From positions 3,620,828 to 3,684,827 of the forward strand of contig NZ_CP039865.1 in the NCBI RefSeq assembly GCF_005160265.1: 64,000 nucleotides of DNA, read 5' to 3'. The translations under genes were made by a program, and so were the position numbers. The notes under the pieces were generated by a model, which saw nothing but the letters and a program-made list of their open reading frames with translations, was not told the origin of the DNA and searched no databases. Source of the DNA: Phreatobacter aquaticus. Its GTDB lineage: Bacteria; Pseudomonadota; Alphaproteobacteria; Rhizobiales; Phreatobacteraceae. This document shows, in pieces, positions 1-64,000 of this stretch (its first letter is position 1; every line of letters starts with the position of its first letter).

Positions 1-165
1 GTTCCCGCAGGCTGACCGCGATGAGTGTGACCCCGGCCAATAGGTCGATCACCCGTGCCGCTTTCTCGACGGCTTCTCCGTGCCGGGCCGTCAGGTCGAT
101 GAAGCGGTCACGGGCGAAAACCGATGGCAACGCCCTGTCCGCCCCAGGTGACGATCGGGTCGGAT
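1..165 (-). pseudogene. Possible fragment of a membrane-transporter-like gene at left edge
   Basis: On the minus strand an open frame runs off the left edge and reads FARDRFIDLTARHGEAVEK followed by a hydrophobic stretch (RVIDLLAGVTLIAVSL). This charged loop followed by a terminal helix resembles the C-terminal part of NicO/RcnA-like nickel-cobalt exporters, which would suit the metal-efflux genes next door. There is no room upstream for the several other membrane segments such a protein needs, because the plus-strand gene at 372 follows, so if real it is a truncated remnant. Upstream residues look non-coding. This is inference from a short stretch. Confidence 0.25.
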
Positions 166-371
166 CCGATTGATCAAGGGCTGGGCATCCGGAGAGATTG
201 CGCATCTTTTCGGCCGGATTGCGTTTGATCTCGCGGCAATCCAGATCGTCCGATGAGCACGGAGGTCGGTCTGGAGCCGGACCTGACGTGCGATTTGGCT
301 CTTGACCTTGCTATCGTGGGAAGGTCTATGAATGCGGTTGTGGCGTTCGACCTTGCCACTATGGATGCTTG
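166..371. other. Intergenic region upstream of metal-efflux cassette
   Basis: No convincing gene is seen here. It should hold the promoter of the cassette that begins at 372, but I could not identify a clear -35/-10 pair or a regulator operator. No MerR, CopR or CsoR-type regulator gene lies within the window on this side. Confidence 0.4.
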
Positions 372-779
372 ATGTCGGTAGTGCTGAACCATCTGCAGCG
401 AGTCTTGGCTATGGCGATCGTCATGATCGCTCTCGCAGCCTTTGATCGCCCGGCAATGGCTCATGGAGCCGGTGGTCATCACCACCATGGCCCGGATGTC
501 CACGCCACCAGCGTCTCCAAGCATGTCCATCACGACGTCAAGCCGGTCATTGTGGCAGCAAGGGCTGCCGACGGTATGACCGTGACCCAGGCCATGCCCC
601 CATGCCTGCCTGGCTGCTGCCAAGGGGCGGCCGGCATGTGCTGCGGTGCGCTTCTGTCTGAAGCCGCGACCTGCGGTCCCACCAGTCGGACGATGAGCAC
701 AGCCGCGCCGGAACGCTCAGCCGGTGGCCCATCGACTCTATCCGAGCGATTGCCACGCCCTCCACGAACCTTCGCCTGA
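372..779 (+). CDS. Exported His- and Cys-rich putative metal-binding protein
   Basis: A 135-residue protein with an N-terminal hydrophobic export signal (about residues 8-30, ending AMAHG). A His cluster follows at once (GAGGHHHHGPDVHA and KHVHHDV). The second half has a Cys-rich segment (CLPGCCQGAAGMCCGALL, with one more Cys downstream) and a Pro/Arg-rich tail. His and Cys clusters of this kind suit periplasmic capture of Cu, Zn, Co or Ni. The gene precedes the adaptor gene by about 75 bp in the same direction, so a shared transcript is likely. ATG at 372 is chosen, with a TTG directly before it. I recognise no named family; metal binding is inferred from composition and context. Confidence 0.7.
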   Translation: MSVVLNHLQRVLAMAIVMIALAAFDRPAMAHGAGGHHHHGPDVHATSVSKHVHHDVKPVIVAARAADGMTVTQAMPPCLPGCCQGAAGMCCGALLSEAATCGPTSRTMSTAAPERSAGGPSTLSERLPRPPRTFA

Positions 780-853
780 CGATGCGCGCTGCCTGAGGCG
801 GCGCGCGGCCCGTGCCGTTTTTGCGGCATTGCGTCTTGTGAAGGACCGTTTCC

Positions 854-2530
854 ATGGAATTCCGCACCTTGATTGCGGCGGGCTGCTTGCTCGCTGCGAG
901 CGTCGTCGTCGGCCGAGCCCATGATGGGCATGATCATGCCCCACCCCCTGTCGTCGCCGATAGCGTCGCCGCGCCCCGTGGTGAGGCCGCCTCGGATGCG
1001 TTCGAACTGGTCGCGTCGCTGCGCAATGGCGAACTCATCGTCTTCATCGACGACTTCGCCACCAACGCACCTGTGACATCGGCGACTGTCGAGGTCGACA
1101 CGCCCGCGGGCACCCTTGCCCTTTCTCCCAGGGCCGATGGCGGCTTTGGCGCGCCTGTCGCGTGGGCAACGACACCAAGTCGGAAAGACCTGATCATCAC
1201 GGTGACCGCCGGCGACGTGATCGACATCCTGACAACGGCGCTGGATGTGCCGGCCGAGGCCGTCGCCGCACCGCCAGTTTCCCAGTCAGGCTGGCGCAAT
1301 CTTCAAGCTGTTGCTCACGCTGTTCGCGACCGCCTCGAACCGCTGTCCGCAGCCATCCTGCCGGCAGGGCTTGGTCTGATCGCCGGCATCCTCCTGACGT
1401 TGCTGTTCCGTCGGCGGGGGACCCGGATTGCAGGTCTCGCACTGATGCTGCTGGCCGGCACCGGCTCACCGCCTGCCAAGGCGCATGACGGCCACGACCA
1501 CGGCCCAGCCACGCCGGTCGTTTCGGTGACCGGCGATCTTGCCCGGCGCCTGCCTGATGGGACGATCTTCGTCCCTAAGCCAACGCAGCGCATTCTCGCC
1601 ATCCGGACCGCAATGTCCGCAGAGGCCCAGCACCGCCGGGTAGTCGAACTGCCGGCGCGCGTCATTCCCGATCCGAACGCAAGCGGCTATGTCCAGGCCT
1701 CTGCAGGCGGTCGGATCGAGCCGCCGGAGGGTGGCTTTCCAAGGCTTGGTACCCGTGTGTCGCGTGGCGATGTGCTCGCGTTCGTGTCACCGCCGCTCCA
1801 GGCGATCGATCGCAGCGACATGCGCCAGCGGCAGAGCGAGCTCGATCAGGCCATCGCGGTGGCTGAGCGCCGGATCCTGCGGTTCGAAACGCTCGCTCGC
1901 AGCGGAGCGGGAACCCAGGTCCAGCTCGACGAGGCGCGTCTCGAGCTTCAAGGCCTTCGTGATCGCCGCGCAGCCCTCGACCAGGCCCGCCGCGAGCCGG
2001 AACCGCTCGTCGCACCTGTTGCCGGCGTCATCGCGGATTCGTCGGCCGTGACCGGGCAGATGATCCAGCCCAGCGCCGTGGTGTTCCAGATCGTCGATCC
2101 AGACCGGCTCTGGCTGGAAGCCTCCAGTTTCGAGGCGCTGCCCGGGATTGGCAACGCGACCGCCAGAACCGCGAATGGAACGTCTCTCGGGCTGGCCTAC
2201 CAGGGCGCGGGTCTTGCCAGCCGCAACCAGGCGGTTTCGGTCCACTTTGCTGTCACCGCGGGGAGCACCGTTATTCGCCTCGGCCAGTTCGTGACCGTAC
2301 TGGCGTCCCTTCACGATGAGATCAGTGGCATCGCGATCCCGCGAGCGAGCCTGGTGCGTGCCACCAACGGGCAGACGATCATCTACGTACATCGCTCGGC
2401 GGAACGGTTCGAGCCGCGCCAGGTACGGTTCGTGCCGCTCGATGGCGACAGGGTCCTTGTGCAGGCCGGCCTTGAGGCTGGCCAGCGCGTGGTGACCCAG
2501 GGTGCCGAACTCATCGATCAGGTCAGGTGA
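854..2530 (+). CDS. Heavy-metal RND efflux periplasmic adaptor with long N-terminal metal-binding extension
   Basis: 558 residues, far longer than a usual CzcB/CusB adaptor (about 380-420). A signal peptide is followed by HDGHDH (residues 23-28), a small beta-rich domain (about 45-135), a transmembrane helix (about 165-186), a second hydrophobic stretch (191-203), then another HDGHDH (211-216). The classic membrane-fusion part follows: barrel-sandwich (GGRIEPPEGGFPRLG and LVAPVAGVI), a helical hairpin between (about 320-380) and C-terminal beta-barrel/MP domains. It links the RND pump to an outer-membrane channel and may pass metal to it. It ends 9 bp before the pump gene, so the two are cotranscribed. 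The duplicated leader-like segment suggests an ancient fusion of an exported metal-binding protein to the adaptor. Confidence 0.85.
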   Translation: MEFRTLIAAGCLLAASVVVGRAHDGHDHAPPPVVADSVAAPRGEAASDAFELVASLRNGELIVFIDDFATNAPVTSATVEVDTPAGTLALSPRADGGFGAPVAWATTPSRKDLIITVTAGDVIDILTTALDVPAEAVAAPPVSQSGWRNLQAVAHAVRDRLEPLSAAILPAGLGLIAGILLTLLFRRRGTRIAGLALMLLAGTGSPPAKAHDGHDHGPATPVVSVTGDLARRLPDGTIFVPKPTQRILAIRTAMSAEAQHRRVVELPARVIPDPNASGYVQASAGGRIEPPEGGFPRLGTRVSRGDVLAFVSPPLQAIDRSDMRQRQSELDQAIAVAERRILRFETLARSGAGTQVQLDEARLELQGLRDRRAALDQARREPEPLVAPVAGVIADSSAVTGQMIQPSAVVFQIVDPDRLWLEASSFEALPGIGNATARTANGTSLGLAYQGAGLASRNQAVSVHFAVTAGSTVIRLGQFVTVLASLHDEISGIAIPRASLVRATNGQTIIYVHRSAERFEPRQVRFVPLDGDRVLVQAGLEAGQRVVTQGAELIDQVR

Positions 2531-2539
2531 GGCGCGGCC

Positions 2540-5500
2540 ATGTTCACCTTCCTTGTCACACAATCGCTGCGCAACCGGATGCTCGTGCTGGCGCTGGCGG
2601 CCGGCCTCATCGTGCTCGGCGTCATCAGCATCGGCCGCCTGCCGGTCGATGTCTTCCCCGACCTCAACCGGCCAACTGTCACAATCATGACCGAGGCCGA
2701 GGGGCTCGCGCCGCCCGAGGTCGAGCAGCTCGTCAGCTATCCGATCGAAACCCAGATGAACGGATTGCCCGGCGTTCGCCGTGTGCGCTCCGTGTCGGGC
2801 GTCGGTCTGTCGATCGTCTATGTCGAGTTCGACTGGGGAACGGAGATTTTCAGAAACCGCCAGCAGGTTGCTGAACGGCTTTCGTTGGTGCGCGACCAGC
2901 TTCCGGCCTCGGCCGTGCCGCAGATGGGGCCCGTCAGCTCCATCATGGGCCAGATCCTCATGGTCGCCGTCACGGGCGATGTGGCCTCGCCAATGGATTT
3001 GCGCGATGCGGCCGACTTCCTCATCAGGCCCCGCCTGCTCACCATTCCAGGTGTCGCCCAGGTCATTCCGATGGGTGGGGAGGTCCGCCAGTACAGGGTG
3101 GCTCCGAACCCGGCGGCGCTTCGTGCCTTCGGCGTCGGCTATGAGCAGGTGGAACGGGCGCTCGCCCTGTTCGGTACCAATGCCGGTGGCGGCTTTTCCG
3201 ACCAGAATGCGCGCGAATTTCTTATCCGCAATGTCGGCAGGACGACCAGTATCGATGACCTGCGCAATCTGGTCGTGGCCAGCTCGGACGGACGCCAAGT
3301 GTATCTCCGACAGGTTGCGGACGTCGATTTCGCTGCGCGGGTCAAGCGCGGCGATGCCGGCTTCATGGGGCGTTCTGCTGTCATCGTGTCGATCGAAAAG
3401 CAGCCGAATGTCGATACGATCAGGCTGACGCGCGAAGTTGAGGCGGCCCTGAAGGAGCTTGCCGGCGCGCTGCCCAATGGCATCCGCGCAAGCGACCTGG
3501 TGTTCCGCCAGGCGAACTTCATCGAGACGTCGATCCGCAACGTCGAGACGGTGCTGCTGGAAGCCATTCTCGTGGTCGCTGTCGTGCTGTTCGTCTTTCT
3601 TTTGAACGTGCGCACCACCGTGATCTCGCTCACCGCTATCCCGCTGTCGATCCTTGCCACCGCAGTGGTGTTTCACCTGGCCGGCCTGTCGATCAACACG
3701 ATGACGCTCGGCGGCCTCGCCATCGCCATCGGCGAGCTCGTCGATGACGCGGTCGTGGATGTGGAGAACATCTTCCGGCGCCTGCGCGAGAACCGGGCCA
3801 AAGGCAATCCACGCAGCGTCTTCGACGTGGTGATCTCGGCCTCGCAGGAGGTCCGCTCGGGGATCGTCTATGCGACGTCGATCATCGTGCTGGTGTTCAT
3901 TCCCCTGTTCGCCCTCTCCGGCATCGAGGGGCGCCTGTTCGCGCCGCTGGGACAGGCCTACATCATCTCGATCCTCGCGAGCCTCGTGGTCTCGATCACC
4001 GTGACCCCGGTCCTGGCCTATTTCCTCCTGCCCGGACTGAAGCGGCTGGACCATCGCGAAAGCTGGCTCATCCGGCTGCTCAAGCGGGGCAATGCCGGGG
4101 TGCTGGCGGTGGCACTGCGGCGCCCCCGGGCGCTGATGGCCATGACGGTTCTCGCTGTGATGGCCGCAGGAACCGGCGCGGTGTTGCTGCCACGGTCCTT
4201 CCTGCCCGCGTTCAACGAGGGCAGTTTCACCATCAACATGGTGTTCAATCCCGGCATATCGCTGTCGGAGAGCCATCGCGTCGGTCTTATCGCCGAGCGG
4301 CTTCTCATGGACATGCCGGAGGTCCGCGTGATCGGGCGGCGCACCGGCCGCGCCGAGCTCGACGAACATGCCGAGGGCGTCCACTCCTCCGATATCGAGC
4401 TTGAGCTGAAGCCCGGTGGTCGCCCCAGGGTGGACATCATTGCCGACCTTCGCACACGCCTCGCGGTCCTGCCGGTCGCGGTCAATGTCGGTCAGCCGAT
4501 CTCGCACCGGCTTGATCACATGCTCTCGGGCGTCCGCGCCGAGATCGCGATCAAACTGTTCGGTGACGACCTCGATACATTGCGCAGCAGCGCCGAAACG
4601 CTGCGTGCGCGCCTCGCCACGGTTCCCGGACTGACCGACCTTCAGGTCGAGAAGCAGGTGCGGATCCCACAGCTCGATATCCGCGTCGATTACGGCCGGG
4701 CTGCCCTTTACGGCATCCAGCCCGCCGCCCTGGTGGACCAGCTTGGCCGGCTGTCCAATGGCCGGGTCGTGTCGCGCGTGGTGGATGGCGCCCGCCGCTT
4801 CGATGTGGTGATGCGCCTGCCGGATCGGCTGCGTACCACGCAGGGCCTGGGCGATCTCCTGATCGAGACGCCATCGGGATGGGTGCCTGCCCGGCAGATC
4901 GCCGATATTCGCGAGACCGACGGCCCCAACCAGATCCTGCGGGAAAACGGGCGGCGGCGGATCATCGTGCAGGCCAATTCCGACGGCCGAACCGACATGG
5001 CCAGCATCGTTGCGGCCATCCGGCGGGAGATCGCCGGAGCGACGCTGCCATCGGAGATATCCATCAGTCTGGAAGGGACATTCCAGGCGCAGGAAGAAGC
5101 GACCCGCACCATCGGACTTCTGTCGCTGATGTCGCTCGCCATGGTGTTTGCGATCCTCTACAGCCGCTACCGCTCGGCCCTGCTCGCGATCATCATCATC
5201 GGCAGCGTGCCGCTGGCCTTGATCGGCAGCGTCGCGGCCCTGTGGCTGGCGGGGCAGACCCTTTCGGTTGCGTCGATGATCGGGTTCATCACGCTGACCG
5301 GCATTGCCGCACGCAACGGCATCCTGAAGATCAGCCACATCATCAATCTGGCGATCCACGAGGGACTGCCGTTCGATCGGGACCTGGTGGTCCGGGGAAG
5401 TCTCGAGCGTCTGCCCCCCGTGCTGATGACGGCGTTCTCCGCCGGCGTTGCCCTGGTGCCCCTGCTGATCGGCGCCGACGCACCGGGCAAGGAGATCCTG

Positions 5501-5674
5501 CACCCGGTCGCCGTGACGATCTTTGGCGGCCTGATCAGCGCCACCCTGCTCGATGCAGTCCTGACCCCGGTCCTGGTGCTTCGCTATGGCCGGGCAGCGG
5601 TCGAGCGCCTGGTCGCCGATGCCACCGCACAACCCGCGTCACCCAGCATCGGCACTGCCGCCGAAGCTTACTGA
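2540..5674 (+). CDS. CzcA/CusA-family heavy-metal efflux RND permease
   Basis: 1044 residues, the normal size for the HME-RND family of proton-driven inner-membrane pumps that expel divalent or monovalent metal ions. The N-terminus has the first membrane helix and the conserved RLPVDVFPDLNRP segment. Helix 4 carries the acidic proton-relay signature GELVDDAVVDVENIF, with Asp402, Asp403, Asp407 and Glu409, in the position of the essential acidic residues of CzcA. Two large periplasmic domains and a second block of helices (about 860-1020, including LTGIAARNGILKI) complete it. It is coupled to the adaptor upstream. The metal cannot be read from the sequence; the His-rich partners are compatible with Cu, Zn, Co or Ni. 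No outer-membrane factor gene is present nearby. Confidence 0.92.
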   Translation: MFTFLVTQSLRNRMLVLALAAGLIVLGVISIGRLPVDVFPDLNRPTVTIMTEAEGLAPPEVEQLVSYPIETQMNGLPGVRRVRSVSGVGLSIVYVEFDWGTEIFRNRQQVAERLSLVRDQLPASAVPQMGPVSSIMGQILMVAVTGDVASPMDLRDAADFLIRPRLLTIPGVAQVIPMGGEVRQYRVAPNPAALRAFGVGYEQVERALALFGTNAGGGFSDQNAREFLIRNVGRTTSIDDLRNLVVASSDGRQVYLRQVADVDFAARVKRGDAGFMGRSAVIVSIEKQPNVDTIRLTREVEAALKELAGALPNGIRASDLVFRQANFIETSIRNVETVLLEAILVVAVVLFVFLLNVRTTVISLTAIPLSILATAVVFHLAGLSINTMTLGGLAIAIGELVDDAVVDVENIFRRLRENRAKGNPRSVFDVVISASQEVRSGIVYATSIIVLVFIPLFALSGIEGRLFAPLGQAYIISILASLVVSITVTPVLAYFLLPGLKRLDHRESWLIRLLKRGNAGVLAVALRRPRALMAMTVLAVMAAGTGAVLLPRSFLPAFNEGSFTINMVFNPGISLSESHRVGLIAERLLMDMPEVRVIGRRTGRAELDEHAEGVHSSDIELELKPGGRPRVDIIADLRTRLAVLPVAVNVGQPISHRLDHMLSGVRAEIAIKLFGDDLDTLRSSAETLRARLATVPGLTDLQVEKQVRIPQLDIRVDYGRAALYGIQPAALVDQLGRLSNGRVVSRVVDGARRFDVVMRLPDRLRTTQGLGDLLIETPSGWVPARQIADIRETDGPNQILRENGRRRIIVQANSDGRTDMASIVAAIRREIAGATLPSEISISLEGTFQAQEEATRTIGLLSLMSLAMVFAILYSRYRSALLAIIIIGSVPLALIGSVAALWLAGQTLSVASMIGFITLTGIAARNGILKISHIINLAIHEGLPFDRDLVVRGSLERLPPVLMTAFSAGVALVPLLIGADAPGKEILHPVAVTIFGGLISATLLDAVLTPVLVLRYGRAAVERLVADATAQPASPSIGTAAEAY

Positions 5675-5685
5675 AGGAGAGAAAG

Positions 5686-6054
5686 ATGATCCTGAGAACA
5701 TTCGCATTCTGGGGTGCATTGATGATGGCCGGCGTCGCACAGGCGCACGCCCCGGGCGTCGGTCCCAACGGTGGGCGTCAGGTCGATGCCGGCTCCGTCC
5801 ATATGGAGATGGTCGTCAGGGGCGACGCACTGACGATCTACCTGCACGACCACAGCGACAAGCCGGTTGCCACGGCCGGAGGCCAGGGTGTCGCCATTCT
5901 CGCGATCGATGGCCGCACTCAGCGCATCCCGCTCGCTCCCGCAGGTGGAAACGCGCTCAAGGGCACAGCGACCGCGCCCCTTCCGCCGCAGCCCAAGGGG
6001 GCCGTTCAGGTGACCTTGGCCAGCGGCGGAACAGTGCAGGGCCGCTTCAACTGA
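5686..6054 (+). CDS. Small exported protein of the metal-efflux cassette, function unknown
   Basis: 122 residues with a clear signal peptide (about 1-20, ALMMAGVAQAHA). The mature chain starts HAPGVGPNGGRQVDAG and continues as a small beta-rich domain with His-Glu-Asp residues (VHMEMVV, YLHDHSDKP). A strong ribosome site (GAAGGAGAG) lies 11 bp after the pump gene, so it is the third gene of the efflux operon. It has no enzymatic motif. It may be a periplasmic metal chaperone or sensor, inferred only from context and the acidic/His residues. Confidence 0.75.
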   Translation: MILRTFAFWGALMMAGVAQAHAPGVGPNGGRQVDAGSVHMEMVVRGDALTIYLHDHSDKPVATAGGQGVAILAIDGRTQRIPLAPAGGNALKGTATAPLPPQPKGAVQVTLASGGTVQGRFN

Positions 6055-6337
6055 TTGTCACGTCAAACAACGAGGAAACAGCCATCACATTCCCAAACCC
6101 CCTCCTTGCCGTCGCAGGCGTCCTGCTGATGGCAGGCTTCGCCTCGGCAGCTCGGCTGAGGCCGGTCGCGACACTTCAGTGTGAATTGAGTCATTCAAAC
6201 TGACGCAACGACCGAGGCACGATCTTTTGGCGGGCCTGGACATATGCAGTGCGCCGCCAAAAGCGGCATTGACGGCGGTGTCCTAAGCGGACGCTTTCGC
6301 GATGCCGTGCCAGTTGACCGACAGCGCACAGACGACG
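6055..6337. pseudogene. Junction region with a leader-peptide remnant
   Basis: Just after the efflux cassette a short plus-strand frame (about 6085-6203) encodes a signal-peptide-like stretch (NPLLAVAGVLLMAGFASAA) preceded by a GAGGAAA ribosome-site-like element, but the codon where a start is expected is ATC and the frame stops after a few more residues. It looks like the beginning of a lost fourth exported gene. The remaining bases hold a 24-bp palindrome (6178-6201, listed separately) and no other gene. Convergent genes meet here, so this is also the boundary of the accessory operon. Confidence 0.4.
6178..6201. repeat. 24-bp palindrome, left copy of a bracketing pair
   Basis: AGTGTGAAT and ATTCAAACT form 9-bp arms around a 6-nt spacer with one mismatch. 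A closely similar copy at 15574-15597 is AGTGTGAAT-N6-ATTCACGCT. In inverted orientation the copies also share the outer bases TTCAG, giving a 15-nt match (CTTCAG, then T or C, then GTGAATTG) with one difference. The pair encloses the whole transporter-dehydrogenase-LacI island. It could be a terminal inverted repeat or a pair of regulator sites. Confidence 0.6.
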
Positions 6338-7333
6338 TCAGGGACGAAGGACGATCTTGGCGGCCGGCGTCGTGCCGGCGTCGATGGCTTCGAAGGCCGC
6401 GGCGCCCGCGCTCAGCGGCCGTTCCTCGAACCAGCCGAGCCCACCCAGGCGCCGGTCGCTGAGCGCCGCGACGGTGTGAGCGAAATCGACCGGCGTGTAG
6501 CAATAGGTACCGGTCAGCGTGATCTCCTGGAGGGTGATCTTGCGGATGTCGAGACCCTCGTGGCCCGGCAGCAGGCCGGCATGGACGATGACACCGCCTG
6601 GGCGAACCATAGCGCAGGCCGCCGCCCGGCTGGAACGGGCGCCGACAGCGTCGATGACGAGGTCGATGGAGTTCTCGGCCGGCTCGCCATCCGTTCCGGG
6701 TTCGTAGACCGCGAAGCCTTCGCCACTGGCGATCGTCTGGCGTCGGAGCGGGTTCGGCTCGCCAATGCGGATGTCGGCCGCGCCGAAGAGACGGCTGACC
6801 AGGGCCGCAGCAAGGCCGATCGCGCCGCCGCCGAGGATGGCCACGCGAGCGGTCGCGAAGGGTTGCTGAAGCTTCTGTGCTCCGAGCCACACCGCATGCC
6901 AGGAGACCGCGATGGGCTCTGCCAGCGCCGCGTGTTCGATCGGCAGGCTGTCGGGGATCGCCACGACATTACGCTCGGGGATGCGGACGAACTCAGCAAA
7001 GGCGCCGGGCCGCGGCGGCATGGAGAGGATCTGCCGCGAGGGCGAGAGATGTGGGCGCCCCGCAATCGCGGAGGGGCAGGCGGGATCGATGACCAGCGGA
7101 TTGATCGTCACGCGCTGGCCATCGCGCGGTCCGCCGACGATCCGCCCCGCGGCCTCATGGCCGAGGATCAGCGGCGCGGGGCGTCGGGCGTCGTGCCCGT
7201 GATAGGCATGCATGTCCGAACCGCAGATGCCGACCGCCTCGACGCGGACGATAACCTCTCCCGCTTCGGGGACGGGGTCGGGTTCGTCACGAAAGGCGAG
7301 GCTGTGCGGGGCCGTGTAGACGAGCGCCTTCAT
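6338..7333 (-). CDS. Zinc-type medium-chain alcohol/polyol dehydrogenase
   Basis: 331 residues, the MDR superfamily of NAD(P)-dependent dehydrogenases. The catalytic zinc ligands are visible: Cys37 in GICGSDMHAYHG, His59-Glu60 in GHEAAG, and Glu139 in LAEPIAV. The Rossmann motif GGGAIG is at 168-173. The structural-zinc loop (about 78-98) has lost three of its four usual cysteines, leaving only Cys86, so this subunit probably lacks the structural zinc. It is the last gene of the minus-strand operon, 15 bp after the SDR gene. By context it oxidises a secondary alcohol of the imported substrate, as Hps-type 2-dehydrogenases do in dihydroxypropanesulfonate breakdown. The substrate is inferred, not shown. 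Confidence 0.85.
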   Translation of the reverse strand: MKALVYTAPHSLAFRDEPDPVPEAGEVIVRVEAVGICGSDMHAYHGHDARRPAPLILGHEAAGRIVGGPRDGQRVTINPLVIDPACPSAIAGRPHLSPSRQILSMPPRPGAFAEFVRIPERNVVAIPDSLPIEHAALAEPIAVSWHAVWLGAQKLQQPFATARVAILGGGAIGLAAALVSRLFGAADIRIGEPNPLRRQTIASGEGFAVYEPGTDGEPAENSIDLVIDAVGARSSRAAACAMVRPGGVIVHAGLLPGHEGLDIRKITLQEITLTGTYCYTPVDFAHTVAALSDRRLGGLGWFEERPLSAGAAAFEAIDAGTTPAAKIVLRP

Positions 7334-7348
7334 GGGCAGGATTCCGTA

Positions 7349-8119
7349 TCACTTGGCGGTGAAGCCGCCATCGACCGCGAGGGTCTGGCCGGTCACATAG
7401 GCAGAGGCGTCCGAAGCGAGGAACACGGTCGCCCCAGTGAGGTCCGACAATTCGCCGTTCCGGCCGATCGCGGTCTGCTCCGCATTGCGGGCCGAGCGCT
7501 CTGGATCGGCAAAGACCGGGGCGGTGAGGGGAGTTGGGAAGAACCCCGGCGCGATGGCATTGCAGGTAATACCGCGGCGCGACCACGCCTCGGCAGTGGC
7601 GCGGGTCAATTGGACCACGCCGCCCTTGCCGGCACCGTAGGGCGCGCTGTTGGGAAAGGCGCGATAGCTCTGCAGCGACGCGATGTTGATGATGCGGCCC
7701 CACCCGCGGTCCGCCATGGCCGGCGCCAGCACCTGGGTGAGCAGGAAGGGTGCCCGCAGGTGCAGGGCCATGTGCAGATCGAAACCCTCGGCCGTGACCT
7801 CGGTGAAGGGCTGCCGCAGATTCACCCCTGCGGCATTGACGAGGATGTCGGGAGACAGGTCCTGCGCCGCCAGCGTCTCCGTGACTGTCGTTGCACAGGT
7901 GGGGGTCGCAAGATCGACGACGAGGCGGCTGGCCTTGATGGCGTCTGCCTGAAGGCTCGCGACGGCTGCGGCTGTCTCCTCCGCACGGCGCGCGGCGAGC
8001 ACGACCATCGCCCCCGCCTCGCCGAGGGCACGGGCCATGGCAAGGCCGATGCCGCTGTTGCCGCCGGTCACCAGAGCGGTGCGGCCTGTGAGGTCGAAGA
8101 GCGCTGTGAGGCGGAACAT
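7349..8119 (-). CDS. Short-chain dehydrogenase/reductase (catabolic operon)
   Basis: 256 residues, a classical SDR. The cofactor motif TGGNSGIG is at 18-25, NAAG at 95-98, catalytic Ser148 in NIASLQ, and the Tyr161/Lys165 pair in YGAGK. The C-terminus ends in the usual VDGGFTAK. Closest in style to gluconate 5-dehydrogenase and other polyol 2-dehydrogenases. It starts 3 bp after the HisD-like gene ends and is followed closely by the MDR enzyme, so two different alcohol dehydrogenases act beside one HisD-like enzyme. That trio recalls the HpsN/HpsO/HpsP set for sulfopropanediol. Which stereoisomer or substrate it uses cannot be told from the sequence. Confidence 0.85.
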
Positions 8120-8122
8120 GGC

Positions 8123-10567
<2,445 letters not shown>

Positions 10568-10571
<4 letters not shown>

Positions 10572-11845
10572 GTTCCTCCCGGGTGTTGGTGGCGGGACCC
10601 GCTCCGTACCGGGGCGGTGTCGTGCCGTTCGGCTGCGGTTGATCCGCAGGCCACTGCTTCGAGGCTTTCGCGGACGATGTCCGCGATCAGGTCGCACTCC
10701 TCGTCGGTGAGCGACACCGGCGTGCGGATGTCGCAGAGGGTCCCGAGGATGCGATGGCTGTCGTCGAGCCCGCTCTGGCCCGGCGCGTAGCGCCAGTGAC
10801 GTGGTGCGCTCGTGAAACCGGCCTGCTCAGCCGCACCGAACCACTTGATCGGCAGGCCGCGGGCCCGCGCGAGATCGAGGACGGCCATGATCTCCTGAGG
10901 CGACAGGCCGGGCAGGGAGAACTGGATCGAGGTCGCGGTGAAATGCTCCTGGGGCGGGCGGAGTGGCAGCCGCACGGCCTGCGCGCGGGCGAGACCTGCC
11001 GCGATGCGCCGGTAGATGGTGTTCCAGCGCTCGACACGTTCGGGCAGATCGTGAAGCTGCGGCCGCAGAACCGCTGCCGCCAGAGCCGTCATGCGGAGGC
11101 TGAAATTGGGTGTCCGCTCCGTCCAGTGCGCCATGATCTCGGGCGAAGGCGGATCGAGATGCTGCTGGTGCAACATGTAGCTGCCGGAATGCAGGATGGC
11201 GCGGGCCGCCAGATCAGGGTCGTCGACCACGAGAAAGCCGCCCTCACCGGCGTTCAGGTGCTTGTAGGTTTGCGCGCTGAACGCCGCGGCAACGCCGAAA
11301 GTCCCGATCGTCTGCTCGCCCCAGCGTGCGCCGAGCGCATGGGCGCAATCCTCGACAAGCAGCAGGCCGAGGTCGTCACAGGCCGCCATCACGGCGTCCA
11401 TGTCGGCGAGGTGGCCGCGCATGTGCGACAGCATGAGCACGCGGGCGCCACTGTCGCGCGCCTTCCGCCGGAGGTCGGCGACGTCGATCTTATAGTCGGG
11501 GCCGATGGCAACGATGACGGGCCGCGCGCCCGTATGGACAATGGCGCCCGGCACCGGGGCGAGAGTGAAGGCATTGACGAGGACAGGCTCGTCGGGGCAC
11601 ACGTCGAGCACCTTCAGCGCCAGGAACAGGGCGCCGCCGCCGGAATTCACCGCGATGCAGTGCCGGCGCCCGACAAGGGCCGCGAACTCGCGTTCGAGCA
11701 GCGCCGCATCGGCCTGATCCGCGCCGAGCTCGCCATAGCGGAAAAGCCGCCCCGACCGCATGAGCTCGACGGCGCGCGCGATCCCGGCCTCCGGCACGGG
11801 GGGAGGTTCGGTCAGGTCGCGGGTCAGGCGGCGCGGCTCAGACAC
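10568..11845 (-). CDS. DegT/DnrJ/EryC1/StrS-family PLP aminotransferase
   Basis: 425 residues, aspartate-aminotransferase fold. The PLP-binding features are present: NSGGGALFLAL (67-77) for the phosphate, Asp166 in LLVEDCAHALGA, and Schiff-base Lys195 in SAQTYKHLNAGEGGF. The family normally transfers amino groups to keto-sugars in antibiotic and surface-polysaccharide synthesis. Here it lies between an ABC ATPase gene (8-bp overlap) and the binding-protein gene (4-bp overlap), inside a catabolic operon, which is unusual. It could deaminate an amino-polyol or amino-sulfonate, or aminate a keto intermediate. The last 20 or so residues are a poorly conserved tail. No sugar-nucleotide genes are nearby. 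Confidence 0.85.
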
Positions 11846-12635
11846 CCAACGGACCCTTCTCCTCGCGCAGCGACCGCCAGATGTGGGTGCGCAGATGGAC
11901 GAAAGAGTCCAGGTCCATCACGTCCTCGATCTTGCTGAAGCTGTCCCAGTTCTCCGCCTGGCGGATCGTCCTGACGTCGATGATCTCCTTGATGCGCCCT
12001 GGACGCCGGGTCATGATCGCGACACGGTCAGCCAGATAGACGGCCTCTTCCACGGCATGGGTGATGAAGAGGACGGTGCGCGGATTGACCCGGGCCAGCC
12101 GCACCAGCTCCTCCTGCATGACGACACGCGTCTGGGCGTCGAGCGCGCCGAAGGGCTCGTCCATCAGCAGCACCTCGGGATCGAGAACATAGGCGCGGGC
12201 AATGGCGACGCGCTGCTGCATGCCGCCCGACAGCTGATGCGGGAACGCCTCCGCGTGGCTCTCGAGGTTCATCAGCTTGAGAGCGCTTGCGATCAGCTCG
12301 TCGCGCTGGTCCTTTGGCAGGTTCTTGTTGCGCAGGCCGAGATCGATGTTGGCCCGCACGGTCTTCCACGGGAACAGCGCGAACTGCTGGAAGACGACGG
12401 CCCTGTCCGGGCCTGGCTGGGTCACCGTCCTGCCGCTGACGCTGACGATGCCGGAGCTCGGTGCCTCGAAGCCCGCCGCCATCCTCAGACAAGTGGTCTT
12501 GCCGCAGCCCGACGGGCCGACGATCGCCACGAATTCACGTTCCGCGATATCGAGATTGATATCGTCGAGAACCTTCACGCCGGAGTTCTCCGGCCCGAAG
12601 ACCTTGTTGACACCCTGGAAGCGGATCGATCCCAT
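11838..12635 (-). CDS. NitT/TauT-family ABC transporter ATPase
   Basis: 265 residues from the ATG at 12635. Walker A GPSGCGKTT, Q-loop VVFQQFALFPWKT, signature LSGGMQQRVAIARA, Walker B VLLMDEPFGALD and the switch His (FITHAVEEA) are all intact. SsuB/TauB-like length. It powers the two permeases encoded 11 bp upstream and overlaps the aminotransferase gene by 8 bp, which indicates translational coupling. Together with the binding protein it forms a complete importer for a small anionic compound. Confidence 0.93.
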   Translation of the reverse strand: MGSIRFQGVNKVFGPENSGVKVLDDINLDIAEREFVAIVGPSGCGKTTCLRMAAGFEAPSSGIVSVSGRTVTQPGPDRAVVFQQFALFPWKTVRANIDLGLRNKNLPKDQRDELIASALKLMNLESHAEAFPHQLSGGMQQRVAIARAYVLDPEVLLMDEPFGALDAQTRVVMQEELVRLARVNPRTVLFITHAVEEAVYLADRVAIMTRRPGRIKEIIDVRTIRQAENWDSFSKIEDVMDLDSFVHLRTHIWRSLREEKGPLGV

Positions 12636-12646
12636 CTGGCGCGTCC

Positions 12647-13435
12647 TCAGTTTTCGAGCCCGCGCCGGCGGCGCAGCCAGCCTTCGCCCTGGCGCAGGGC
12701 CATGTCGATGGCCATGCCGACCACGCCGATCGCGATCATTCCGCTCATGACGGTTGCGGTCTGAACGCTGCCCTGGGCCTGCACCATCATGAAGCCAACG
12801 CCGGCGGCGGCGACGATGAGTTCTGCGCCGACAAGCGACTGCCAGCCGAGGCCGGCCGAGACGCGCAGCCCCGCGATGATCGAGGGCACGGCGGCCGGCA
12901 GAAGGATCTCCACGATCATTCTCATGTGGCCGGTGCCCAGCATGCGCGCGGCCTCGATCAGCCGCGGCTCGACGAAACGCGCGCCGCGATAGGCGTTGAT
13001 CAGGCAGGGCGGGAAGGCGCCTGCAAAGATGATCATGACCGGTCCGCCCACGCCCGTGCCGAACCAGAGGGCCGCGAAGGGCACCCAAGCGATGGGTGCG
13101 ATGAAGCGAAGGCCGTCGAAGATCGGCGTGACGATGTCATCGAGCAGGCGGAACCAGCCCATGAGCAGTCCGAGCGGAATGCCGACAGCCGCCGCAAGGA
13201 CCACGCCATAGGCATAGCGCTGGAAGCTCGAGGCGAGATGAACCGGCAGGGTGGCTCCCGCGAAGGGCGAGGTCAGCAGCGTCAGGAACCGGCTGGCGAC
13301 CTCCAGCGGCGAGGGCAGAAACTGCCGCGGCACAAAACCCGTCGCAGTCAGCAGCGTCCAAAGCCCGATGATCAGCGTCACGCCGAGGAGACCCCAGCCC
13401 AGCCTTTGCGAAAGAGACAGCGCGGACTGCTTCAT
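12647..13435 (-). CDS. NitT/TauT-family ABC permease (second of a pair)
   Basis: 262 residues with about six membrane helices, starting LGWGLLGVTLIIGLWTLL. The BPD_transp_1 coupling loop is visible in EAARMLGTGHMRMIVEI (EAA motif). It starts 3 bp after the first permease ends, and the ATPase gene follows 11 bp later. SsuC/TauC-type importers usually have one permease gene that forms a homodimer. Two adjacent genes here suggest a heterodimeric channel, or recent duplication and divergence. Confidence 0.9.
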   Translation of the reverse strand: MKQSALSLSQRLGWGLLGVTLIIGLWTLLTATGFVPRQFLPSPLEVASRFLTLLTSPFAGATLPVHLASSFQRYAYGVVLAAAVGIPLGLLMGWFRLLDDIVTPIFDGLRFIAPIAWVPFAALWFGTGVGGPVMIIFAGAFPPCLINAYRGARFVEPRLIEAARMLGTGHMRMIVEILLPAAVPSIIAGLRVSAGLGWQSLVGAELIVAAAGVGFMMVQAQGSVQTATVMSGMIAIGVVGMAIDMALRQGEGWLRRRRGLEN

Positions 13436-13438
13436 CGC

Positions 13439-14215
13439 CTAGTCCCTCGCCGCGACATTCCAGGCGAGCGCGCGGCGCTCCACCTGTCCGAGAAGCCATG
13501 TCGTCGCCCAGCCAAGGAGGCCGACGGCCACCATCCCGACGAGGATCATGCCTGGATAGATGTCCTGCTGGGCCATGTTCAGGATGAAGCCGAGGCCAAC
13601 CAGCGCCCCCACCAGTTCGGCCGCGACGAGCGTCGTCCAGCTTGCCTGCAGGGACAGCCTGAGCCCCGTGAAGATCATGGGGGCGGCGGCCGGCGCGATG
13701 ATCTCGTGGACCATCCGCCAGCGTGGCGTGCCGAGCATCCGGGCCGCCTCGATGACCGGCCGGTCGATGTTGCGCACACCGGCGAAGGCGTTGATCACCG
13801 AGGGTACGAAGGCGGCGAACCAGATGACCATGATCTTGGCCGCATCGCCGAGGCCCAGCCACAGGATGGCAAGCGGGATCCATGCGAGCGGCGGAATGGG
13901 TCGAATGATGAGGAAGATCGGGTTGATACAGGCCTCCACACGCCGGTCCCAGCCCATCCACAGTCCGAGCGGGATGCCTGTCGCCACCGCCACGGCGAAG
14001 CCCATCACCACCAGTTTCAGGCTGTGCACCGCGTGCTGCGCAAGACCAGCGCCGGCATAACCCCGGGTGAGGATCTGGTTGAGAGAGACCCAGAATTCCG
14101 CCGGCGATGGAAAGCGCGCCGAGCCGACGAGCCCCGTCACGGAGGTCAGCAGCCACCACGTGACGCCGACCGCGCCCACCGTCGCCAGGCCGATTGTTGC
14201 CCTGCGCCCGAGCAT
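13439..14215 (-). CDS. NitT/TauT-family ABC permease (first gene of the operon)
   Basis: 258 residues from the ATG at 14215, preceded by GGGAGGCG. It has about six helices and an EAA loop, EAARMLGTPRWRMVHEI. It shares family and layout with the permease that follows, though the sequences differ considerably. It is the first gene of the eight-gene minus-strand operon (14215 down to 6338). A perfect LacI-type operator lies 29-42 bp upstream of its start, so transcription is probably repressed by the divergently encoded LacI protein in the absence of the substrate or an intermediate. Confidence 0.9.
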   Translation of the reverse strand: MLGRRATIGLATVGAVGVTWWLLTSVTGLVGSARFPSPAEFWVSLNQILTRGYAGAGLAQHAVHSLKLVVMGFAVAVATGIPLGLWMGWDRRVEACINPIFLIIRPIPPLAWIPLAILWLGLGDAAKIMVIWFAAFVPSVINAFAGVRNIDRPVIEAARMLGTPRWRMVHEIIAPAAAPMIFTGLRLSLQASWTTLVAAELVGALVGLGFILNMAQQDIYPGMILVGMVAVGLLGWATTWLLGQVERRALAWNVAARD

Positions 14216-14243
14216 ACGGGTCGCCTCCCTGATGCGCTCTTTA

Positions 14244-14257
14244 TGAAAGCGCTTACA
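14244..14257 (-). promoter_or_regulatory. LacI/GalR-type operator in front of the transporter operon
   Basis: TGAAAGCGCTTACA matches the LacI/GalR consensus TGnAAnCGnTTnCA at every fixed position, including the central CG. It lies 29-42 bp before the first permease ATG and about 105 bp from the divergent lacI-type gene, where a repressor would block the operon promoter. Confidence 0.75.
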
Positions 14258-14329
14258 TTCATTGCGACATAGCCGGTGAGGCTTGTCAACGCAGATAATA
14301 CCGTATTGTGTCGATCCACCGATCATTGC

Positions 14330-14349
14330 GACTGAAACAAATTTCAGTC
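14330..14349 (+). promoter_or_regulatory. Perfect inverted repeat in the leader of the LacI-type gene
   Basis: GACTGAAA and TTTCAGTC, 8-bp perfect arms around CAAA, end 11 bp before the regulator's ATG. It does not fit the LacI operator, so it may bind another regulator or form a hairpin near the ribosome site and tune regulator level. Confidence 0.5.
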
Positions 14350-14360
14350 ATGGATGAAGC

Positions 14361-15377
14361 ATGAAGTCCAACCGCAAGGCCCGGATCATTGATGTCGCCC
14401 GCGACGCCGGCGTGTCTGCGGCGACCGTCTCGCGAGCCCTGTCACACCCGCAACTGCTCAATGCCGAGACATTGGCCCGCGTCCGCCAGAGCGCCCTGCG
14501 CCTCGGTTATCGCCCGGATGCCGCCGCGCGCGCCCTGGCCTCGGGGCGCTCCATGACGATCGGCGCCGTGGTGCCGACCCTCGACAACGCCATTTTCTCG
14601 CGCGCCCTGCAGAGCATGCAGGCGGTTCTCGCCGGGAGGGGCTACCAGCTCCTCGTTTCCTCCCACGACTACAATGCCGCCGCGGAGGCCGAAGCGGTGA
14701 AGATGCTGGTCGGCCGCGGCGTTGACGGGCTCATGCTGGTGGGGGCCGAGCGAGCCCCCGAGACGGAGGCCATCCTCGCCGACACCCACGTCCCTGTGGT
14801 CCTGACCTGGCGCGGCATGGCCGGCCATGCGGCCGTCGTGGTCGACAACGAGAGGGCAGGAGCGCTGGCGGCGCGGCATCTCGTTGAGCTCGGCCATCGG
14901 AGGATCGGGGTCATGACGGGCAGCCACGCCTTCAACGACCGCCAGCGCGCCCGCCAGGACGGCGCGCGGGCATTCCTGGCTGCCGCGGGCCTGCCCGTCC
15001 CGGATTGGCTCGCAATCCAGGTTCCGACCACGTTGGCCGGTGGGCGCTCCGGCTGCGCGAGCCTTCTGGGTCTTGCCGAGCCGCCGACCGCCATCATCGG
15101 CGGCATTGACCTGATCGCCATCGGCTGCATGGTCGAGGCACAGGCGCGGGGACTGTCCGTCCCGGACGATCTCTCCGTGGTCGGCATCGATGACCTGGAC
15201 ATGTCGGCCCACCTGTCTCCGCCGCTCACGACGGTGCACGTGCCGACGGCCCGGATCGGCACGACCTGCGCCGAGATGATCTGCGACCTTATCGAGGAGA
15301 AGCCGACCGAGGGGGAGGTTGAACTACCGGTCGATCTCGTCGTCCGGCGATCTACTGTCAGTCGCACTGTGGCTTGA
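14361..15377 (+). CDS. LacI/GalR-family transcriptional regulator
   Basis: 338 residues. The N-terminal helix-turn-helix (about 8-30, IDVARDAGVSAATVSRAL) and hinge helix (PDAAARALASG) are typical of the family and fit the CG-centred operator found upstream. The remainder is a periplasmic-binding-protein-like effector domain (from TIGAVVPTLDNAIFSRAL to the C-terminus), with VVGIDDLDMSAHL near the usual dimer/ligand region. It is transcribed divergently from the transporter-dehydrogenase operon and is its probable local regulator. The effector is presumably the imported compound or a breakdown product. Confidence 0.92.
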   Translation: MKSNRKARIIDVARDAGVSAATVSRALSHPQLLNAETLARVRQSALRLGYRPDAAARALASGRSMTIGAVVPTLDNAIFSRALQSMQAVLAGRGYQLLVSSHDYNAAAEAEAVKMLVGRGVDGLMLVGAERAPETEAILADTHVPVVLTWRGMAGHAAVVVDNERAGALAARHLVELGHRRIGVMTGSHAFNDRQRARQDGARAFLAAAGLPVPDWLAIQVPTTLAGGRSGCASLLGLAEPPTAIIGGIDLIAIGCMVEAQARGLSVPDDLSVVGIDDLDMSAHLSPPLTTVHVPTARIGTTCAEMICDLIEEKPTEGEVELPVDLVVRRSTVSRTVA

Positions 15378-15763
15378 GCACACTTGGCGACGTGGTTGGG
15401 GTCGATGTCGCGCCTCGCGTCGCCAATGCAGATATGGGGTCACTTGCGAAAGCGGACCTGGCAGCAGTGCGGGCGGTGCCCTGACATAAGACCAGAGTTG
15501 CGTGGAACGCGCCGCGGGGCATCCAATGAGCGAAGGTTCAACTCCTGCGTCATCTGCGCCGTACCAGGCCCCGAGTGTGAATCGGGCAATTCACGCTGAA
15601 GCTCCGCCTGGGCGCCTTGGCACTGGGCAGCCAGATGAGCCGGAAAGCCTCGGCCTGTTGCTCGAATCGTGATCCCGGTTGTGACCCTGGGACCATTGCC
15701 GCTTCGACGTCATGTGACCGAGAGGATGGAAACTCACCGCAGCCGCTGCATTGCAGGCTAAAA
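15378..15763. other. Gene-free region between the LacI gene and tRNA-Lys
   Basis: I see no convincing gene in these 386 bp. A short frame (about 15384-15599) contains fragments such as LRKRTWQQC and CPDIRPEL that look like the degenerate interspersed-repeat peptides common in intergenic DNA of this order, not a functional protein. The right copy of the bracketing palindrome (15574-15597) lies here. No integrase or transposase is present, although the position beside a tRNA gene is a common island boundary. Confidence 0.5.
15574..15597. repeat. 24-bp palindrome, right copy of the bracketing pair
   Basis: AGTGTGAAT and ATTCACGCT form 9-bp arms around a 6-nt spacer (one mismatch). Its outer flank CTGAAG is the inverse of the CTTCAG flank of the copy at 6178-6201, so the two copies face each other across 9.4 kb. 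Confidence 0.6.
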
Positions 15764-15838
15764 TGGTGAGCGGGGAGGGGATCGAACCCTCGACCACATG
15801 ATTAAAAGTCACGTGCTCTACCGCTGAGCTACCCGCCC
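15764..15838 (-). tRNA. tRNA-Lys (anticodon TTT)
   Basis: Read on the minus strand, GGGCGGG pairs with CCCGCTC to form the acceptor stem (one G-U pair). The D arm is TAGCTCAGCGGTAGAGC, the anticodon loop is CTTTTAA with anticodon TTT, the T arm contains GGTTCGATCC, and A plus an encoded CCA ends the gene. All four arms fold normally. The 3' end points toward the accessory island at lower coordinates. Confidence 0.95.
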
Positions 15839-15903
15839 ATCCGGCGGGGGGTTTGGCGGATCGCGGCCGGGAAGTCAACGCGTCCTGGCCGCGACCTCGC
15901 GTC

Positions 15904-16650
15904 TCAAAGCGAGAAGCCGCCATCCGCGATGTGGATCGTGCCGGTGGTGTAGGCGCTCTCGTCCGCTGCCAGATAGACCGCGAGCCAGGCGATTTCTTCC
16001 GCCGTCCCGAGCCGTCCGATCGGCTGGCGGTCGATGAAGGCCTGGCGGGTGGCGGCCTCGGTCTGCTTGGTGGCCTTGGCCAGCGCCGTGATCCGGTCGT
16101 CGAGCGAGGGCGACTGGATCGTGCCCGGGCAGATGGCATTGGCGCGGATGCCCTTGCGGATGAAATCGGCGGCCACAGACTTGGTCAGCCCGATCACCGC
16201 TGCCTTGGAGGACCCATAGGCATAGCGGTTCGGTATGCCGCGCACCGACGAGGCGCCCGACGCGATATTGATGATCGAGCCGGCGCCTCGCTCCAGCATG
16301 CCCGGCAGGAAGGCCTTGATCGTGCGGTGCATCGACGTGACGTTGAGGTCGAAGGAGCGGGCCCAGTCGGCTTCCGACGTGTCCAGCACATTGCCGTGGT
16401 GCACCCAGCCCGCCGCGTTCACCAGAATATCGATCTGTCCGATCTTGGCCGCCAGCGCATCCACCGCACGCGTCGATGTGACGTCGAGCTTCAGCTTCTT
16501 CGCCTTCTTGATGCCCTCGAGCCGCGCCTTGTCGATATCGGTCGCATAGACGGTCGCGCCCTCGGCCACGAAGGCCTCCGCGATCGCCCGGCCGATGCCG
16601 TGCCCCGCCGCCGTCACGAGTGCGATCTTGCCCTGAAGCCGCTTGGCCAT
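15904..16650 (-). CDS. SDR family oxidoreductase (sugar or hydroxy-acid dehydrogenase type)
   Basis: 248 residues from the ATG at 16650, which has a perfect AGGAGG site. Motifs are TAAGHGIG for the cofactor, NAAG, NIASGASS with the catalytic Ser, and Tyr/Lys in YAYGSSK. It most resembles the DHRS6 and 2-keto-3-deoxy-L-fuconate dehydrogenase branch (ALVTAAGHGIGRA, VYATDIDKARLEGI). It stands alone between tRNA-Lys and a gene for an exported protein, so the context does not add a substrate. Confidence 0.85.
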   Translation of the reverse strand: MAKRLQGKIALVTAAGHGIGRAIAEAFVAEGATVYATDIDKARLEGIKKAKKLKLDVTSTRAVDALAAKIGQIDILVNAAGWVHHGNVLDTSEADWARSFDLNVTSMHRTIKAFLPGMLERGAGSIINIASGASSVRGIPNRYAYGSSKAAVIGLTKSVAADFIRKGIRANAICPGTIQSPSLDDRITALAKATKQTEAATRQAFIDRQPIGRLGTAEEIAWLAVYLAADESAYTTGTIHIADGGFSL

Positions 16651-16739
16651 GCCGATATCCTCCTCTGCCGCCTCGTTCATCCCGGGCGTCCTGACGCCAA
16701 GAGGTGGCATGGCGGGAAGGGGCCTGTCCAGCGGGCGAG

Positions 16740-17495
16740 CTATCCGCCGAACCGCTGGGAGAGTTGCGTGTCGTAGCCCTTGAGATCGGTCAGCACCCGT
16801 TCGAGCAGGGCCGGGTCGCGCAGACGGATCGCCGTTGCGGCGACATCAAGGGCTGCAAAGACGGCTTCCGTCAGCCGCCGGTAGTCGGAATCCGACGAGA
16901 GGTCGGCATTGGCGAAGCTTTCGCAACGTTTGACCGCATAGCGATAGACTGCCGCCTTGGCGATGATGTCGCCGCGCACCTCGCCACGGGTCAGATCCGG
17001 AGCGGTCCGCCGCATCGCCTGCAGGGGCCCAAGCACGGTGCTCGCCTCGTCGAGGCATTCGACAATGCCGTAGAACCCTGCCGCACGGCGCAGGTTCATC
17101 CAGTCGCGCTTCAGCGGCAGAATGGTCTCGAGCGCTGCGTCGGCACGGCCATCGGCAAGGTCGTCGGCCGCCCGCTTGAGCCGCGCGCCGGTCCCTGCGA
17201 TCAGTTCGGGAAACAGGTTGATCTGGCCAAACAGGGCCGGCGGCTTGTCGCGCACCAGCGTGCTGATCTGCGCCCAGAGCTGCGTCAGCTTCTTCAGCGA
17301 CGCCTCGGCATCCTCGTTGCGGCCGGCACGCAGCAGCGTGGTGGTGGTGCGGTACTGGACCTGCGCCTCGCCGAGGCGGGCAAGGAACGGTTCGAGCGCA
17401 TTTGCCCGCGCGCCCGAGGGGGCGCCGATCAGGGCGGACATGAGAGCTGCGAGCAGCAGGAAAGGCCGGATAGGTGAAATCACGGGCCGCACCAT
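16740..17495 (-). CDS. Exported protein of unknown function
   Basis: 251 residues from the ATG at 17495; upstream in-frame starts would only lengthen the leader. A signal peptide (about 8-32, PFLLLAALMSALIGAPSGARA) is followed by a mostly helical chain (LEPFLARLGEAQVQYR, RDWMNLRRAAGFYG) with no cofactor or catalytic motif and only two cysteines. I do not recognise the family. It ends about 90 bp after the SDR gene starts, is on the same strand, and sits behind the PfkB kinase gene, but no joint role is evident. Confidence 0.7.
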   Translation of the reverse strand: MVRPVISPIRPFLLLAALMSALIGAPSGARANALEPFLARLGEAQVQYRTTTTLLRAGRNEDAEASLKKLTQLWAQISTLVRDKPPALFGQINLFPELIAGTGARLKRAADDLADGRADAALETILPLKRDWMNLRRAAGFYGIVECLDEASTVLGPLQAMRRTAPDLTRGEVRGDIIAKAAVYRYAVKRCESFANADLSSDSDYRRLTEAVFAALDVAATAIRLRDPALLERVLTDLKGYDTQLSQRFGG

Positions 17496-17533
17496 AGCGG
17501 ATGTATCCGGCGCGTACATCCTGTGCCGCACGC

Positions 17534-18424
17534 TCAGGAGCCTTTCAGAAAATGATCGAGTGCGCTCCGCGTCGGCATGCCCTTGCGGCCGCCGAATTCA
17601 GTGCATTTGAGCGCCGCTGCTGCGCTGGCAAAGCGGATGGCCCGGCCAAGCGGTTGCGCCTCGGCGAGTGCGACGGCCAGCGCCCCATGCCAGGTGTCGC
17701 CGGCACCAAGCGTGTCGACAGCATTCACCGCGAAAGCCGGCACGTGATGGACGCGGCCGCCCTCCATGTACCAGCAGCCGCGCGGCCCATCGGTGACGAT
17801 CAGGATATTGACCGCCGCGGCCGCAGCCTGAGCGAGCGCGACCGGCAGATCGTGAATACCGGTGAATTCGCGCAGCGCCTGGGCCGAGAACCCGACATGG
17901 CTGGCAAGCCCGATCACCTCGGGTCTCGTCGGCTTGCGGTCGGCGTCCAGCACGGACGGTTTGCCGGCTTTGCGCGCTTCGGCCAGCACGGCCAGCGCGG
18001 CCTCGATCCAGCGCGTATCGGTATGGGCGGCATCCATCCACTGGCCGAGATCGGCCGGGAACCAGTCGGTGCCGGCCGGGATCGTGTCGTCGGAATAGCT
18101 GACCACCATGCGCTCGCCGGCGGGATCGACCATCACCGCTGAGACCGGCGACCGATGGCCGGCAAACAATCTGATGCCGCTGGTGTCGACACCCTCGTCA
18201 TGGAACTCGGCGAGGATCGATTGTGCCACCGGATCATCGCCCAGCCGCGCGATCAGGCGAACGTCGCAGCCAAGCCGGGCGCAGGCGGTCGCGGCATTGC
18301 CGGCGAGCCCGCCGCCGGATGTGGTCAGGGCCTTCGAACGATATTTCAGCGCCTCGCTCGGCATGACATCGACAGAATAAATGAAATCCAGCGTGGTGAT
18401 GCCGGCTGCAACGATCCGGGTCAT
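17534..18424 (-). CDS. PfkB-family carbohydrate kinase
   Basis: 296 residues, ribokinase fold. The N-terminal signature TTSGGGLAGNAATACARLG and the C-terminal catalytic motif DTLGAGDTWHG (GAGD at 240-243, catalytic base Asp243) are clear. It transfers phosphate from ATP to a sugar, nucleoside or sugar-acid that cannot be identified here. Its start overlaps the stop of the upstream DUF454 gene (ATGA), and recG lies before that, so the three probably form a transcript. The partnership is positional, not functional as far as can be seen. Confidence 0.88.
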   Translation of the reverse strand: MTRIVAAGITTLDFIYSVDVMPSEALKYRSKALTTSGGGLAGNAATACARLGCDVRLIARLGDDPVAQSILAEFHDEGVDTSGIRLFAGHRSPVSAVMVDPAGERMVVSYSDDTIPAGTDWFPADLGQWMDAAHTDTRWIEAALAVLAEARKAGKPSVLDADRKPTRPEVIGLASHVGFSAQALREFTGIHDLPVALAQAAAAAVNILIVTDGPRGCWYMEGGRVHHVPAFAVNAVDTLGAGDTWHGALAVALAEAQPLGRAIRFASAAAALKCTEFGGRKGMPTRSALDHFLKGS

Positions 18425-18786
18425 GAATTGGGTCTCGTTCCCACATAGAGCGCCGACAGCGCCAGGCAGATGCCGGAGGCGGCAATGCCGATCGGCGGCG
18501 CGGTCAGCCAGACCAGGCCCCAGGAGAAAGCCATCGAACCGATCGCAATCATCTTGATCCGCGGCGCGATGGCGCCGCTTTCGCGCCAGCGCAGCACGGG
18601 CGGCCCGAGCTTGGGATGATGGACCAGCCAGTGTTCGAAGCGCGGCGACGAGCGCGTGAAGCACCAGGCCGCCATGATCAGGAACACCGTGCCAGGAATG
18701 CCCGGCAGGATCACGCCGATCACGCCGATGGCGGTGAACACCCAGCCGACGCAGAAGAGGACCCAGTTCCAGGTGCGCCGGACCAT
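18421..18786 (-). CDS. YbaN/DUF454-family inner-membrane protein
   Basis: 121 residues with about four hydrophobic segments. The family hallmark is near the N-terminus: VGVILPGIPGTVFLIMAAWCF followed by TRSSPRFEHWL and HPKLGPPVLRW. It is an integral inner-membrane protein whose function is not established. It starts 2 bp after recG ends and overlaps the kinase gene by 4 bp. Confidence 0.88.
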   Translation of the reverse strand: MVRRTWNWVLFCVGWVFTAIGVIGVILPGIPGTVFLIMAAWCFTRSSPRFEHWLVHHPKLGPPVLRWRESGAIAPRIKMIAIGSMAFSWGLVWLTAPPIGIAASGICLALSALYVGTRPNS

Positions 18787-18788
18787 CT

Positions 18789-20903
18789 CTAGCCTGCCTT
18801 GACGAGGCGGATCGCCTCATGCCGTCCGAAGAGATAGAGAAGATCGCGCAGGGCCTCGCCGCGTGGGCCTTCCAGCTTCGGATCGGTCTCGACGATCAGC
18901 TTGGCGTCATTGCGGGCGATTTCGATCAGCGGCGCGTGGTGCTCGAGCCGCGCCACGCGGAAGCCGGGCAGGCCCGATTGCTTGGTGCCGAGCAGGTCGC
19001 CTTCGCCGCGCAATTTCAGGTCTTCCTCCGCGATGCGGAATCCGTCCTCGGTTTCCCGCATGATGTCCAGCCGCTTCGCCGATGTCTCGCCGAGCGGGCC
19101 CTTGTAGATCAGGATGCAGGTCGAGGCGGTCTCGCCGCGGCCGATCCGCCCGCGCAGCTGGTGGAGCTGGGCAAGGCCGAAGCGTTCGGCATGGTCGATC
19201 ACCATGATGGAGGCCGCCGGCACGTCGACACCGACCTCGATCACCGTGGTGGCGACCAGAAGGCGGGCATCGCCCGACTGGAAGCGGGCCATCGCGGCAT
19301 CCTTGTCGGGGCCCTTCATCTGCCCGTGAACCAGGGCCACGGCCTCGGCGAAGCGCTGGCGGAACATCTGGTAGCGCTCTTCCGCCGCGGCGAGATCGCC
19401 GGCCGCGCTGTCGGGATCCTCGGATTCGGCGACCAGCGGGCAGACCCAATAGACCTGCCGACCGGCCTCCAGCGCCCGGCCCACGCCATCGATGATGTCG
19501 GGGAGCTTCTCCAGCGAGATGACGCGGGTATCGACCGGCTTGCGGCCTGCCGGCTTCTCGGTCAGCTGCGACGACTCCATGTCACCGAAATAGGTCAGCA
19601 CCAGGGTGCGCGGAATGGGAGTCGCCGTCATCACCAAAAGGTCCACCGCCTCGCCCTTGGCGGCGAGCGCCAGGCGCTGATGGACGCCGAACCGGTGCTG
19701 CTCGTCGATCACCGCCAGGCCCAGGTCGTGGAACCGAACGCTCTCCTGGAACAGCGCGTGCGTCCCGACCACGATCGGGATCGTGCCGGAGGCCAACCCC
19801 GCCAGGATCGCCTCGCGTTCGCGGCCCTTCTCACGCCCTGTGAGAATGGCGACCTCAAGCCCGACCGAGCCGGCAAGCGCCTTGAGCGTCTTCGCATGCT
19901 GGCGGGCCAGCAATTCTGTCGGCGCCATCAGGGCCGATTGCCGGCCGGTCTCGGCGGCCGCCGCCATGGCCATCAGCGCGACCACGGTCTTGCCGGAGCC
20001 GACATCGCCCTGCAGCAGCCGGAGCATCCGCGTTTCGGCTCCCATGTCCGCGGCGATTTCGGCGACCGCCTTCTGCTGCGATCCCGTCAGCGCGAAGGGC
20101 AGGGCGGCCGCGAGCCTTGCGCGAAGCGCCCCGTCGCCGACATTGCGCCGGCCGGCCGGGCGCCGGAGATTGGCGCGCACAAGCGCCAGCGCCAGCTGGT
20201 TCGCCACCAGTTCGTCATAGGCAAGCCTCGACCAGGCCGGCCCCTCGGGCGCGAAATCGCGGATATCGGCCGGCGCATGCAGGGTCCGGAGTGCGGTCGC
20301 AAAATCCGGCCAGGCCTTCTGGCTGACGAGATGCGCATCCAGCCATTCCGGAAGTTTCGGCAGCCGGGTGAGCGCTGCTTCCTCCGCTCGCCGGATCAGG
20401 CCGGCGCCGAGACCCTCGGTCATCGGATAGACCGGCTCGATCAGCGGCATGGTGGCGAATTGCTCCGCCGTCATGACGCGATCGGGGTGGACCATCTGGC
20501 GAATGCCGTCGAACAGCTCGATCGTGCCTGAGACGATCCGCGTCTCGCCGACCGGGCACATCTGTTCCATGCGCGCCTTGTGGGCATAGAACCAGACGAG
20601 CGTCAGGTCGCCGGTCTCATCCGAGGTCAGGATCCGGTAGGGCGCGCGGCTCTTCGAGGCTGGCGGCGCGCGATGCTTCTCGATCAGCACCTCGACAGTG
20701 ACAATCGTGCCTGGCACCGCCTCGGCCAGCGTCGGCCGGGCCCTGCGGTCGATGATGCCCGACGGCAGATGCAGCAACAGATCGACCACCCGCGGCGCCG
20801 CTTCCGTGCCGAGCAGCCGTTGGTACAGGGCCTCCAACTTGGCGCCGACGCCTTTGAGCGTGACGAGGGGGGCAAAGAGTGGATCGAGTCGCGCTGGACG
20901 CAT
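18789..20903 (-). CDS. recG: ATP-dependent DNA helicase RecG
   Basis: 704 residues, full length. It has an N-terminal wedge/OB domain (about 1-160; LLHLPSGIIDRR is the family start), then superfamily-2 helicase motifs: Walker A GDVGSGKTVVA, DEQH box IDEQHRFG, MTATPIPRTL, and the C-terminal helicase part with QLRGRIGRG. RecG rewinds and reverses stalled replication forks and branch-migrates junctions. It is transcribed away from sdhE-mfd, another DNA-repair gene pair, with a shared 127-bp intergenic region. Confidence 0.97.
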   Translation of the reverse strand: MRPARLDPLFAPLVTLKGVGAKLEALYQRLLGTEAAPRVVDLLLHLPSGIIDRRARPTLAEAVPGTIVTVEVLIEKHRAPPASKSRAPYRILTSDETGDLTLVWFYAHKARMEQMCPVGETRIVSGTIELFDGIRQMVHPDRVMTAEQFATMPLIEPVYPMTEGLGAGLIRRAEEAALTRLPKLPEWLDAHLVSQKAWPDFATALRTLHAPADIRDFAPEGPAWSRLAYDELVANQLALALVRANLRRPAGRRNVGDGALRARLAAALPFALTGSQQKAVAEIAADMGAETRMLRLLQGDVGSGKTVVALMAMAAAAETGRQSALMAPTELLARQHAKTLKALAGSVGLEVAILTGREKGREREAILAGLASGTIPIVVGTHALFQESVRFHDLGLAVIDEQHRFGVHQRLALAAKGEAVDLLVMTATPIPRTLVLTYFGDMESSQLTEKPAGRKPVDTRVISLEKLPDIIDGVGRALEAGRQVYWVCPLVAESEDPDSAAGDLAAAEERYQMFRQRFAEAVALVHGQMKGPDKDAAMARFQSGDARLLVATTVIEVGVDVPAASIMVIDHAERFGLAQLHQLRGRIGRGETASTCILIYKGPLGETSAKRLDIMRETEDGFRIAEEDLKLRGEGDLLGTKQSGLPGFRVARLEHHAPLIEIARNDAKLIVETDPKLEGPRGEALRDLLYLFGRHEAIRLVKAG

Positions 20904-21030
20904 GGCGGGAATGTATCGACAACTTGTCCCACTGACAGGGGCTTTGGCGTTTGCTAGTCAGTCGGCGTGAACCGGGCGGCGCCGACAAGGGCGTCCCCGG
21001 CTTTTGCCGTTTTCATCCGCGAGGCCCGCC

Positions 21031-21330
21031 ATGACCGGAACCACCCGTTCTTCCGCCGATCTCGATCCGCGCCGCCGCAAGATCCTGTTCCGCTCCTGGC
21101 ATCGCGGCACTCGCGAGATGGACCTGATCATGGGCCGCTATGCCGATGTCCATATCGGTGAGTTCTCCGAGGCCGAGCTCGACGATTTCGAGCGGCTGAT
21201 CGAGGTGCCGGACCGTGACCTGTTCGCCTGGGTCACCGACAAGGCTGACACCCCGGCCAATTACGACACCGCCGTGTTCCGCTCGCTGAAGACCTTCCAC
21301 ACCGAGGGACGCGGAGCCTGGGTCGGCTGA
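21031..21330 (+). CDS. sdhE: Succinate dehydrogenase FAD assembly factor SdhE
   Basis: 99 residues, the DUF339/SdhE family. It promotes covalent attachment of FAD to the succinate dehydrogenase flavoprotein. The conserved RGxxE segment appears as SWHRGTREMDLIMGRYA, followed by ERLIEVPDRDLFAWV. The ATG at 21031 is chosen because the conserved part starts soon after; it has a GAGG-like site. Its TGA overlaps the ATG of mfd by one base, so the two genes are translationally coupled although their functions differ. Confidence 0.95.
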   Translation: MTGTTRSSADLDPRRRKILFRSWHRGTREMDLIMGRYADVHIGEFSEAELDDFERLIEVPDRDLFAWVTDKADTPANYDTAVFRSLKTFHTEGRGAWVG

Positions 21331-24300
21331 TGGCCAAACGTTCGCCTGCCGATGTCGTCGCCTCGCGCGGCCGCCTGACCCTTGGCGGCGTGCCGCAGGG
21401 CTTCGATGCGCTCGTCATCGCCGATCTCGCCCGCCAGCTCCACGCCAAGGGCAACCAGGCTTCGCCCGAACTGGTGGTGGTCTGCCGCGACGGCCCGCGC
21501 ATGCAGGCGCTGGAGGCAGCCCTCGGCTTCTTCGCGCCCTCGATCGAGATCCTGACGTTCCCGGCCTGGGACTGCCAGCCCTATGACCGCGCCTCGCCGA
21601 ACGGCGCGCTGATGGCCAGGCGCATGCTGACCTTGTCGAGGCTTGCCCGCGTCACCGGACGCGCCACGCCGGCGATCGTGCTGACCACCATCAATGCCGC
21701 GCTCCAGCGCGTGCCGGCCCGCGCCTTTGTCGGCGCGCAATCGCTGTCGGCTGCCCCCGGCAATGTGCTCTCCATGGCGCAGCTCGGGTCCTGGCTCGAG
21801 GTCAACGGCTATCTCCGCACCTCCACCGTCCGCGATGTCGGCGAATATGCGGTGCGCGGCGGCATTCTAGACCTGCATCCGCCGGGCCTGGAGCTGCCGA
21901 TCCGGCTCGATTTCTTCGGCGACACGCTGGGATCGATCCGCACCTTCGATCCCGAGAGCCAGCGCACCTCCGGGAGCCTGCGTCGGCTCGACCTCGTGCC
22001 GACCTCGGAAGTGCAGATCACCACCGAGACCATGGTGAAGTTCCGCCTGGCCTATGTCCGTGCCTTCGGTGGCTCGACCAAGGGCGATCAGCTCTATGAG
22101 GCCGTCTCGGAGGGCCGCCGCCATCCGGGCGTCGAGCACTGGCTGCCGCTGTTCACCGACCGGCTCGATACGATCTTCGACTATCTGCCGGGCTCCGGCG
22201 TGGTGCTGGAAAACCAGGTGGAGGAGGCCGCCAAGGAGCGGCTCACCACCGTTGCCGACCATTACGATGCGCGAAAGTCGGCGCTCGACCACGATCCCGC
22301 CCACACCTCCTACAAGCCGCTGCCGCCGGACCTGCTCTATCTGACGGAGAAGGAATGGGACGCCGTCCGCGGCGCGGAATCCGTCGTCAAGCTGTCGCCC
22401 TTCGCGCTGGCAGGCGCGTCTTCAGGCCAGATGATCGATCTGGAGGGCCGGCGCGGGCGCTCGTTTGCCGCCGAACGCGCCGACGAGAACGCCAATGTCT
22501 TCGACGCCGTGGTCGCCCATGTCGCCGAGCTCCGGAAGGAGAAGAAGCGGGTTATCCTCGCCGCGTGGTCCGACGGGTCGCGCGAGCGCCTGTCGCAGAT
22601 CCTGGCCGACCACGACCTGAAGAACCTGAAGACCGTCGAGAGCTGGACGGTTGCCCAGGCTTTGCGCGGCGACGAGATCGCGCTCGCCGTCCTCGGCATC
22701 GAGGAGGGTTTCGAGACGCCCGACATCGCCATCATCGGCGAGCAGGACATTCTCGGCGACCGCCTCGTCAGGACCCAGAAGAAGCGCAAGCGCGCGCAGG
22801 ATTTCATCCTCGAGGCGACCAGCCTCTCGGCCGGCGACCTCGTCGTCCATGTCGATCACGGCATCGGCCGGTTCATCGGGCTGAAGACGGTGACCGCCGT
22901 CGGCGCGCCGCATGATTGCGTCGAGATCCACTATGCCGGCGGCGACAAGCTGTTCCTGCCGGTGGAGAATATTGAGCTCCTGTCGCGCTATGGCTCGGAG
23001 GATACCGAGGCCCAGCTCGACCGGCTCGGCGGCGGCTCCTGGCAGGCGCGCAAGGCGCGGATGAAGAAGCGCATCCTCGAGATGGCGGCCGGTCTCATCA
23101 AGATCGCCGCGGCTCGGGCGCTGCGCGAAGCACCGAAGCTCGTCGCGCCCGACGGCGCCTATGACGAATTCGCGGCGCGCTTCCCCTATGACGAGACCGA
23201 GGACCAGCTCTTCGCCATCGAGGCGGTGCTGGAGGATCTGGGCGCCGGCAAGCCGATGGACCGCCTGGTCTGCGGCGATGTCGGCTTCGGCAAGACCGAA
23301 GTGGCGCTGCGCGCGGCCTTCGCTGCGGTCATGAGCGGCAAGCAGGTGGCGGTCGTGGTTCCCACCACGCTGCTTGCCCGCCAGCACTTCAAGACCTTCA
23401 CCGAGCGCTTCAAGGGCTTGCCGATCAATGTGGCGCAGGCGTCCCGCATGGTCGGCTCGGCCGATCTCGCGGCCGCCAAGAAGGGCCTCACCGAGGGCAC
23501 GGTCGACATCGTCGTCGGCACCCATGCGCTGCTCGGCAAGGCGATCGAGTTCAAGGATCTCGGCCTCGTCATCGTCGACGAGGAGCAGCATTTCGGCGTC
23601 GGCCACAAGGAGCGCCTCAAGCAGCTGCGCGCCGAGGTCCATGTCCTGACGCTGACCGCAACCCCGATCCCGCGGACCCTGCAGCTCGCCATGACCGGCG
23701 TGCGCGATCTCTCGATCATCGCGACGCCGCCGGTCGACCGGCTGGCTGTGCGCTCCTTCGTGACGCCCTTCGACCCGCTGATCATCCGGGAGGCGCTGCT
23801 GCGCGAACGCTATCGCGGCGGCCAGGCGTTCTTCGTCTGCCCGCGCATCGAGGATCTCGGCGAGGTCGAGGCCTTCCTGCGCGACCATGTGCCGGAGGCG
23901 AAGTTCATCGTCGCCCATGGCCAGATGACGCCGACGGAACTCGAGGACCGCATTGGTGCCTTCTATGACGGCAAGGTCGACATCCTCGTCTCCACGACGA
24001 TCGTCGAGTCCGGGTTGGACATCCCCTCGGCCAACACGCTGATCGTCTGGCGCGCCGACATGTTCGGGCTTGCCCAGCTCTACCAGCTGCGCGGCCGCGT
24101 CGGCCGCTCCAAGACCCGCGCCTATGCCCTGTTCACGCTGCCGGAGAACAAGCCGGTGACGCCGCAGGCCGAACGCCGCCTGAAGGTTCTGCAATCGCTC
24201 GACACGCTGGGTGCAGGCTTCCAGCTCGCCTCCCACGATCTCGACATCCGCGGCGCCGGCAACCTGCTCGGCGACGAGCAGTCGGGCCATATCAAGGAGG

Positions 24301-24848
24301 TCGGCTACGAGCTCTACCAGCAGATGCTTGAAGAGGCGGTCGCCCTGATGAAGCAGGGCTTCGTTGAGGACACGGTGGCCGACAAGTGGTCGCCGCAGAT
24401 CACGGTCGGCACGCCGATCCTGATCCCGGAGACCTATGTCGAGGACCTGACGCTCCGGCTGCAACTCTATCGCCGCCTCGGCGATCTTGAGACCGACGAG
24501 GAGATCGATTCCTTCGCCGCCGAGATGATCGACCGGTTCGGCCCGCTGCCGCCGGAAGTCGAGCATCTGGTCAAGGTCGCGGTCATCAAGGCCTATTGCC
24601 GCAGAGCCAATGTCGACAAGGTCGATTCCGGTCCGCGCGGCATCGTCATGTCGTTCCGCGACGGCAAGTTCGCCAATCCGGCCGGCCTCGTCCGCTATAT
24701 CGGCGAGCAGGGGTCGCTCGCGAAGGTGCGCCCCGACCAGAAGATCGTCTTCATCCGCGACTGGTCGCGCGCCGAGGACCGGCTGAAGGGCACAACCGTG
24801 ATCCTGCGCAATCTCGTCAAGATCGCCGAGACGAAGAAGGCGGCGTGA
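21330..24848 (+). CDS. mfd: Transcription-repair coupling factor Mfd
   Basis: 1172 residues, the usual size. Order: N-terminal UvrB-like domains (PAWDCQPYDRASPN), the RNA-polymerase-interacting CarD-like domain (about 495-570, GDLVVHVDHGIGRFIGL), a RecG-like helicase core with GDVGFGKTEVALRAAF, DEEQHFGVGHKE and LTATPIPRTL, and the C-terminal TRCF domain. It removes RNA polymerase stalled at DNA damage and recruits UvrA. Confidence 0.97.
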   Translation: MAKRSPADVVASRGRLTLGGVPQGFDALVIADLARQLHAKGNQASPELVVVCRDGPRMQALEAALGFFAPSIEILTFPAWDCQPYDRASPNGALMARRMLTLSRLARVTGRATPAIVLTTINAALQRVPARAFVGAQSLSAAPGNVLSMAQLGSWLEVNGYLRTSTVRDVGEYAVRGGILDLHPPGLELPIRLDFFGDTLGSIRTFDPESQRTSGSLRRLDLVPTSEVQITTETMVKFRLAYVRAFGGSTKGDQLYEAVSEGRRHPGVEHWLPLFTDRLDTIFDYLPGSGVVLENQVEEAAKERLTTVADHYDARKSALDHDPAHTSYKPLPPDLLYLTEKEWDAVRGAESVVKLSPFALAGASSGQMIDLEGRRGRSFAAERADENANVFDAVVAHVAELRKEKKRVILAAWSDGSRERLSQILADHDLKNLKTVESWTVAQALRGDEIALAVLGIEEGFETPDIAIIGEQDILGDRLVRTQKKRKRAQDFILEATSLSAGDLVVHVDHGIGRFIGLKTVTAVGAPHDCVEIHYAGGDKLFLPVENIELLSRYGSEDTEAQLDRLGGGSWQARKARMKKRILEMAAGLIKIAAARALREAPKLVAPDGAYDEFAARFPYDETEDQLFAIEAVLEDLGAGKPMDRLVCGDVGFGKTEVALRAAFAAVMSGKQVAVVVPTTLLARQHFKTFTERFKGLPINVAQASRMVGSADLAAAKKGLTEGTVDIVVGTHALLGKAIEFKDLGLVIVDEEQHFGVGHKERLKQLRAEVHVLTLTATPIPRTLQLAMTGVRDLSIIATPPVDRLAVRSFVTPFDPLIIREALLRERYRGGQAFFVCPRIEDLGEVEAFLRDHVPEAKFIVAHGQMTPTELEDRIGAFYDGKVDILVSTTIVESGLDIPSANTLIVWRADMFGLAQLYQLRGRVGRSKTRAYALFTLPENKPVTPQAERRLKVLQSLDTLGAGFQLASHDLDIRGAGNLLGDEQSGHIKEVGYELYQQMLEEAVALMKQGFVEDTVADKWSPQITVGTPILIPETYVEDLTLRLQLYRRLGDLETDEEIDSFAAEMIDRFGPLPPEVEHLVKVAVIKAYCRRANVDKVDSGPRGIVMSFRDGKFANPAGLVRYIGEQGSLAKVRPDQKIVFIRDWSRAEDRLKGTTVILRNLVKIAETKKAA

Positions 24849-24985
24849 CGGGGAGGGCGGTGCGCGAAATCGTTCGCCCGTCCGGTGATAGACTTGCCGC
24901 CGGGTTCGCATGTCCCGGCGAGGACCGGGATGTCTTGTCAGGTCAAGAGAGACGCGCTTTGATGATGCGGGGCCTTGGAGAGGCA

Positions 24986-25204
24986 ATGATTACACTTCGA
25001 AATGCAGGATTTGGTGCCGCCGCGCTCGCCCTGATCGCCATGGCGGCCTTCGGGCAGACGTCGGCTCACGCGCAAAACCCGCCGCCGATCACCCGGCCGC
25101 CGACCATCCATCCGCCGATCACCCGGCCGCCGACCATCCAGCCGCCGAGAACCCAGCCGCCGAGAACCCAACCGCCGACCATCCAGCCTCGCAGGCAACC
25201 GTAG
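24986..25204 (+). CDS. Small exported proline-rich pentapeptide-repeat protein
   Basis: 72 residues from the ATG at 24986, which has a GGAGAGG site; two ATGs just upstream (24962, 24965) are alternatives. A signal peptide covers about 1-30 (ALALIAMAAFGQTSAHAQ). Almost the whole mature chain is seven pentapeptides of the form P-x-x-x-P (PITRP, PTIHP, PITRP, PTIQP, PRTQP, PRTQP, PTIQP). Such chains adopt extended polyproline helices and suit a cell-wall-spanning or adhesive spacer. No partner gene is evident. Function unknown. Confidence 0.6.
   Translation: MITLRNAGFGAAALALIAMAAFGQTSAHAQNPPPITRPPTIHPPITRPPTIQPPRTQPPRTQPPTIQPRRQP
25084..25188 (+). repeat. Tandem repeats inside the proline-rich gene
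   Basis: Two near-perfect 30-bp units (CCGATCACCCGGCCG plus CCGACCATCCA) are followed by two 15-bp units (CCGAGAACCCAGCCG) and a final partial copy. The unit length is a multiple of three, so copy number can change without breaking the reading frame. Confidence 0.8.
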
Positions 25205-25284
25205 AGCCTGCCCTGCCGCGCAACCGGTCGTGCCCGCCGGGCGAACGGGGCCCTGCCAAGCCCTGACAGCACACCCCATCCGTC

Positions 25285-25307
25285 ATGCCTGGGCTTGTCC
25301 CGGGCAT
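25285..25307. repeat. Short interspersed palindrome
   Basis: ATGCCTGGG and CCCGGGCAT form 9-bp arms around CTTGT with one mismatch. Elements of this form (CGTCATGCC...GGGCTTGTCCCGGGCAT) are scattered through intergenic DNA of many Rhizobiales genomes. It lies in the 254-bp gap between the proline-rich gene and the next gene, which otherwise holds nothing I recognise. Confidence 0.65.
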
Positions 25308-25458
25308 CCACGCCTTCATATAGCCACCAGACGAACCGGGGGCGCGCCCCCGCAACCCCGCCGGAGACCCGTTTCCGGACCTCTCCACGACAGCTCCGGC
25401 AAAATGTCGCGGGAACGGCGGGCTTTCGCAGGGGTTGGCAGGCGTCAGCAGGAAAGAG

Positions 25459-26058
25459 GTGTCGCTCGTGTTCCACGACGAATCGCGTTCAAGGCCGCCG
25501 GGCGTCGAGATCGAGGGCCATGCCATCGTCTCGGCCGACGGGAATATCTCTGAGGCCGATGGCACGATGCCGAAGGCTCTGATGAACGAGGCCGACTGGG
25601 CTCTGTTCCAGTCTGCCCTCGACCGGGCGGCCATCGTGGTGCTGGGCCGTCTCGGCCATCAGGCCCATCCCAATCCCGGCCGGCGCAGGCTGGTGCTGAC
25701 CGGTTCGGTGGTGGGGCTCGTGGCCGATCCGGCCGACCCTCTCGCCTGGTGCTGGAACCCGGCAACGCTCGCCTTCGAGGACGTGCTGGAACGCCTGGAG
25801 ATTGCTGCGGGCACCGTGGCGGTCACCGGCGGGACCCGGGTGTTCGATCACTTCCTCGGGATCGGTTACGATCGTTTCGCGCTCTCGACCGCGACAAAAG
25901 TCCTGATTCCGGACGGCCGTCCCTGCTTCACCTCCGACCGACCCGAACCGGTACTGGAGCGCCATGGCCTGGTCTCGGAAGGCGGTCGCCTGATCGACGC
26001 CGTTAACGATGTCACAGCCGCGCTGTGGACGCGGCGACACGCCGCCGGGACGGTTTGA
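25459..26058 (+). CDS. Dihydrofolate-reductase-fold protein, function unknown
   Basis: About 199 residues. The start is uncertain: GTG at 25459 lies right at an AGGAAAGAG site, and GTG at 25468 has better spacing. The pattern of IVSADGNISEADG near the N-terminus, VVLGRLGHQAHPNPGRRRLVLT, and VTGGTRVFDHFLGIGYDRFAL follows the DHFR/RibD-C reductase fold: substrate strand, then a conserved Gly/Arg loop, then a nucleotide-binding GGT strand. It is probably an NADPH-dependent reductase of unknown substrate. It stands alone upstream of clpS. Confidence 0.7.
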   Translation: MSLVFHDESRSRPPGVEIEGHAIVSADGNISEADGTMPKALMNEADWALFQSALDRAAIVVLGRLGHQAHPNPGRRRLVLTGSVVGLVADPADPLAWCWNPATLAFEDVLERLEIAAGTVAVTGGTRVFDHFLGIGYDRFALSTATKVLIPDGRPCFTSDRPEPVLERHGLVSEGGRLIDAVNDVTAALWTRRHAAGTV

Positions 26059-26192
26059 CCCGGACCCTAGCGAGCGGGCCGAGGGATGCCTATTATTGAT
26101 CCAACCCCGGCTGAGGGGGACGGCATGATTCTCGCATCCGCTATCCTTGAGCCCTTTCGGGCGTGCCGGGCACGCCGGCACGCAAGTGACAC

Positions 26193-26585
26193 ATGACGAC
26201 AGACGCAACGCCAGACAGAGACCGCAAGCCAGTGCGCCAGGATCCCCGGATGGCCGGCAAGCGGGACGAGCGCGACCAGGATCCGGGCGGGCCCGGCACC
26301 TCGGTCATCACCAAGACCAAGCCGCAGACAAAGCGGCCCAGCCTCTATCGCGTCCTGCTGCTCAACGACGACTACACGCCCATGGAGTTCGTGGTCCACG
26401 TGCTCCAGAAGTTCTTCAACAAGGACACCGACGCCGCCACCCGCATCATGCTGCACGTCCATCAGAACGGCGTCGGCGAATGCGGCACCTTCACCTACGA
26501 AGTCGCCGAGACCAAGGTGACCCAGGTCATGGATTTCGCCCGTAAGAACCAGCATCCGCTGCAATGCGTGATGGAAAAGAAGTGA
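26193..26585 (+). CDS. clpS: ATP-dependent Clp protease adaptor ClpS
   Basis: 130 residues with a charged, variable N-terminal tail of about 45 residues and the conserved ClpS core: [17 protein letters not shown] (the Asn/Asp pair that binds the N-degron amine), a helix with VLQKFF, and [20 protein letters not shown]. It delivers N-end-rule substrates to ClpAP. It lies 52 bp upstream of clpA, its partner, which confirms the assignment. Confidence 0.96.
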
Positions 26586-26637
26586 CGATCCCGCCGTTCC
26601 GCCTTCCATCGATGCACTGAACGCTCAAGAGGTTCCC

Positions 26638-29130
26638 TTGCCCTCATTCTCACGCAGCCTGGAACAATCGCTCCATCGGGCGCTGGCGCTCGCCAACGAA
26701 CGTCGCCACGAATATGCGACGCTCGAGCATCTGCTGCTGGCCCTGATCGAGGACCAGGACGCAGCCGCCGTCATGAAGGCCTGCTCGGTCGATCTCGACA
26801 AGCTGAAGCGCAGCCTGGTCGGCTATATCGATGCGGAGCTCGAAAACCTGATCACCGACGGCTCGGAGGATTCCAAGCCGACGGCCGGATTCCAGCGCGT
26901 CATCCAGCGCGCGGTCATCCACGTCCAGTCGTCCGGCCGCGAGGAAGTGACGGGCGCAAATGTCCTCGTTGCGATCTTCGCCGAGCGCGAGAGCCACGCC
27001 GCCTATTTCCTGCAGGAGCAGGACATGACCCGCTACGACGCGGTCAATTATATCTCCCACGGCATCGCCAAGCGGGCAGGTTTGTCCGAGCCGCGCGCGC
27101 CGAAGGGTGCCGACGAGCCCGAGGAGACCAAGGGCAGCGGCGAGAAGACCTCCGACGACAAGAAGAAGGGCGACGCTCTCGACACCTATTGCGTCAATCT
27201 GAACAAGAAGGCGCGCGAGGGCCGGATCGATCCGCTGATCGGCCGTGACAGCGAGATCAGCCGCACCATCCAGGTGCTGTGCCGCCGTCAGAAGAACAAT
27301 CCGCTGCTGGTCGGCGATCCCGGCGTCGGCAAGACCGCCATCGCCGAGGGCCTGGCCAAGCGCATCGTCGAGAACGACGTGCCGGACGTGCTGCGCGAGG
27401 CGACCGTCTTCTCGCTCGACATGGGCACGCTGCTCGCCGGCACCCGCTATCGCGGCGATTTCGAGGAGCGCCTGAAGCAGGTGATCAAGGAGGTGGAGGC
27501 CCACCCCAACGCGATCATGTTCATCGACGAAATCCACACGGTGATCGGTGCTGGCGCGACCTCGGGTGGCGCGATGGATGCGTCCAACCTTTTGAAGCCG
27601 GCGCTCGCCCAGGGCACGCTGCGCTGCATCGGCTCGCCCACCTACAAGGAATACCGCCAGTATTTCGAGAAGGACCGGGCCCTTGTCCGTCGCTTCCAGA
27701 AGATCGACGTCAACGAGCCGTCGGTGTCCGATGCGATCGAGATCCTGAAGGGCCTCAAGGTCGCCTTCGAGACCTATCACAAGTTGCGCTACACCAACGA
27801 GGCCATCAAGGCCGCAGTGGAACTGTCGGCACGCTACATCCATGACCGGAAATTGCCCGACAAGGCGATCGACGTGATCGACGAGAGCGGCGCGGCGCAG
27901 ATGCTGGTGCCCGAGGGCAAGCGCAAGAAGACGATCGGCATCAAGGAGATCGAGGCGGTCATCGCGACCATGGCTCGCATCCCGCCGAAGACCGTCTCCA
28001 AGGACGATGCCGAGGTTCTGCGCAATATCGAGACCACGCTGAAGCGTGTGGTCTATGGCCAGGACAAGGCGATCGAGGCGCTGTCGGCCTCGATCAAGCT
28101 TGCCCGCGCAGGCCTCCGCGAACCTGAAAAGCCGATCGGCAATTACCTGTTCTCGGGGCCGACCGGCGTCGGCAAGACCGAGGTCGCCAAGCAGCTTGCC
28201 GCTGTCCTTGGTGTCCAGCTGCTGCGCTTCGACATGTCGGAATATATGGAGCGCCACACAGTCTCGCGGCTGATCGGCGCGCCTCCCGGTTATGTCGGCT
28301 TCGACCAGGGCGGCCTGCTGACCGATGGCATCGACCAGAATCCCTATTGCGTCCTCCTCCTCGACGAGATCGAGAAGGCGCATCCGGATCTGTTCAACAT
28401 CCTTCTGCAGATCATGGATCACGGCAAGCTGACCGATCACAACGGCAAGCAGGTCGATTTCCGCAATGTCATCTTGATCATGACGACCAATGCGGGCGCC
28501 TCCGACCTTGCAAAGCCGGCGATCGGCTTCACCCGCACCAAGCGGACCGGCGACGATACGGATGCGATCAACCGGCTGTTCGCGCCGGAATTCCGCAACC
28601 GGCTCGATTCGGTCATCGCCTTCGGCCATCTCTCGTCCGAGGTGATCGGCAGCGTGGTCGAGAAGTTCGTCATGCAGCTCGAAGCGCAGCTGGCCGATCG
28701 CCAGGTGACGATTGAACTGTCGCCCGATGCGAAGGAATGGCTGGTCGAGCGCGGCTATGACGAGCAGATGGGCGCGCGGCCCATGTCGCGCGTCATCCAA
28801 GAGTATATCAAGAAGCCCTTGGCTGAGGATTTGTTGTTTGGCCGGCTAAAGAACGGCGGCCACACGCGGGTTGTCGTGGTCAAGGACGACGAGGGCTTCC
28901 CGATCCTCGGCTTCGAGTATCCCAAAGGTCCGGTGACCCCGAAGCAGGAGCCTGTGGTTCCCGACATCCTGAAGATCGCAAAGAATGCCGCGACCAAGAA
29001 GAAGGCGGCGGCGGCCCGTGCCAAGCGCAAGCCGAAGGGCGACGGCGGCGGTACGGGCGGGACCCCGGCCTCCGGTGGTCCCAAGCGGCCCTCCGGCTCG
29101 GTGCCGAAGGTGCCGCTGAAGGCCGACTGA
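26638..29130 (+). CDS. clpA: ATP-dependent Clp protease ATP-binding subunit ClpA
   Basis: 830 residues, read from a TTG start at 26638. The typical first residues of the family ([15 protein letters not shown]) follow at once and no ATG lies nearby. The N-domain (about 1-145) is followed by an acidic/Lys linker, AAA+ domain 1 (Walker [14 protein letters not shown]), and AAA+ domain 2 ([25 protein letters not shown]). The C-terminus has an extra Lys/Ala/Gly/Pro-rich tail of about 60 residues beyond the E. coli protein. It unfolds substrates and feeds them to ClpP, which is not encoded here. Confidence 0.96.
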
Positions 29131-29150
29131 CCGCATCGCCTCTCGACCAG

Positions 29151-29176
29151 AACCCCGGCCTCGCGCCGGGGTTTTG
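29151..29176 (+). terminator. Rho-independent terminator after clpA
   Basis: AACCCCGGC and GCCGGGGTT form 9-bp perfect arms around a 5-nt loop, followed by TT. It begins 20 bp after the clpA stop and separates it from the azlC gene. Confidence 0.8.
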
Positions 29177-29255
29177 TCGTTCAGGGCGCTGGGAGATGGG
29201 CCGCATGCATGGTGGGGGCTTGCCATGGGCGGGTCTCTCGCCGACTGATCGTGAC

Positions 29256-29999
29256 ATGATCGAACCTGCACCCATTGGCCCCCGTGCAACGGCTGCTGGC
29301 TGGTACGCCAGTGGGCTGAAGGCGGCGCTCGGCCTGCCGGCCGTGATCCTGGCCGCAACCTTCATCGGCATCGGTTCGGTCTGCGCCGGCTTCGGCATGC
29401 CGCTCGCCTGGGCGATGATGGCAACCGTGCTGATCTGGGCCGGGCCGGCTCACCTGATCCTGGTCGGCGGGCTGGGGTCCGGTGCGTCCTGGTTCGCGAT
29501 TGCGCTCGCCGTGGGCCTGTCATCGGTGCGCCTCCTGCCGATGACCATGTCGCTGATGCCCTATCTCAAGGCCGGCAGCCGCCGGACGCCAGTCTTGCTT
29601 GCCTGCGGCCATCTGGTGGCGATCTCGATCTGGGTCGAGGGCCTGCGCCTGCTGCCGCGGGTCGCACCCGCCGGCCGAATCCCGTTCTTCTTGGGCCTCG
29701 GCACCGGCTATCTCTGTTCGGCGACCTCAGCGACGGCGATGGGCTATGTGCTCTCCGGTACCATCCCGCATGCCTTTGCGGCTGGCTTGCTGTTCCTGAC
29801 GCCGATCTTCTTCCTCCTGTCGCTGCTCACCACCGCGCGGCTCCTGTCGGATCGCCTGGCGATCGGCGCGGGCTTTGCCGGGCTGCTGGCCGCATCCCTG
29901 CTGGGTGACGGGCTCGACCTGCTCTGGGCCGGTCTCGGCGGCGGAACGCTGGCCTACGCGGCCGCCCGTCTCACCAGCCGGAAGGCTGTCGCCGAATGA
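29256..29999 (+). CDS. azlC: AzlC-family branched-chain amino acid exporter, large subunit
   Basis: 247 residues from the ATG at 29256; an in-frame start at 29196 would add 20 residues. About seven to eight membrane helices. Family features include GLPAVILAATFIGIGSVCA and SSVRLLPMTMSLMPY. With AzlD it forms a two-subunit permease that exports branched-chain or related amino acids (AzlCD, BrnFE). Its stop overlaps the azlD start by 4 bp. Confidence 0.85.
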   Translation: MIEPAPIGPRATAAGWYASGLKAALGLPAVILAATFIGIGSVCAGFGMPLAWAMMATVLIWAGPAHLILVGGLGSGASWFAIALAVGLSSVRLLPMTMSLMPYLKAGSRRTPVLLACGHLVAISIWVEGLRLLPRVAPAGRIPFFLGLGTGYLCSATSATAMGYVLSGTIPHAFAAGLLFLTPIFFLLSLLTTARLLSDRLAIGAGFAGLLAASLLGDGLDLLWAGLGGGTLAYAAARLTSRKAVAE

Positions 30000-30355
30000 C
30001 CTTCTTCGGCTCCGACATCATGCCCTATGTGGCGCTCATCATCTGCGGCTTCCTGCCGAGCGAGATCTGGCGCTGGCTGGCCGTGCTAGTCGGCCGCGGG
30101 CTCGACGAAACGTCGGAACTGCTGACCTGGGTGCGCGCGGTCGCCACTGCGACGCTGGCAGCCGTTGTCGCCAAGCTCGCCTTCTTCCCCGCGGGTGCGC
30201 TGGCCACCGTGCCGACGGGATGGCGCGTGGCAGCACTTGCCTCCGGCGTGGTGGTCTTCTTCGTCTTCCGGCGGTCGGTCCTGCTGGGTGTCGTCGTCGG
30301 CGAAGCTATCCTGGTCGGCAGCGCCTGGTATCTCGGACTGGGGCCGGCCCGCTAG
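29996..30355 (+). CDS. azlD: AzlD-family branched-chain amino acid exporter, small subunit
   Basis: 119 residues, about four membrane helices. The conserved start (YVALIICGFLPSEIWRWLAVLVGRGLDE) and the charged loop are characteristic. It is coupled to azlC by an ATGA overlap and completes the exporter. It converges on the HIT gene with only 3 bp between the stops. Confidence 0.88.
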   Translation: MTFFGSDIMPYVALIICGFLPSEIWRWLAVLVGRGLDETSELLTWVRAVATATLAAVVAKLAFFPAGALATVPTGWRVAALASGVVVFFVFRRSVLLGVVVGEAILVGSAWYLGLGPAR

Positions 30356-30358
30356 CGA

Positions 30359-30805
30359 TCAGCCGCCGGCCTGCATGGCTGTCAGAGCCGCCCGGATCGT
30401 CGCGGCATGCTTGGCCAGGATGTCCTTGTTCTCCATCGCGCCGGTGTGCGGGCGCAGCGACACTCCGGTCCAGCGCGGCAGGACATGGACGTGGATGTGG
30501 AACACGACCTGGCCCCCGGCGGCCTCGTTGAACTGCTGAACGGTGATGCCATCGGCCGCCATGGCCTTCATCACGCCCTTGGCGACGAACTGGGCCGCCT
30601 TGGCGAGTTCGGCGAGCTCATTCGGGTCGATGTCGAGGATGTTGCGGGCCGGCGTCTTGGGGATCACCAGCACATGGCCATCGGCGCGCGGCATGATGTC
30701 CATGAAGGCGAGCACCTTGTCGGTCTCGTAGACCGTCTCGGCCGGCATCTCGCCGCGCAGGATCTTGGCGAACACATTGGACGGGTCATAGGCGGTCACG
30801 GACAT
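30359..30805 (-). CDS. HIT-family nucleotide-binding protein (HinT-like)
   Basis: 148 residues from the ATG at 30805. The histidine triad is intact: His103, His105 and His107 in VVFHIHVHVLP, and the nucleotide-binding segment ADGHVLVIPKTPARN is upstream. HinT-like enzymes hydrolyse phosphoramidates of AMP. The start lies a few bases from a strong hairpin (30809-30839) that can end the upstream transcript. Confidence 0.92.
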   Translation of the reverse strand: MSVTAYDPSNVFAKILRGEMPAETVYETDKVLAFMDIMPRADGHVLVIPKTPARNILDIDPNELAELAKAAQFVAKGVMKAMAADGITVQQFNEAAGGQVVFHIHVHVLPRWTGVSLRPHTGAMENKDILAKHAATIRAALTAMQAGG

Positions 30806-30808
30806 GGC

Positions 30809-30839
30809 AAAACCCTCGCGCGGACAGGCGCGAGGGTTT
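30809..30839 (-). terminator. Hairpin between a small exported-protein gene and the HIT gene
   Basis: On the minus strand AAACCCTCGCG pairs with CGCGAGGGTTT around 8 nt, followed by TTT. It is a good intrinsic terminator for the gene that stops at 30879. It also overlaps the GAGGG ribosome site of the HIT gene that begins at 30805. Confidence 0.7.
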
Positions 30840-30878
30840 CGCAATCATCGGCTGCGCCGTCAAGCGGCGCGATGGCTC

Positions 30879-31103
30879 TTACCAGTAGCCGCGGCGGCGC
30901 CAGACACGGCGGCGCCAGAACCGGCGGCGGCGACGCCAGCGCCAGTACTGCATCTCCTGCGGGGCTTCTGCGGTAGCGCCCGCGGCAGGCGCGGCCGAGG
31001 CCGGAGCCGCGACGGGGGCGGCCTCGGCGCCTGACAGGCCGGCGGAGGCGGCAAGCGCCACGCCACCGGCGAGGGTTGCGAACAACATGCGACGGTCGAG
31101 CAT
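30879..31103 (-). CDS. Small exported Arg/Trp-rich protein (copy 1)
   Basis: 74 residues, ATG at 31103 with AGAGGAG before it. A twin-arginine-like start (MLDRRMLFATLAGG) leads an Ala-rich export signal. After a Pro/Ala linker comes EAPQEMQYW and an extremely basic tail in which Arg and Trp dominate (WRRRRRFWRRR). This is the first of three neighbouring, similarly built genes. The basic aromatic tail could bind nucleic acid, polysaccharide or membrane. Function unknown. Confidence 0.65.
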   Translation of the reverse strand: MLDRRMLFATLAGGVALAASAGLSGAEAAPVAAPASAAPAAGATAEAPQEMQYWRWRRRRRFWRRRVWRRRGYW

Positions 31104-31255
31104 GGGGGCTCCTCTGGTTGGGGTTCGAAGGATCCAGCGGTGTGCCGGACTGTCATTCACGCTAGCAGCCGTCTGGCCCGGCAATGCGTCGCCGGGCGGC
31201 CTCGGCTGTTTCCGAAAACGCCGACGCGGAAACACTCCCGCGCCGGCTCATCGGC

Positions 31256-31501
31256 TTACCAGTAGTAGCGGCGGCGCCAGAACCGGCGGCGCCAGGGCCT
31301 GCGCCAGCCCCAGCGGCGGCGGCGGCGCCAGCCCCAATACTGCATCTCGCGCGGCCCCTCAGCCGATGTGGCTGCTGCAGGCTCGACGGCAAGCGGAACC
31401 GGGGACTGGACGGCAGGAGACGCTTCCGCCTGCTGGGTGGTGGCGACGGCGACGGCCAATCCGCCGGCAACAAGCGCCAGGAATGAGCGACGTTGGAGCA
31501 T
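31256..31501 (-). CDS. Small exported Arg/Trp-rich protein (copy 2)
   Basis: 81 residues. ATG at 31501 is preferred because GGAGG sits 7-8 bp upstream; an earlier ATG at 31507 is too close to it. The start MLQRRSFLALVAGG is a twin-arginine-like signal. The linker ends EGPREMQYWGW, as in copy 1, and the tail is again Arg/Trp/Tyr (RRRRRWGWRRPWRRR). The shared EMQYW box and tail show that copies 1 and 2 are paralogues. Export by Tat is inferred from the leader. Confidence 0.65.
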   Translation of the reverse strand: MLQRRSFLALVAGGLAVAVATTQQAEASPAVQSPVPLAVEPAAATSAEGPREMQYWGWRRRRRWGWRRPWRRRFWRRRYYW

Positions 31502-31647
31502 GTGCATTCCTCCATTCATGATCCCGCGTCAGTGCGGGTGCGAGATTGAAGCTAGCTGAGAGGCTGAGCGGTTGCATTGATCCCGGCCAACTCAACCGCA
31601 GGCCGGTCGCCCGCCCGGGCATTCAGCCCGGGCGGACCGTCAATCGA

Positions 31648-31920
31648 TCAGCTGTGCGTGGCGCGGCGTGCCGCACGATGGGCCCGGCGGGCAGCGCGAC
31701 GGTGGCGGCGATGGGCAACGCGACGGTGATGGCGGGCATGACGGCGGCCGCGCATTTCGAGGGCCTCGCCGGCGGGCGCAGCAGCCTCGACAGGCGCGGC
31801 AGCGGGCGTCAGCACCTGATCGATGAGGGTGGCCGCCTCGGCGCCCTTGGTCTGGGCAAGAGCGGCTGCGGCAGCGGCGCCACCGATGACGGCAGTGAAG
31901 AACGCGCGACGATTGAACAT
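31648..31920 (-). CDS. Small exported Arg/His-rich protein (copy 3)
   Basis: 90 residues, ATG at 31920. The leader MFNRRAFFTAVIGGAAAAAAL is again twin-arginine-like. The mature chain has a short acidic/Ala linker (LIDQVLTPAAAPVEAAAP) and a tail made of Arg, His and Ala (RRHARHHRRVAHRRHRR). It shares the leader design and linker with copies 1 and 2, but the tail uses His instead of Trp and lacks the EMQYW box. Histidine enrichment could mean metal binding. Function unknown. Confidence 0.6.
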   Translation of the reverse strand: MFNRRAFFTAVIGGAAAAAALAQTKGAEAATLIDQVLTPAAAPVEAAAPAGEALEMRGRRHARHHRRVAHRRHRRAARRAHRAARRATHS

Positions 31921-32101
31921 GGAAGGCTCCCTGGGGTTTGAGCCGGTCGATCCGGCGTAACAGGAGACTGCGCTTCTCAATCTGAATTGGCGCGTATCGC
32001 CGCGTTTAGGAACCATTCATGTTGGCGGCACCAGCTCGCCATCAAGCTATTGAAGTCAAAACGGAAAATCCCGTCCCCCCGCTTTGGGCGCTGCCAGCTG
32101 C

Positions 32102-33280
32102 CTATTCAGTTTCGACATCGCCCTTGCGGAACGGTGCCAACTGGCCGAGCTCGTCGATCGCCTCGTCGACATAGCGGCGTTCGCGTTCAAGATAGTCGGC
32201 GACGGCGCGGCGCAGTCCTGGGTCAGCGATATAGTGCGCAGAATGGGTCGCGACGGGACGATAACCCCGGGCCAGCTTGTGCTCGCCCTGTGCCCCGGCT
32301 TCGACCCGGCTCAGGCCCTTGCTGATCGCATAGTCGATCGCCTGATAGTAGCAGACCTCGAAATGCAGGAACGGGTGCTCCTCGATCGCGCCCCAATGGC
32401 GGCCATAGAGGACGTCGCGGCCGATGAAGTTGATCGCGCCGGCAATGTAGCGACCCTCCCGCTCGGCCATGACCAGCAGGATCCGATCGGCCATGCGCTC
32501 GCCGATGACGGAATAGAAGGAGCGGGTCAGATAGGGCCGCCCCCATTTCCGCGAGCCGGTGTCCATGTAGAAGGCGTAGAACGCATCCCAGACCTCTTCG
32601 GTCAGATCCTTGCCGGTGAGATGGCGGATCGTGATGCCGCGCCCCTCCAGGGCATCGCGCCGCTCGCGCCGGATTGTCTTGCGCTTGCGCGATGACAGCG
32701 CGGCCAGGAAGGCATCGAAATCCGCGTAACCCTGGTTCTCGAAATGGAACTGGGTATCGGTGCGCTTGAGGAAGCCGGCCTCGCCGAGCAGGTTCCATTC
32801 GGGTTCGGTGCAGAAGGTGACATGGAGCGAGGAGGCGCCGCGCCTTAGCGTGACGTCTGCGGAGGCTTGGGCCAGGGCGGATTCGACATCCGCAGCGTTC
32901 GGTCCCCGGCGGACCAGCAGCCGGCGCCCGGTTGCCGGCGTGAACGGCACGCTCGCCTGAAGCTTGGGGTAATAGCGGCCACCGGCCCGCTCATAGGCTT
33001 CGGCCCATCCGGCATCGAAGACATATTCGCCGCGCGAATGGCTCTTCAGGTAGCAGGGCAGGATTGCCTGGATGGTGCCGGCCTCATCCTCAAGCACCAT
33101 ATGATGGCCAAGCCAGCCGGTGGCGCGGACGGCCGAACCGGACTCCTCGAGCGCCGCGAAGAAGGCATGGTCGAGAAACGGATCGACCGCGCCGGTCTCG
33201 TCGGCGGCGCAGGCGTTCCAGTCTGCGGCGGAAATATCGGCGAGGCTGGAGGCAATGCGGAGTGTGTAGGGCGCGCTCAT
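32102..33280 (-). CDS. FemAB/GNAT-like acyltransferase family protein (peptidoglycan-biosynthesis-type, DUF482)
   Basis: 392 residues. The N-terminal part (NACAADETGAVDPFLDHAFF, HHMVLEDEAGTIQAILPCY) and the C-terminal part (RYIAGAINFIGRDVLYGRHWG, FHFEVCYYQAIDYAI) fit a GNAT fold duplicated as in FemABX proteins, and match the family often named peptidogalycan biosynthesis protein. The acceptor and donor are not established. It ends close to the EipB-related region but is not operonic with it; the GDPD gene starts 10 bp away in the same direction. Confidence 0.8.
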   Translation of the reverse strand: MSAPYTLRIASSLADISAADWNACAADETGAVDPFLDHAFFAALEESGSAVRATGWLGHHMVLEDEAGTIQAILPCYLKSHSRGEYVFDAGWAEAYERAGGRYYPKLQASVPFTPATGRRLLVRRGPNAADVESALAQASADVTLRRGASSLHVTFCTEPEWNLLGEAGFLKRTDTQFHFENQGYADFDAFLAALSSRKRKTIRRERRDALEGRGITIRHLTGKDLTEEVWDAFYAFYMDTGSRKWGRPYLTRSFYSVIGERMADRILLVMAEREGRYIAGAINFIGRDVLYGRHWGAIEEHPFLHFEVCYYQAIDYAISKGLSRVEAGAQGEHKLARGYRPVATHSAHYIADPGLRRAVADYLERERRYVDEAIDELGQLAPFRKGDVETE

Positions 33281-33290
33281 CGCTGCGACC

Positions 33291-34037
33291 TTAAGCCAGA
33301 TAGCCCTCGAACGTCACTTGGTCGGCATGTCGCGCCGCTAATGCGCGATCCTCGTCATTGCGCACCGTCCAGCAGATCACCGGGCGTTTCAGCGCCGATC
33401 GGTACAGCACGGTTGCCGCGCTCGGCATATCGGCAACCCGCCAGGACAGGAAATGCGGATCAGTCGTATCGAAATGAGCGATGGCGGCAAGATCACGTTT
33501 CATCGCTGAAGGGAGGCGATCCCAGTGCGCTCCGGCATAGGCGGATTCCGCCACGATCCCGCGGACGAGGCCCGGCGCATGCGCCTTCAGCCAGGCAATG
33601 GGGGCGGGATCAAACGACATCAGCGCGAGCCTGCCACGATAGTCTGCCGCCAGTTCGGCCACGCGCTTCGTCAGGCCGAGCTTGCCGTCGAATTCCGACT
33701 TGATCTCGACAACCAGGGGCACCTTGTCATCGACCAGCGCGAACAGCTGGCTGAGTGTCAGCATCCGGTCGGTGGTCGCCTTGAAGGGGATGGCCTGGAG
33801 TTCCGCGACAGATCGCTGGTCGACACGGCCCGTCTGGACCGTCAGCCGGTCGAGGGTCGGGTCATGGAACACAATGGCGTCGCCATCAGCCGTCGGCTGG
33901 ACGTCGCATTCGATGGCATAATTGCCGGCAATGGCGGCCTGGAACGCCTGAGGACAGTTCTCAAGCACGCCTTTGGCTGCATCGTGCAACCCGCGATGAG
34001 CGACCGGGCGCGTGGTCAGCCAGGCGAGATCGGCCAT
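33291..34037 (-). CDS. Glycerophosphodiester phosphodiesterase
   Basis: 248 residues from the ATG at 34037, TIM-barrel GDPD family. His14-Arg15 in VAHRG, Glu43 and Asp45 in IECDV, and His58 in VFHDPTLDRLT form the metal and general-acid/base site. There is no signal peptide, so it acts in the cytoplasm on glycerophosphodiesters, releasing glycerol-3-phosphate. It overlaps the RidA gene by one base and so is probably cotranscribed with it. Confidence 0.9.
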   Translation of the reverse strand: MADLAWLTTRPVAHRGLHDAAKGVLENCPQAFQAAIAGNYAIECDVQPTADGDAIVFHDPTLDRLTVQTGRVDQRSVAELQAIPFKATTDRMLTLSQLFALVDDKVPLVVEIKSEFDGKLGLTKRVAELAADYRGRLALMSFDPAPIAWLKAHAPGLVRGIVAESAYAGAHWDRLPSAMKRDLAAIAHFDTTDPHFLSWRVADMPSAATVLYRSALKRPVICWTVRNDEDRALAARHADQVTFEGYLA

Positions 34038-34495
34038 CAGGCCACCTCGACCATGGCCTCGACCTCGACGGCGGCGTCGGCGGGCAGGGCGGCAACGCCG
34101 ATCGTGGAACGGGCATGGCGGCCCTTGTCGCCGAACACTTCCACCATCAGGTCGGACGCGCCGTTCATCACCTTGGGCGCATCCAGGAAGTCGGGCGTGC
34201 AGTTGATGAAGCCACCGAGCCGGACGATGCGCACGACATTGTCGAGATTGCCGACCGCCGACTGGATCTGCGCGATGACATTGAGACCGCACTGGCGCGC
34301 TGCCTTCTGGCCGTCCTCGATCGACACGCCGCCACCGAGCTTTCCAGCCATCAGGCCATTGGACCCAAGCGAAATCTGCCCCGACACGACGAGGCTGTTG
34401 CCGCTGCGCACAAACGGCACATAATTGGCGATCGGTGCTACCGGCGTCGGCAGGATGATTCCAAGTTCGGCGAGACGTTGAGCGATCAGCGACAT
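34037..34495 (-). CDS. RidA family protein
   Basis: 152 residues, YjgF/YER057c/UK114 fold. The anion-binding arginine lies in VRIVRLGGFINCTPDF, and the C-terminal RSTIGVAALPADAAVEVEAMVEV strand is the family signature. RidA hydrolyses reactive enamine/imine intermediates. It is coupled to the GDPD gene. A second RidA gene of different sequence lies at 55959-56345. Confidence 0.92.
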   Translation of the reverse strand: MSLIAQRLAELGIILPTPVAPIANYVPFVRSGNSLVVSGQISLGSNGLMAGKLGGGVSIEDGQKAARQCGLNVIAQIQSAVGNLDNVVRIVRLGGFINCTPDFLDAPKVMNGASDLMVEVFGDKGRHARSTIGVAALPADAAVEVEAMVEVA

Positions 34496-34654
34496 GGGCT
34501 ATCCTGGCGATTATCGGATTGTGATGGCGCGGACCCTGCCTCAACGTGTCTGGCTGTGCAAGGCGCCGTGCGCCGACACATCCATGCCGCGTTGTTGCCT
34601 CTGATTGGCCTGCCTGTCCTGTCTATTCGGACCTCTGTCTGCGGAGAATCCACC

Positions 34655-35482
34655 ATGATGCGTCGCCTCCCCATCCTGTTCGCCGGTCTCGCCGGTCTGA
34701 TCCTCATGGGATCACCGTCCGCCCGTTCCGAAGAGGTGGTGCTGGCGCCCCATCGGGCTGTCTACGAACTGAAGCTCGACAGCGGCCGGCCAGTGCGCGG
34801 CATTGACGATGCGCGGGGGCGCATCCTGTTCGAGACCCTTGGCAATCTGTGCGAAGGCTACACGACCAATTTCCGCCAGGTGGTGGAACTGTCGGTCGCT
34901 GGCAACCAGGTGGTGATGGATGTCCGCACCGCCAATTTCGAGGAGGCCGACGGAAACGGCTTCCGCTTCTCGTCCCGCTCGACGGAAAATGGCCGGCCGC
35001 GTGAGGAAACCGACGGCAGCGCGCAGCGCCGTGACGGCATTGTCCGGGTCGCGGTCACCAAACCGCAGGCTCTGAACCAGGACATCGATGGCGGCACGAT
35101 CTTCCCGACCGAACATTTGCGCCGGCTGGTCACGGCGGCAAGGGCCGGTTCGACGATCCTGGAGGTCAAGGTCTATGACGGCGCCGAGACCGGCGCGAAG
35201 CTCTACAATTCGACAGCCGTCATCGGCCGCCGCATCGAGCCGGGTGCTGGCGATGTCGAGGCCGCGGCCCGCAATCCGGGCCTCCTCAGCCAGGCGCGTT
35301 GGCCGGTGACCATCAGCTATTTCGAGGCTGACAAGGAGAGCGCCACGCCGGCTTATTCCATCTCTTTCGAGCTCTACGAGAACGGCGTCTCACGGCAATT
35401 GGCGATCCACTACGGCGAATTCTCGCTGCGCGGAACGCTCGCCTCGATCGAGATGCTCACCGACACGAGCTGCAACCGCTGA
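34655..35482 (+). CDS. eipB: Cell-envelope integrity protein EipB family (DUF1849)
   Basis: 275 residues from the ATG at 34655. A signal peptide (about 1-24) is followed by VLAPHRAVYELKLD, DARGRILFETLGNLCEGYTTNF and a long beta-rich chain ending LTDTSCNR. Two Cys (one near residue 67, one near the end) match the family's disulfide. EipB of Brucella is a periplasmic beta-spiral protein needed for envelope integrity. The neighbours are cytoplasmic enzymes, so the context adds little. Confidence 0.85.
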   Translation: MMRRLPILFAGLAGLILMGSPSARSEEVVLAPHRAVYELKLDSGRPVRGIDDARGRILFETLGNLCEGYTTNFRQVVELSVAGNQVVMDVRTANFEEADGNGFRFSSRSTENGRPREETDGSAQRRDGIVRVAVTKPQALNQDIDGGTIFPTEHLRRLVTAARAGSTILEVKVYDGAETGAKLYNSTAVIGRRIEPGAGDVEAAARNPGLLSQARWPVTISYFEADKESATPAYSISFELYENGVSRQLAIHYGEFSLRGTLASIEMLTDTSCNR

Positions 35483-35485
35483 TGG

Positions 35486-36748
35486 TCAGTCGTCGAGGGT
35501 GATGCCCTTGACCACGGCCGTTTTGCCGAATTTGGCTCGAAGCGCATCGACGGCACCTTCAACCTTGACGTTGCGGGCGATCGACGTGTCGACGAGATCG
35601 GAGGGGTCGGCCTTGTCGAGGGTGGTCAGGTCGCTCAGTCCGATGCCAATCAGCCGATAGGCCGTGCCATCGATTTCCTTCGCCAGCATCTCGCGGCCGG
35701 TCTCGAACAGGCGCGCGGCAAGCACCGTCGGTGAACCCAGCGCCCGCGAGCGCGTCCTGAGCCTGAAGTCGCTGCTTTTCAGCTTCAGCGTCACCGTCGA
35801 TCCGGCGATGCCCTGTGCCTTGGCACGTGACGTCACCTTCTCGCAGAGCGGAAACAGGCGCTTTTCCAGCGTGCGGCCGTCGCGGATGTCCTCGTCAAAG
35901 GTCGTCTCCGCCGAAACAGACTTGGCTTCCTCGTCCGGCGACACCTTGCGTTCGTCGATCCCGCGCGACAGCCGGGCAAGCCGGAGCCCCATGGCACCAT
36001 AGCGCCGCATCAAGGTGGCCTCGTCATGCTGGCGAAGGTCGGCGATGTGCCGCAAGCCATCGCGCTCCAGGGTCTCCTGCATGGCCTTGCCGACGCCCCA
36101 GATGAACGAGACTGGCTTTGGACCGAGGAAAGCGAGCGCTTCGGCCCGACCGATCGCCGCGAAGCCCCTGGGTTTGTCGAGGTCGGAGGCAATCTTGGCG
36201 AGGAACTTGTTGTAGGACAGCCCCAGAGACACGGTGATACCGATGTCATGCTCGATCGATCTGGCGAACCGCGCCAGAACGCGGGCAGGGGAGGCGCCAT
36301 GGAGCCTCGCCGTGCCGGTCAGGTCGAGGAAGGCCTCGTCGATGGAGATGGGTTCGACCAACGGGGTCAACGCCCTCATGGCCGCCCGGACTTCGCGTCC
36401 GACCCGGACGTATTTCTCCATGTTGGGCTTGATCACCACCGCCTCGGGGCAGAGCGCGAGCGCCTTGAACATGGGCATGGCCGAGCGCACGCCGTGGATA
36501 CGCGCGACGTAGCAGCAGGTCGACACCACGCCACGCTTGCCGCCACCGACGATCACGGGTTTGTCGGCGAGGGAAGGGTCGTCGCGCTTCTCGACCGATG
36601 CGTAGAAGGCATCGCAATCGACATGCGCAATGGACAACGTATCGAGCTCGGAATGGCGCATGACACGCGGTGAGCCGCAGGCCGAGCACCGCAGCGCGCT
36701 GTCATCGACCTCGCTGAGGCAGTCGCGGCAGAAGGCGATGGGACTCAT
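35486..36748 (-). CDS. dinB: DNA polymerase IV (Y-family) with N-terminal zinc ribbon
   Basis: 420 residues from the ATG at 36748. The N-terminus has a four-Cys ribbon (CRDC and CSAC), a frequent feature of alphaproteobacterial DinB. The polymerase palm follows: [18 protein letters not shown] with the first catalytic Asp, and [11 protein letters not shown] with the second acidic pair; then the little-finger domain. It does error-prone or translesion synthesis. No clear LexA box is visible in the short upstream gap. Confidence 0.95.
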
Positions 36749-36818
36749 CGGTCGAATCTGAACCTGCCAGCAAGGGACAGCAAGGCCAGGCCGCGCATTC
36801 CCGTGGCGGCGTGGCGGA

Positions 36819-37121
36819 TCATGCGCTGTCGCGCTCCCATGGACCGCCGCCAAGCAGATGGGCGCACCGCACGACCACCTCGGGTTTCACGCCCTTGTTG
36901 GCGGCAAAGGCGAGCAGCAGCGGCTCGTCGGACATGAGATGGTCCAAGACAGCGGCCAGAAAGGCCGAATCGCGCGCGACTTCGCGGATCGTCGACAGAT
37001 CGATGCCGGCCAGGGCCATGAACCGCTCCAGCCGTTCCGGCTCCGCCGCGAGGAAGCCAAGCGCATCGATGCCCATGGCCTCCGCGTGCTCCCGCTGATT
37101 ATCGCCACGCCGCAACGTCAT
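36819..37121 (-). CDS. DUF3572-family protein
   Basis: 100 residues, helical, with [23 protein letters not shown] and [25 protein letters not shown], which match the alphaproteobacterial DUF3572 family of unknown function. It is transcribed away from divK with a 90-bp divergent promoter region and precedes dinB on the same strand. Confidence 0.88.
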
Positions 37122-37211
37122 GGTTTGCCTTTCTGAAAGGAATAGCCGCTAGCTTGAAGGTCACCCGTCAAGGTCCGGCAACCATCCGGTCCGCGCCGAA
37201 GCGAGTCTGAG

Positions 37212-37583
37212 ATGCCCAAGACCGTGATGATTGTGGAAGACAACGAGCTCAATATGAAGCTCTTCCACGATCTCCTCGAAGCCAACGGATATGACACCAT
37301 CCAGACCCGGAATGGCACCGAGGCGCTGTCGCTCGCCCGCAGCCACAAGCCGGATCTCATCTTGATGGATATCCAACTGCCCGAGGTCTCCGGCCTCGAT
37401 GTGACACGCTGGATCAAGGAAGACGAGACAATCCGGCACATTCCGGTCATCGCCGTCACCGCTTTCGCGATGAAGGGCGATGAGGAGCGCATTCGCGCTG
37501 GTGGTTGCGAAGCCTATCTCTCCAAGCCGATTTCGGTCGCCAAGTTCATCGAGACAGTCCGCCATTTCCTCGGGACCGCCTGA
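37212..37583 (+). CDS. divK: Single-domain response regulator DivK
   Basis: 123 residues, receiver domain only. Acidic pocket Glu9-Asp10, phosphoacceptor Asp53 ([13 protein letters not shown]), Thr/Ala switch (AVTAFAM) and Lys in LSKPIS. In Caulobacter and relatives DivK signals cell-cycle state through PleC/DivJ to CtrA. It is followed 18 bp later by pleD, the same pairing seen in related genomes. Confidence 0.95.
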
Positions 37584-37601
37584 GCAGCAAGGAACAGCAA
37601 C

Positions 37602-38975
37602 GTGACAGCGCGCGTCCTCGTCGTCGACGACATCCTGGCCAACGTGAAACTGCTCGAGGCTCGGCTGTCTGCCGAGTATTTCGACGTCATCACCGCCATG
37701 TCCGGCCCGGAAGCCTTGTCGATCTGTGACCGCGGACAATGCGACATTGTCCTGCTCGACGTGATGATGCCCGGAATGGACGGGTTTGAGGTCTGCCGTC
37801 GGCTGAAGGCCAATCCCGCCACCCACCATATTCCCGTCATCATGGTCACGGCGCTCGATCAGCCTGCAGATCGCGTGAAGGGATTGGAGGCCGGTGCCGA
37901 TGATTTCCTGACCAAGCCCGTCAATGACCTGGCGCTGGTCACCCGCGTCCGCTCGCTCGTGCGCCTGAAAATGGTTCAGGATGAACTGCGCATGCGCGCA
38001 GTGACGTCCAAGGAGATCGGCATGCGTGACCCGCTCGCCGAGGCTGTGTCGGAGAGCGGTCTGAATGGCCGCATCCTGCTCGTCGATGACCGTTCATCAT
38101 CGTCCGAGCGCATCGCGCAGGCGCTGGGCCATCAGCATCAGGTCGATGTCGAATCCAAGCCACAGGAAGCGCTCTTCAAGGCCGCCGAGCGCGATTATGA
38201 CCTCGTCATGGTCTCTCTTGGTCTCGCCGATTTCGACCCGCTCAGGCTCTGCTCGCAGATTCGCTCGCTCGATCGGACCCGCGGCCTGCCGATCCTGGTC
38301 ATGGCCGATCCGGAGGACGAACCCCGTCTGCTTCGCGGGCTCGATATCGGCGTCAACGACTACGTCATGCGTCCGATCGACAGAAACGAGATGGCGGCGC
38401 GCGTTCGCACGCAGGTGCGCCGGAAGCGCTACACCGAGCGGCTGCGCGACAATGTTCAGCAGTCCATGGAAATGGCGATCACCGACGGGCTGACCGGCCT
38501 ACACAATCGCCGCTACATGGAGAGCCATTTGGCGACCCTGGTCGAGCAGGCGTCGATGCGCGGCAAGCCGATCTCGCTGCTGGTTCTCGACATTGATTTT
38601 TTCAAGGCGGTCAACGACACCTATGGCCATGATGCTGGCGATGATGTCCTGCGGGAATTCGCCCAGCGGATGCGCAAGAGCGTGCGCGGCATCGATCTCG
38701 CCTGCAGGCTTGGTGGCGAAGAGTTCGTCGTCGTCATGCCGGACACCGATGCGGGCGTGGCCTCGATCGTCGCCGAGCGCATTCGCTCGAAGGTCGCCGC
38801 CGACAAGTTCCCGATCCACAAGGGCGAGCGGGCAATCGACGTGACAGTGTCGATCGGCATTTCGCAGCGGGAAGGCGCGACCGATGGCGCTGACGCCCTG
38901 CTGAAGCGCGCTGATCAGGCCCTGTATCGGGCCAAGCGCGATGGGCGCAACCGGGTCGTGCTGGACGCTGCCTGA
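37602..38975 (+). CDS. pleD: Diguanylate cyclase response regulator PleD
   Basis: 457 residues with a GTG start at 37602. The first receiver (phosphoacceptor Asp53 in LLDVMMPGMDG) is followed by a second, degenerate receiver (about 155-290, whose acceptor position reads VMVSLG) and a GGDEF domain with an active GGEEF motif. An RGID segment a few residues upstream is a potential inhibitory RxxD site. It makes cyclic di-GMP when phosphorylated, controlling polar development and motility-to-attachment switching. Confidence 0.96.
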   Translation: MTARVLVVDDILANVKLLEARLSAEYFDVITAMSGPEALSICDRGQCDIVLLDVMMPGMDGFEVCRRLKANPATHHIPVIMVTALDQPADRVKGLEAGADDFLTKPVNDLALVTRVRSLVRLKMVQDELRMRAVTSKEIGMRDPLAEAVSESGLNGRILLVDDRSSSSERIAQALGHQHQVDVESKPQEALFKAAERDYDLVMVSLGLADFDPLRLCSQIRSLDRTRGLPILVMADPEDEPRLLRGLDIGVNDYVMRPIDRNEMAARVRTQVRRKRYTERLRDNVQQSMEMAITDGLTGLHNRRYMESHLATLVEQASMRGKPISLLVLDIDFFKAVNDTYGHDAGDDVLREFAQRMRKSVRGIDLACRLGGEEFVVVMPDTDAGVASIVAERIRSKVAADKFPIHKGERAIDVTVSIGISQREGATDGADALLKRADQALYRAKRDGRNRVVLDAA

Positions 38976-39306
38976 CCCTTCGACCCTTTCACCTTAACGA
39001 TGAATATAAACCTTGTCTTTTTAGGTTAAGATGAGGTGTATCTGATTGAATCTGACTGCGTCATTGAACAGTCGCCATGTCTTGGCTAGCGTGCGGCCAG
39101 TTCAGATCGCAATAGACACAAGCTGTTCTTCGCGATCTGGAGCGCCGGGTTTGAAAACCCTGTGGAGTGCTCAGGTCCGCCGCAACTTTCCTGGGTCCAC
39201 GGGGTCGGCCGGTCGAGTTCGGCACGGATGGCCTCTCCGTAATGCCGCAGGCTCGACCGGCCACCCGCCGGGGCGTCATTCCTCAAGAAACAGCAGCGCA
39301 CAGACG
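38976..39306. other. Gene-free region between pleD and rpmG
   Basis: About 330 bp with no convincing gene. It begins AT-rich for this genome (39000-39030), with weak inverted repeats (CTTAAC ... GTTAAG and AACCT ... AGGTT), then returns to normal composition. Short minus-strand frames exist but have no ribosome site or recognisable domain. An uncharacterised small RNA is possible but not shown. Confidence 0.4.
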
Positions 39307-39333
39307 AAAAAGGCCCCGCAAGCGGGGCCTTTT
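39307..39333. terminator. Strong intrinsic terminator after rpmG
   Basis: AAAAGGCCCCGC and GCGGGGCCTTTT form 12-bp perfect arms around AA. On the minus strand it follows the rpmG stop by about 35 bp, with a T-run at its 3' side, and it can also work in the other direction. Confidence 0.88.
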
Positions 39334-39367
39334 CAACGTCGGAAGCGGCGGTCTTGGCCGCCGGCGA

Positions 39368-39535
39368 TCACTTGATCTTGGCTTCCTTGAATTCCACGTG
39401 CTTGCGCGCAACCGGATCGTACTTCTTCTTCGACAGCTTGTCGGTCATCGTGCGCGAGTTCTTCTTGGTCACGTAGAAGAAGCCGGTGTCGGCGGTCGAA
39501 ATGAGCTTGATCTTGATCGTGGCGGCTTTGGCCAT
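39368..39535 (-). CDS. rpmG: 50S ribosomal protein L33
   Basis: 55 residues, [20 protein letters not shown] then [21 protein letters not shown], the standard alphaproteobacterial L33 without the zinc-binding cysteines of the other L33 type. ATG at 39535. It stands alone and ends before a strong terminator. Confidence 0.96.
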
Positions 39536-39648
39536 TGTCGGTCCTCTCGGGATCGGAATTGGTGCCGAAGCAGGAGAATAGCGGGCTCACGCCCGCCGCG
39601 TCGCCGCCGGCTGGTCGGGGCGCGGTGTGACAGGTCGATTGTCTGTTG

Positions 39649-41142
39649 TCAAGGATGGAGCGCTGGCGTCGCGCCGTGTTGGAGGCGGTTTGCTCCTGCA
39701 AGGACCGCCATGGGCGCGATCTCGCCAAACGCCTCTCCGAAAAGGACGAGGACCGGCCCGTCGAAGCTCGCCGCGGCCAGTCGTTCGCCAAGCGTCGCAA
39801 CGGTCGCAAGAATCACGTCCTGATCCTTGCGCGTGGCATTGGCCACCGCGATGGCCGGCATGTCGCCCCTCACACCGCGCAAGGCAAGGCCGGCGGCCAT
39901 CTCATGCCATGTGCCGCCCGGCATATAGACGACTGTCGATGCAGCGGGGTCCGCCAGCGCATCCCACGACAGGTCCCTGGGTAACCGGCCATCCTTGCCA
40001 TGCGCGGTGACATATTGCACCCGCCGGGCATGATCCCTGTGAGTCAACGAGACGCCGAGCGCGGCAGCAGCGCCTTGCGCGGCGGTAATTCCGGGTACGA
40101 CCTCGATCGGGATGCCGGCCGCGCGAGCCGCGGCAATTTCTTCGCCCGCACGGCCGAAGATCATGGGATCGCCCGACTTCAGCCGGACCACCCGCTTGCC
40201 TTGGCTGGCCAGGGTGACAATCAGCTCGTTGATGTCGACCTGCTTGCAGGAGGGCCCGCGGCCACGCTTGCCGGCCGCAATGCGGATCGCCTCGCGCCTC
40301 GCGGTATCGAGGATCGCGGCGGGCACCAGATCGTCATGGACAATGACATCGGCCGATTGCAGCGCACGCACCGCCTTCAGGGTGAGGAGTTCAGGGTCAC
40401 CGGGCCCTGCGCCGACGAGGATCACCCGGCCGGCTCCTTCGTGGGCGACCTTGTCGGCCTCTCGGATTAGGTCATCGACAAGCGCTTCCTTCGGCTCCGC
40501 TTCGGGAGAGGCCAGCGCCTGGGCCGAGAACAGCTCCCAGAATCGCCGCCGTGCCTGGAATGGCAGATGACGGCTCTGGACCTTCTCGCGCCAGGACTTG
40601 GCGGCAATGGCCCATCGCGTGAAGCCCTGGGGCAGGATGGCCTCGATCTTGGCTCGAACCGCCTGTCCGAAAACGGGCGCCGCGCCATCCGTTGAGATGC
40701 CGATGACCAGCGGCGAGCGGTTGACGATTCCGCCGAACTGGACGTCGCAGAGAGCCGGCTTGTCGACGACATTCACCAGCACGCCGGCTGCCTTGGCCGC
40801 GTCGCGGAAGGCGAGGCCCTCTTCATCGTCCTCGATCGCACCAATCGCGAAGGCCGCGTCGGTCAGGTCCTCAGGACGCCATGTCCGGTGGTGGATCGCG
40901 ATGCTGCCCGCAGGCGGGTCTGCCGCCAGGGTTGTCATGGCATCAACGGGCTCCGCGGCGAAGACGGCGACATCAGCGCCTGCCGCGGCCAGGAGTTCGG
41001 CTTTCCAGACGGCCGCATCGCCGCCGCCAGCCAGCACGACGCGGCGACCGCGCAGTTTCAAGAAGAGGGGGAGGGTGGCGAGCGGGGCCATGCGAGCTGC
41101 CCACCTTGCCTCGGGCTTCCTCGGAGCGCCGGACGCGACCAT
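39649..41142 (-). CDS. cysG: Siroheme synthase CysG (methyltransferase / dehydrogenase / ferrochelatase)
   Basis: 497 residues from the ATG at 41142 (GAGGTG site). The N-terminal precorrin-2 dehydrogenase/ferrochelatase module (LFLKLRGRRVVLAGGGDAA, NRSPLVIGISTDGAAPV) is followed by uroporphyrinogen-III C-methyltransferase (VGAGPGDPELLTLKA, VVRLKSGDPMIFGR, VVPGITAAQGAAA). It makes siroheme for the reductase encoded upstream in the same operon, 7 bp after the flavoprotein gene ends. Confidence 0.95.
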   Translation of the reverse strand: MVASGAPRKPEARWAARMAPLATLPLFLKLRGRRVVLAGGGDAAVWKAELLAAAGADVAVFAAEPVDAMTTLAADPPAGSIAIHHRTWRPEDLTDAAFAIGAIEDDEEGLAFRDAAKAAGVLVNVVDKPALCDVQFGGIVNRSPLVIGISTDGAAPVFGQAVRAKIEAILPQGFTRWAIAAKSWREKVQSRHLPFQARRRFWELFSAQALASPEAEPKEALVDDLIREADKVAHEGAGRVILVGAGPGDPELLTLKAVRALQSADVIVHDDLVPAAILDTARREAIRIAAGKRGRGPSCKQVDINELIVTLASQGKRVVRLKSGDPMIFGRAGEEIAAARAAGIPIEVVPGITAAQGAAAALGVSLTHRDHARRVQYVTAHGKDGRLPRDLSWDALADPAASTVVYMPGGTWHEMAAGLALRGVRGDMPAIAVANATRKDQDVILATVATLGERLAAASFDGPVLVLFGEAFGEIAPMAVLAGANRLQHGATPALHP

Positions 41143-41149
41143 TGTCACC

Positions 41150-42760
41150 TCAGTAGACGTCGGCCTGATAGCGGCCGGATTTCTTCAGTCCCTGCACGAA
41201 GGCGATCGCTTCGTCGATCGAACGGGCGCCATGCTGGGCAACCACGTCGACAAGCGCCGCTTCGACATCCTTGGCCATGCGCTTGGCATCGCCGCAGATG
41301 TAGAAATGCGCGCCTTCCGCAAGCCAGCGCCAGAGTTCGGCCCCCAGTTCGCGCATGCGGTCCTGAACATACACCTTCTCTGCCCCGTCGCGCGACCAGG
41401 CGAGCGACAGGCGCGTGAGATGGCCATTGCGCTTCATCATGTCCAGTTCGTCGGCATAGAAGAAGTCCGTGGCCTGGCGTTGATGGCCGTAGAACAGCCA
41501 GTTTGCCCCAGGCGCCTTGTCGACCATCCGGTCCTGGAGAAACGCCCGGAATGGCGCGACGCCTGTGCCAGGGCCAACCATGATGACCGGTGTCGCCGGA
41601 TCAGACGGCAATGCGAAAGCGTGCGCCCGCTGCACATAGACATTCAGTCTGTCGCCGGGTTCGATACGGTCGCCGAGAAAGGTCGATGCTACGCCGAACC
41701 GGAGACGTTTATTGATCTGGTAGCGCACCGCGTCGACGGTGAGCGAGACGCGGCCTGGATTGGCCTTGATTGACGACGAGATCGAATAGAGGCGGGGCTG
41801 GAGCGGTTCCAGGGCCTCGACAAAGGCTTCGGGATGGGGCCGGACGCCGGAAAATTTCTGCAGGACCGCGAGCACGTCCAGCTGAGCGGCATCGCCATCT
41901 GGATCCTCTCCGGTGGCGAGCGCGCGAGCCTTGGCGCGCAGGGCGCCGCCAGTGAGAAAGGACATCAGTTCGAACAACGAATCCGGTGCCGGCGACAAGG
42001 CCACCTCATCGAGGAGCACGCTCCGGAGCGGCCTGCCACGGACTTCTGTGACATGAGAAGCGCCAAGCATCGCGATGATTTGGTCGACAAGGCCAAGATG
42101 GTTCCGTGCGAATATTCCGAACGCATCTCCAACCACATAGTCGAGACCGCTTTCGCTGAGGTCGAACTCGACATGGAAGGTTTCCTTCTCCGATCCTTCG
42201 GCATTGAGCCGTCGGCGAGATAGGAAGGTCGCCGCGACCGGCGCCTCGCGGGAACGGCCTGGCGCGCTTGGGGGCGCAGGGGGAGGTGGCGCGGCATCGG
42301 TCTTCACCGCAGGGGCAGCAACGCCCACGTCGATGTCCGCCGACAGCGTCTTCAGCATGCGCAGCGTTTCCTTGCCGCCGGGCACACAGAGATTGAGCCG
42401 CTCCTCCGACTTCACCGCCAGTGCATTGGCGTAGTCGGCGCAATTGTAGCCGCACTGCCCGCAATCCTGTTGGGCCATGGCGGCCATCAGGCGGGGGGCG
42501 ATCGGCTTGCCGTCGGCAAGCTTCATCCGCTCATCGAGCGCCATGGACGGGTCGTGCCATGGGGCATCGTCATTGGATGCGAGGACTGGGCCGGTTCCGG
42601 CCGCTATGTCCGTGGGCACGCCGACCGCGATAGCACCGGGAGCGCCACCCGGTGCTAGAGCCGCGGAAAAGAAGCCCGACAGCCACATGCGCTGCTCGGC
42701 GGAAAAGGGTGCGCTGTCCGGAATGAGCGACAGGATCGGAGTGGTCGGTTGTACCGTCAT
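41150..42760 (-). CDS. NAD(P)H-dependent FAD reductase (CysJ-like) with iron-sulfur motif replacing flavodoxin
   Basis: 536 residues. The C-terminal half is a ferredoxin-NADP-reductase-like module: FAD site RLYSISSS, nucleotide site GPGTGVAPFRAFLQDR, NADPH site YICGDAKRMAKDV and a terminal aromatic (VY). The N-terminal part has no flavodoxin domain. It has Cys100-x2-Cys103-x3-Cys107 and Cys125 in CGQCGYNC and LCVPGG, like the RnfB-type 4Fe-4S domain. It is annotated in relatives as sulfite reductase subunit alpha. Its place after nirA and before cysG suggests that it feeds electrons directly to that reductase. It overlaps nirA by 4 bp. Confidence 0.85.
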   Translation of the reverse strand: MTVQPTTPILSLIPDSAPFSAEQRMWLSGFFSAALAPGGAPGAIAVGVPTDIAAGTGPVLASNDDAPWHDPSMALDERMKLADGKPIAPRLMAAMAQQDCGQCGYNCADYANALAVKSEERLNLCVPGGKETLRMLKTLSADIDVGVAAPAVKTDAAPPPPAPPSAPGRSREAPVAATFLSRRRLNAEGSEKETFHVEFDLSESGLDYVVGDAFGIFARNHLGLVDQIIAMLGASHVTEVRGRPLRSVLLDEVALSPAPDSLFELMSFLTGGALRAKARALATGEDPDGDAAQLDVLAVLQKFSGVRPHPEAFVEALEPLQPRLYSISSSIKANPGRVSLTVDAVRYQINKRLRFGVASTFLGDRIEPGDRLNVYVQRAHAFALPSDPATPVIMVGPGTGVAPFRAFLQDRMVDKAPGANWLFYGHQRQATDFFYADELDMMKRNGHLTRLSLAWSRDGAEKVYVQDRMRELGAELWRWLAEGAHFYICGDAKRMAKDVEAALVDVVAQHGARSIDEAIAFVQGLKKSGRYQADVY

Positions 42761-44544
42761 TCCGCGGCCTCCCGCATGACCGCGATCGAGGGTTGCACGA
42801 GGGCATCCAGGGCCTCGATCTCGTGCCGGACGGTGAACGCCTGGAAGCTCTCGTCGGCTCCGGTCCGGTGCGCAAGGTAAGCCTTCAGAAGGGCCTCGAC
42901 ATGACGGGGCGCGTCCGTGGCCTTCACCGCCGTCCAGAGGCTGCGTCCGATGCGGGCATTCTCGGCGAAGCCGCCGCCGACCACGATGTCGTAGCCCTCG
43001 ACCGTATCGCCATCTTCGTTGATCGGCACGCGCGCGCCGATGAGCCCGATATCGCCGATATAGTGTTGAGCGCAGGAATGGTGACAGCCCGTGAGGTGGA
43101 TGTTGACGGGGACATCGATCGGCACGCGCGCCTCAACGTGATCGGCGATGTCCAAGGCGTGCTGCTTGGTGTTGGATGCCGCGAACTTGCAGCCGGCATT
43201 GCCAGTGCAGGCGACGAGCCCCGCGCGGATCGGCGTCACGGCCGTCGAGAGCCCGAGCGCCTCGATCCGTGCCTGGACGGCCACGACCGCTGCATCGGGG
43301 ACGCCTGACAGGATCAGGTTCTGCCAGACTGTCAGCCTGACATCGCCATCGCCCGAGGTCCGGGCGAGATCGGCAAGTCCTGTGGCCTGGTCACAAGTGA
43401 GCTTTCCAACGGGTACGCCAACACCGACCCAGTTGAGACCCGCTTGCTTCTGGGGGTGGACGCCGACATGGGCATAGCGGTCGGTGGGTGGCCGTGGCGC
43501 GATGTCAGCCTCGGCGATCCGCTGCAGCGCGCGGCCGAGTTTCTCCTCCACGGCCTCAAGGAATTTTTCAAAGCCCCAGGCGTCGAGAACATATTTCAGG
43601 CGGGACTTGTTGCGGTTCGTCCGGTCGCCATGATCGATGAACACACGGATGATTGCATCCGCGACCTCTGTTGCCTCTTCAGGCCTGCAGAACGTGCCGG
43701 TCGGGCGTGCCAGATCGTGATGGCCTGAAATGCCCCCCAGCACCACGCGCATCCAGATTCCCGGATCAACCTCGGAACCATCGAGGACGCGGACCGCCTG
43801 GAAGCCGATATCGTTGGTTTCCTCGAGTGCTGGCGAGACGCCGGCCCCGTCGAACGAGACATTGAACTTGCGCGGCAGGCCGTAGAGCGTGCGATCAGCC
43901 AGGATGTGGAAATGCCACTGGCGGCAGAGCGGCCGCGTATCGAGCAATTCCTGGCCATCGATGCCGGCAAGCGGCGAGCCCGTCACATTGCGGATATTGT
44001 CGGCGCCCGATCCGCGCGCCACCAATCCCAGATCCATCATCTCCTCGAGAAGCGGTTGCGCGTTCTCCGGACGGATCTCGCGCATCTGCAGATTGGCGCG
44101 GGTGGTCACATGCAGGTAATCGCCGCCATATCTGCGTGCGAGTTCTGCTGCGCCTTCGAACTGGTGGGCCTTCAGGATGCCGTTCGGGATGCGCATCCGC
44201 AGCATGAAGCTGTCCTGCGCGGGGGCCACGTTGAACAGGCCGAAATAGCGCCAGCGGAAATTGTCTGCCGGACCAGGCAGCTTGCCTGTCGCGGCTTCGC
44301 GCACCAGCCGTGGATAGGCCTCGAACGGGTGCTGCTCGCGCTTCCACTTTTCCTGGTCGACCAGCTTCTTGCCCGCGGCGACCTGCGCGTCCTGCGCCCG
44401 AATGTGCTCTGCATCAGGGCCGGCGGGTCCGGCAAGCGTCTGCGCCGCGCCCGTACCGAGGCCACCCACCGCGCGGGACGCCGCGGCACCGGCTACGAAT
44501 CCTTCGAGATAGCGCTTCTGATCAGCGCTGAAATCCTGTGACAT
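42757..44544 (-). CDS. nirA: NirA-type siroheme nitrite/sulfite reductase
   Basis: 595 residues. Two ferrodoxin-like repeats carry DNFRWRYFGLFNVAPAQ and TRANLQMREIRP. The cluster and siroheme ligands are Cys446, Cys452, Cys487 and Cys491 in ACTGNAGCKFA and LTGCHHSCAQHY. This matches the ferredoxin-nitrite reductase branch (NirA), though such enzymes are often labelled sulfite reductase. It catalyses six-electron reduction of nitrite to ammonia or sulfite to sulfide in the cytoplasm. It is the first gene of nirA-flavoprotein-cysG. No nitrate reductase or transporter is in the window, so nitrite versus sulfite is not settled. Confidence 0.88.
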   Translation of the reverse strand: MSQDFSADQKRYLEGFVAGAAASRAVGGLGTGAAQTLAGPAGPDAEHIRAQDAQVAAGKKLVDQEKWKREQHPFEAYPRLVREAATGKLPGPADNFRWRYFGLFNVAPAQDSFMLRMRIPNGILKAHQFEGAAELARRYGGDYLHVTTRANLQMREIRPENAQPLLEEMMDLGLVARGSGADNIRNVTGSPLAGIDGQELLDTRPLCRQWHFHILADRTLYGLPRKFNVSFDGAGVSPALEETNDIGFQAVRVLDGSEVDPGIWMRVVLGGISGHHDLARPTGTFCRPEEATEVADAIIRVFIDHGDRTNRNKSRLKYVLDAWGFEKFLEAVEEKLGRALQRIAEADIAPRPPTDRYAHVGVHPQKQAGLNWVGVGVPVGKLTCDQATGLADLARTSGDGDVRLTVWQNLILSGVPDAAVVAVQARIEALGLSTAVTPIRAGLVACTGNAGCKFAASNTKQHALDIADHVEARVPIDVPVNIHLTGCHHSCAQHYIGDIGLIGARVPINEDGDTVEGYDIVVGGGFAENARIGRSLWTAVKATDAPRHVEALLKAYLAHRTGADESFQAFTVRHEIEALDALVQPSIAVMREAAE

Positions 44545-44769
44545 CCGATCCCCGTTGCAACAAGCGAGGGGCCGGCGTCATTGGCGGCCTGTGAGAGATA
44601 GCTTCACAAGGCAAATCAAGTGCCAGCGCCGCGGCGTCGGGAATGTTCTGGATTATCAAATGGATGAACGGCGCGAACGGTCTGCGAGCGCATCGCAAGT
44701 GCTCAATCGATACGCCGGTATAGCGCCAGTGCCTGGAAATTGTGCATTGCACCAATCTCTGCAGCCGCC

Positions 44770-46950
44770 TCATGCCGCCTTCGGCTCTCCATGCGGCAGG
44801 GCGGCGAGGAGGGCGATCAGCGCCCGGTCATGGAGCACGAGCATCGTCTCACGTGGCGACAGCCAGGCCCGCGCATCCTCGATAGATTGCGCATCGGTGA
44901 GCTTGGCCTCCGCGATCACGCGGTCAGTGTCGATCCGGCCACGCACCCGGGGGGCAGGCACCTGAATGATCTGCTGATGCAGGTCACGGAACTCCGCGTC
45001 GGCATGGACGAGGTCAAGCGCCTTGCGATCCTCGAGTTCCAGGGTGTCGAACTCCTTGCCATGCCGGAAAGCGCGCTCGGCGATATCAGGCGGGCTGCTC
45101 TCTTCCGGGATCAGCAGCAGCCTGGCCCGGCGCAGACCCCAGCCGATGCCGGCCGAAGCCGAGGCCCATGATGTCGGTACAGCCATCCAGAGGCCGATGA
45201 TCGTCGGCGACATCCAGGCGAAGATGTAGGGCGAGATGGAGAAGGCGGCGATGGCCGCGATCACACCGAGAAGCGTGTGGCGCCAATGCTGGGCGATGAT
45301 GGCCTTGACCGGGATGGACCCGTCGTCACGCCGCTGCGGCTTCCAGCCGGTATCGCGCCCGAACAGGATCGAGAAGACCGAGCTCGACTGGATCAACATC
45401 ATCACTGGCGCGATCAGGGCCGAGAGGAAGATCTCCAGGATGGTCGACAGGGTCAGCATGAAGAAACCGCCGGAACCGCGGCGGGCAGGGCCGTTCAGGG
45501 CCGTCACGAGCCAGCCGAATATCTTTGGCGCGAGCAGAATGGCCATGGTGAAGATGAAAAGGTTGAACGCCCGCTCGGCATCGAATACCGGCCATGCTGG
45601 AAACAGCGTGAACTGGTTGGTGAAATATTCCGGGCGAATGAACGCCGCCTGCAGGGCGAGAAGCAGTCCGACCAGCAACTGGGTCAGCCAGAGCAGGCTC
45701 GACACATAGCTCATGATGCCGGTGGCAAAGTGCTGGCGCGTGGCCCAGTGAAGGCCAGTCGCTCCGATGACCCGTGAATGCTGCAGATTGCCCTGGCACC
45801 AGCGACGATCGCGGATCGCAAGATCCATCAGGGATGGCGGGCTTTCCTCATAGGACCCGGCAAGCTGAGGCAGCATGTAGACCGCGTAGCCGCGTCGGCG
45901 AATGAGCCCGGCTTCAACGAAGTCATGGCTGAGAATATGCCCGCCAAACGGCGGCTTGCCCGGCAGTTCCGGGAGCCCGGCGGAGCCAGCAAAGGCTTCC
46001 ATGCGGATGATCGCATTGTGGCCCCAGTAATTGCCGTCACGGCCGGACCAGACGGCAAGCCCCGCCGCGCAGACCGGTCCATAGATGCCCGCCGCGAACT
46101 GCTGGAGTCGCGCGATCAGCGTGTTTCGATTGATCAGGCGGGGGAGCGTCTGGATGATGCCGGAGTCAGGGTCCTTCTCCATGGCATCAGCGAGCGCGAC
46201 AATCGTCTCGCCCGTCATCAGGCTGTCCGCGTCGAGCACGACCATATGGGCGTAGTTGCCGCCCCAGTTGACGACGAAGTCACCGATATTGCCGGCCTTG
46301 CGCGCCGTGTTCTTGGGGCGATGGCGATAGAAGATTCCGACGCCGGGCAGTCGCTCGCGCAGCGCGACGAAAGCGCGCTCCTCTGCGACCCACACATCCG
46401 GATCGGTCGTGTCGGATAGAAAGAAGAAGTCGAAGGACGCGCCATGCCCCGTCGCAAGAACATCTTCGACAATGGCCTGGACGGTGCCGAACACCCGTCC
46501 GGGGCTCTCATTGTAGATCGGCATGACCACGGCCGTGCGCTCGCGTAGCGCGTCTGGTAGAACAGGTTTGACTGTCAGGCCCTTCCACATGAGGTAGCCG
46601 GCCCCCAGGACGCCGGTTGTGAAGGCCAGCGCGATCCAGGAGAAATTGACCGCGAATAGCGCGAGGAATAGCCATTCCAGCGCCGTTACGCCGCCAGCCT
46701 CGACCACCTTGTACATCTGGTAGCCACCGAAGAGCGCGATGGCCGCCATTCCGCCAAAGGCAATGAGGCGTGCAAACGCGGGCTCGCGCCAACCCTTGGG
46801 ATCGACGCGCGGCCTCCGTTCCGACCGGCTCCACGAGCGCAGCGAAGCGGCGGGCATGGCGAGCGGGGCCGGGGCGGGCATTGCTGTCCGGTCGCGCGAA
46901 ATCGCGACGGCAGGGGGACGTTCAGTCAGGGCGTCCATCGATAGAGCCAT
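44770..46950 (-). CDS. opgH: Glucans biosynthesis glucosyltransferase MdoH/OpgH
   Basis: 726 residues. Cytoplasmic GT2 catalytic region with VVLDADSLMTGETI (DxD) and SHDFVEAGLIRRRGY, flanked by membrane helices (about 70-130 and 400-610). It polymerises beta-1,2-glucose from UDP-glucose for osmoregulated periplasmic glucans. The ATG at 46950 overlaps the opgG-type gene by 25 bp; an alternative ATG at 46938 also overlaps. It is the second gene of the pair. Confidence 0.94.
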   Translation of the reverse strand: MALSMDALTERPPAVAISRDRTAMPAPAPLAMPAASLRSWSRSERRPRVDPKGWREPAFARLIAFGGMAAIALFGGYQMYKVVEAGGVTALEWLFLALFAVNFSWIALAFTTGVLGAGYLMWKGLTVKPVLPDALRERTAVVMPIYNESPGRVFGTVQAIVEDVLATGHGASFDFFFLSDTTDPDVWVAEERAFVALRERLPGVGIFYRHRPKNTARKAGNIGDFVVNWGGNYAHMVVLDADSLMTGETIVALADAMEKDPDSGIIQTLPRLINRNTLIARLQQFAAGIYGPVCAAGLAVWSGRDGNYWGHNAIIRMEAFAGSAGLPELPGKPPFGGHILSHDFVEAGLIRRRGYAVYMLPQLAGSYEESPPSLMDLAIRDRRWCQGNLQHSRVIGATGLHWATRQHFATGIMSYVSSLLWLTQLLVGLLLALQAAFIRPEYFTNQFTLFPAWPVFDAERAFNLFIFTMAILLAPKIFGWLVTALNGPARRGSGGFFMLTLSTILEIFLSALIAPVMMLIQSSSVFSILFGRDTGWKPQRRDDGSIPVKAIIAQHWRHTLLGVIAAIAAFSISPYIFAWMSPTIIGLWMAVPTSWASASAGIGWGLRRARLLLIPEESSPPDIAERAFRHGKEFDTLELEDRKALDLVHADAEFRDLHQQIIQVPAPRVRGRIDTDRVIAEAKLTDAQSIEDARAWLSPRETMLVLHDRALIALLAALPHGEPKAA

Positions 46951-48494
46951 GTCTCGCTTTGCGCCTGTCCTTCACGCTCCAGGACCAACCGCAGTTCGAC
47001 CTGATTGGCGGCCTCCGGGTCAAGGTCGAAAGTAACGCGATAGATGCGCGATTCCGGAACCAGCCGTCCATCGACATTGCTGACCCGCCCGCGCTGATTG
47101 GTCAGCATGGGCTTGAGCCCGGCGCTTTTGGCGGGATCGCCGAAGTCCTCGGCACTGAAATCCACCAGAAACTTCCGCCGGCGGCCGCCGCCCGTGCCAC
47201 GTCCAGTGCGGGTGGCGGTCACAGAGGCAAGCGGCGGGCGTTCCGGCGGAGACCAGCACCAGTGCATGCGGTAAGCGAAGGAATGTTCGGCGCCCTTGGC
47301 AAGGGCCACGCGCGGCCGCCAATAGGCGAGAATATTCCGGTTCATCTCGTCGTTGACCGGGATTTCCATCAACTGGACCTGTCCCTGTCCCCAGTCGCCG
47401 AGCGGTTCGATCCAGACGCTGGGACGCCGCTCAAAACGCTGATCGAGGTCGTTGAAGGCATCAGCGCGCCGGTCGCGCTGAAGCAGGCCGAATCCCTTGG
47501 GGTTCTGGTCGACAAAGGCGGATATCTGGAGCGTGTCCGGATTGTTCATCGGCCGCCAGATCCATTCGCCGTTGCCGTTCCAGATCTGAAGGCCATTCAC
47601 GTCATGGACTGCGCCACGCACGTCGTCGGCGCCGCCGCGATCATTGGGCGCGAACAGGAAATTGGCAGTCAGTGGCGCTAGTCCGACGTGGCCGAGATCG
47701 ACGCGCGGGAACAGCGTGACCTCGACGTCGCAGACAGTGATGTCGCCGGGACGCACGGCGAAACGATAGAGCCCGGTGACACTATCGGAATCGAGGAGCG
47801 CATGGACCACCAATGTGTTGCCGCCAGGCCCGGGGCGCTCGATCCAGAAGGCCCTGAAGGCGGGGAATTCCTCGCCTTGGGCCTCGGCCACATTGAGCAT
47901 GAGGCCGCGCGCGAGCAATCCGAGCGTCTGCCCCCTGGCAAGCGAGCGAAAGAAACTGGCTCCCTGAAACACCAGCACCTCGTCCTGTCCGTCCGGACGA
48001 TTCAAGGCTGTGAAGGCGCGGAACCCTGTGAACGGCAGCACCGCATCGACGGGCGGCGGTGTCACCTGACCGTATTCGAACATGGCGGCAGAGAACCGTT
48101 GATCGCGGATGATCCCGCTCTCGACAGTCCGGATGGCCACAGGCGTCGTGAAGACATTGCCCGGTGGCAGGTAGGCGAGCGCGAAGCCGCGGTTTTCGCC
48201 GGTCCAGACACGCCGTTCGGGCCGAAACTGAATCTGACGGTATTGGTCGAGCGTCAACTGACCCCAGCCACGGGGCAGGTCGGCCTGGCGCGGCGCGAGA
48301 TAGGGCGCTTTCGACACCTCACGCGCCACGTCCAGCAGCGCCTGGCGCGAGATGGGCTGGCCGTCCGAGACGGCGTCAGCTGCCGCCTGCAGGGGCGTTG
48401 CCTGCGGAGCGTTCTGCGCCCGCGCGGCTGCGGTGATCGCAGCCAGCGCCGAGGAGGCCATCAGATGGGCTAGGACTTGGCGGCGGCTCGGCAT
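46926..48494 (-). CDS. Periplasmic glucan biosynthesis protein OpgG/OpgD
   Basis: 522 residues. The leader MPSRRQVLAHLMASSALAAI has a twin-arginine motif as in OpgD, not the Sec signal of E. coli OpgG. The body follows the family (QFRPERRVWTGENRGFALAYLPPG, VTLFPRVDLGHVGLAPLTANF, RTGRGTGGGRRRKFLVDFS). It handles the glucan backbone in the periplasm, and is translationally coupled with opgH. Confidence 0.9.
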   Translation of the reverse strand: MPSRRQVLAHLMASSALAAITAAARAQNAPQATPLQAAADAVSDGQPISRQALLDVAREVSKAPYLAPRQADLPRGWGQLTLDQYRQIQFRPERRVWTGENRGFALAYLPPGNVFTTPVAIRTVESGIIRDQRFSAAMFEYGQVTPPPVDAVLPFTGFRAFTALNRPDGQDEVLVFQGASFFRSLARGQTLGLLARGLMLNVAEAQGEEFPAFRAFWIERPGPGGNTLVVHALLDSDSVTGLYRFAVRPGDITVCDVEVTLFPRVDLGHVGLAPLTANFLFAPNDRGGADDVRGAVHDVNGLQIWNGNGEWIWRPMNNPDTLQISAFVDQNPKGFGLLQRDRRADAFNDLDQRFERRPSVWIEPLGDWGQGQVQLMEIPVNDEMNRNILAYWRPRVALAKGAEHSFAYRMHWCWSPPERPPLASVTATRTGRGTGGGRRRKFLVDFSAEDFGDPAKSAGLKPMLTNQRGRVSNVDGRLVPESRIYRVTFDLDPEAANQVELRLVLEREGQAQSETWLYRWTP

Positions 48495-48609
48495 TCTCTG
48501 GGCATTTCAGGCGCTGTGAGACCAACGACGCGCGCCTGCCGGCGCCGTCGCAACAACCTGGGCGCGTTTATAGCCCAAATTGCGGCGTTGAGGAGGGGCA
48601 TCTCTCGTC

Positions 48610-49557
48610 TCATGGCACAGGCCCCCGCCAGCCGAGACGCGCCAGAACAGAGGCGGCGAGGTGGGCTGGCGCGGTCGCGGCCACAAGTCCCGACAGGACC
48701 AGGGTCATGCCGGCGAGATGGTGAGGTTGGAGGGATTCGCCCAGGAAGACCACGGCCATGCCGACACCATAGACCGGCAGGAGATAGAGGAAACACGAGG
48801 TGACCGCTGGCCCGACCACCTTCACGCCATACTGGTAAAGCGAGAAGGCTCCCACCGCCGAGAATATCGCAAGCGCCAGGATGCCGGTCCAGGCCTTCGG
48901 GGTGGTCGGGAATCCACCGACAAGAGCAAGCTCGGCAAGGCTGAAGGGCAGGAGCAGAAAGGCGCCGGCCATCGCAATGGTCGCGAAGAGGGTCAGCGTC
49001 GGCACGCGTGACAAGCCCTCTTCCTTCAGCACCAGCGAATAGAGCGCCCAGGCAAACGCGGCGGATGCCATGCCAAGGTCGCCGATATTGAGATCCAACC
49101 GGAGGATCGCGCCGAGATCGCCCTTCAGCACGATGACCGCGACCCCGATCATGGCCAGCACGATACCGGCCAGCCTCGGCCCCGACAGCTTCCGACCGAA
49201 GACCAGGGTCTCGATCAACAGGACGATCACTGGCGACGTCGTATAGATCAACGTCGCGTTCGTTGCGGTGGTCACGCCAAGGGCCAGGTAGACAAGTGCG
49301 CCGCAGATCCACATGCCGAGGAACGCGAGCAGCAGGATGCGTCCCAAATGGGCCCGCAGGACAGGAGCCTCCATCTTGAGCGATGCGAAGGTGAATGGCA
49401 GGAGCACCAGCGCGGCGACGCCCCACCGCAACAGGGCGAGCGTGAAGGCGGGTACGGCTTCGCCCATCCCGCGCGCAATGACGAGATTGGACGAGAACAG
49501 GAGTGGCATGACGAGGAGCAGAAGATAGGCGCGCCTCGTCTCGTTGGGTTGGGCCAT
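48610..49557 (-). CDS. EamA/DMT-family transporter
   Basis: 315 residues from the ATG at 49557, ten predicted helices in two EamA repeats (first YLLLLVMPLLFSSNLVIARG, second ASAAFAWALYSLVLKEEG). Drug/metabolite superfamily; substrate unknown. It is divergent from the BASS-like gene. Confidence 0.88.
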   Translation of the reverse strand: MAQPNETRRAYLLLLVMPLLFSSNLVIARGMGEAVPAFTLALLRWGVAALVLLPFTFASLKMEAPVLRAHLGRILLLAFLGMWICGALVYLALGVTTATNATLIYTTSPVIVLLIETLVFGRKLSGPRLAGIVLAMIGVAVIVLKGDLGAILRLDLNIGDLGMASAAFAWALYSLVLKEEGLSRVPTLTLFATIAMAGAFLLLPFSLAELALVGGFPTTPKAWTGILALAIFSAVGAFSLYQYGVKVVGPAVTSCFLYLLPVYGVGMAVVFLGESLQPHHLAGMTLVLSGLVAATAPAHLAASVLARLGWRGPVP

Positions 49558-49712
49558 CGAGGCTCCACGGCGCGACAATGCTATGCAGTCAGCATGACCG
49601 GCCCCATCCGATCAAGCACCGCAACGGGCATGGCAGCGGCGCGGCCGCTCCGGGCTGCGGGGCAGGGGCTCTCCCGCTAGGGTTTCCAGGCAGATTCGCC
49701 AGAGGCCTTCGA

Positions 49713-50660
49713 TTGTTCGTTTCGCTGTCCAGATCAGTCCGGGCTTTGCTGGGAAACGGACCCCTTGTGCTCACGATCGGGGTCCTGGCCGGGCTGGTCT
49801 TGCCCTCGCTTGCCGACGCCTGCCGGCCCTTGCTGGCACCGTGTGTCTTCATCTTCGTCGCAGGGACTTTCCTGCGCCTCGATGTGGCCGCGGTCCTTCT
49901 GGCGCTTCGCAATCCGCTTTTCGCTCTGGGCCTGCCCTTCGTCGCAATCGTTCTGATTCCGCTATCCGTCGGCTGGGTGAGCACTCTTGTCGGATGGGAG
50001 GCTCCCATTGCATCGGCTCTTGTGCTCAGCCTCGTCGCGCCACCATCCAGCGCCAATGCTGCCATTGCACGCATGCTGAAAGCGGACGATTCCGTCGCTT
50101 TCGTTGTCACGACCGTCGCGACCCTGGCCCTGCCGCTGGTGGCGCCGGCGGTCCTTCTGGCCGTTGGCAGCTCGGCGGCTTCGCTGAACCCGCTCGACCT
50201 CGCCTTACGGCTGTTCCTCCTTCTCGGTGGCGCAGGGCTCCTGGCAGTTGCCCTGCGCGGACTGGCACCGGTCGTCGTTGCGCGCAGCGGCTCGTTGTTT
50301 GATGGCCTGGTGGTTGGCGCGCTGTTTATTTTCGCGCTCGCGACCATGAGCGGGGTACCGCAATTGATCGCGGCCGATCCTGTTGCTGTTGCCGGCGTCG
50401 TTGCGCTCGCCTATGGCGTCAATGTCGGGCTCATGGTGATCTTCACGGCGCTCACTCCGGGCTCCATGGCGACGCGGCTTGGCGTCGGCATCAGCATGGG
50501 CAACCGCAATGTCGGGCTGATCTGGGCCGTACTCGGCACGGCGATCGATCCGCTGGTCGCGCTCTATTTCGCGGCCGCCCAGTTCCCGATCTTCACGACG
50601 CCGCTGCTGATCCGCTGGGTCATTGGCGTTCTGCCGGCGAGGTTCCAGCCGGATGGCTGA
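49713..50660 (+). CDS. Bile-acid:sodium symporter (BASS)-like membrane protein
   Basis: 315 residues read from TTG at 49713, which has AGAGG 7 bp upstream. Longer in-frame starts exist, but the added residues look unlike protein. About nine to ten helices; features such as VAPPSSANAAIARML and GISMGNRNVGLIWAVLG fit the BASS fold. Organic-anion or sodium-coupled transport is likely; the substrate is unknown and the start is uncertain. Confidence 0.72.
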   Translation: MFVSLSRSVRALLGNGPLVLTIGVLAGLVLPSLADACRPLLAPCVFIFVAGTFLRLDVAAVLLALRNPLFALGLPFVAIVLIPLSVGWVSTLVGWEAPIASALVLSLVAPPSSANAAIARMLKADDSVAFVVTTVATLALPLVAPAVLLAVGSSAASLNPLDLALRLFLLLGGAGLLAVALRGLAPVVVARSGSLFDGLVVGALFIFALATMSGVPQLIAADPVAVAGVVALAYGVNVGLMVIFTALTPGSMATRLGVGISMGNRNVGLIWAVLGTAIDPLVALYFAAAQFPIFTTPLLIRWVIGVLPARFQPDG

Positions 50661-50681
50661 CCCTGTGCCTGCGCCCAGGTG

Positions 50682-52340
50682 TCAGGCGCCGGCTTTGACC
50701 TCATTGCGCAGTTCCGCGCGCGACAGCTTGCCCACAGTCGTCTTTGGCAGGCTGTCACGAAATTCCAGTCCTGCCGGCATCTCGTGCCGCCCAACCTTGT
50801 CCTTGAGGAACGCCTTGAGCTCATCCAGCGTGAAGGGGGAGGCTCCCGATCGCAGGCTGACATAGGCCTTGGCCGCTTCGCCGCGATAGCCATCAGGCAC
50901 GCCGATGACGATGACCTCACCGACGGCTGGGTGTTCATAGATCGCCTGCTCGATCATCTGCGGATAGACGTTGAAACCGCCGGAAATGATCATGTCCTTC
51001 TTGCGGTCGACAATGAAGAAGAAGCCATCCTTGTCCATATAGCCAATGTCGCCGGTCAGGAAATAACCGTCGGCATAGGAGGCCTTGCTTTCCTCGTCGC
51101 GATTCCAGTAGCCGCGCGTGACATTCGGCCCCTTGATCCGGATTTCGCCGACCTCGCCCACCGGCATCACCCGGTGGGGATCGTCGAGCGCGCAGATATC
51201 CATCTCGAGGCCCGGCAACGGCAGGCCGATCGTGCCGGGCCGCGGCTCGCCATAATTGGGCACATTGGTGCCGGCGGGCGACGTCTCGGTCATGCCCCAG
51301 CCGCCAGTCAGCCGCAGCCCGGTGCGGGTCTCGAACCGCCGCGCGATTTCCACCGGCAGCGCCGCGCCGCCTGACGCGGCATAGACCAGCGAGGACAGAT
51401 CAGCCGTTGCGAATCGCGGATGATTGACCAGAGCGATCCACATGGTCGGGACGCCTGGAAAGATGGTGGCCCGCCGCTTTTCGAAATCGTCGAAGGTCTG
51501 GTCAGGATCGAACCGCATCCGGAGCATCAGGCACGAGCCGCGGGTCAGTTGCCGCAGCATGACGCTCGTCAGTGCGTAGATGTGGAAGAGCGGCAGAACC
51601 AGGATGATCTTGTCGTTGATCGGATCACCGGTCGGCAATGCCATCTGCCAGGCATCATAGATGGAAACGGCCGCGGTCAGGTTGCCGTGGCTCAGCATGG
51701 CGCCCTTCGGCATGCCGGTGGTGCCACCGGTATATTGCAGCAGAGCCACCCGATCCGGGGAAAGGCTTGGCCATTCCGCCGGCGCAGTGGCGCCCGCCAC
51801 GAAGTCGGAGAAGCGGATGATGCCCGGCTTCTCGGGGATCGGCAGGGACGGGATACCGGAGGTTCCCCAGGCGGCATCGTCTGCGACAATCAGGCGGTCG
51901 ATCAGCCCGGCTTCATGCAGCTTCAGCGCCATGCCGAACAATGGCGCGATCGAACTCGTTACCAGCACCCGCGCGCCGGCATCCTTGAGCTTGTAAGCGA
52001 GTACCCGTTCGGCATCGAGCGGGCTCAGATGGACCAGCCTGATCCCGGCTTTGGCAGCACCGAAGAAGCTAATCGGATGATCCGGCGTGTTCGGCAGATA
52101 GAGCGCGACGGTTGTCTCATCGCCAAGGCCGGCCCGAAGCAGCGCCGAGCCAAAGGCCTCGGCCCGCGTCACCAGGTCGGAATAGGTCAGGATATTGTCG
52201 CGAAACTCCAGCGCCGGCCTCGGCCCGAACGCCGCTGCTGCGCCATCCAGCAAGTCGCCAAGTGTGGTGATCCGGATCGGCGTGTCCCACGACACGCCCG
52301 GCGGATAAGACTTCTCCCAAGCAAACGGCCTGGATGCCAT
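50682..52340 (-). CDS. Long-chain or dicarboxylate acyl-CoA ligase (AMP-forming)
   Basis: 552 residues, ANL superfamily. The ATP motif YTGGTTGMPKGAMLSHGN, the GWGMTETSPAGTN motif, and the C-terminal Lys region (SLPKTTVGKLSRAELR) are intact. The start MASRPFAWEKSYPPGVSW resembles long-chain and pimeloyl/dicarboxylate-CoA ligases (PimA type). It activates a carboxylic acid to its CoA thioester in the cytoplasm. It stands alone between the BASS-like and SPOR-like genes. Confidence 0.9.
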   Translation of the reverse strand: MASRPFAWEKSYPPGVSWDTPIRITTLGDLLDGAAAAFGPRPALEFRDNILTYSDLVTRAEAFGSALLRAGLGDETTVALYLPNTPDHPISFFGAAKAGIRLVHLSPLDAERVLAYKLKDAGARVLVTSSIAPLFGMALKLHEAGLIDRLIVADDAAWGTSGIPSLPIPEKPGIIRFSDFVAGATAPAEWPSLSPDRVALLQYTGGTTGMPKGAMLSHGNLTAAVSIYDAWQMALPTGDPINDKIILVLPLFHIYALTSVMLRQLTRGSCLMLRMRFDPDQTFDDFEKRRATIFPGVPTMWIALVNHPRFATADLSSLVYAASGGAALPVEIARRFETRTGLRLTGGWGMTETSPAGTNVPNYGEPRPGTIGLPLPGLEMDICALDDPHRVMPVGEVGEIRIKGPNVTRGYWNRDEESKASYADGYFLTGDIGYMDKDGFFFIVDRKKDMIISGGFNVYPQMIEQAIYEHPAVGEVIVIGVPDGYRGEAAKAYVSLRSGASPFTLDELKAFLKDKVGRHEMPAGLEFRDSLPKTTVGKLSRAELRNEVKAGA

Positions 52341-52419
52341 GCGACGTCCTCCCTGGCTGCCATTAGGCCAGATCTTCTTGGGCGCAGCGGCCTCTCAAGC
52401 AGCCAGCCCGGATCTGTTC

Positions 52420-53328
52420 CTATCGCAATGCCAACCTTTGTCCGTCGAAAGCCGCCGGTTTGCAATTCACTCCTGCGGCGGAGAAGGTCGCGCATAGCCG
52501 CGTGGCTGCGTTGGCGTTCGACAAGGGTCCGACGATCAACCGCAATTCAACCGAACCGGGCCGGCTGGCGGCCTCCTGCACGGTGATCACGGGACGCAAG
52601 CCATCCAGAATGGGGCCATGCTGGGCGCGCAACTGCTGCCAGCGGGTCCTCAAGGCCTCGATAGAACTCTCGCCTGCGAGGTCGACGCCGAATTCGGTCC
52701 TGATGGCCGTCGAGTCCTGTGCACCTGGCGACGGCGTCAGCGCCGCGTTGGGCGCTGGAACGGGTACGGGGGCAGTTGCCGGAGCGCCGCCATCGGTTGC
52801 GCCGCCGCCAGTCTCCGCTGACGACACATTCGAAGGACGGGGAGGCGGTGGCGCGGTCTCAATCACGCGGATTGCTTGCCGGGGGATAGGCGTTTCCCGG
52901 TTCGGCGCGGATTCAGGGGAGGGTGCGGCCACACGGTCGCGCGGAATGGAAGCGGTCACATCGCCGACCGTGCGCTCCATGGCGGCGATCCGGTCGGTCA
53001 ACTGCTCCCGTTCCGCAGCGAGCAGGCGCACCTGATCGGCAAGCCGGCGTGTCTCGTAAATGGCTAGCGGATCCGCGGCGACGGTACGAGGCGGCTCGCT
53101 CCTTTGCGCTACCTGAACGGCGGCTGGTTGCGGCGCACCGAGCCTTGCGATCCTCTGCTGGCCGGTTTCTGTCCGCGCCGCCATGATGGCCGCGCCCATG
53201 AACAGCATGGCCACCCCCGCCCACGTCGCGAGCCGCGAGACAAGGCGCTGGGGCGGCTCATCGGTCAGCCCTTCGAGCCCGATCTCTTGCGATGCCTCGC
53301 TCTTGTCGCGCTTGGCCTTCAACAGCAT
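52420..53328 (-). CDS. Membrane-anchored coiled-coil protein with SPOR-like C-terminus
   Basis: 302 residues. A cytoplasmic Lys/Asp-rich segment, one membrane helix (about 34-50, LATWAGVAMLFMGAAIMAA), a coiled coil (RRLADQVRLLAAEREQLTDRI), a Pro/Ala-rich linker, and a C-terminal domain with VELRLIVGPLSNANAATRLC resembling a SPOR fold that binds denuded peptidoglycan. A division- or cell-wall-associated role is inferred. Confidence 0.72.
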   Translation of the reverse strand: MLLKAKRDKSEASQEIGLEGLTDEPPQRLVSRLATWAGVAMLFMGAAIMAARTETGQQRIARLGAPQPAAVQVAQRSEPPRTVAADPLAIYETRRLADQVRLLAAEREQLTDRIAAMERTVGDVTASIPRDRVAAPSPESAPNRETPIPRQAIRVIETAPPPPRPSNVSSAETGGGATDGGAPATAPVPVPAPNAALTPSPGAQDSTAIRTEFGVDLAGESSIEALRTRWQQLRAQHGPILDGLRPVITVQEAASRPGSVELRLIVGPLSNANAATRLCATFSAAGVNCKPAAFDGQRLALR

Positions 53329-53385
53329 GGCGCGCCGGCCCCTCCGAATCGATGCCGGAGTGTAGCAGACGGCGCAAGGCGCGGC

Positions 53386-53832
53386 TCATCCCCGTCCGCG
53401 ATAGGCGGCCACCCCCTGATCGGGAAGCCAGACGCCCTGCAGCGGCTCGCCCGTCTGCCAGAAGACATCGATGGGAATGCCGCCTCGGGGGTACCAGTAG
53501 CCTCCGATGCGAAGCCAGCGTGGCGCGAGCAGACCGACCAGTGTCCTTCCGACCGCGACGGTGCAGTCTTCGTGGAACGCGCCGTGATTGCGGAACGACG
53601 ACAGGTAGAGCTTCAGCGATTTCGATTCGACCAGCCACTGATCCGGCACATAGTCGATCACCAGATGCGCGAAGTCGGGCTGACCGGTGACCGGGCACAA
53701 TGACGTGAATTCCGGGACGGCGAATCGCGCGACATAGTTGGTATCGGGGTGCGGGTTCGGCACCCGGTCGAGTTCGGCCTCCTCCGGTGAGGCGGGAATG
53801 CCGACAGTCTTGCCAAGCTTCAGGTCGGCCAT
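53386..53832 (-). CDS. queF: NADPH-dependent preQ0 reductase QueF
   Basis: 148 residues from the ATG at 53832, single-domain type I QueF. Catalytic Cys46 ([15 protein letters not shown]) and Asp53 are present, as are [12 protein letters not shown] and [10 protein letters not shown]. It reduces 7-cyano-7-deazaguanine to preQ1 in queuosine synthesis. No other queuosine genes are nearby. Confidence 0.96.
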
Positions 53833-54010
53833 GATCGAGCCTCTGGGTCCATTCGAATTCCGCCGCAGGTTTGTGAAATTTGCGACGCGGCACGGCCACA
53901 ATGGGCCGACAGCCTGTGATGATGCGGGTCATAGCAGATCGGCTCACTGCAAGTGTAGCCCGGAGACGGCGGCCTCCAGAGCATTGCAGATCGTGGGGTG
54001 AAGTCCGCCT

Positions 54011-54550
54011 GTGACCAGGATTGACGAGTACGATTTCGGCATCGCGCATCCGGCAGACCGCGACCTGACGGCGGCAGCCTTCCGATGCGAGCCCCTCGGC
54101 ATCGTGAGAGCGCTTCGGCAGGGCGCCCTGGTCGACGTCGCCAGCCGCAACGGCTTCACACCCCTGATGTGGGTCGCATTCCGCAGCGCCGTGGGTTTTG
54201 ACCCGATCGGCGCCGCCCGATGGCTGATCGCCGCTGGCAGCGACATCAACCGCTCGGGCGGCAAGCCGCCGACGGTCGCGCTCACGCTGGCCTGCGAAAT
54301 GGGTTCGACCGCGCTGGTGGAGCATATGTTGCTGAGTGGCGCCGATCCCAATCCGCCTGCCCATGTCGATCCGCCCCTGCACAGTGCGCTGCCGCAACTC
54401 GACATCGTTCGCCTGTTGCTCTCGGCCGGGGCGGAACGCACGCGTCTCTGGAACGGGCTGACAGCGCTCGATCGCTACGAGGAATTATGGCGCGATCCGC
54501 GCCATGGCGATCCTGATCAGGATGCCTTGATACGGCATTTGCTGGGATAG
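54011..54550 (+). CDS. Ankyrin-repeat protein
   Basis: 179 residues from a GTG start. Contains about four ankyrin-like units (ALVDVASRNGFTPLMWVAF, AARWLIAAGSDINRSGG, LVEHMLLSGADPNPPA, IVRLLLSAGAERTRLWNG). No signal peptide or catalytic motif, so it is probably a cytoplasmic protein-interaction module. It sits alone upstream of eno. Confidence 0.82.
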   Translation: MTRIDEYDFGIAHPADRDLTAAAFRCEPLGIVRALRQGALVDVASRNGFTPLMWVAFRSAVGFDPIGAARWLIAAGSDINRSGGKPPTVALTLACEMGSTALVEHMLLSGADPNPPAHVDPPLHSALPQLDIVRLLLSAGAERTRLWNGLTALDRYEELWRDPRHGDPDQDALIRHLLG

Positions 54551-54643
54551 GCCGGCCGGCGCGCGAAAAGACGCCAGTCCTGCAGGCATTCGGCTTGAAC
54601 CGTCGGCCCCATGTTGTAGAACCCACGGCAATTCCCTCCCTGA

Positions 54644-55945
<1,302 letters not shown>

Positions 55946-55958
55946 TCGGTTGACCGCC

Positions 55959-56345
55959 ATGGAGCGTCAGCTGGTGTCGTCCGGCTCCTATCTGGAGCCG
56001 GAAATCGGGTTCTCGCGGGCTGTGCGGGTTGGGCCACACGTGGTCGTCGCCGGCACCGCCCCAATTGCCCCGGCAGGCGGAACAGCGGCCATCGGCGACG
56101 TCTATGGTCAGACCGTGCGCTGCCTTGAGATCGCGATCGAGGCTCTTGCCAAGGCAGGGGCGACAGCCGCCCACGTCACGCGAACCCGCATGATGCTGAC
56201 GGACATCACCCAGTGGCGCGAGGCTGCGCGCGCCCATGGCGAGATCTTTCGGGATGTGCGGCCAGTCTGCACCTTCGTTCAGGTGTCAGCTTTCATTGAC
56301 CCCGACTGGCTGGTCGAGGTCGAGATCGACGCGGTGATCGCCTGA
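55959..56345 (+). CDS. RidA family protein (second copy)
   Basis: 128 residues, ATG at 55959 (an in-frame TTG at 55950 is an alternative). YGQTVRCLEIAIEALAKAGATA and HVTRTRMMLTDITQW carry the family anion-binding Arg. It differs from the copy at 34037-34495 and probably handles a different 2-aminoacrylate-like intermediate. It is close enough to eno to share its transcript. Confidence 0.92.
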   Translation: MERQLVSSGSYLEPEIGFSRAVRVGPHVVVAGTAPIAPAGGTAAIGDVYGQTVRCLEIAIEALAKAGATAAHVTRTRMMLTDITQWREAARAHGEIFRDVRPVCTFVQVSAFIDPDWLVEVEIDAVIA

Positions 56346-56357
56346 ACGACCGGGCGA

Positions 56358-57038
56358 TCACGTCCGACGTTCGCCAGGCCGTTCCACGCCCGATCCGCCC
56401 TTGCCACCGGTTGCCGGCGGCGGGACGTCGCTCGGCGGGGCCGACCGTCCCGACGGGCCCTGCCCATCGCTCGGACCACGCCCCCGGGAGCCGCCGGGCG
56501 TCGCATCACGCGGTGTGAACCGGTCGAAGGCGCCGAGCATGGTCTGGAAGGTCTGGACCGATTCCGAGATGAACGGCACCGACACGCCGCCGTCGAGATC
56601 GACGTCCCATTCGAGGACGAGGTCGCCGTCATTGTCGAGATAGGTCTTCGCGAAGCGCTTCTCGTAGTTCCAGGCATTCACATAGGCGAGCGTGTAGCGG
56701 TCGTTGCGTTGGAAGACCGCCCGGTACTGAATCGACTGGCAGCCTCCATCGTTGCAGGCATAGAAGAAGACCGTGACCCGGCGTCCGCCGATCTGTGTGC
56801 GGATCCGCGAGCGGTTGTTCTCGCTGACAATCTCCGCCGTTGCCCCACGGTTGCGCAGGACGCCGGCCATCTGCTGCGGCGTGATGCGGCCGATCGTCTC
56901 GCCGAGCGGGGCGCCGTCATCGCGCTGCGGCGGGCGTTCCTGCTGTGGCGCGCGCTTCTGGGCGTAGGCATCCGGCATGGCGCTGGCGAACGCCAGGGTT
57001 GCAGCAATGGCAGCGAAGACCGGCAGGCGTTTCGTCAT
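56358..57038 (-). CDS. Exported YbjN-domain protein
   Basis: 226 residues from the ATG at 57038. A signal peptide (about 1-25) precedes a YbjN-like domain (GRITPQQMAGVLRNRGATAEI, RVTVFFYACNDGGCQSIQY, VNAWNYEKRFAKTYLDNDGDL). The C-terminal 60 residues are low-complexity Pro/Gly/Arg/Asp. YbjN homologues are linked to surface and motility regulation, but this one is exported, so the role is unclear. Confidence 0.8.
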   Translation of the reverse strand: MTKRLPVFAAIAATLAFASAMPDAYAQKRAPQQERPPQRDDGAPLGETIGRITPQQMAGVLRNRGATAEIVSENNRSRIRTQIGGRRVTVFFYACNDGGCQSIQYRAVFQRNDRYTLAYVNAWNYEKRFAKTYLDNDGDLVLEWDVDLDGGVSVPFISESVQTFQTMLGAFDRFTPRDATPGGSRGRGPSDGQGPSGRSAPPSDVPPPATGGKGGSGVERPGERRT

Positions 57039-57276
57039 CGTCGGCTCCCGAATGTGGTCCGGCGGGCCCGGCCCAAAGAAAACCCCAGGGTGACACTGGG
57101 ACGAGATCGTTTCGATCGCATGTCGTGGCACGGCAACGATGTTGCACCGGGTTCGGCGTGTCGCCAAGTCCGGCAGCGCACATCGCCATCCCGCACATGA
57201 CCCAGATCGATCCGCACATGGCGTACCTGCGTCAACTGCCTTGCGGGCGAGCGCATTTGCTGAAAACACGGAGAGC

Positions 57277-58191
57277 ATGGCCCTGTTCCACCCCCGTCTC
57301 CTCGCGCTGCTGGCCATGGCCCTGACCGTCTCCATCTATGGCGGCCAGTTCGTCTCTGTCCGGCTTGGTTACCAGTCCGATCTCACACCCTACGACATCG
57401 CAGCGCTGCGGTTCCTGTTTGCTGGCGTCGTCATGCTGCCGTTCTTCCTGACGCAGGGCGGACTTGTCGATTGCATGGGGATGGGCTGGCGGAGAGGGCT
57501 CGCCATTGTCGTTCTTGGCGGTGCCCCACTTACCGTATTCTCGAATATCGGGCTCGGCTACGCGCCGGCCGCCCACGCCGCTGCGATCCAGCCTGGAATG
57601 GTGGCGGTGACCGCGACGCTTTTTGCCTATCTGTCAGCCGGCCGTCGGGTTCCGGGCGGTGTCGTCGCCGGGTTTGCCGTCGTACTGGGCGGGCTGGCCG
57701 CCATCGCGCTGGCGGGCTCCCGCGGCGAGGCAGGGCAGGGGACGGTGGTCGGCGATCTGATCTTCATCATCTGCGGGCTGGCCTGGGGCTTCTTCACGTC
57801 GCTGTGCGCGCGCTGGAAGGTGGGATCGCTCGCCGGGGCAGCCGTTGTGTCCACCGTCTCCATGCTGACCTACGTGCCGATCTATGTCGCTTTCCTGACG
57901 CCTCGCATCATGGAAGCCCCGTGGAGCGTGATCCTGTTCCACGGCATCAACCAGGGACTGTTGAACGTGGTCGTGGGGATCCTGCTCTGGACTTATGGCA
58001 CCCGCGTGCTGGGCGTTGCCGTCGCGGCCCGTTTCCCGCCCGTCATCCCGGTTCTCGGTACGCTGATCGGCATACCGGTTCTTGGCGAGGTTCCTGGGCC
58101 CGTGGCGGCAATCGGCGTGGTGGCTATTGTCGCCGGGCTTGCCATTGTCGCCATTGTCGGTGCGCGCGCCGCCCGGCGCCTTGAGGGTTAA
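57277..58191 (+). CDS. EamA/DMT-family transporter
   Basis: 304 residues from the ATG at 57277 (GGAGAG site). Ten helices in two EamA halves (LLALLAMALTVSIYGGQF, LIFIICGLAWGFFTSL). Substrate unknown. It precedes ftsB by 34 bp. The 238-bp gap upstream (57039-57276) holds a divergent promoter region and no other gene I can see. Confidence 0.88.
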   Translation: MALFHPRLLALLAMALTVSIYGGQFVSVRLGYQSDLTPYDIAALRFLFAGVVMLPFFLTQGGLVDCMGMGWRRGLAIVVLGGAPLTVFSNIGLGYAPAAHAAAIQPGMVAVTATLFAYLSAGRRVPGGVVAGFAVVLGGLAAIALAGSRGEAGQGTVVGDLIFIICGLAWGFFTSLCARWKVGSLAGAAVVSTVSMLTYVPIYVAFLTPRIMEAPWSVILFHGINQGLLNVVVGILLWTYGTRVLGVAVAARFPPVIPVLGTLIGIPVLGEVPGPVAAIGVVAIVAGLAIVAIVGARAARRLEG

Positions 58192-58225
58192 CGCTTCGGA
58201 AACGGTCCCTGTCGCACGATACGGC

Positions 58226-58546
58226 ATGGTCGTCCGCACACGATTCCACCGCTTCTTGCAGACCGTCGCGCTCTACGTCCTCGCGGCGGGTGCAATCTCG
58301 TATTTCGGCTTCCATGCCTATCACGGCGACCATGGTATCCGGGCCCGCGAGCAGTTTCTGACCGAAATGTCGGATCTTCGGCGCGAACTGCGGGACCTGA
58401 AGCGCGAGCGAGCGGAGGTCGAGCGCCGCGTCACCCTGATGAGCGGTACCGCGATCGATCCTGACATGCTGGACCAGCGTGCACGTGAAATCCTCAATTA
58501 TGTCGATCCCCACGACCTCGTGCTGGTGGACCGCAACCGCCGGTGA
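58226..58546 (+). CDS. ftsB: Septum formation initiator FtsB/DivIC family
   Basis: 106 residues: one N-terminal membrane helix (LQTVALYVLAAGAISYFGF) and a coiled coil (LTEMSDLRRELRDLKRERAEVERR), ending DMLDQRAREILNYVDPHDLVL. The FtsB bitopic division protein forms a complex with FtsL and FtsQ. It lies between eno and pdhA, a common order in this order of bacteria, which supports the call. Confidence 0.93.
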   Translation: MVVRTRFHRFLQTVALYVLAAGAISYFGFHAYHGDHGIRAREQFLTEMSDLRRELRDLKRERAEVERRVTLMSGTAIDPDMLDQRAREILNYVDPHDLVLVDRNRR

Positions 58547-58558
58547 GCGCTGCGGCGT

Positions 58559-58581
58559 TGTGAACTGAAAATCGGTTCACA
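58559..58581. promoter_or_regulatory. Inverted repeat upstream of the pdh operon
   Basis: TGTGAAC and GTTCACA form 7-bp perfect arms around 9 nt, 150 bp before pdhA. A second repeat, AACTG and CAGTT around 5 nt, lies at 58592-58606. These are candidate operator sites or a weak terminator for ftsB; no T-run follows. Confidence 0.4.
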
Positions 58582-58730
58582 GGCTTTCATCAACTGCAAT
58601 CCAGTTAACTCGTTGATTGTGCTGTAGCGTCAATGGTTTGTGCGATGCAGCATGAAATTCGCGCAGTCTTCCCACCGGCCTGCCTCCGCGCTAGAACTAT
58701 CTGAGACATCAGATGCGCAGGGGACTTTTC

Positions 58731-59768
58731 ATGGCCGCCGTCCGGACCAAGAGCGCACCAGCCGCCAAGCCAGCCAGCCGAACCGCAGCCAAGACGGCCT
58801 CGAAACCGACCTTGTCGCGCGATCAGGAGATTGCGGCCTACCGCGAGATGCTGCTGATCCGCCGCTTCGAGGAGAAGGCCGGCCAGATGTACGGCATGGG
58901 CCTGATTGGCGGGTTCTGCCATCTCTATATCGGCCAGGAAGCGGTCGTGGTCGGCATGCAGATGGCGTCAAAGCCGGGCGATCAGGTCATCACCGGCTAC
59001 CGCGACCATGGCCACATGCTCGCGACCGGCATGCAGGCGAATGGCGTGATGGCGGAGCTGACCGGCCGGCGCGGCGGATATTCCCGCGGCAAGGGCGGCT
59101 CCATGCACATGTTCTCGTCGGAGAAGCACTTCTACGGCGGGCATGGCATCGTCGGTGCGCAGGTTTCGCTCGGCACCGGGCTCGCCTTCGCCAACCGCTA
59201 TCGCGGCAACGACAATGTCTCGCTGACCTATTTCGGCGATGGCGCGGCCAACCAGGGCCAGGTCTACGAGAGCTTCAACATGGCGGCCTTGTGGAAGCTG
59301 CCGGTCATCTACGTGATCGAGAACAACCGCTACGCCATGGGCACGGCGGTGTCGCGCGCCTCGGCGCAGACCGATTTCTCCAAGCGCGGCCTGTCGTTCA
59401 ACATTCCGGGCGAGCAGGTCGACGGCATGGATATCCGCGAGACCTATGCTGCTGGCCTGCGGGCGATGGAATGGTGCCGGGCCGGCAAGGGTCCCTACAT
59501 CCTGGAGATGCAGACCTATCGCTACCGTGGTCACTCCATGTCCGACCCGGCCAAGTACCGGACCAAGGACGAGGTGCAGAAGATGCGCACCGAGCACGAC
59601 CCGATCGAGCAGGTGCGCGAGCGGCTCCTTGAGGTCTGGAAGGTCTCCGAGGACGAACTCAAGAAGATCGATTCCGCTGTCCGCGACATCGTCGCGGAGT
59701 CGGCTGAATTCGCCACCAATGATCCCGAGCCGGATGTGTCCGAGCTCTGGACCGACATCCTCAAGTGA
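58731..59768 (+). CDS. pdhA: Pyruvate dehydrogenase E1 component subunit alpha
   Basis: 345 residues from ATG at 58731. The ThDP motif GDGAANQGQVYESFNMAALW-like segment, and the phosphorylatable-loop region YRYRGHSMSDPAKYR, are clear. An Ala/Lys-rich N-terminal extension (about 30 residues) precedes the catalytic part. With PdhB it decarboxylates pyruvate and acetylates E2. It is the first gene of the pdh cluster. Confidence 0.96.
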   Translation: MAAVRTKSAPAAKPASRTAAKTASKPTLSRDQEIAAYREMLLIRRFEEKAGQMYGMGLIGGFCHLYIGQEAVVVGMQMASKPGDQVITGYRDHGHMLATGMQANGVMAELTGRRGGYSRGKGGSMHMFSSEKHFYGGHGIVGAQVSLGTGLAFANRYRGNDNVSLTYFGDGAANQGQVYESFNMAALWKLPVIYVIENNRYAMGTAVSRASAQTDFSKRGLSFNIPGEQVDGMDIRETYAAGLRAMEWCRAGKGPYILEMQTYRYRGHSMSDPAKYRTKDEVQKMRTEHDPIEQVRERLLEVWKVSEDELKKIDSAVRDIVAESAEFATNDPEPDVSELWTDILK

Positions 59769-59781
59769 GGAGCATCGGGCG

Positions 59782-60072
59782 ATGACGCTTGGCGCAATCG
59801 GCCTGGGACTTGCGGCGCTCGTCGCAGCGACGGCCTGGCTGGTCGCGCTTGTGTCGTTCGTTCGTGCCTGGCTGATCGCCGAGCGGCATCCGCCGTTCCA
59901 GGCGCTTGGCCCCTCGCGCTACTTCAACTGGATGGGCGCGCTGCCGAGCATGCCGCCCGAAGCCCGGCCGCATCTCGGTCGGGCGTTCCGCGCCTTCGTC
60001 TGCTTCTTCGCCGCTGTCATCGCGGTGGCCGTGGCCGGCATCGTCTTCGCAGCGCCCAAACCTGCTCTCTGA
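59782..60072 (+). CDS. Small membrane protein between pdhA and pdhB
   Basis: 96 residues, ATG at 59782 with GAGGAG site. Two membrane helices (about 5-28, [19 protein letters not shown], and about 68-92, [18 protein letters not shown]) with a short loop containing [22 protein letters not shown]. No known family is recognised. It lies 13 bp after pdhA and 22 bp before pdhB, so it is cotranscribed; any role in the complex is unproven. Confidence 0.72.
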
Positions 60073-60094
60073 AACCCATAACGGGAAGCGTTTC

Positions 60095-61468
60095 ATGCCT
60101 ATCAACATCCTGATGCCGGCGCTCTCGCCCACGATGGAGAAGGGCAATCTTGCCAAATGGACCAAGAATGAGGGCGACAAGGTCAAGCCCGGCGACGTGA
60201 TCGCCGAGATCGAGACCGACAAGGCCACCATGGAGGTCGAGGCGATCGACGAGGGCATCCTGTCCAAGATCATCGTGCCCGCAGGCACCCAGGATGTTCC
60301 GGTCAACGAACTGATTGCCATCCTGACCGCGGAGGGCGAGGATGCATCCGCCGCTGCGGTTCCCGCAGCGAAGGCGGCCGCGCCGACCCCTGTGGCCGCG
60401 CCTGCCATCCAGACGGCCCATGCGGCAGCACCCGCTCAACCGGCTCCGGTGTCAGCTGCATCCGACGAAATTCCGGCCGGCACCGAGATGGTGACCCAGA
60501 CGGTGCGCGAGGCGCTCCGCGATGCCATGGCGGAGGAGATGCGCAAGGACGAGACCGTCTTCGTCATGGGCGAGGAAGTCGCGGAATATCAGGGCGCCTA
60601 CAAGGTCACCCAGGGTCTGCTGCAGGAGTTCGGCGCCCGTCGCGTCATCGACACGCCGATCACCGAGCATGGCTTTGCCGGTATCGGCGTCGGCGCGGCC
60701 TTCACGGGGCTCAGGCCGATCGTCGAGTTCATGACGTTCAACTTCGCCATGCAGGCGATCGACCAGATCATCAATTCGGCGGCCAAGACGCTCTACATGT
60801 CCGGCGGCCAGATGGGCTGCCCCATCGTGTTCCGCGGCCCGAATGGTGCAGCCTCGCGCGTTGCCGCGCAGCACAGCCAGGACTATTCGGCCTGGTACTC
60901 TCACATTCCCGGCCTGAAGGTGGTCGCGCCCTATACGGCAAGCGACGCCAAGGGCCTGATGAAGGCAGCGATCCGCGATCCGAACCCGATCATCTTCCTT
61001 GAGAACGAGATCCTCTACGGCCAGAGCTTCGAAGTGCCGAAGCTCGACGATTTCGTCCTGCCCATCGGCAAGGCGCGCATCGCCCGGCCGGGCAAGGACG
61101 TGACGATCGTCGCCTGGTCGATCGGCATGAGCTATGCGCTGAAGGCCGCGGCCGAACTTGAGAAGCTCGGCATCGATGCCGAGGTGATCGACCTGCGCAC
61201 CCTGCGCCCGCTCGACACCGACACCGTCATTGCCTCGGTCATGAAGACCGGCCGGGTCGTCACCATCGAGGAAGGCTGGCAGCAGTCGGGCGTTGCGGCC
61301 GAAATCTCGGCCCGCGTGGTTGAGCGCGCCTTCGACTATCTCGATGCACCGCCAGCCCGCGTCTCGGGCAAGGACGTGCCGATGCCCTATGCCGCCAACC
61401 TCGAGAAGCTCGCGCTGCCGACGGTTGCCGACGTCATCGAGGCCGTGAAGGCCGTGACCTACAAGTGA
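60095..61468 (+). CDS. pdhB: Pyruvate dehydrogenase E1 component subunit beta with N-terminal lipoyl domain
   Basis: 457 residues. A lipoyl domain (1-80) with the lipoyl Lys43 in [12 protein letters not shown] is fused through an Ala/Pro linker (about 85-125) to the E1-beta catalytic domain ([34 protein letters not shown]). This fusion is typical of alphaproteobacteria. It provides a second lipoyl domain to the complex beside that of E2. Confidence 0.96.
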
Positions 61469-61481
61469 TCCGGAGGCGGGC

Positions 61482-61775
61482 GTGACCGCAGTCTTCGATG
61501 CCCTCGCCGTGCCGCCGACCGCCCAGGAGAAGGGCGGAGTGGAGATCGTGCGCGGGGTGATTGTCGAGGGCGGCCTTCATATCTCGATCCGTCGGGCCTT
61601 CGACGATCCGCAGGCCTGGGGCATGGTTCTCGCCGACATCGCCCGTCACGCTGCCCGCATCCATGCCCTGGAAACCGGCGCCGCCGAGAGCCAGACCCTC
61701 GACCGCATCCGCTCCATGCTGGAGGCCGAACTCGACACCCCGTCGGATTTGGGCTCCACCCACGCCATCAGCTGA
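61482..61775 (+). CDS. DUF5076-family protein
   Basis: 97 residues from a GTG start. The region EKGGVEIVRGVIVEGGLHISIRRAFDDPQAWG followed by LADIARHAARI matches DUF5076, which recurs inside alphaproteobacterial pdh operons. Function unknown. It lies 13 bp after pdhB and 25 bp before pdhC. Confidence 0.85.
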   Translation: MTAVFDALAVPPTAQEKGGVEIVRGVIVEGGLHISIRRAFDDPQAWGMVLADIARHAARIHALETGAAESQTLDRIRSMLEAELDTPSDLGSTHAIS

Positions 61776-61800
61776 ACCGGACCCGTCCGGAGGACCGACC

Positions 61801-63153
61801 ATGCCGATCGACATCCTGATGCCTGCTCTCTCGCCGACCATGGAAAAGGGCAACCTTGCCAAGTGGCTGAAGAAGGAAGGCGACACGATCAAGGCGGGCG
61901 ACGTGATCGCCGAGATCGAGACCGACAAGGCGACCATGGAGGTCGAGGCGGTCGACGAGGGCATTCTCGCCAAGATCATCGTCGCCGAGGGTGCGCAGGA
62001 CGTGCCGGTGAACCAGCTCATCGCTGTGATCGCTGCCGAGGGCGAGGATCCGAAGTCGATCACGGGTGGGGCAGGGGCCAAGAAGTCGGCCGCGCCTGCC
62101 GCTGCTCCGGCTGCACCTGCCGCCGCAACTTCTGCCGCTCCGGCACCGGCAGCGCCGACACTCCTTCCGCCGGCCCCCGCCAGCATTGCCCAGGCGGCCT
62201 CCGGCATCCGGCTGTTCGCCTCGCCCCTTGCTAAGCGCATTGCCAGCCTCGAGGGCATCGACCTCAGCCAGGTAGTGGGCTCGGGCCCGCACGGTCGCAT
62301 TGTCGAGCGCGACGTGAAGGCCGCGGCAGCCGGTGGTGCGGCGAAGGCTGCTCCGGCAGCGGCACCGTCTGCGGCAGCACCAGCGACGGCGCCGAAGCCT
62401 GCGGCCGTCGCCGGCCCGTCGGACGAGGCCATCAAGAAGCTGTTCGAGCCGGGGTCCTACGAGGAGATCCCGCACGACAACATGCGCAAGGTGATTGCCC
62501 GCCGCCTGATGGAGGCGAAATCCACCATTCCGCATTTCTACCTGACGATCGACTGCGAGCTGGATGCCTTGCTGGCGCTGCGCGAGCAGATCAACAAGGC
62601 CGCGCCCGTCAAGGACGGCACACCCGCCTACAAGCTGTCGGTCAATGACATGGTCATCAAGGCCCATGCCATGGCGCTGCGCGCCGTGCCCGACGCCAAT
62701 GTCTCCTGGACCGATGGCGCGATGCTGAAGCACAAGCATGCCGATATCGGCGTCGCCGTCTCGATCCCCGGCGGGCTGATCACGCCAGTGATCCGCGATG
62801 CCTGCCACAAGACCCTGTCGACCATTTCAAACGAGATGAAGGACCTGGCCGCCCGCGCCAAGGCCCGCAAGCTGAAGCCCGAGGAATTCCAGGGCGGCAC
62901 GTCGGCGGTGTCCAATCTCGGCATGTTCGGCATCAAGGACTTCGCGGCCGTCATCAACCCGCCGCACGCGACCATTCTCGCGGTAGGCGCTGGTGAGCAG
63001 CGCGTGGTCGTCAAGGCCGGTCAGCCGGCTGTCGCGATTGTCATGAGCGTGACGCTATCGACCGACCACCGTGCGGTCGATGGCGCGCTCGGCGCAGAGC
63101 TGCTTCAGGCCTTCAAGCGCTACATCGAAAATCCGATGGGGATGCTCGTCTGA
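61801..63153 (+). CDS. pdhC: Dihydrolipoamide acetyltransferase (pyruvate dehydrogenase E2)
   Basis: 450 residues. Lipoyl domain (1-80, Lys43 in [12 protein letters not shown]), Ala/Pro linker, a peripheral-subunit-binding domain (about 140-175, FASPLAKRIASLEGIDLSQV), a second linker, and the catalytic domain with STDHRAVDGALGAELL near the C-terminus. It transfers the acetyl group to CoA and forms the complex core. The E3 gene is not in the window and would be expected beyond the right edge. Confidence 0.97.
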   Translation: MPIDILMPALSPTMEKGNLAKWLKKEGDTIKAGDVIAEIETDKATMEVEAVDEGILAKIIVAEGAQDVPVNQLIAVIAAEGEDPKSITGGAGAKKSAAPAAAPAAPAAATSAAPAPAAPTLLPPAPASIAQAASGIRLFASPLAKRIASLEGIDLSQVVGSGPHGRIVERDVKAAAAGGAAKAAPAAAPSAAAPATAPKPAAVAGPSDEAIKKLFEPGSYEEIPHDNMRKVIARRLMEAKSTIPHFYLTIDCELDALLALREQINKAAPVKDGTPAYKLSVNDMVIKAHAMALRAVPDANVSWTDGAMLKHKHADIGVAVSIPGGLITPVIRDACHKTLSTISNEMKDLAARAKARKLKPEEFQGGTSAVSNLGMFGIKDFAAVINPPHATILAVGAGEQRVVVKAGQPAVAIVMSVTLSTDHRAVDGALGAELLQAFKRYIENPMGMLV

Positions 63154-63173
63154 GGGCGGAGCCGGGCGGTGCG

Positions 63174-63590
63174 ATGAAGACCTTCCTGACCCTGGTACTG
63201 GCCTTCGTCCTCTCGCTGTTCGCTGGCGGCATGGTCGTTCAGATCGTTGCCGAGGCCGTCCGCGGCGACGAGGCCTTCATCATCGCCTATGCGGTCATGC
63301 CGGTTTTCGTCACCCTTTCCATGCTGGTGCTGACCATCGTCTACAAGATCACCCATCGCGCCAGGGCGGTAGGCCTGGCCGCCGGCGTGATGGCAGGCCT
63401 GCTGCTCCTGGCCGCGACTGGCGCCATCCTGTTCGACTACGCCGCCACGGGCAGCCGGATCTGGGCGCGCAGCGTGCCGTTATTCGGAAGCGTCGCGGTG
63501 GGCGGCAGTCTGGCGGTAGCCATTCAATATTGGCTCCTCCGCCGGCGCGCGCTCCAGCGAGCCGGTGAGACTGGCGGGATCGCGCCATGA
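63174..63590 (+). CDS. Membrane protein of unknown function
   Basis: 138 residues, about four hydrophobic helices (LTLVLAFVLSLFAGGMVVQIV, FIIAYAVMPVFVTLSMLVLTIVY). No recognised domain. It follows pdhC by 20 bp and its stop overlaps the next start (ATGA), so both belong to the pdh transcript or one starting there. Confidence 0.75.
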   Translation: MKTFLTLVLAFVLSLFAGGMVVQIVAEAVRGDEAFIIAYAVMPVFVTLSMLVLTIVYKITHRARAVGLAAGVMAGLLLLAATGAILFDYAATGSRIWARSVPLFGSVAVGGSLAVAIQYWLLRRRALQRAGETGGIAP

Positions 63591-64000
63591 ACGGAGCCGG
63601 TCGCAATCTCTTGCCGATCGTCTCGCTCTGCGTTGCGGGAATGTCGTTTGCCGCCGCCGGCTATCAGTCCTATTCGCACCACCGCAATCTCGAGATCGTC
63701 CAGCGCAACGTGATCCGCGCCGAATTTCTGCGCACCTGCCGCGAGATCATCGAGGCCTATTTCGCGGTGAAGATGCGCGCCTATGCGATGAACGAAGCGG
63801 TCATCGCGCAGGGCCGCGGGCCAGACGTGGTCGATCCCCTGATCCAGCGCGAGGTTGAGGGGCAGGTTTTCAAGTTCGGCGCTCTCGGCACGTTCCTCGC
63901 CAATTTCCGTGAGGATGGCAGTATCCGCGAGCGCTACACACAACTGTCCTGGAAGCTGCTCGCCATTGTCCGCGAGAGCTACAAGCAGCCGCGCGTGACG
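63587..64000 (+). CDS. Membrane-anchored protein, partial at right edge
   Basis: 138 residues visible, open to the end of the window. An N-terminal membrane anchor (LPIVSLCVAGMSFAAAGYQSY) is followed by a helical cytoplasmic or periplasmic region (EIVQRNVIRAEFLRTCREIIEAYFAVKMRAYAMN). No domain is recognised; the C-terminal part lies outside the window. It overlaps the upstream membrane-protein gene by 4 bp. Confidence 0.75.
   Translation, partial: MNGAGRNLLPIVSLCVAGMSFAAAGYQSYSHHRNLEIVQRNVIRAEFLRTCREIIEAYFAVKMRAYAMNEAVIAQGRGPDVVDPLIQREVEGQVFKFGALGTFLANFREDGSIRERYTQLSWKLLAIVRESYKQPRVT

What the first reader, a model, noticed from the sequence alone, without database searches (positions are those of the whole stretch)
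10568..11845. Sugar-type DegT aminotransferase inside a catabolic transport operon
DegT/DnrJ/EryC1/StrS enzymes normally serve sugar biosynthesis with nucleotide-sugar genes as neighbours. Here it overlaps an ABC ATPase gene and a binding-protein gene, and sits with three dehydrogenases. The active-site Lys195 and Asp166 are retained, so it looks catalytic. Overlap on both sides implies that its activity is needed in fixed proportion to the importer.
Basis: partly seen in the sequence, partly recalled or inferred. Interest (0 to 1): 0.6.

Follow-up and report, generated by a model that had tools for sequence, protein, structure and literature searches.

The report
Aminotransferase in a sulfonate-eating operon
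A "sugar-type" aminotransferase gene sits inside an operon for eating the algal sulfonate DHPS, and its relatives often travel with, and are occasionally fused to, dehydrogenases of the DHPS-eating family, so it probably handles an amino version of that compound (cysteinolate).

Summary
The gene is real (425 aa, minus strand, 11845-10568) and keeps its PLP residues (Lys195, Asp166). Its "three dehydrogenases" are HpsN (70.5% identical to Cupriavidus HpsN), HpsO and HpsP of 2,3-dihydroxypropane-1-sulfonate (DHPS) catabolism; a LacI-type regulator and an operator-like palindrome head the operon, and SuyAB lies elsewhere in the genome. The DegT passes no NCBIfam cut-off. Of 80 relatives chosen by DegT similarity, 60 carry an HpsN-family dehydrogenase (58 within 7 kb, 2 as HpsN-DegT fusion proteins); CuyA-like lyase genes are near 18 of 78 and CuyB-like racemase genes near 17 of 78. 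Among 289 alphaproteobacterial genomes, 14 of 16 DegT carriers have HpsN, against 8 of 273 others. I conclude that it is a C3-aminosulfonate aminotransferase working beside HpsN, most likely deaminating cysteinolate (2-amino-3-hydroxypropane-1-sulfonate) into the DHPS pathway. The link to C3 sulfonates is strong; the substrate is inferred. "Fixed proportion to the importer" is not supported: the gene tracks HpsN rather than the importer. Against: most genomes of one roseobacter-like family carry a copy (165 of 198), which in the six loci read lies by glmS/glmU-type genes, not sulfonate genes.

The parts
14361..15377 (+). LacI-family regulator, divergent; HpsR-like
   Evidence: Pfam LacI + Peripla_BP_3; 46.8% identical to the LacI regulator next to hpsN of Cupriavidus pinatubonensis
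14244..14257 (.). LacI-type operator-like palindrome TGAAAGCGCTTACA between regulator and operon
   Evidence: only match of TGNAANCGNTTNCA in the 64-kb window; a match at the corresponding place in 9 of 12 close relatives, 3 of 3 Paracoccaceae operons, upstream of hpsN in Cupriavidus (2 copies) and Paracoccus ferrooxidans; none in L029, L050 (cut off), L051, L054, L108
13439..14215 (-). ABC permease 1 (ORF runs to 14326; start 14215 chosen because the palindrome then lies upstream of it)
   Evidence: Pfam BPD_transp_1; 65.6% to a permease of Paracoccus ferrooxidans near hpsNOP/suyAB
12647..13435 (-). ABC permease 2
   Evidence: Pfam BPD_transp_1; 70.0% to the P. ferrooxidans permease
11838..12635 (-). 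ABC ATPase, SsuB/TauB type
   Evidence: Pfam ABC_tran; 73.9% to P. ferrooxidans ATPase; start read from the DNA
10568..11845 (-). DegT-family PLP aminotransferase, the finding: proposed C3-aminosulfonate (cysteinolate) aminotransferase
   Evidence: AlphaFold2 model pLDDT 89.3; nearest folds AHBA synthase, Fic25, BtrR
9519..10571 (-). periplasmic binding protein, SsuA/NMT1 type
   Evidence: Pfam NMT1; NCBIfam SsuA_fam below cut-off; 59.8% to P. ferrooxidans SBP
8123..9436 (-). HpsN, (R)-DHPS 3-dehydrogenase (ORF runs to 9475; start MAITHLK chosen)
   Evidence: phmmer E 9.5e-206 to 8v35 sulfopropanediol 3-dehydrogenase; 70.5% to Cupriavidus HpsN; GRYAH motif and equivalents of E318, H319, D352, K353, H359 present
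7349..8119 (-). HpsO, SDR-type DHPS dehydrogenase
   Evidence: 60.1% to Cupriavidus HpsO over 248 aa
6338..7333 (-). HpsP, zinc-type DHPS dehydrogenase
   Evidence: 44.3% to Cupriavidus HpsP, 53.7% to the Rhodovulum counterpart

Best explanation
The gene encodes a PLP transaminase that works at the amine/ketone carbon (C2) of a C3 sulfonate and feeds the DHPS pathway encoded by the same operon. Most likely reaction: cysteinolate (2-amino-3-hydroxypropane-1-sulfonate) + an alpha-keto acid -> 3-hydroxy-2-oxopropane-1-sulfonate + amino acid. In this organism the ketone would then be reduced by HpsO or HpsP to DHPS, oxidised by HpsN to (R)-sulfolactate and cleaved by SuyAB to pyruvate and sulfite. 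Shown by computation: operon membership, identity of HpsN/O/P, SuyAB in the genome, recurrent pairing and two fusions of this DegT family with HpsN-family dehydrogenases, PLP residues kept. Inferred: the substrate, direction and amino acceptor.
For: HpsN/O/P identities. Of 80 loci kept for DegT similarity, 58 of the 78 with a separate DegT ORF have an HpsN-family gene within 7 kb (12 of 12 close, 46 of 66 others), and the other 2 (L067, L074, Acidimicrobiales) are single proteins with a Histidinol_dh then a DegT domain. Genome co-occurrence in 289 Alphaproteobacteria: DegT in 16, HpsN type in 22, both in 14, Fisher p 1.5e-16 uncorrected for kinship; 10 of the 12 families with DegT. The published HpsN motif (GRY[AS]H) is in 22 of 22 HpsN-type loci and 0 of 8 next-best HisD loci; its His is in 84 of 84 rows of the HpsN tree, 11 of 65 rows of an earlier alignment having F for Y. 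CuyA-like genes near 18 of 78 and Asp/Glu-racemase genes near 17 of 78 DegT loci; the Ancylobacter examples, the only ones scanned, pass the NCBIfam D-cysteate sulfo-lyase and cysteate racemase cut-offs, which puts an amino-sulfonate in the pathway. Ldh2-type (sulfolactate-dehydrogenase-like) genes near only 3 of 78. HpsN is partnered by HpsO and/or HpsP without DegT in 14 of 17 HpsN loci. Paracoccus seriniphilus has both kinds of cluster on two plasmids, which suggests two substrates. Own complete genome has SuyAB, no CuyA and no Xsc over cut-off.
Against: No biochemical data. In the CuyA/CuyB cassettes an HpsN-like enzyme alone could turn cysteinolate into cysteate, so DegT's step there is not explained; the fusions favour directly successive reactions, which also fits cysteate/sulfopyruvate. 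One paper reports that HpsO/HpsP make sulfolactaldehyde, not the ketone (PMC11131964, section 21), which would remove the reductase from the scheme. The importer is 60-74% identical to one beside hpsNOP/suyAB in P. ferrooxidans with no DegT annotated in that stretch, so it need not carry an amine. In the class sample only 4 of 17 other DegT loci have HpsN nearby. In the family of G154, 71 of 101 genomes without an HpsN hit still have the DegT, and in six such loci read it lies near glmS- and glmU-type genes of amino-sugar synthesis. 20 of 66 distant loci show no HpsN-family gene, some on short contigs.
Confidence: 0.5

Rival explanations
1. The DegT is a cysteate/sulfopyruvate aminotransferase. 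An HpsN-type enzyme oxidises cysteinolate to cysteate, DegT converts cysteate to sulfopyruvate, which hydroxyacid or Ldh2-type dehydrogenases reduce to sulfolactate for SuyAB; run in reverse in CuyA organisms it would be the unidentified 'CoA' aminotransferase.
For: Explains direct HpsN-DegT succession and fusion without a ketoreductase; own genome has a hydroxyacid and an Ldh2-type dehydrogenase beside SuyAB; PMC11382572 says the sulfopyruvate aminotransferase gene in R. pomeroyi is unknown. 7 of 16 DegT genomes have a CuyA hit of 55% identity or more.
Against: In CuyA cassettes it would compete with CuyA for cysteate; as a cysteate-maker it is pointless in the window's organism, which has no CuyA over cut-off. 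Six of the 16 DegT genomes have no CuyA hit of 55% or more but do have SuyB and/or Xsc (G000, G022, G079, G117, G222, G226); three (G138, G193, G195) have none of the three. In the window it sits in hpsNOP rather than in the suyAB operon.
Confidence: 0.2
2. The DegT aminates 3-hydroxy-2-oxopropanesulfonate (from DHPS) to cysteinolate, which the HpsN-type enzyme oxidises, histidinol-like, to cysteate for CuyB/CuyA.
For: Gives a linear use of all four enzymes in CuyA/CuyB cassettes; HisD binds its substrate's amine where HpsN binds the hydroxyl (PMC11382572 passages).
Against: HpsP-type genes near only 3 of the 66 distant loci, so the ketone's source is unclear; useless in the window's organism, which has no CuyA over cut-off.
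Confidence: 0.1
3. The DegT acts on 3-amino-2-hydroxypropanesulfonate, giving sulfolactaldehyde for HpsN/HpsO/HpsP.
For: Sulfolactaldehyde is reported as the HpsO/HpsP product (PMC11131964); the top profile hit in the PDB, KdnA 5k8b, as I recall aminates a terminal aldehyde.
Against: Does not explain the cysteate enzymes CuyA and CuyB in the cassettes; the only occurrence I met is one red alga, in the reference list of PMC8319176.
Confidence: 0.08
4. It serves cell-surface or nucleotide-sugar biosynthesis and is in the operon by chance.
For: Family and fold are those of sugar aminotransferases; unlinked relatives in six roseobacter-like loci lie near glmS and glmU.
Against: No nucleotide-sugar genes among the eight operon genes; operon membership in 12 of 12 close relatives and again, in a different position, in Paracoccaceae; genome co-occurrence with HpsN; none of the 7 NCBIfam sugar-aminotransferase models listed reaches its cut-off.
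Confidence: 0.05

Closest known systems
hpsNOP-suyAB DHPS operon (Cupriavidus pinatubonensis)
   Same: LacI regulator, operator-like palindrome, HpsN/HpsO/HpsP, SuyAB as lyase
   Different: Adds a DegT aminotransferase and has an SsuABC-type importer in place of the MFS transporter; suyAB is unlinked
CuyA/CuyB cysteate cassette (Ancylobacter, Ensifer, Paracoccus, Leisingera, Mesorhizobium plasmids)
   Same: Contains the same DegT family with an HpsN-family gene, in three of the five beside a tauA-type importer
   Different: Window has HpsO/HpsP and no CuyA/CuyB
DegT/DnrJ/EryC1/StrS aminotransferases (AHBA synthase 1b9h, BtrR 2c7t, KdnA 5k8b, Fic25 8gyh)
   Same: Fold and PLP residues
   Different: 18-27% identity among the 50 listed structure matches; family-specific R143, H145 and R374; sulfonate-pathway context

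Membership tests
DegT/DnrJ/EryC1/StrS (PF01041) | profile match over the curated cut-off | tested here: met
   183.4 bits vs 19.8
DegT/DnrJ/EryC1/StrS (PF01041) | PLP-binding Lys and ring-N Asp (aminotransferase rather than dehydratase type) | tested here: met
   K195 and D166 in 104 of 104 rows; their roles are recalled from the family
nucleotide-sugar aminotransferase (any NCBIfam equivalog) | score over the equivalog cut-off | tested here: not met
   best PseC 113.7 bits vs 423.5
hpsNOP DHPS catabolic operon | HpsN with GRY[AS]H motif and catalytic residues | tested here: met
hpsNOP DHPS catabolic operon | HpsO and HpsP linked to HpsN | tested here: met
   60.1% and 44.3% to Cupriavidus HpsO/HpsP
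hpsNOP DHPS catabolic operon | sulfolyase in the genome | tested here: met
   SuyB 68.1% and SuyA 57.1% to Cupriavidus; SuyB at G000:C1:2893399-2894679
cysteate cassette (CuyA/CuyB) | CuyA over NCBIfam cut-off in the genome | tested here: not met
   of two hits the better scores 328 vs 450 for CuyA and 580 vs 392 for ACC deaminase
cysteinolate aminotransferase (proposed) | activity on cysteinolate | not testable with these tools
   needs an enzyme assay

The most novel reading that the evidence does not exclude
This DegT family together with HpsN-type dehydrogenases is a widespread dedicated pathway for cysteinolate, an abundant algal sulfonate: DegT sets the amine/ketone state and the HpsN-type enzyme the alcohol/acid state of one C3 skeleton, in separate proteins or in one fused protein. 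In roseobacters the unlinked copy would run in reverse to make cysteinolate, including the head group of the sulfur aminolipid SAL, whose supply is unexplained.
Probability: 0.25. Interest if true: 0.82.

Novelty: new variant of a known kind. Interest (0 to 1): 0.6.

Why it matters
Cysteinolate is reported in all surveyed dinoflagellates, haptophytes, diatoms and prymnesiophytes, at levels that can exceed DMSP (PMC8703288, abstract, seen), and is the head group of a roseobacter aminolipid (PMC11631085 passages). My searches of the paper library turned up no bacterial gene for its breakdown or formation; the library lacks most subscription papers, and of the 13 papers listed I read passages of six. 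A defined gene family, with fusion proteins and plasmid-borne cassettes, makes the question directly testable and would extend the DHPS route of the organosulfur cycle to its amino analogue, linking sulfonate sulfur to nitrogen.

Tried and rejected
Polysaccharide role: lowered on context and NCBIfam scores, not excluded. Coa-only role tied to CuyA: lowered because DegT also occurs in genomes without a close CuyA. Specificity residues of the HpsN-type enzymes: positions such as Ser/Thr226 separate the window's clade from all others, DHPS operons included, and Glu/Gln321 varies among DHPS operons too, so they do not tell DHPS from cysteinolate. The HpsN tree does not make DegT-linked enzymes one clade; the DegT tree also mixes contexts (quick method, with one very long branch, L073_15002, which is probably not a member). 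SAL link: the 37 SAL-producer-specific groups of PMC8319176 Table 2 list no DegT, so it gains no support there. The CuyA-like gene of the own genome was first taken as a possible CuyA; by score it is an ACC deaminase. In one search I used a wrong residue offset (13); one search repeats it with 14. Rows dropped: 2 of 80 loci (L067, L074) had no separate DegT ORF and are counted apart as fusions; DegT ORFs outside 341-619 aa were left out of the DegT tree (104 rows kept), which holds 6 of the 11 plasmid hits; HpsN-type ORFs of 380 aa or less were left out of the HpsN tree (84 rows kept). Neighbour counts rest on BLAST to seed proteins and longest-ORF calls, so some ORF ends are wrong. Fisher tests are not corrected for kinship; the 12 close relatives are not independent.

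Full report
What is there. The window lies in a single-contig 4.97-Mb genome rated 100% complete; its nearest relative in the scan of named contigs is a Phreatobacter MAG (DegT 93% identical). On the minus strand, one operon reads permease, permease, ATPase, DegT, binding protein, HpsN, HpsO, HpsP, with a divergent LacI regulator. Overlaps with the ATPase and binding-protein genes are 8 and 4 bp, ordinary for an operon. A LacI-type palindrome lies between regulator and operon (14244-14257), the only such match in 64 kb. It is found at the corresponding place in 9 of 12 close relatives, in three Paracoccaceae operons and upstream of hpsN in Cupriavidus and P. ferrooxidans; L029, L108, L051 and L054 have no match and L050 is cut off.

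The operon is the DHPS operon. The histidinol-dehydrogenase-like protein is HpsN (8v35, E 9.5e-206; 70.5% to Cupriavidus HpsN), with the GRYAH motif and catalytic residues described in PMC11382572 (abstract, outline and passages seen; residues checked). The SDR is HpsO (60.1%) and the zinc dehydrogenase HpsP (44.3%; 53.7% to Rhodovulum). Elsewhere in the genome SuyA and SuyB (57.1% and 68.1% to Cupriavidus) sit beside a hydroxyacid dehydrogenase, an Ldh2-type dehydrogenase and a YeiH-type exporter. No CuyA passes its cut-off (the best hit is ACC deaminase by score) and no Xsc does. So DHPS should go to (R)-sulfolactate and be cleaved by SuyAB.

The DegT subfamily. By sequence and predicted fold it is a DegT aminotransferase, but none of the 7 NCBIfam models it matches reaches its cut-off. 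Among 104 relatives K195 and D166 are in all 104, and R143, H145, R374 and P376 in 103; that R143, H145 and R374 are special to this subfamily is my reading of the alignments.

It travels with HpsN-family dehydrogenases. A scan of genome contigs with a three-sequence DegT alignment kept 80 loci by DegT similarity. In the 78 with a separate DegT ORF, an HpsN-family gene lies within 7 kb in 58: 12 of 12 close relatives and 46 of 66 others; 44 same-strand pairs have a gap under 400 bp. The remaining two, from Acidimicrobiales, are single proteins with a Histidinol_dh domain followed by DegT. The loci span Alpha-, Beta- and Gammaproteobacteria, Desulfobacterota, SAR324 and Actinomycetota. Near the 78 DegT genes are CuyA-like genes in 18, racemase in 17, HpsP-type in 15 (12 of them close relatives), TauB/SsuB-type ATPase in 30, TRAP large subunit in 8, exporter in 3, SuyA/B in 1, Ldh2 in 3 and a threonine-synthase-like gene in 4. 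On annotated plasmids the module is CuyA, DegT, racemase and HpsN-like, with a tauA-type or TRAP importer in most; the Ancylobacter CuyA and racemase pass the NCBIfam models for D-cysteate sulfo-lyase and cysteate racemase.

Class sample. Among 289 alphaproteobacterial genomes DegT is in 16 at E 1e-40 and HpsN type (52% identity or more; 22 of 22 with the motif, against 0 of 8 next-best examined) in 22; 14 have both (p 1.5e-16, not corrected for kinship). Only 4 of 17 other DegT loci here have HpsN close by. Of the 17 HpsN loci fetched from genomes where HpsN was not already seen beside DegT, 14 have HpsO and/or HpsP, 3 have neither, and none has DegT. So HpsN is usually partnered either by HpsO/HpsP or by DegT; the window and 15 relatives (12 close, 3 Paracoccaceae) combine both. 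Paracoccus seriniphilus carries the two kinds on separate plasmids, and a Ruegeria plasmid has CuyA, racemase and HpsN-like genes without DegT next to them.

Interpretation. Four C3 sulfonates form a square: cysteinolate and cysteate carry an amine, 3-hydroxy-2-oxopropanesulfonate and sulfopyruvate a ketone; an HpsN/HisD-type enzyme oxidises alcohol to acid, a transaminase swaps amine and ketone. HisD binds its substrate's amine where HpsN binds the hydroxyl (PMC11382572), so HpsN-type enzymes could serve cysteinolate. In the window's organism, with HpsO/HpsP and only SuyAB, deamination of cysteinolate to the ketone makes best use of the neighbours; PMC11131964 (passages) states that this ketone and cysteinolate were both detected in the DHPS-producing diatoms and coccolithophores studied. 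The exact step remains inference: cysteate deamination to sulfopyruvate fits nearly as well, and the product of HpsO/HpsP is disputed (a 2-dehydrogenase by name in the Cupriavidus record; sulfolactaldehyde in PMC11131964, section 21).

Roseobacter-like genomes, a result that cuts both ways. In 198 genomes of the family of G154 (unnamed; its DegT groups with Marimonas, Lutimaribacter and other Rhodobacterales in the tree) the DegT is in 165 at E 1e-60 (four of these only weakly, best E above 1e-100) and HpsN in 97 at E 1e-140: both 94, HpsN only 3, DegT only 71, neither 30. In the six such loci read (L034, L035, L036, L100, L109, L122) members of the same glmS and glmU clusters lie near DegT; three of these twelve genes were scanned and pass glmS or glmU cut-offs. 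No sulfonate enzyme matching the seeds was found there, only an ABC ATPase and permease in L109. The tree nests these copies among catabolic ones. A sugar role for these copies is possible; so is cysteinolate synthesis, for example for the SAL head group (PMC11631085 passages), but Table 2 of PMC8319176 (section 15 read) does not list a DegT.

Literature. Searches for cysteinolic acid, cysteinolate, its systematic names and DegT with sulfonate gave 13 papers naming cysteinolic acid or cysteinolate. I read passages of six of them (PMC8703288, PMC9695272, PMC11631085, PMC8319176, PMC8027193, PMC11131964) and only the listing of the other seven; none that I saw names a bacterial catabolic gene for it. 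A review by Burchill and Williams (2022) on cysteinolic acid is cited in PMC11631085 but was not seen by me, so a proposal of this kind may exist there.

Noticed in passing
L034, L035, L036, L100, L109, L122: DegT of the same family in roseobacter-like genomes, in a shared setting with glmS and glmU; present in 165 of 198 genomes of that family, more often than HpsN (97 of 198).
   Followed up: partly
L067:7826-10858 and L074:6617-9196: Acidimicrobiales proteins that fuse an HpsN-family dehydrogenase (GRFAH motif) to the DegT.
   Followed up: yes
L027:11463-12689, L057, L062, L066, L068: Threonine-synthase-like PLP enzyme near HpsN-like and DegT genes in loci where no CuyA-like gene was found; may be another cysteate lyase.
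   Followed up: no
L066, L088, L104, L121: RidA-family gene (L088 copy scanned) near DegT/HpsN-like genes, three of the four loci also with CuyA; would fit removal of aminoacrylate made by the lyase.
   Followed up: no
L041, L043, L060, L061, L063: A second, more distant DegT subfamily (EAEPIPE-like N-terminus in L041 and L043, 37-38% identical to the window's), in L060, L061 and L063 in the same locus as the first.
   Followed up: no
window 15904-16710: A further SDR gene beyond the regulator, 33% identical to HpsO; not clearly part of the operon.
   Followed up: no
window 2540-5674: CusA/CzcA-family heavy-metal efflux RND transporter beyond the 3' end of the operon, on the other strand.
   Followed up: no
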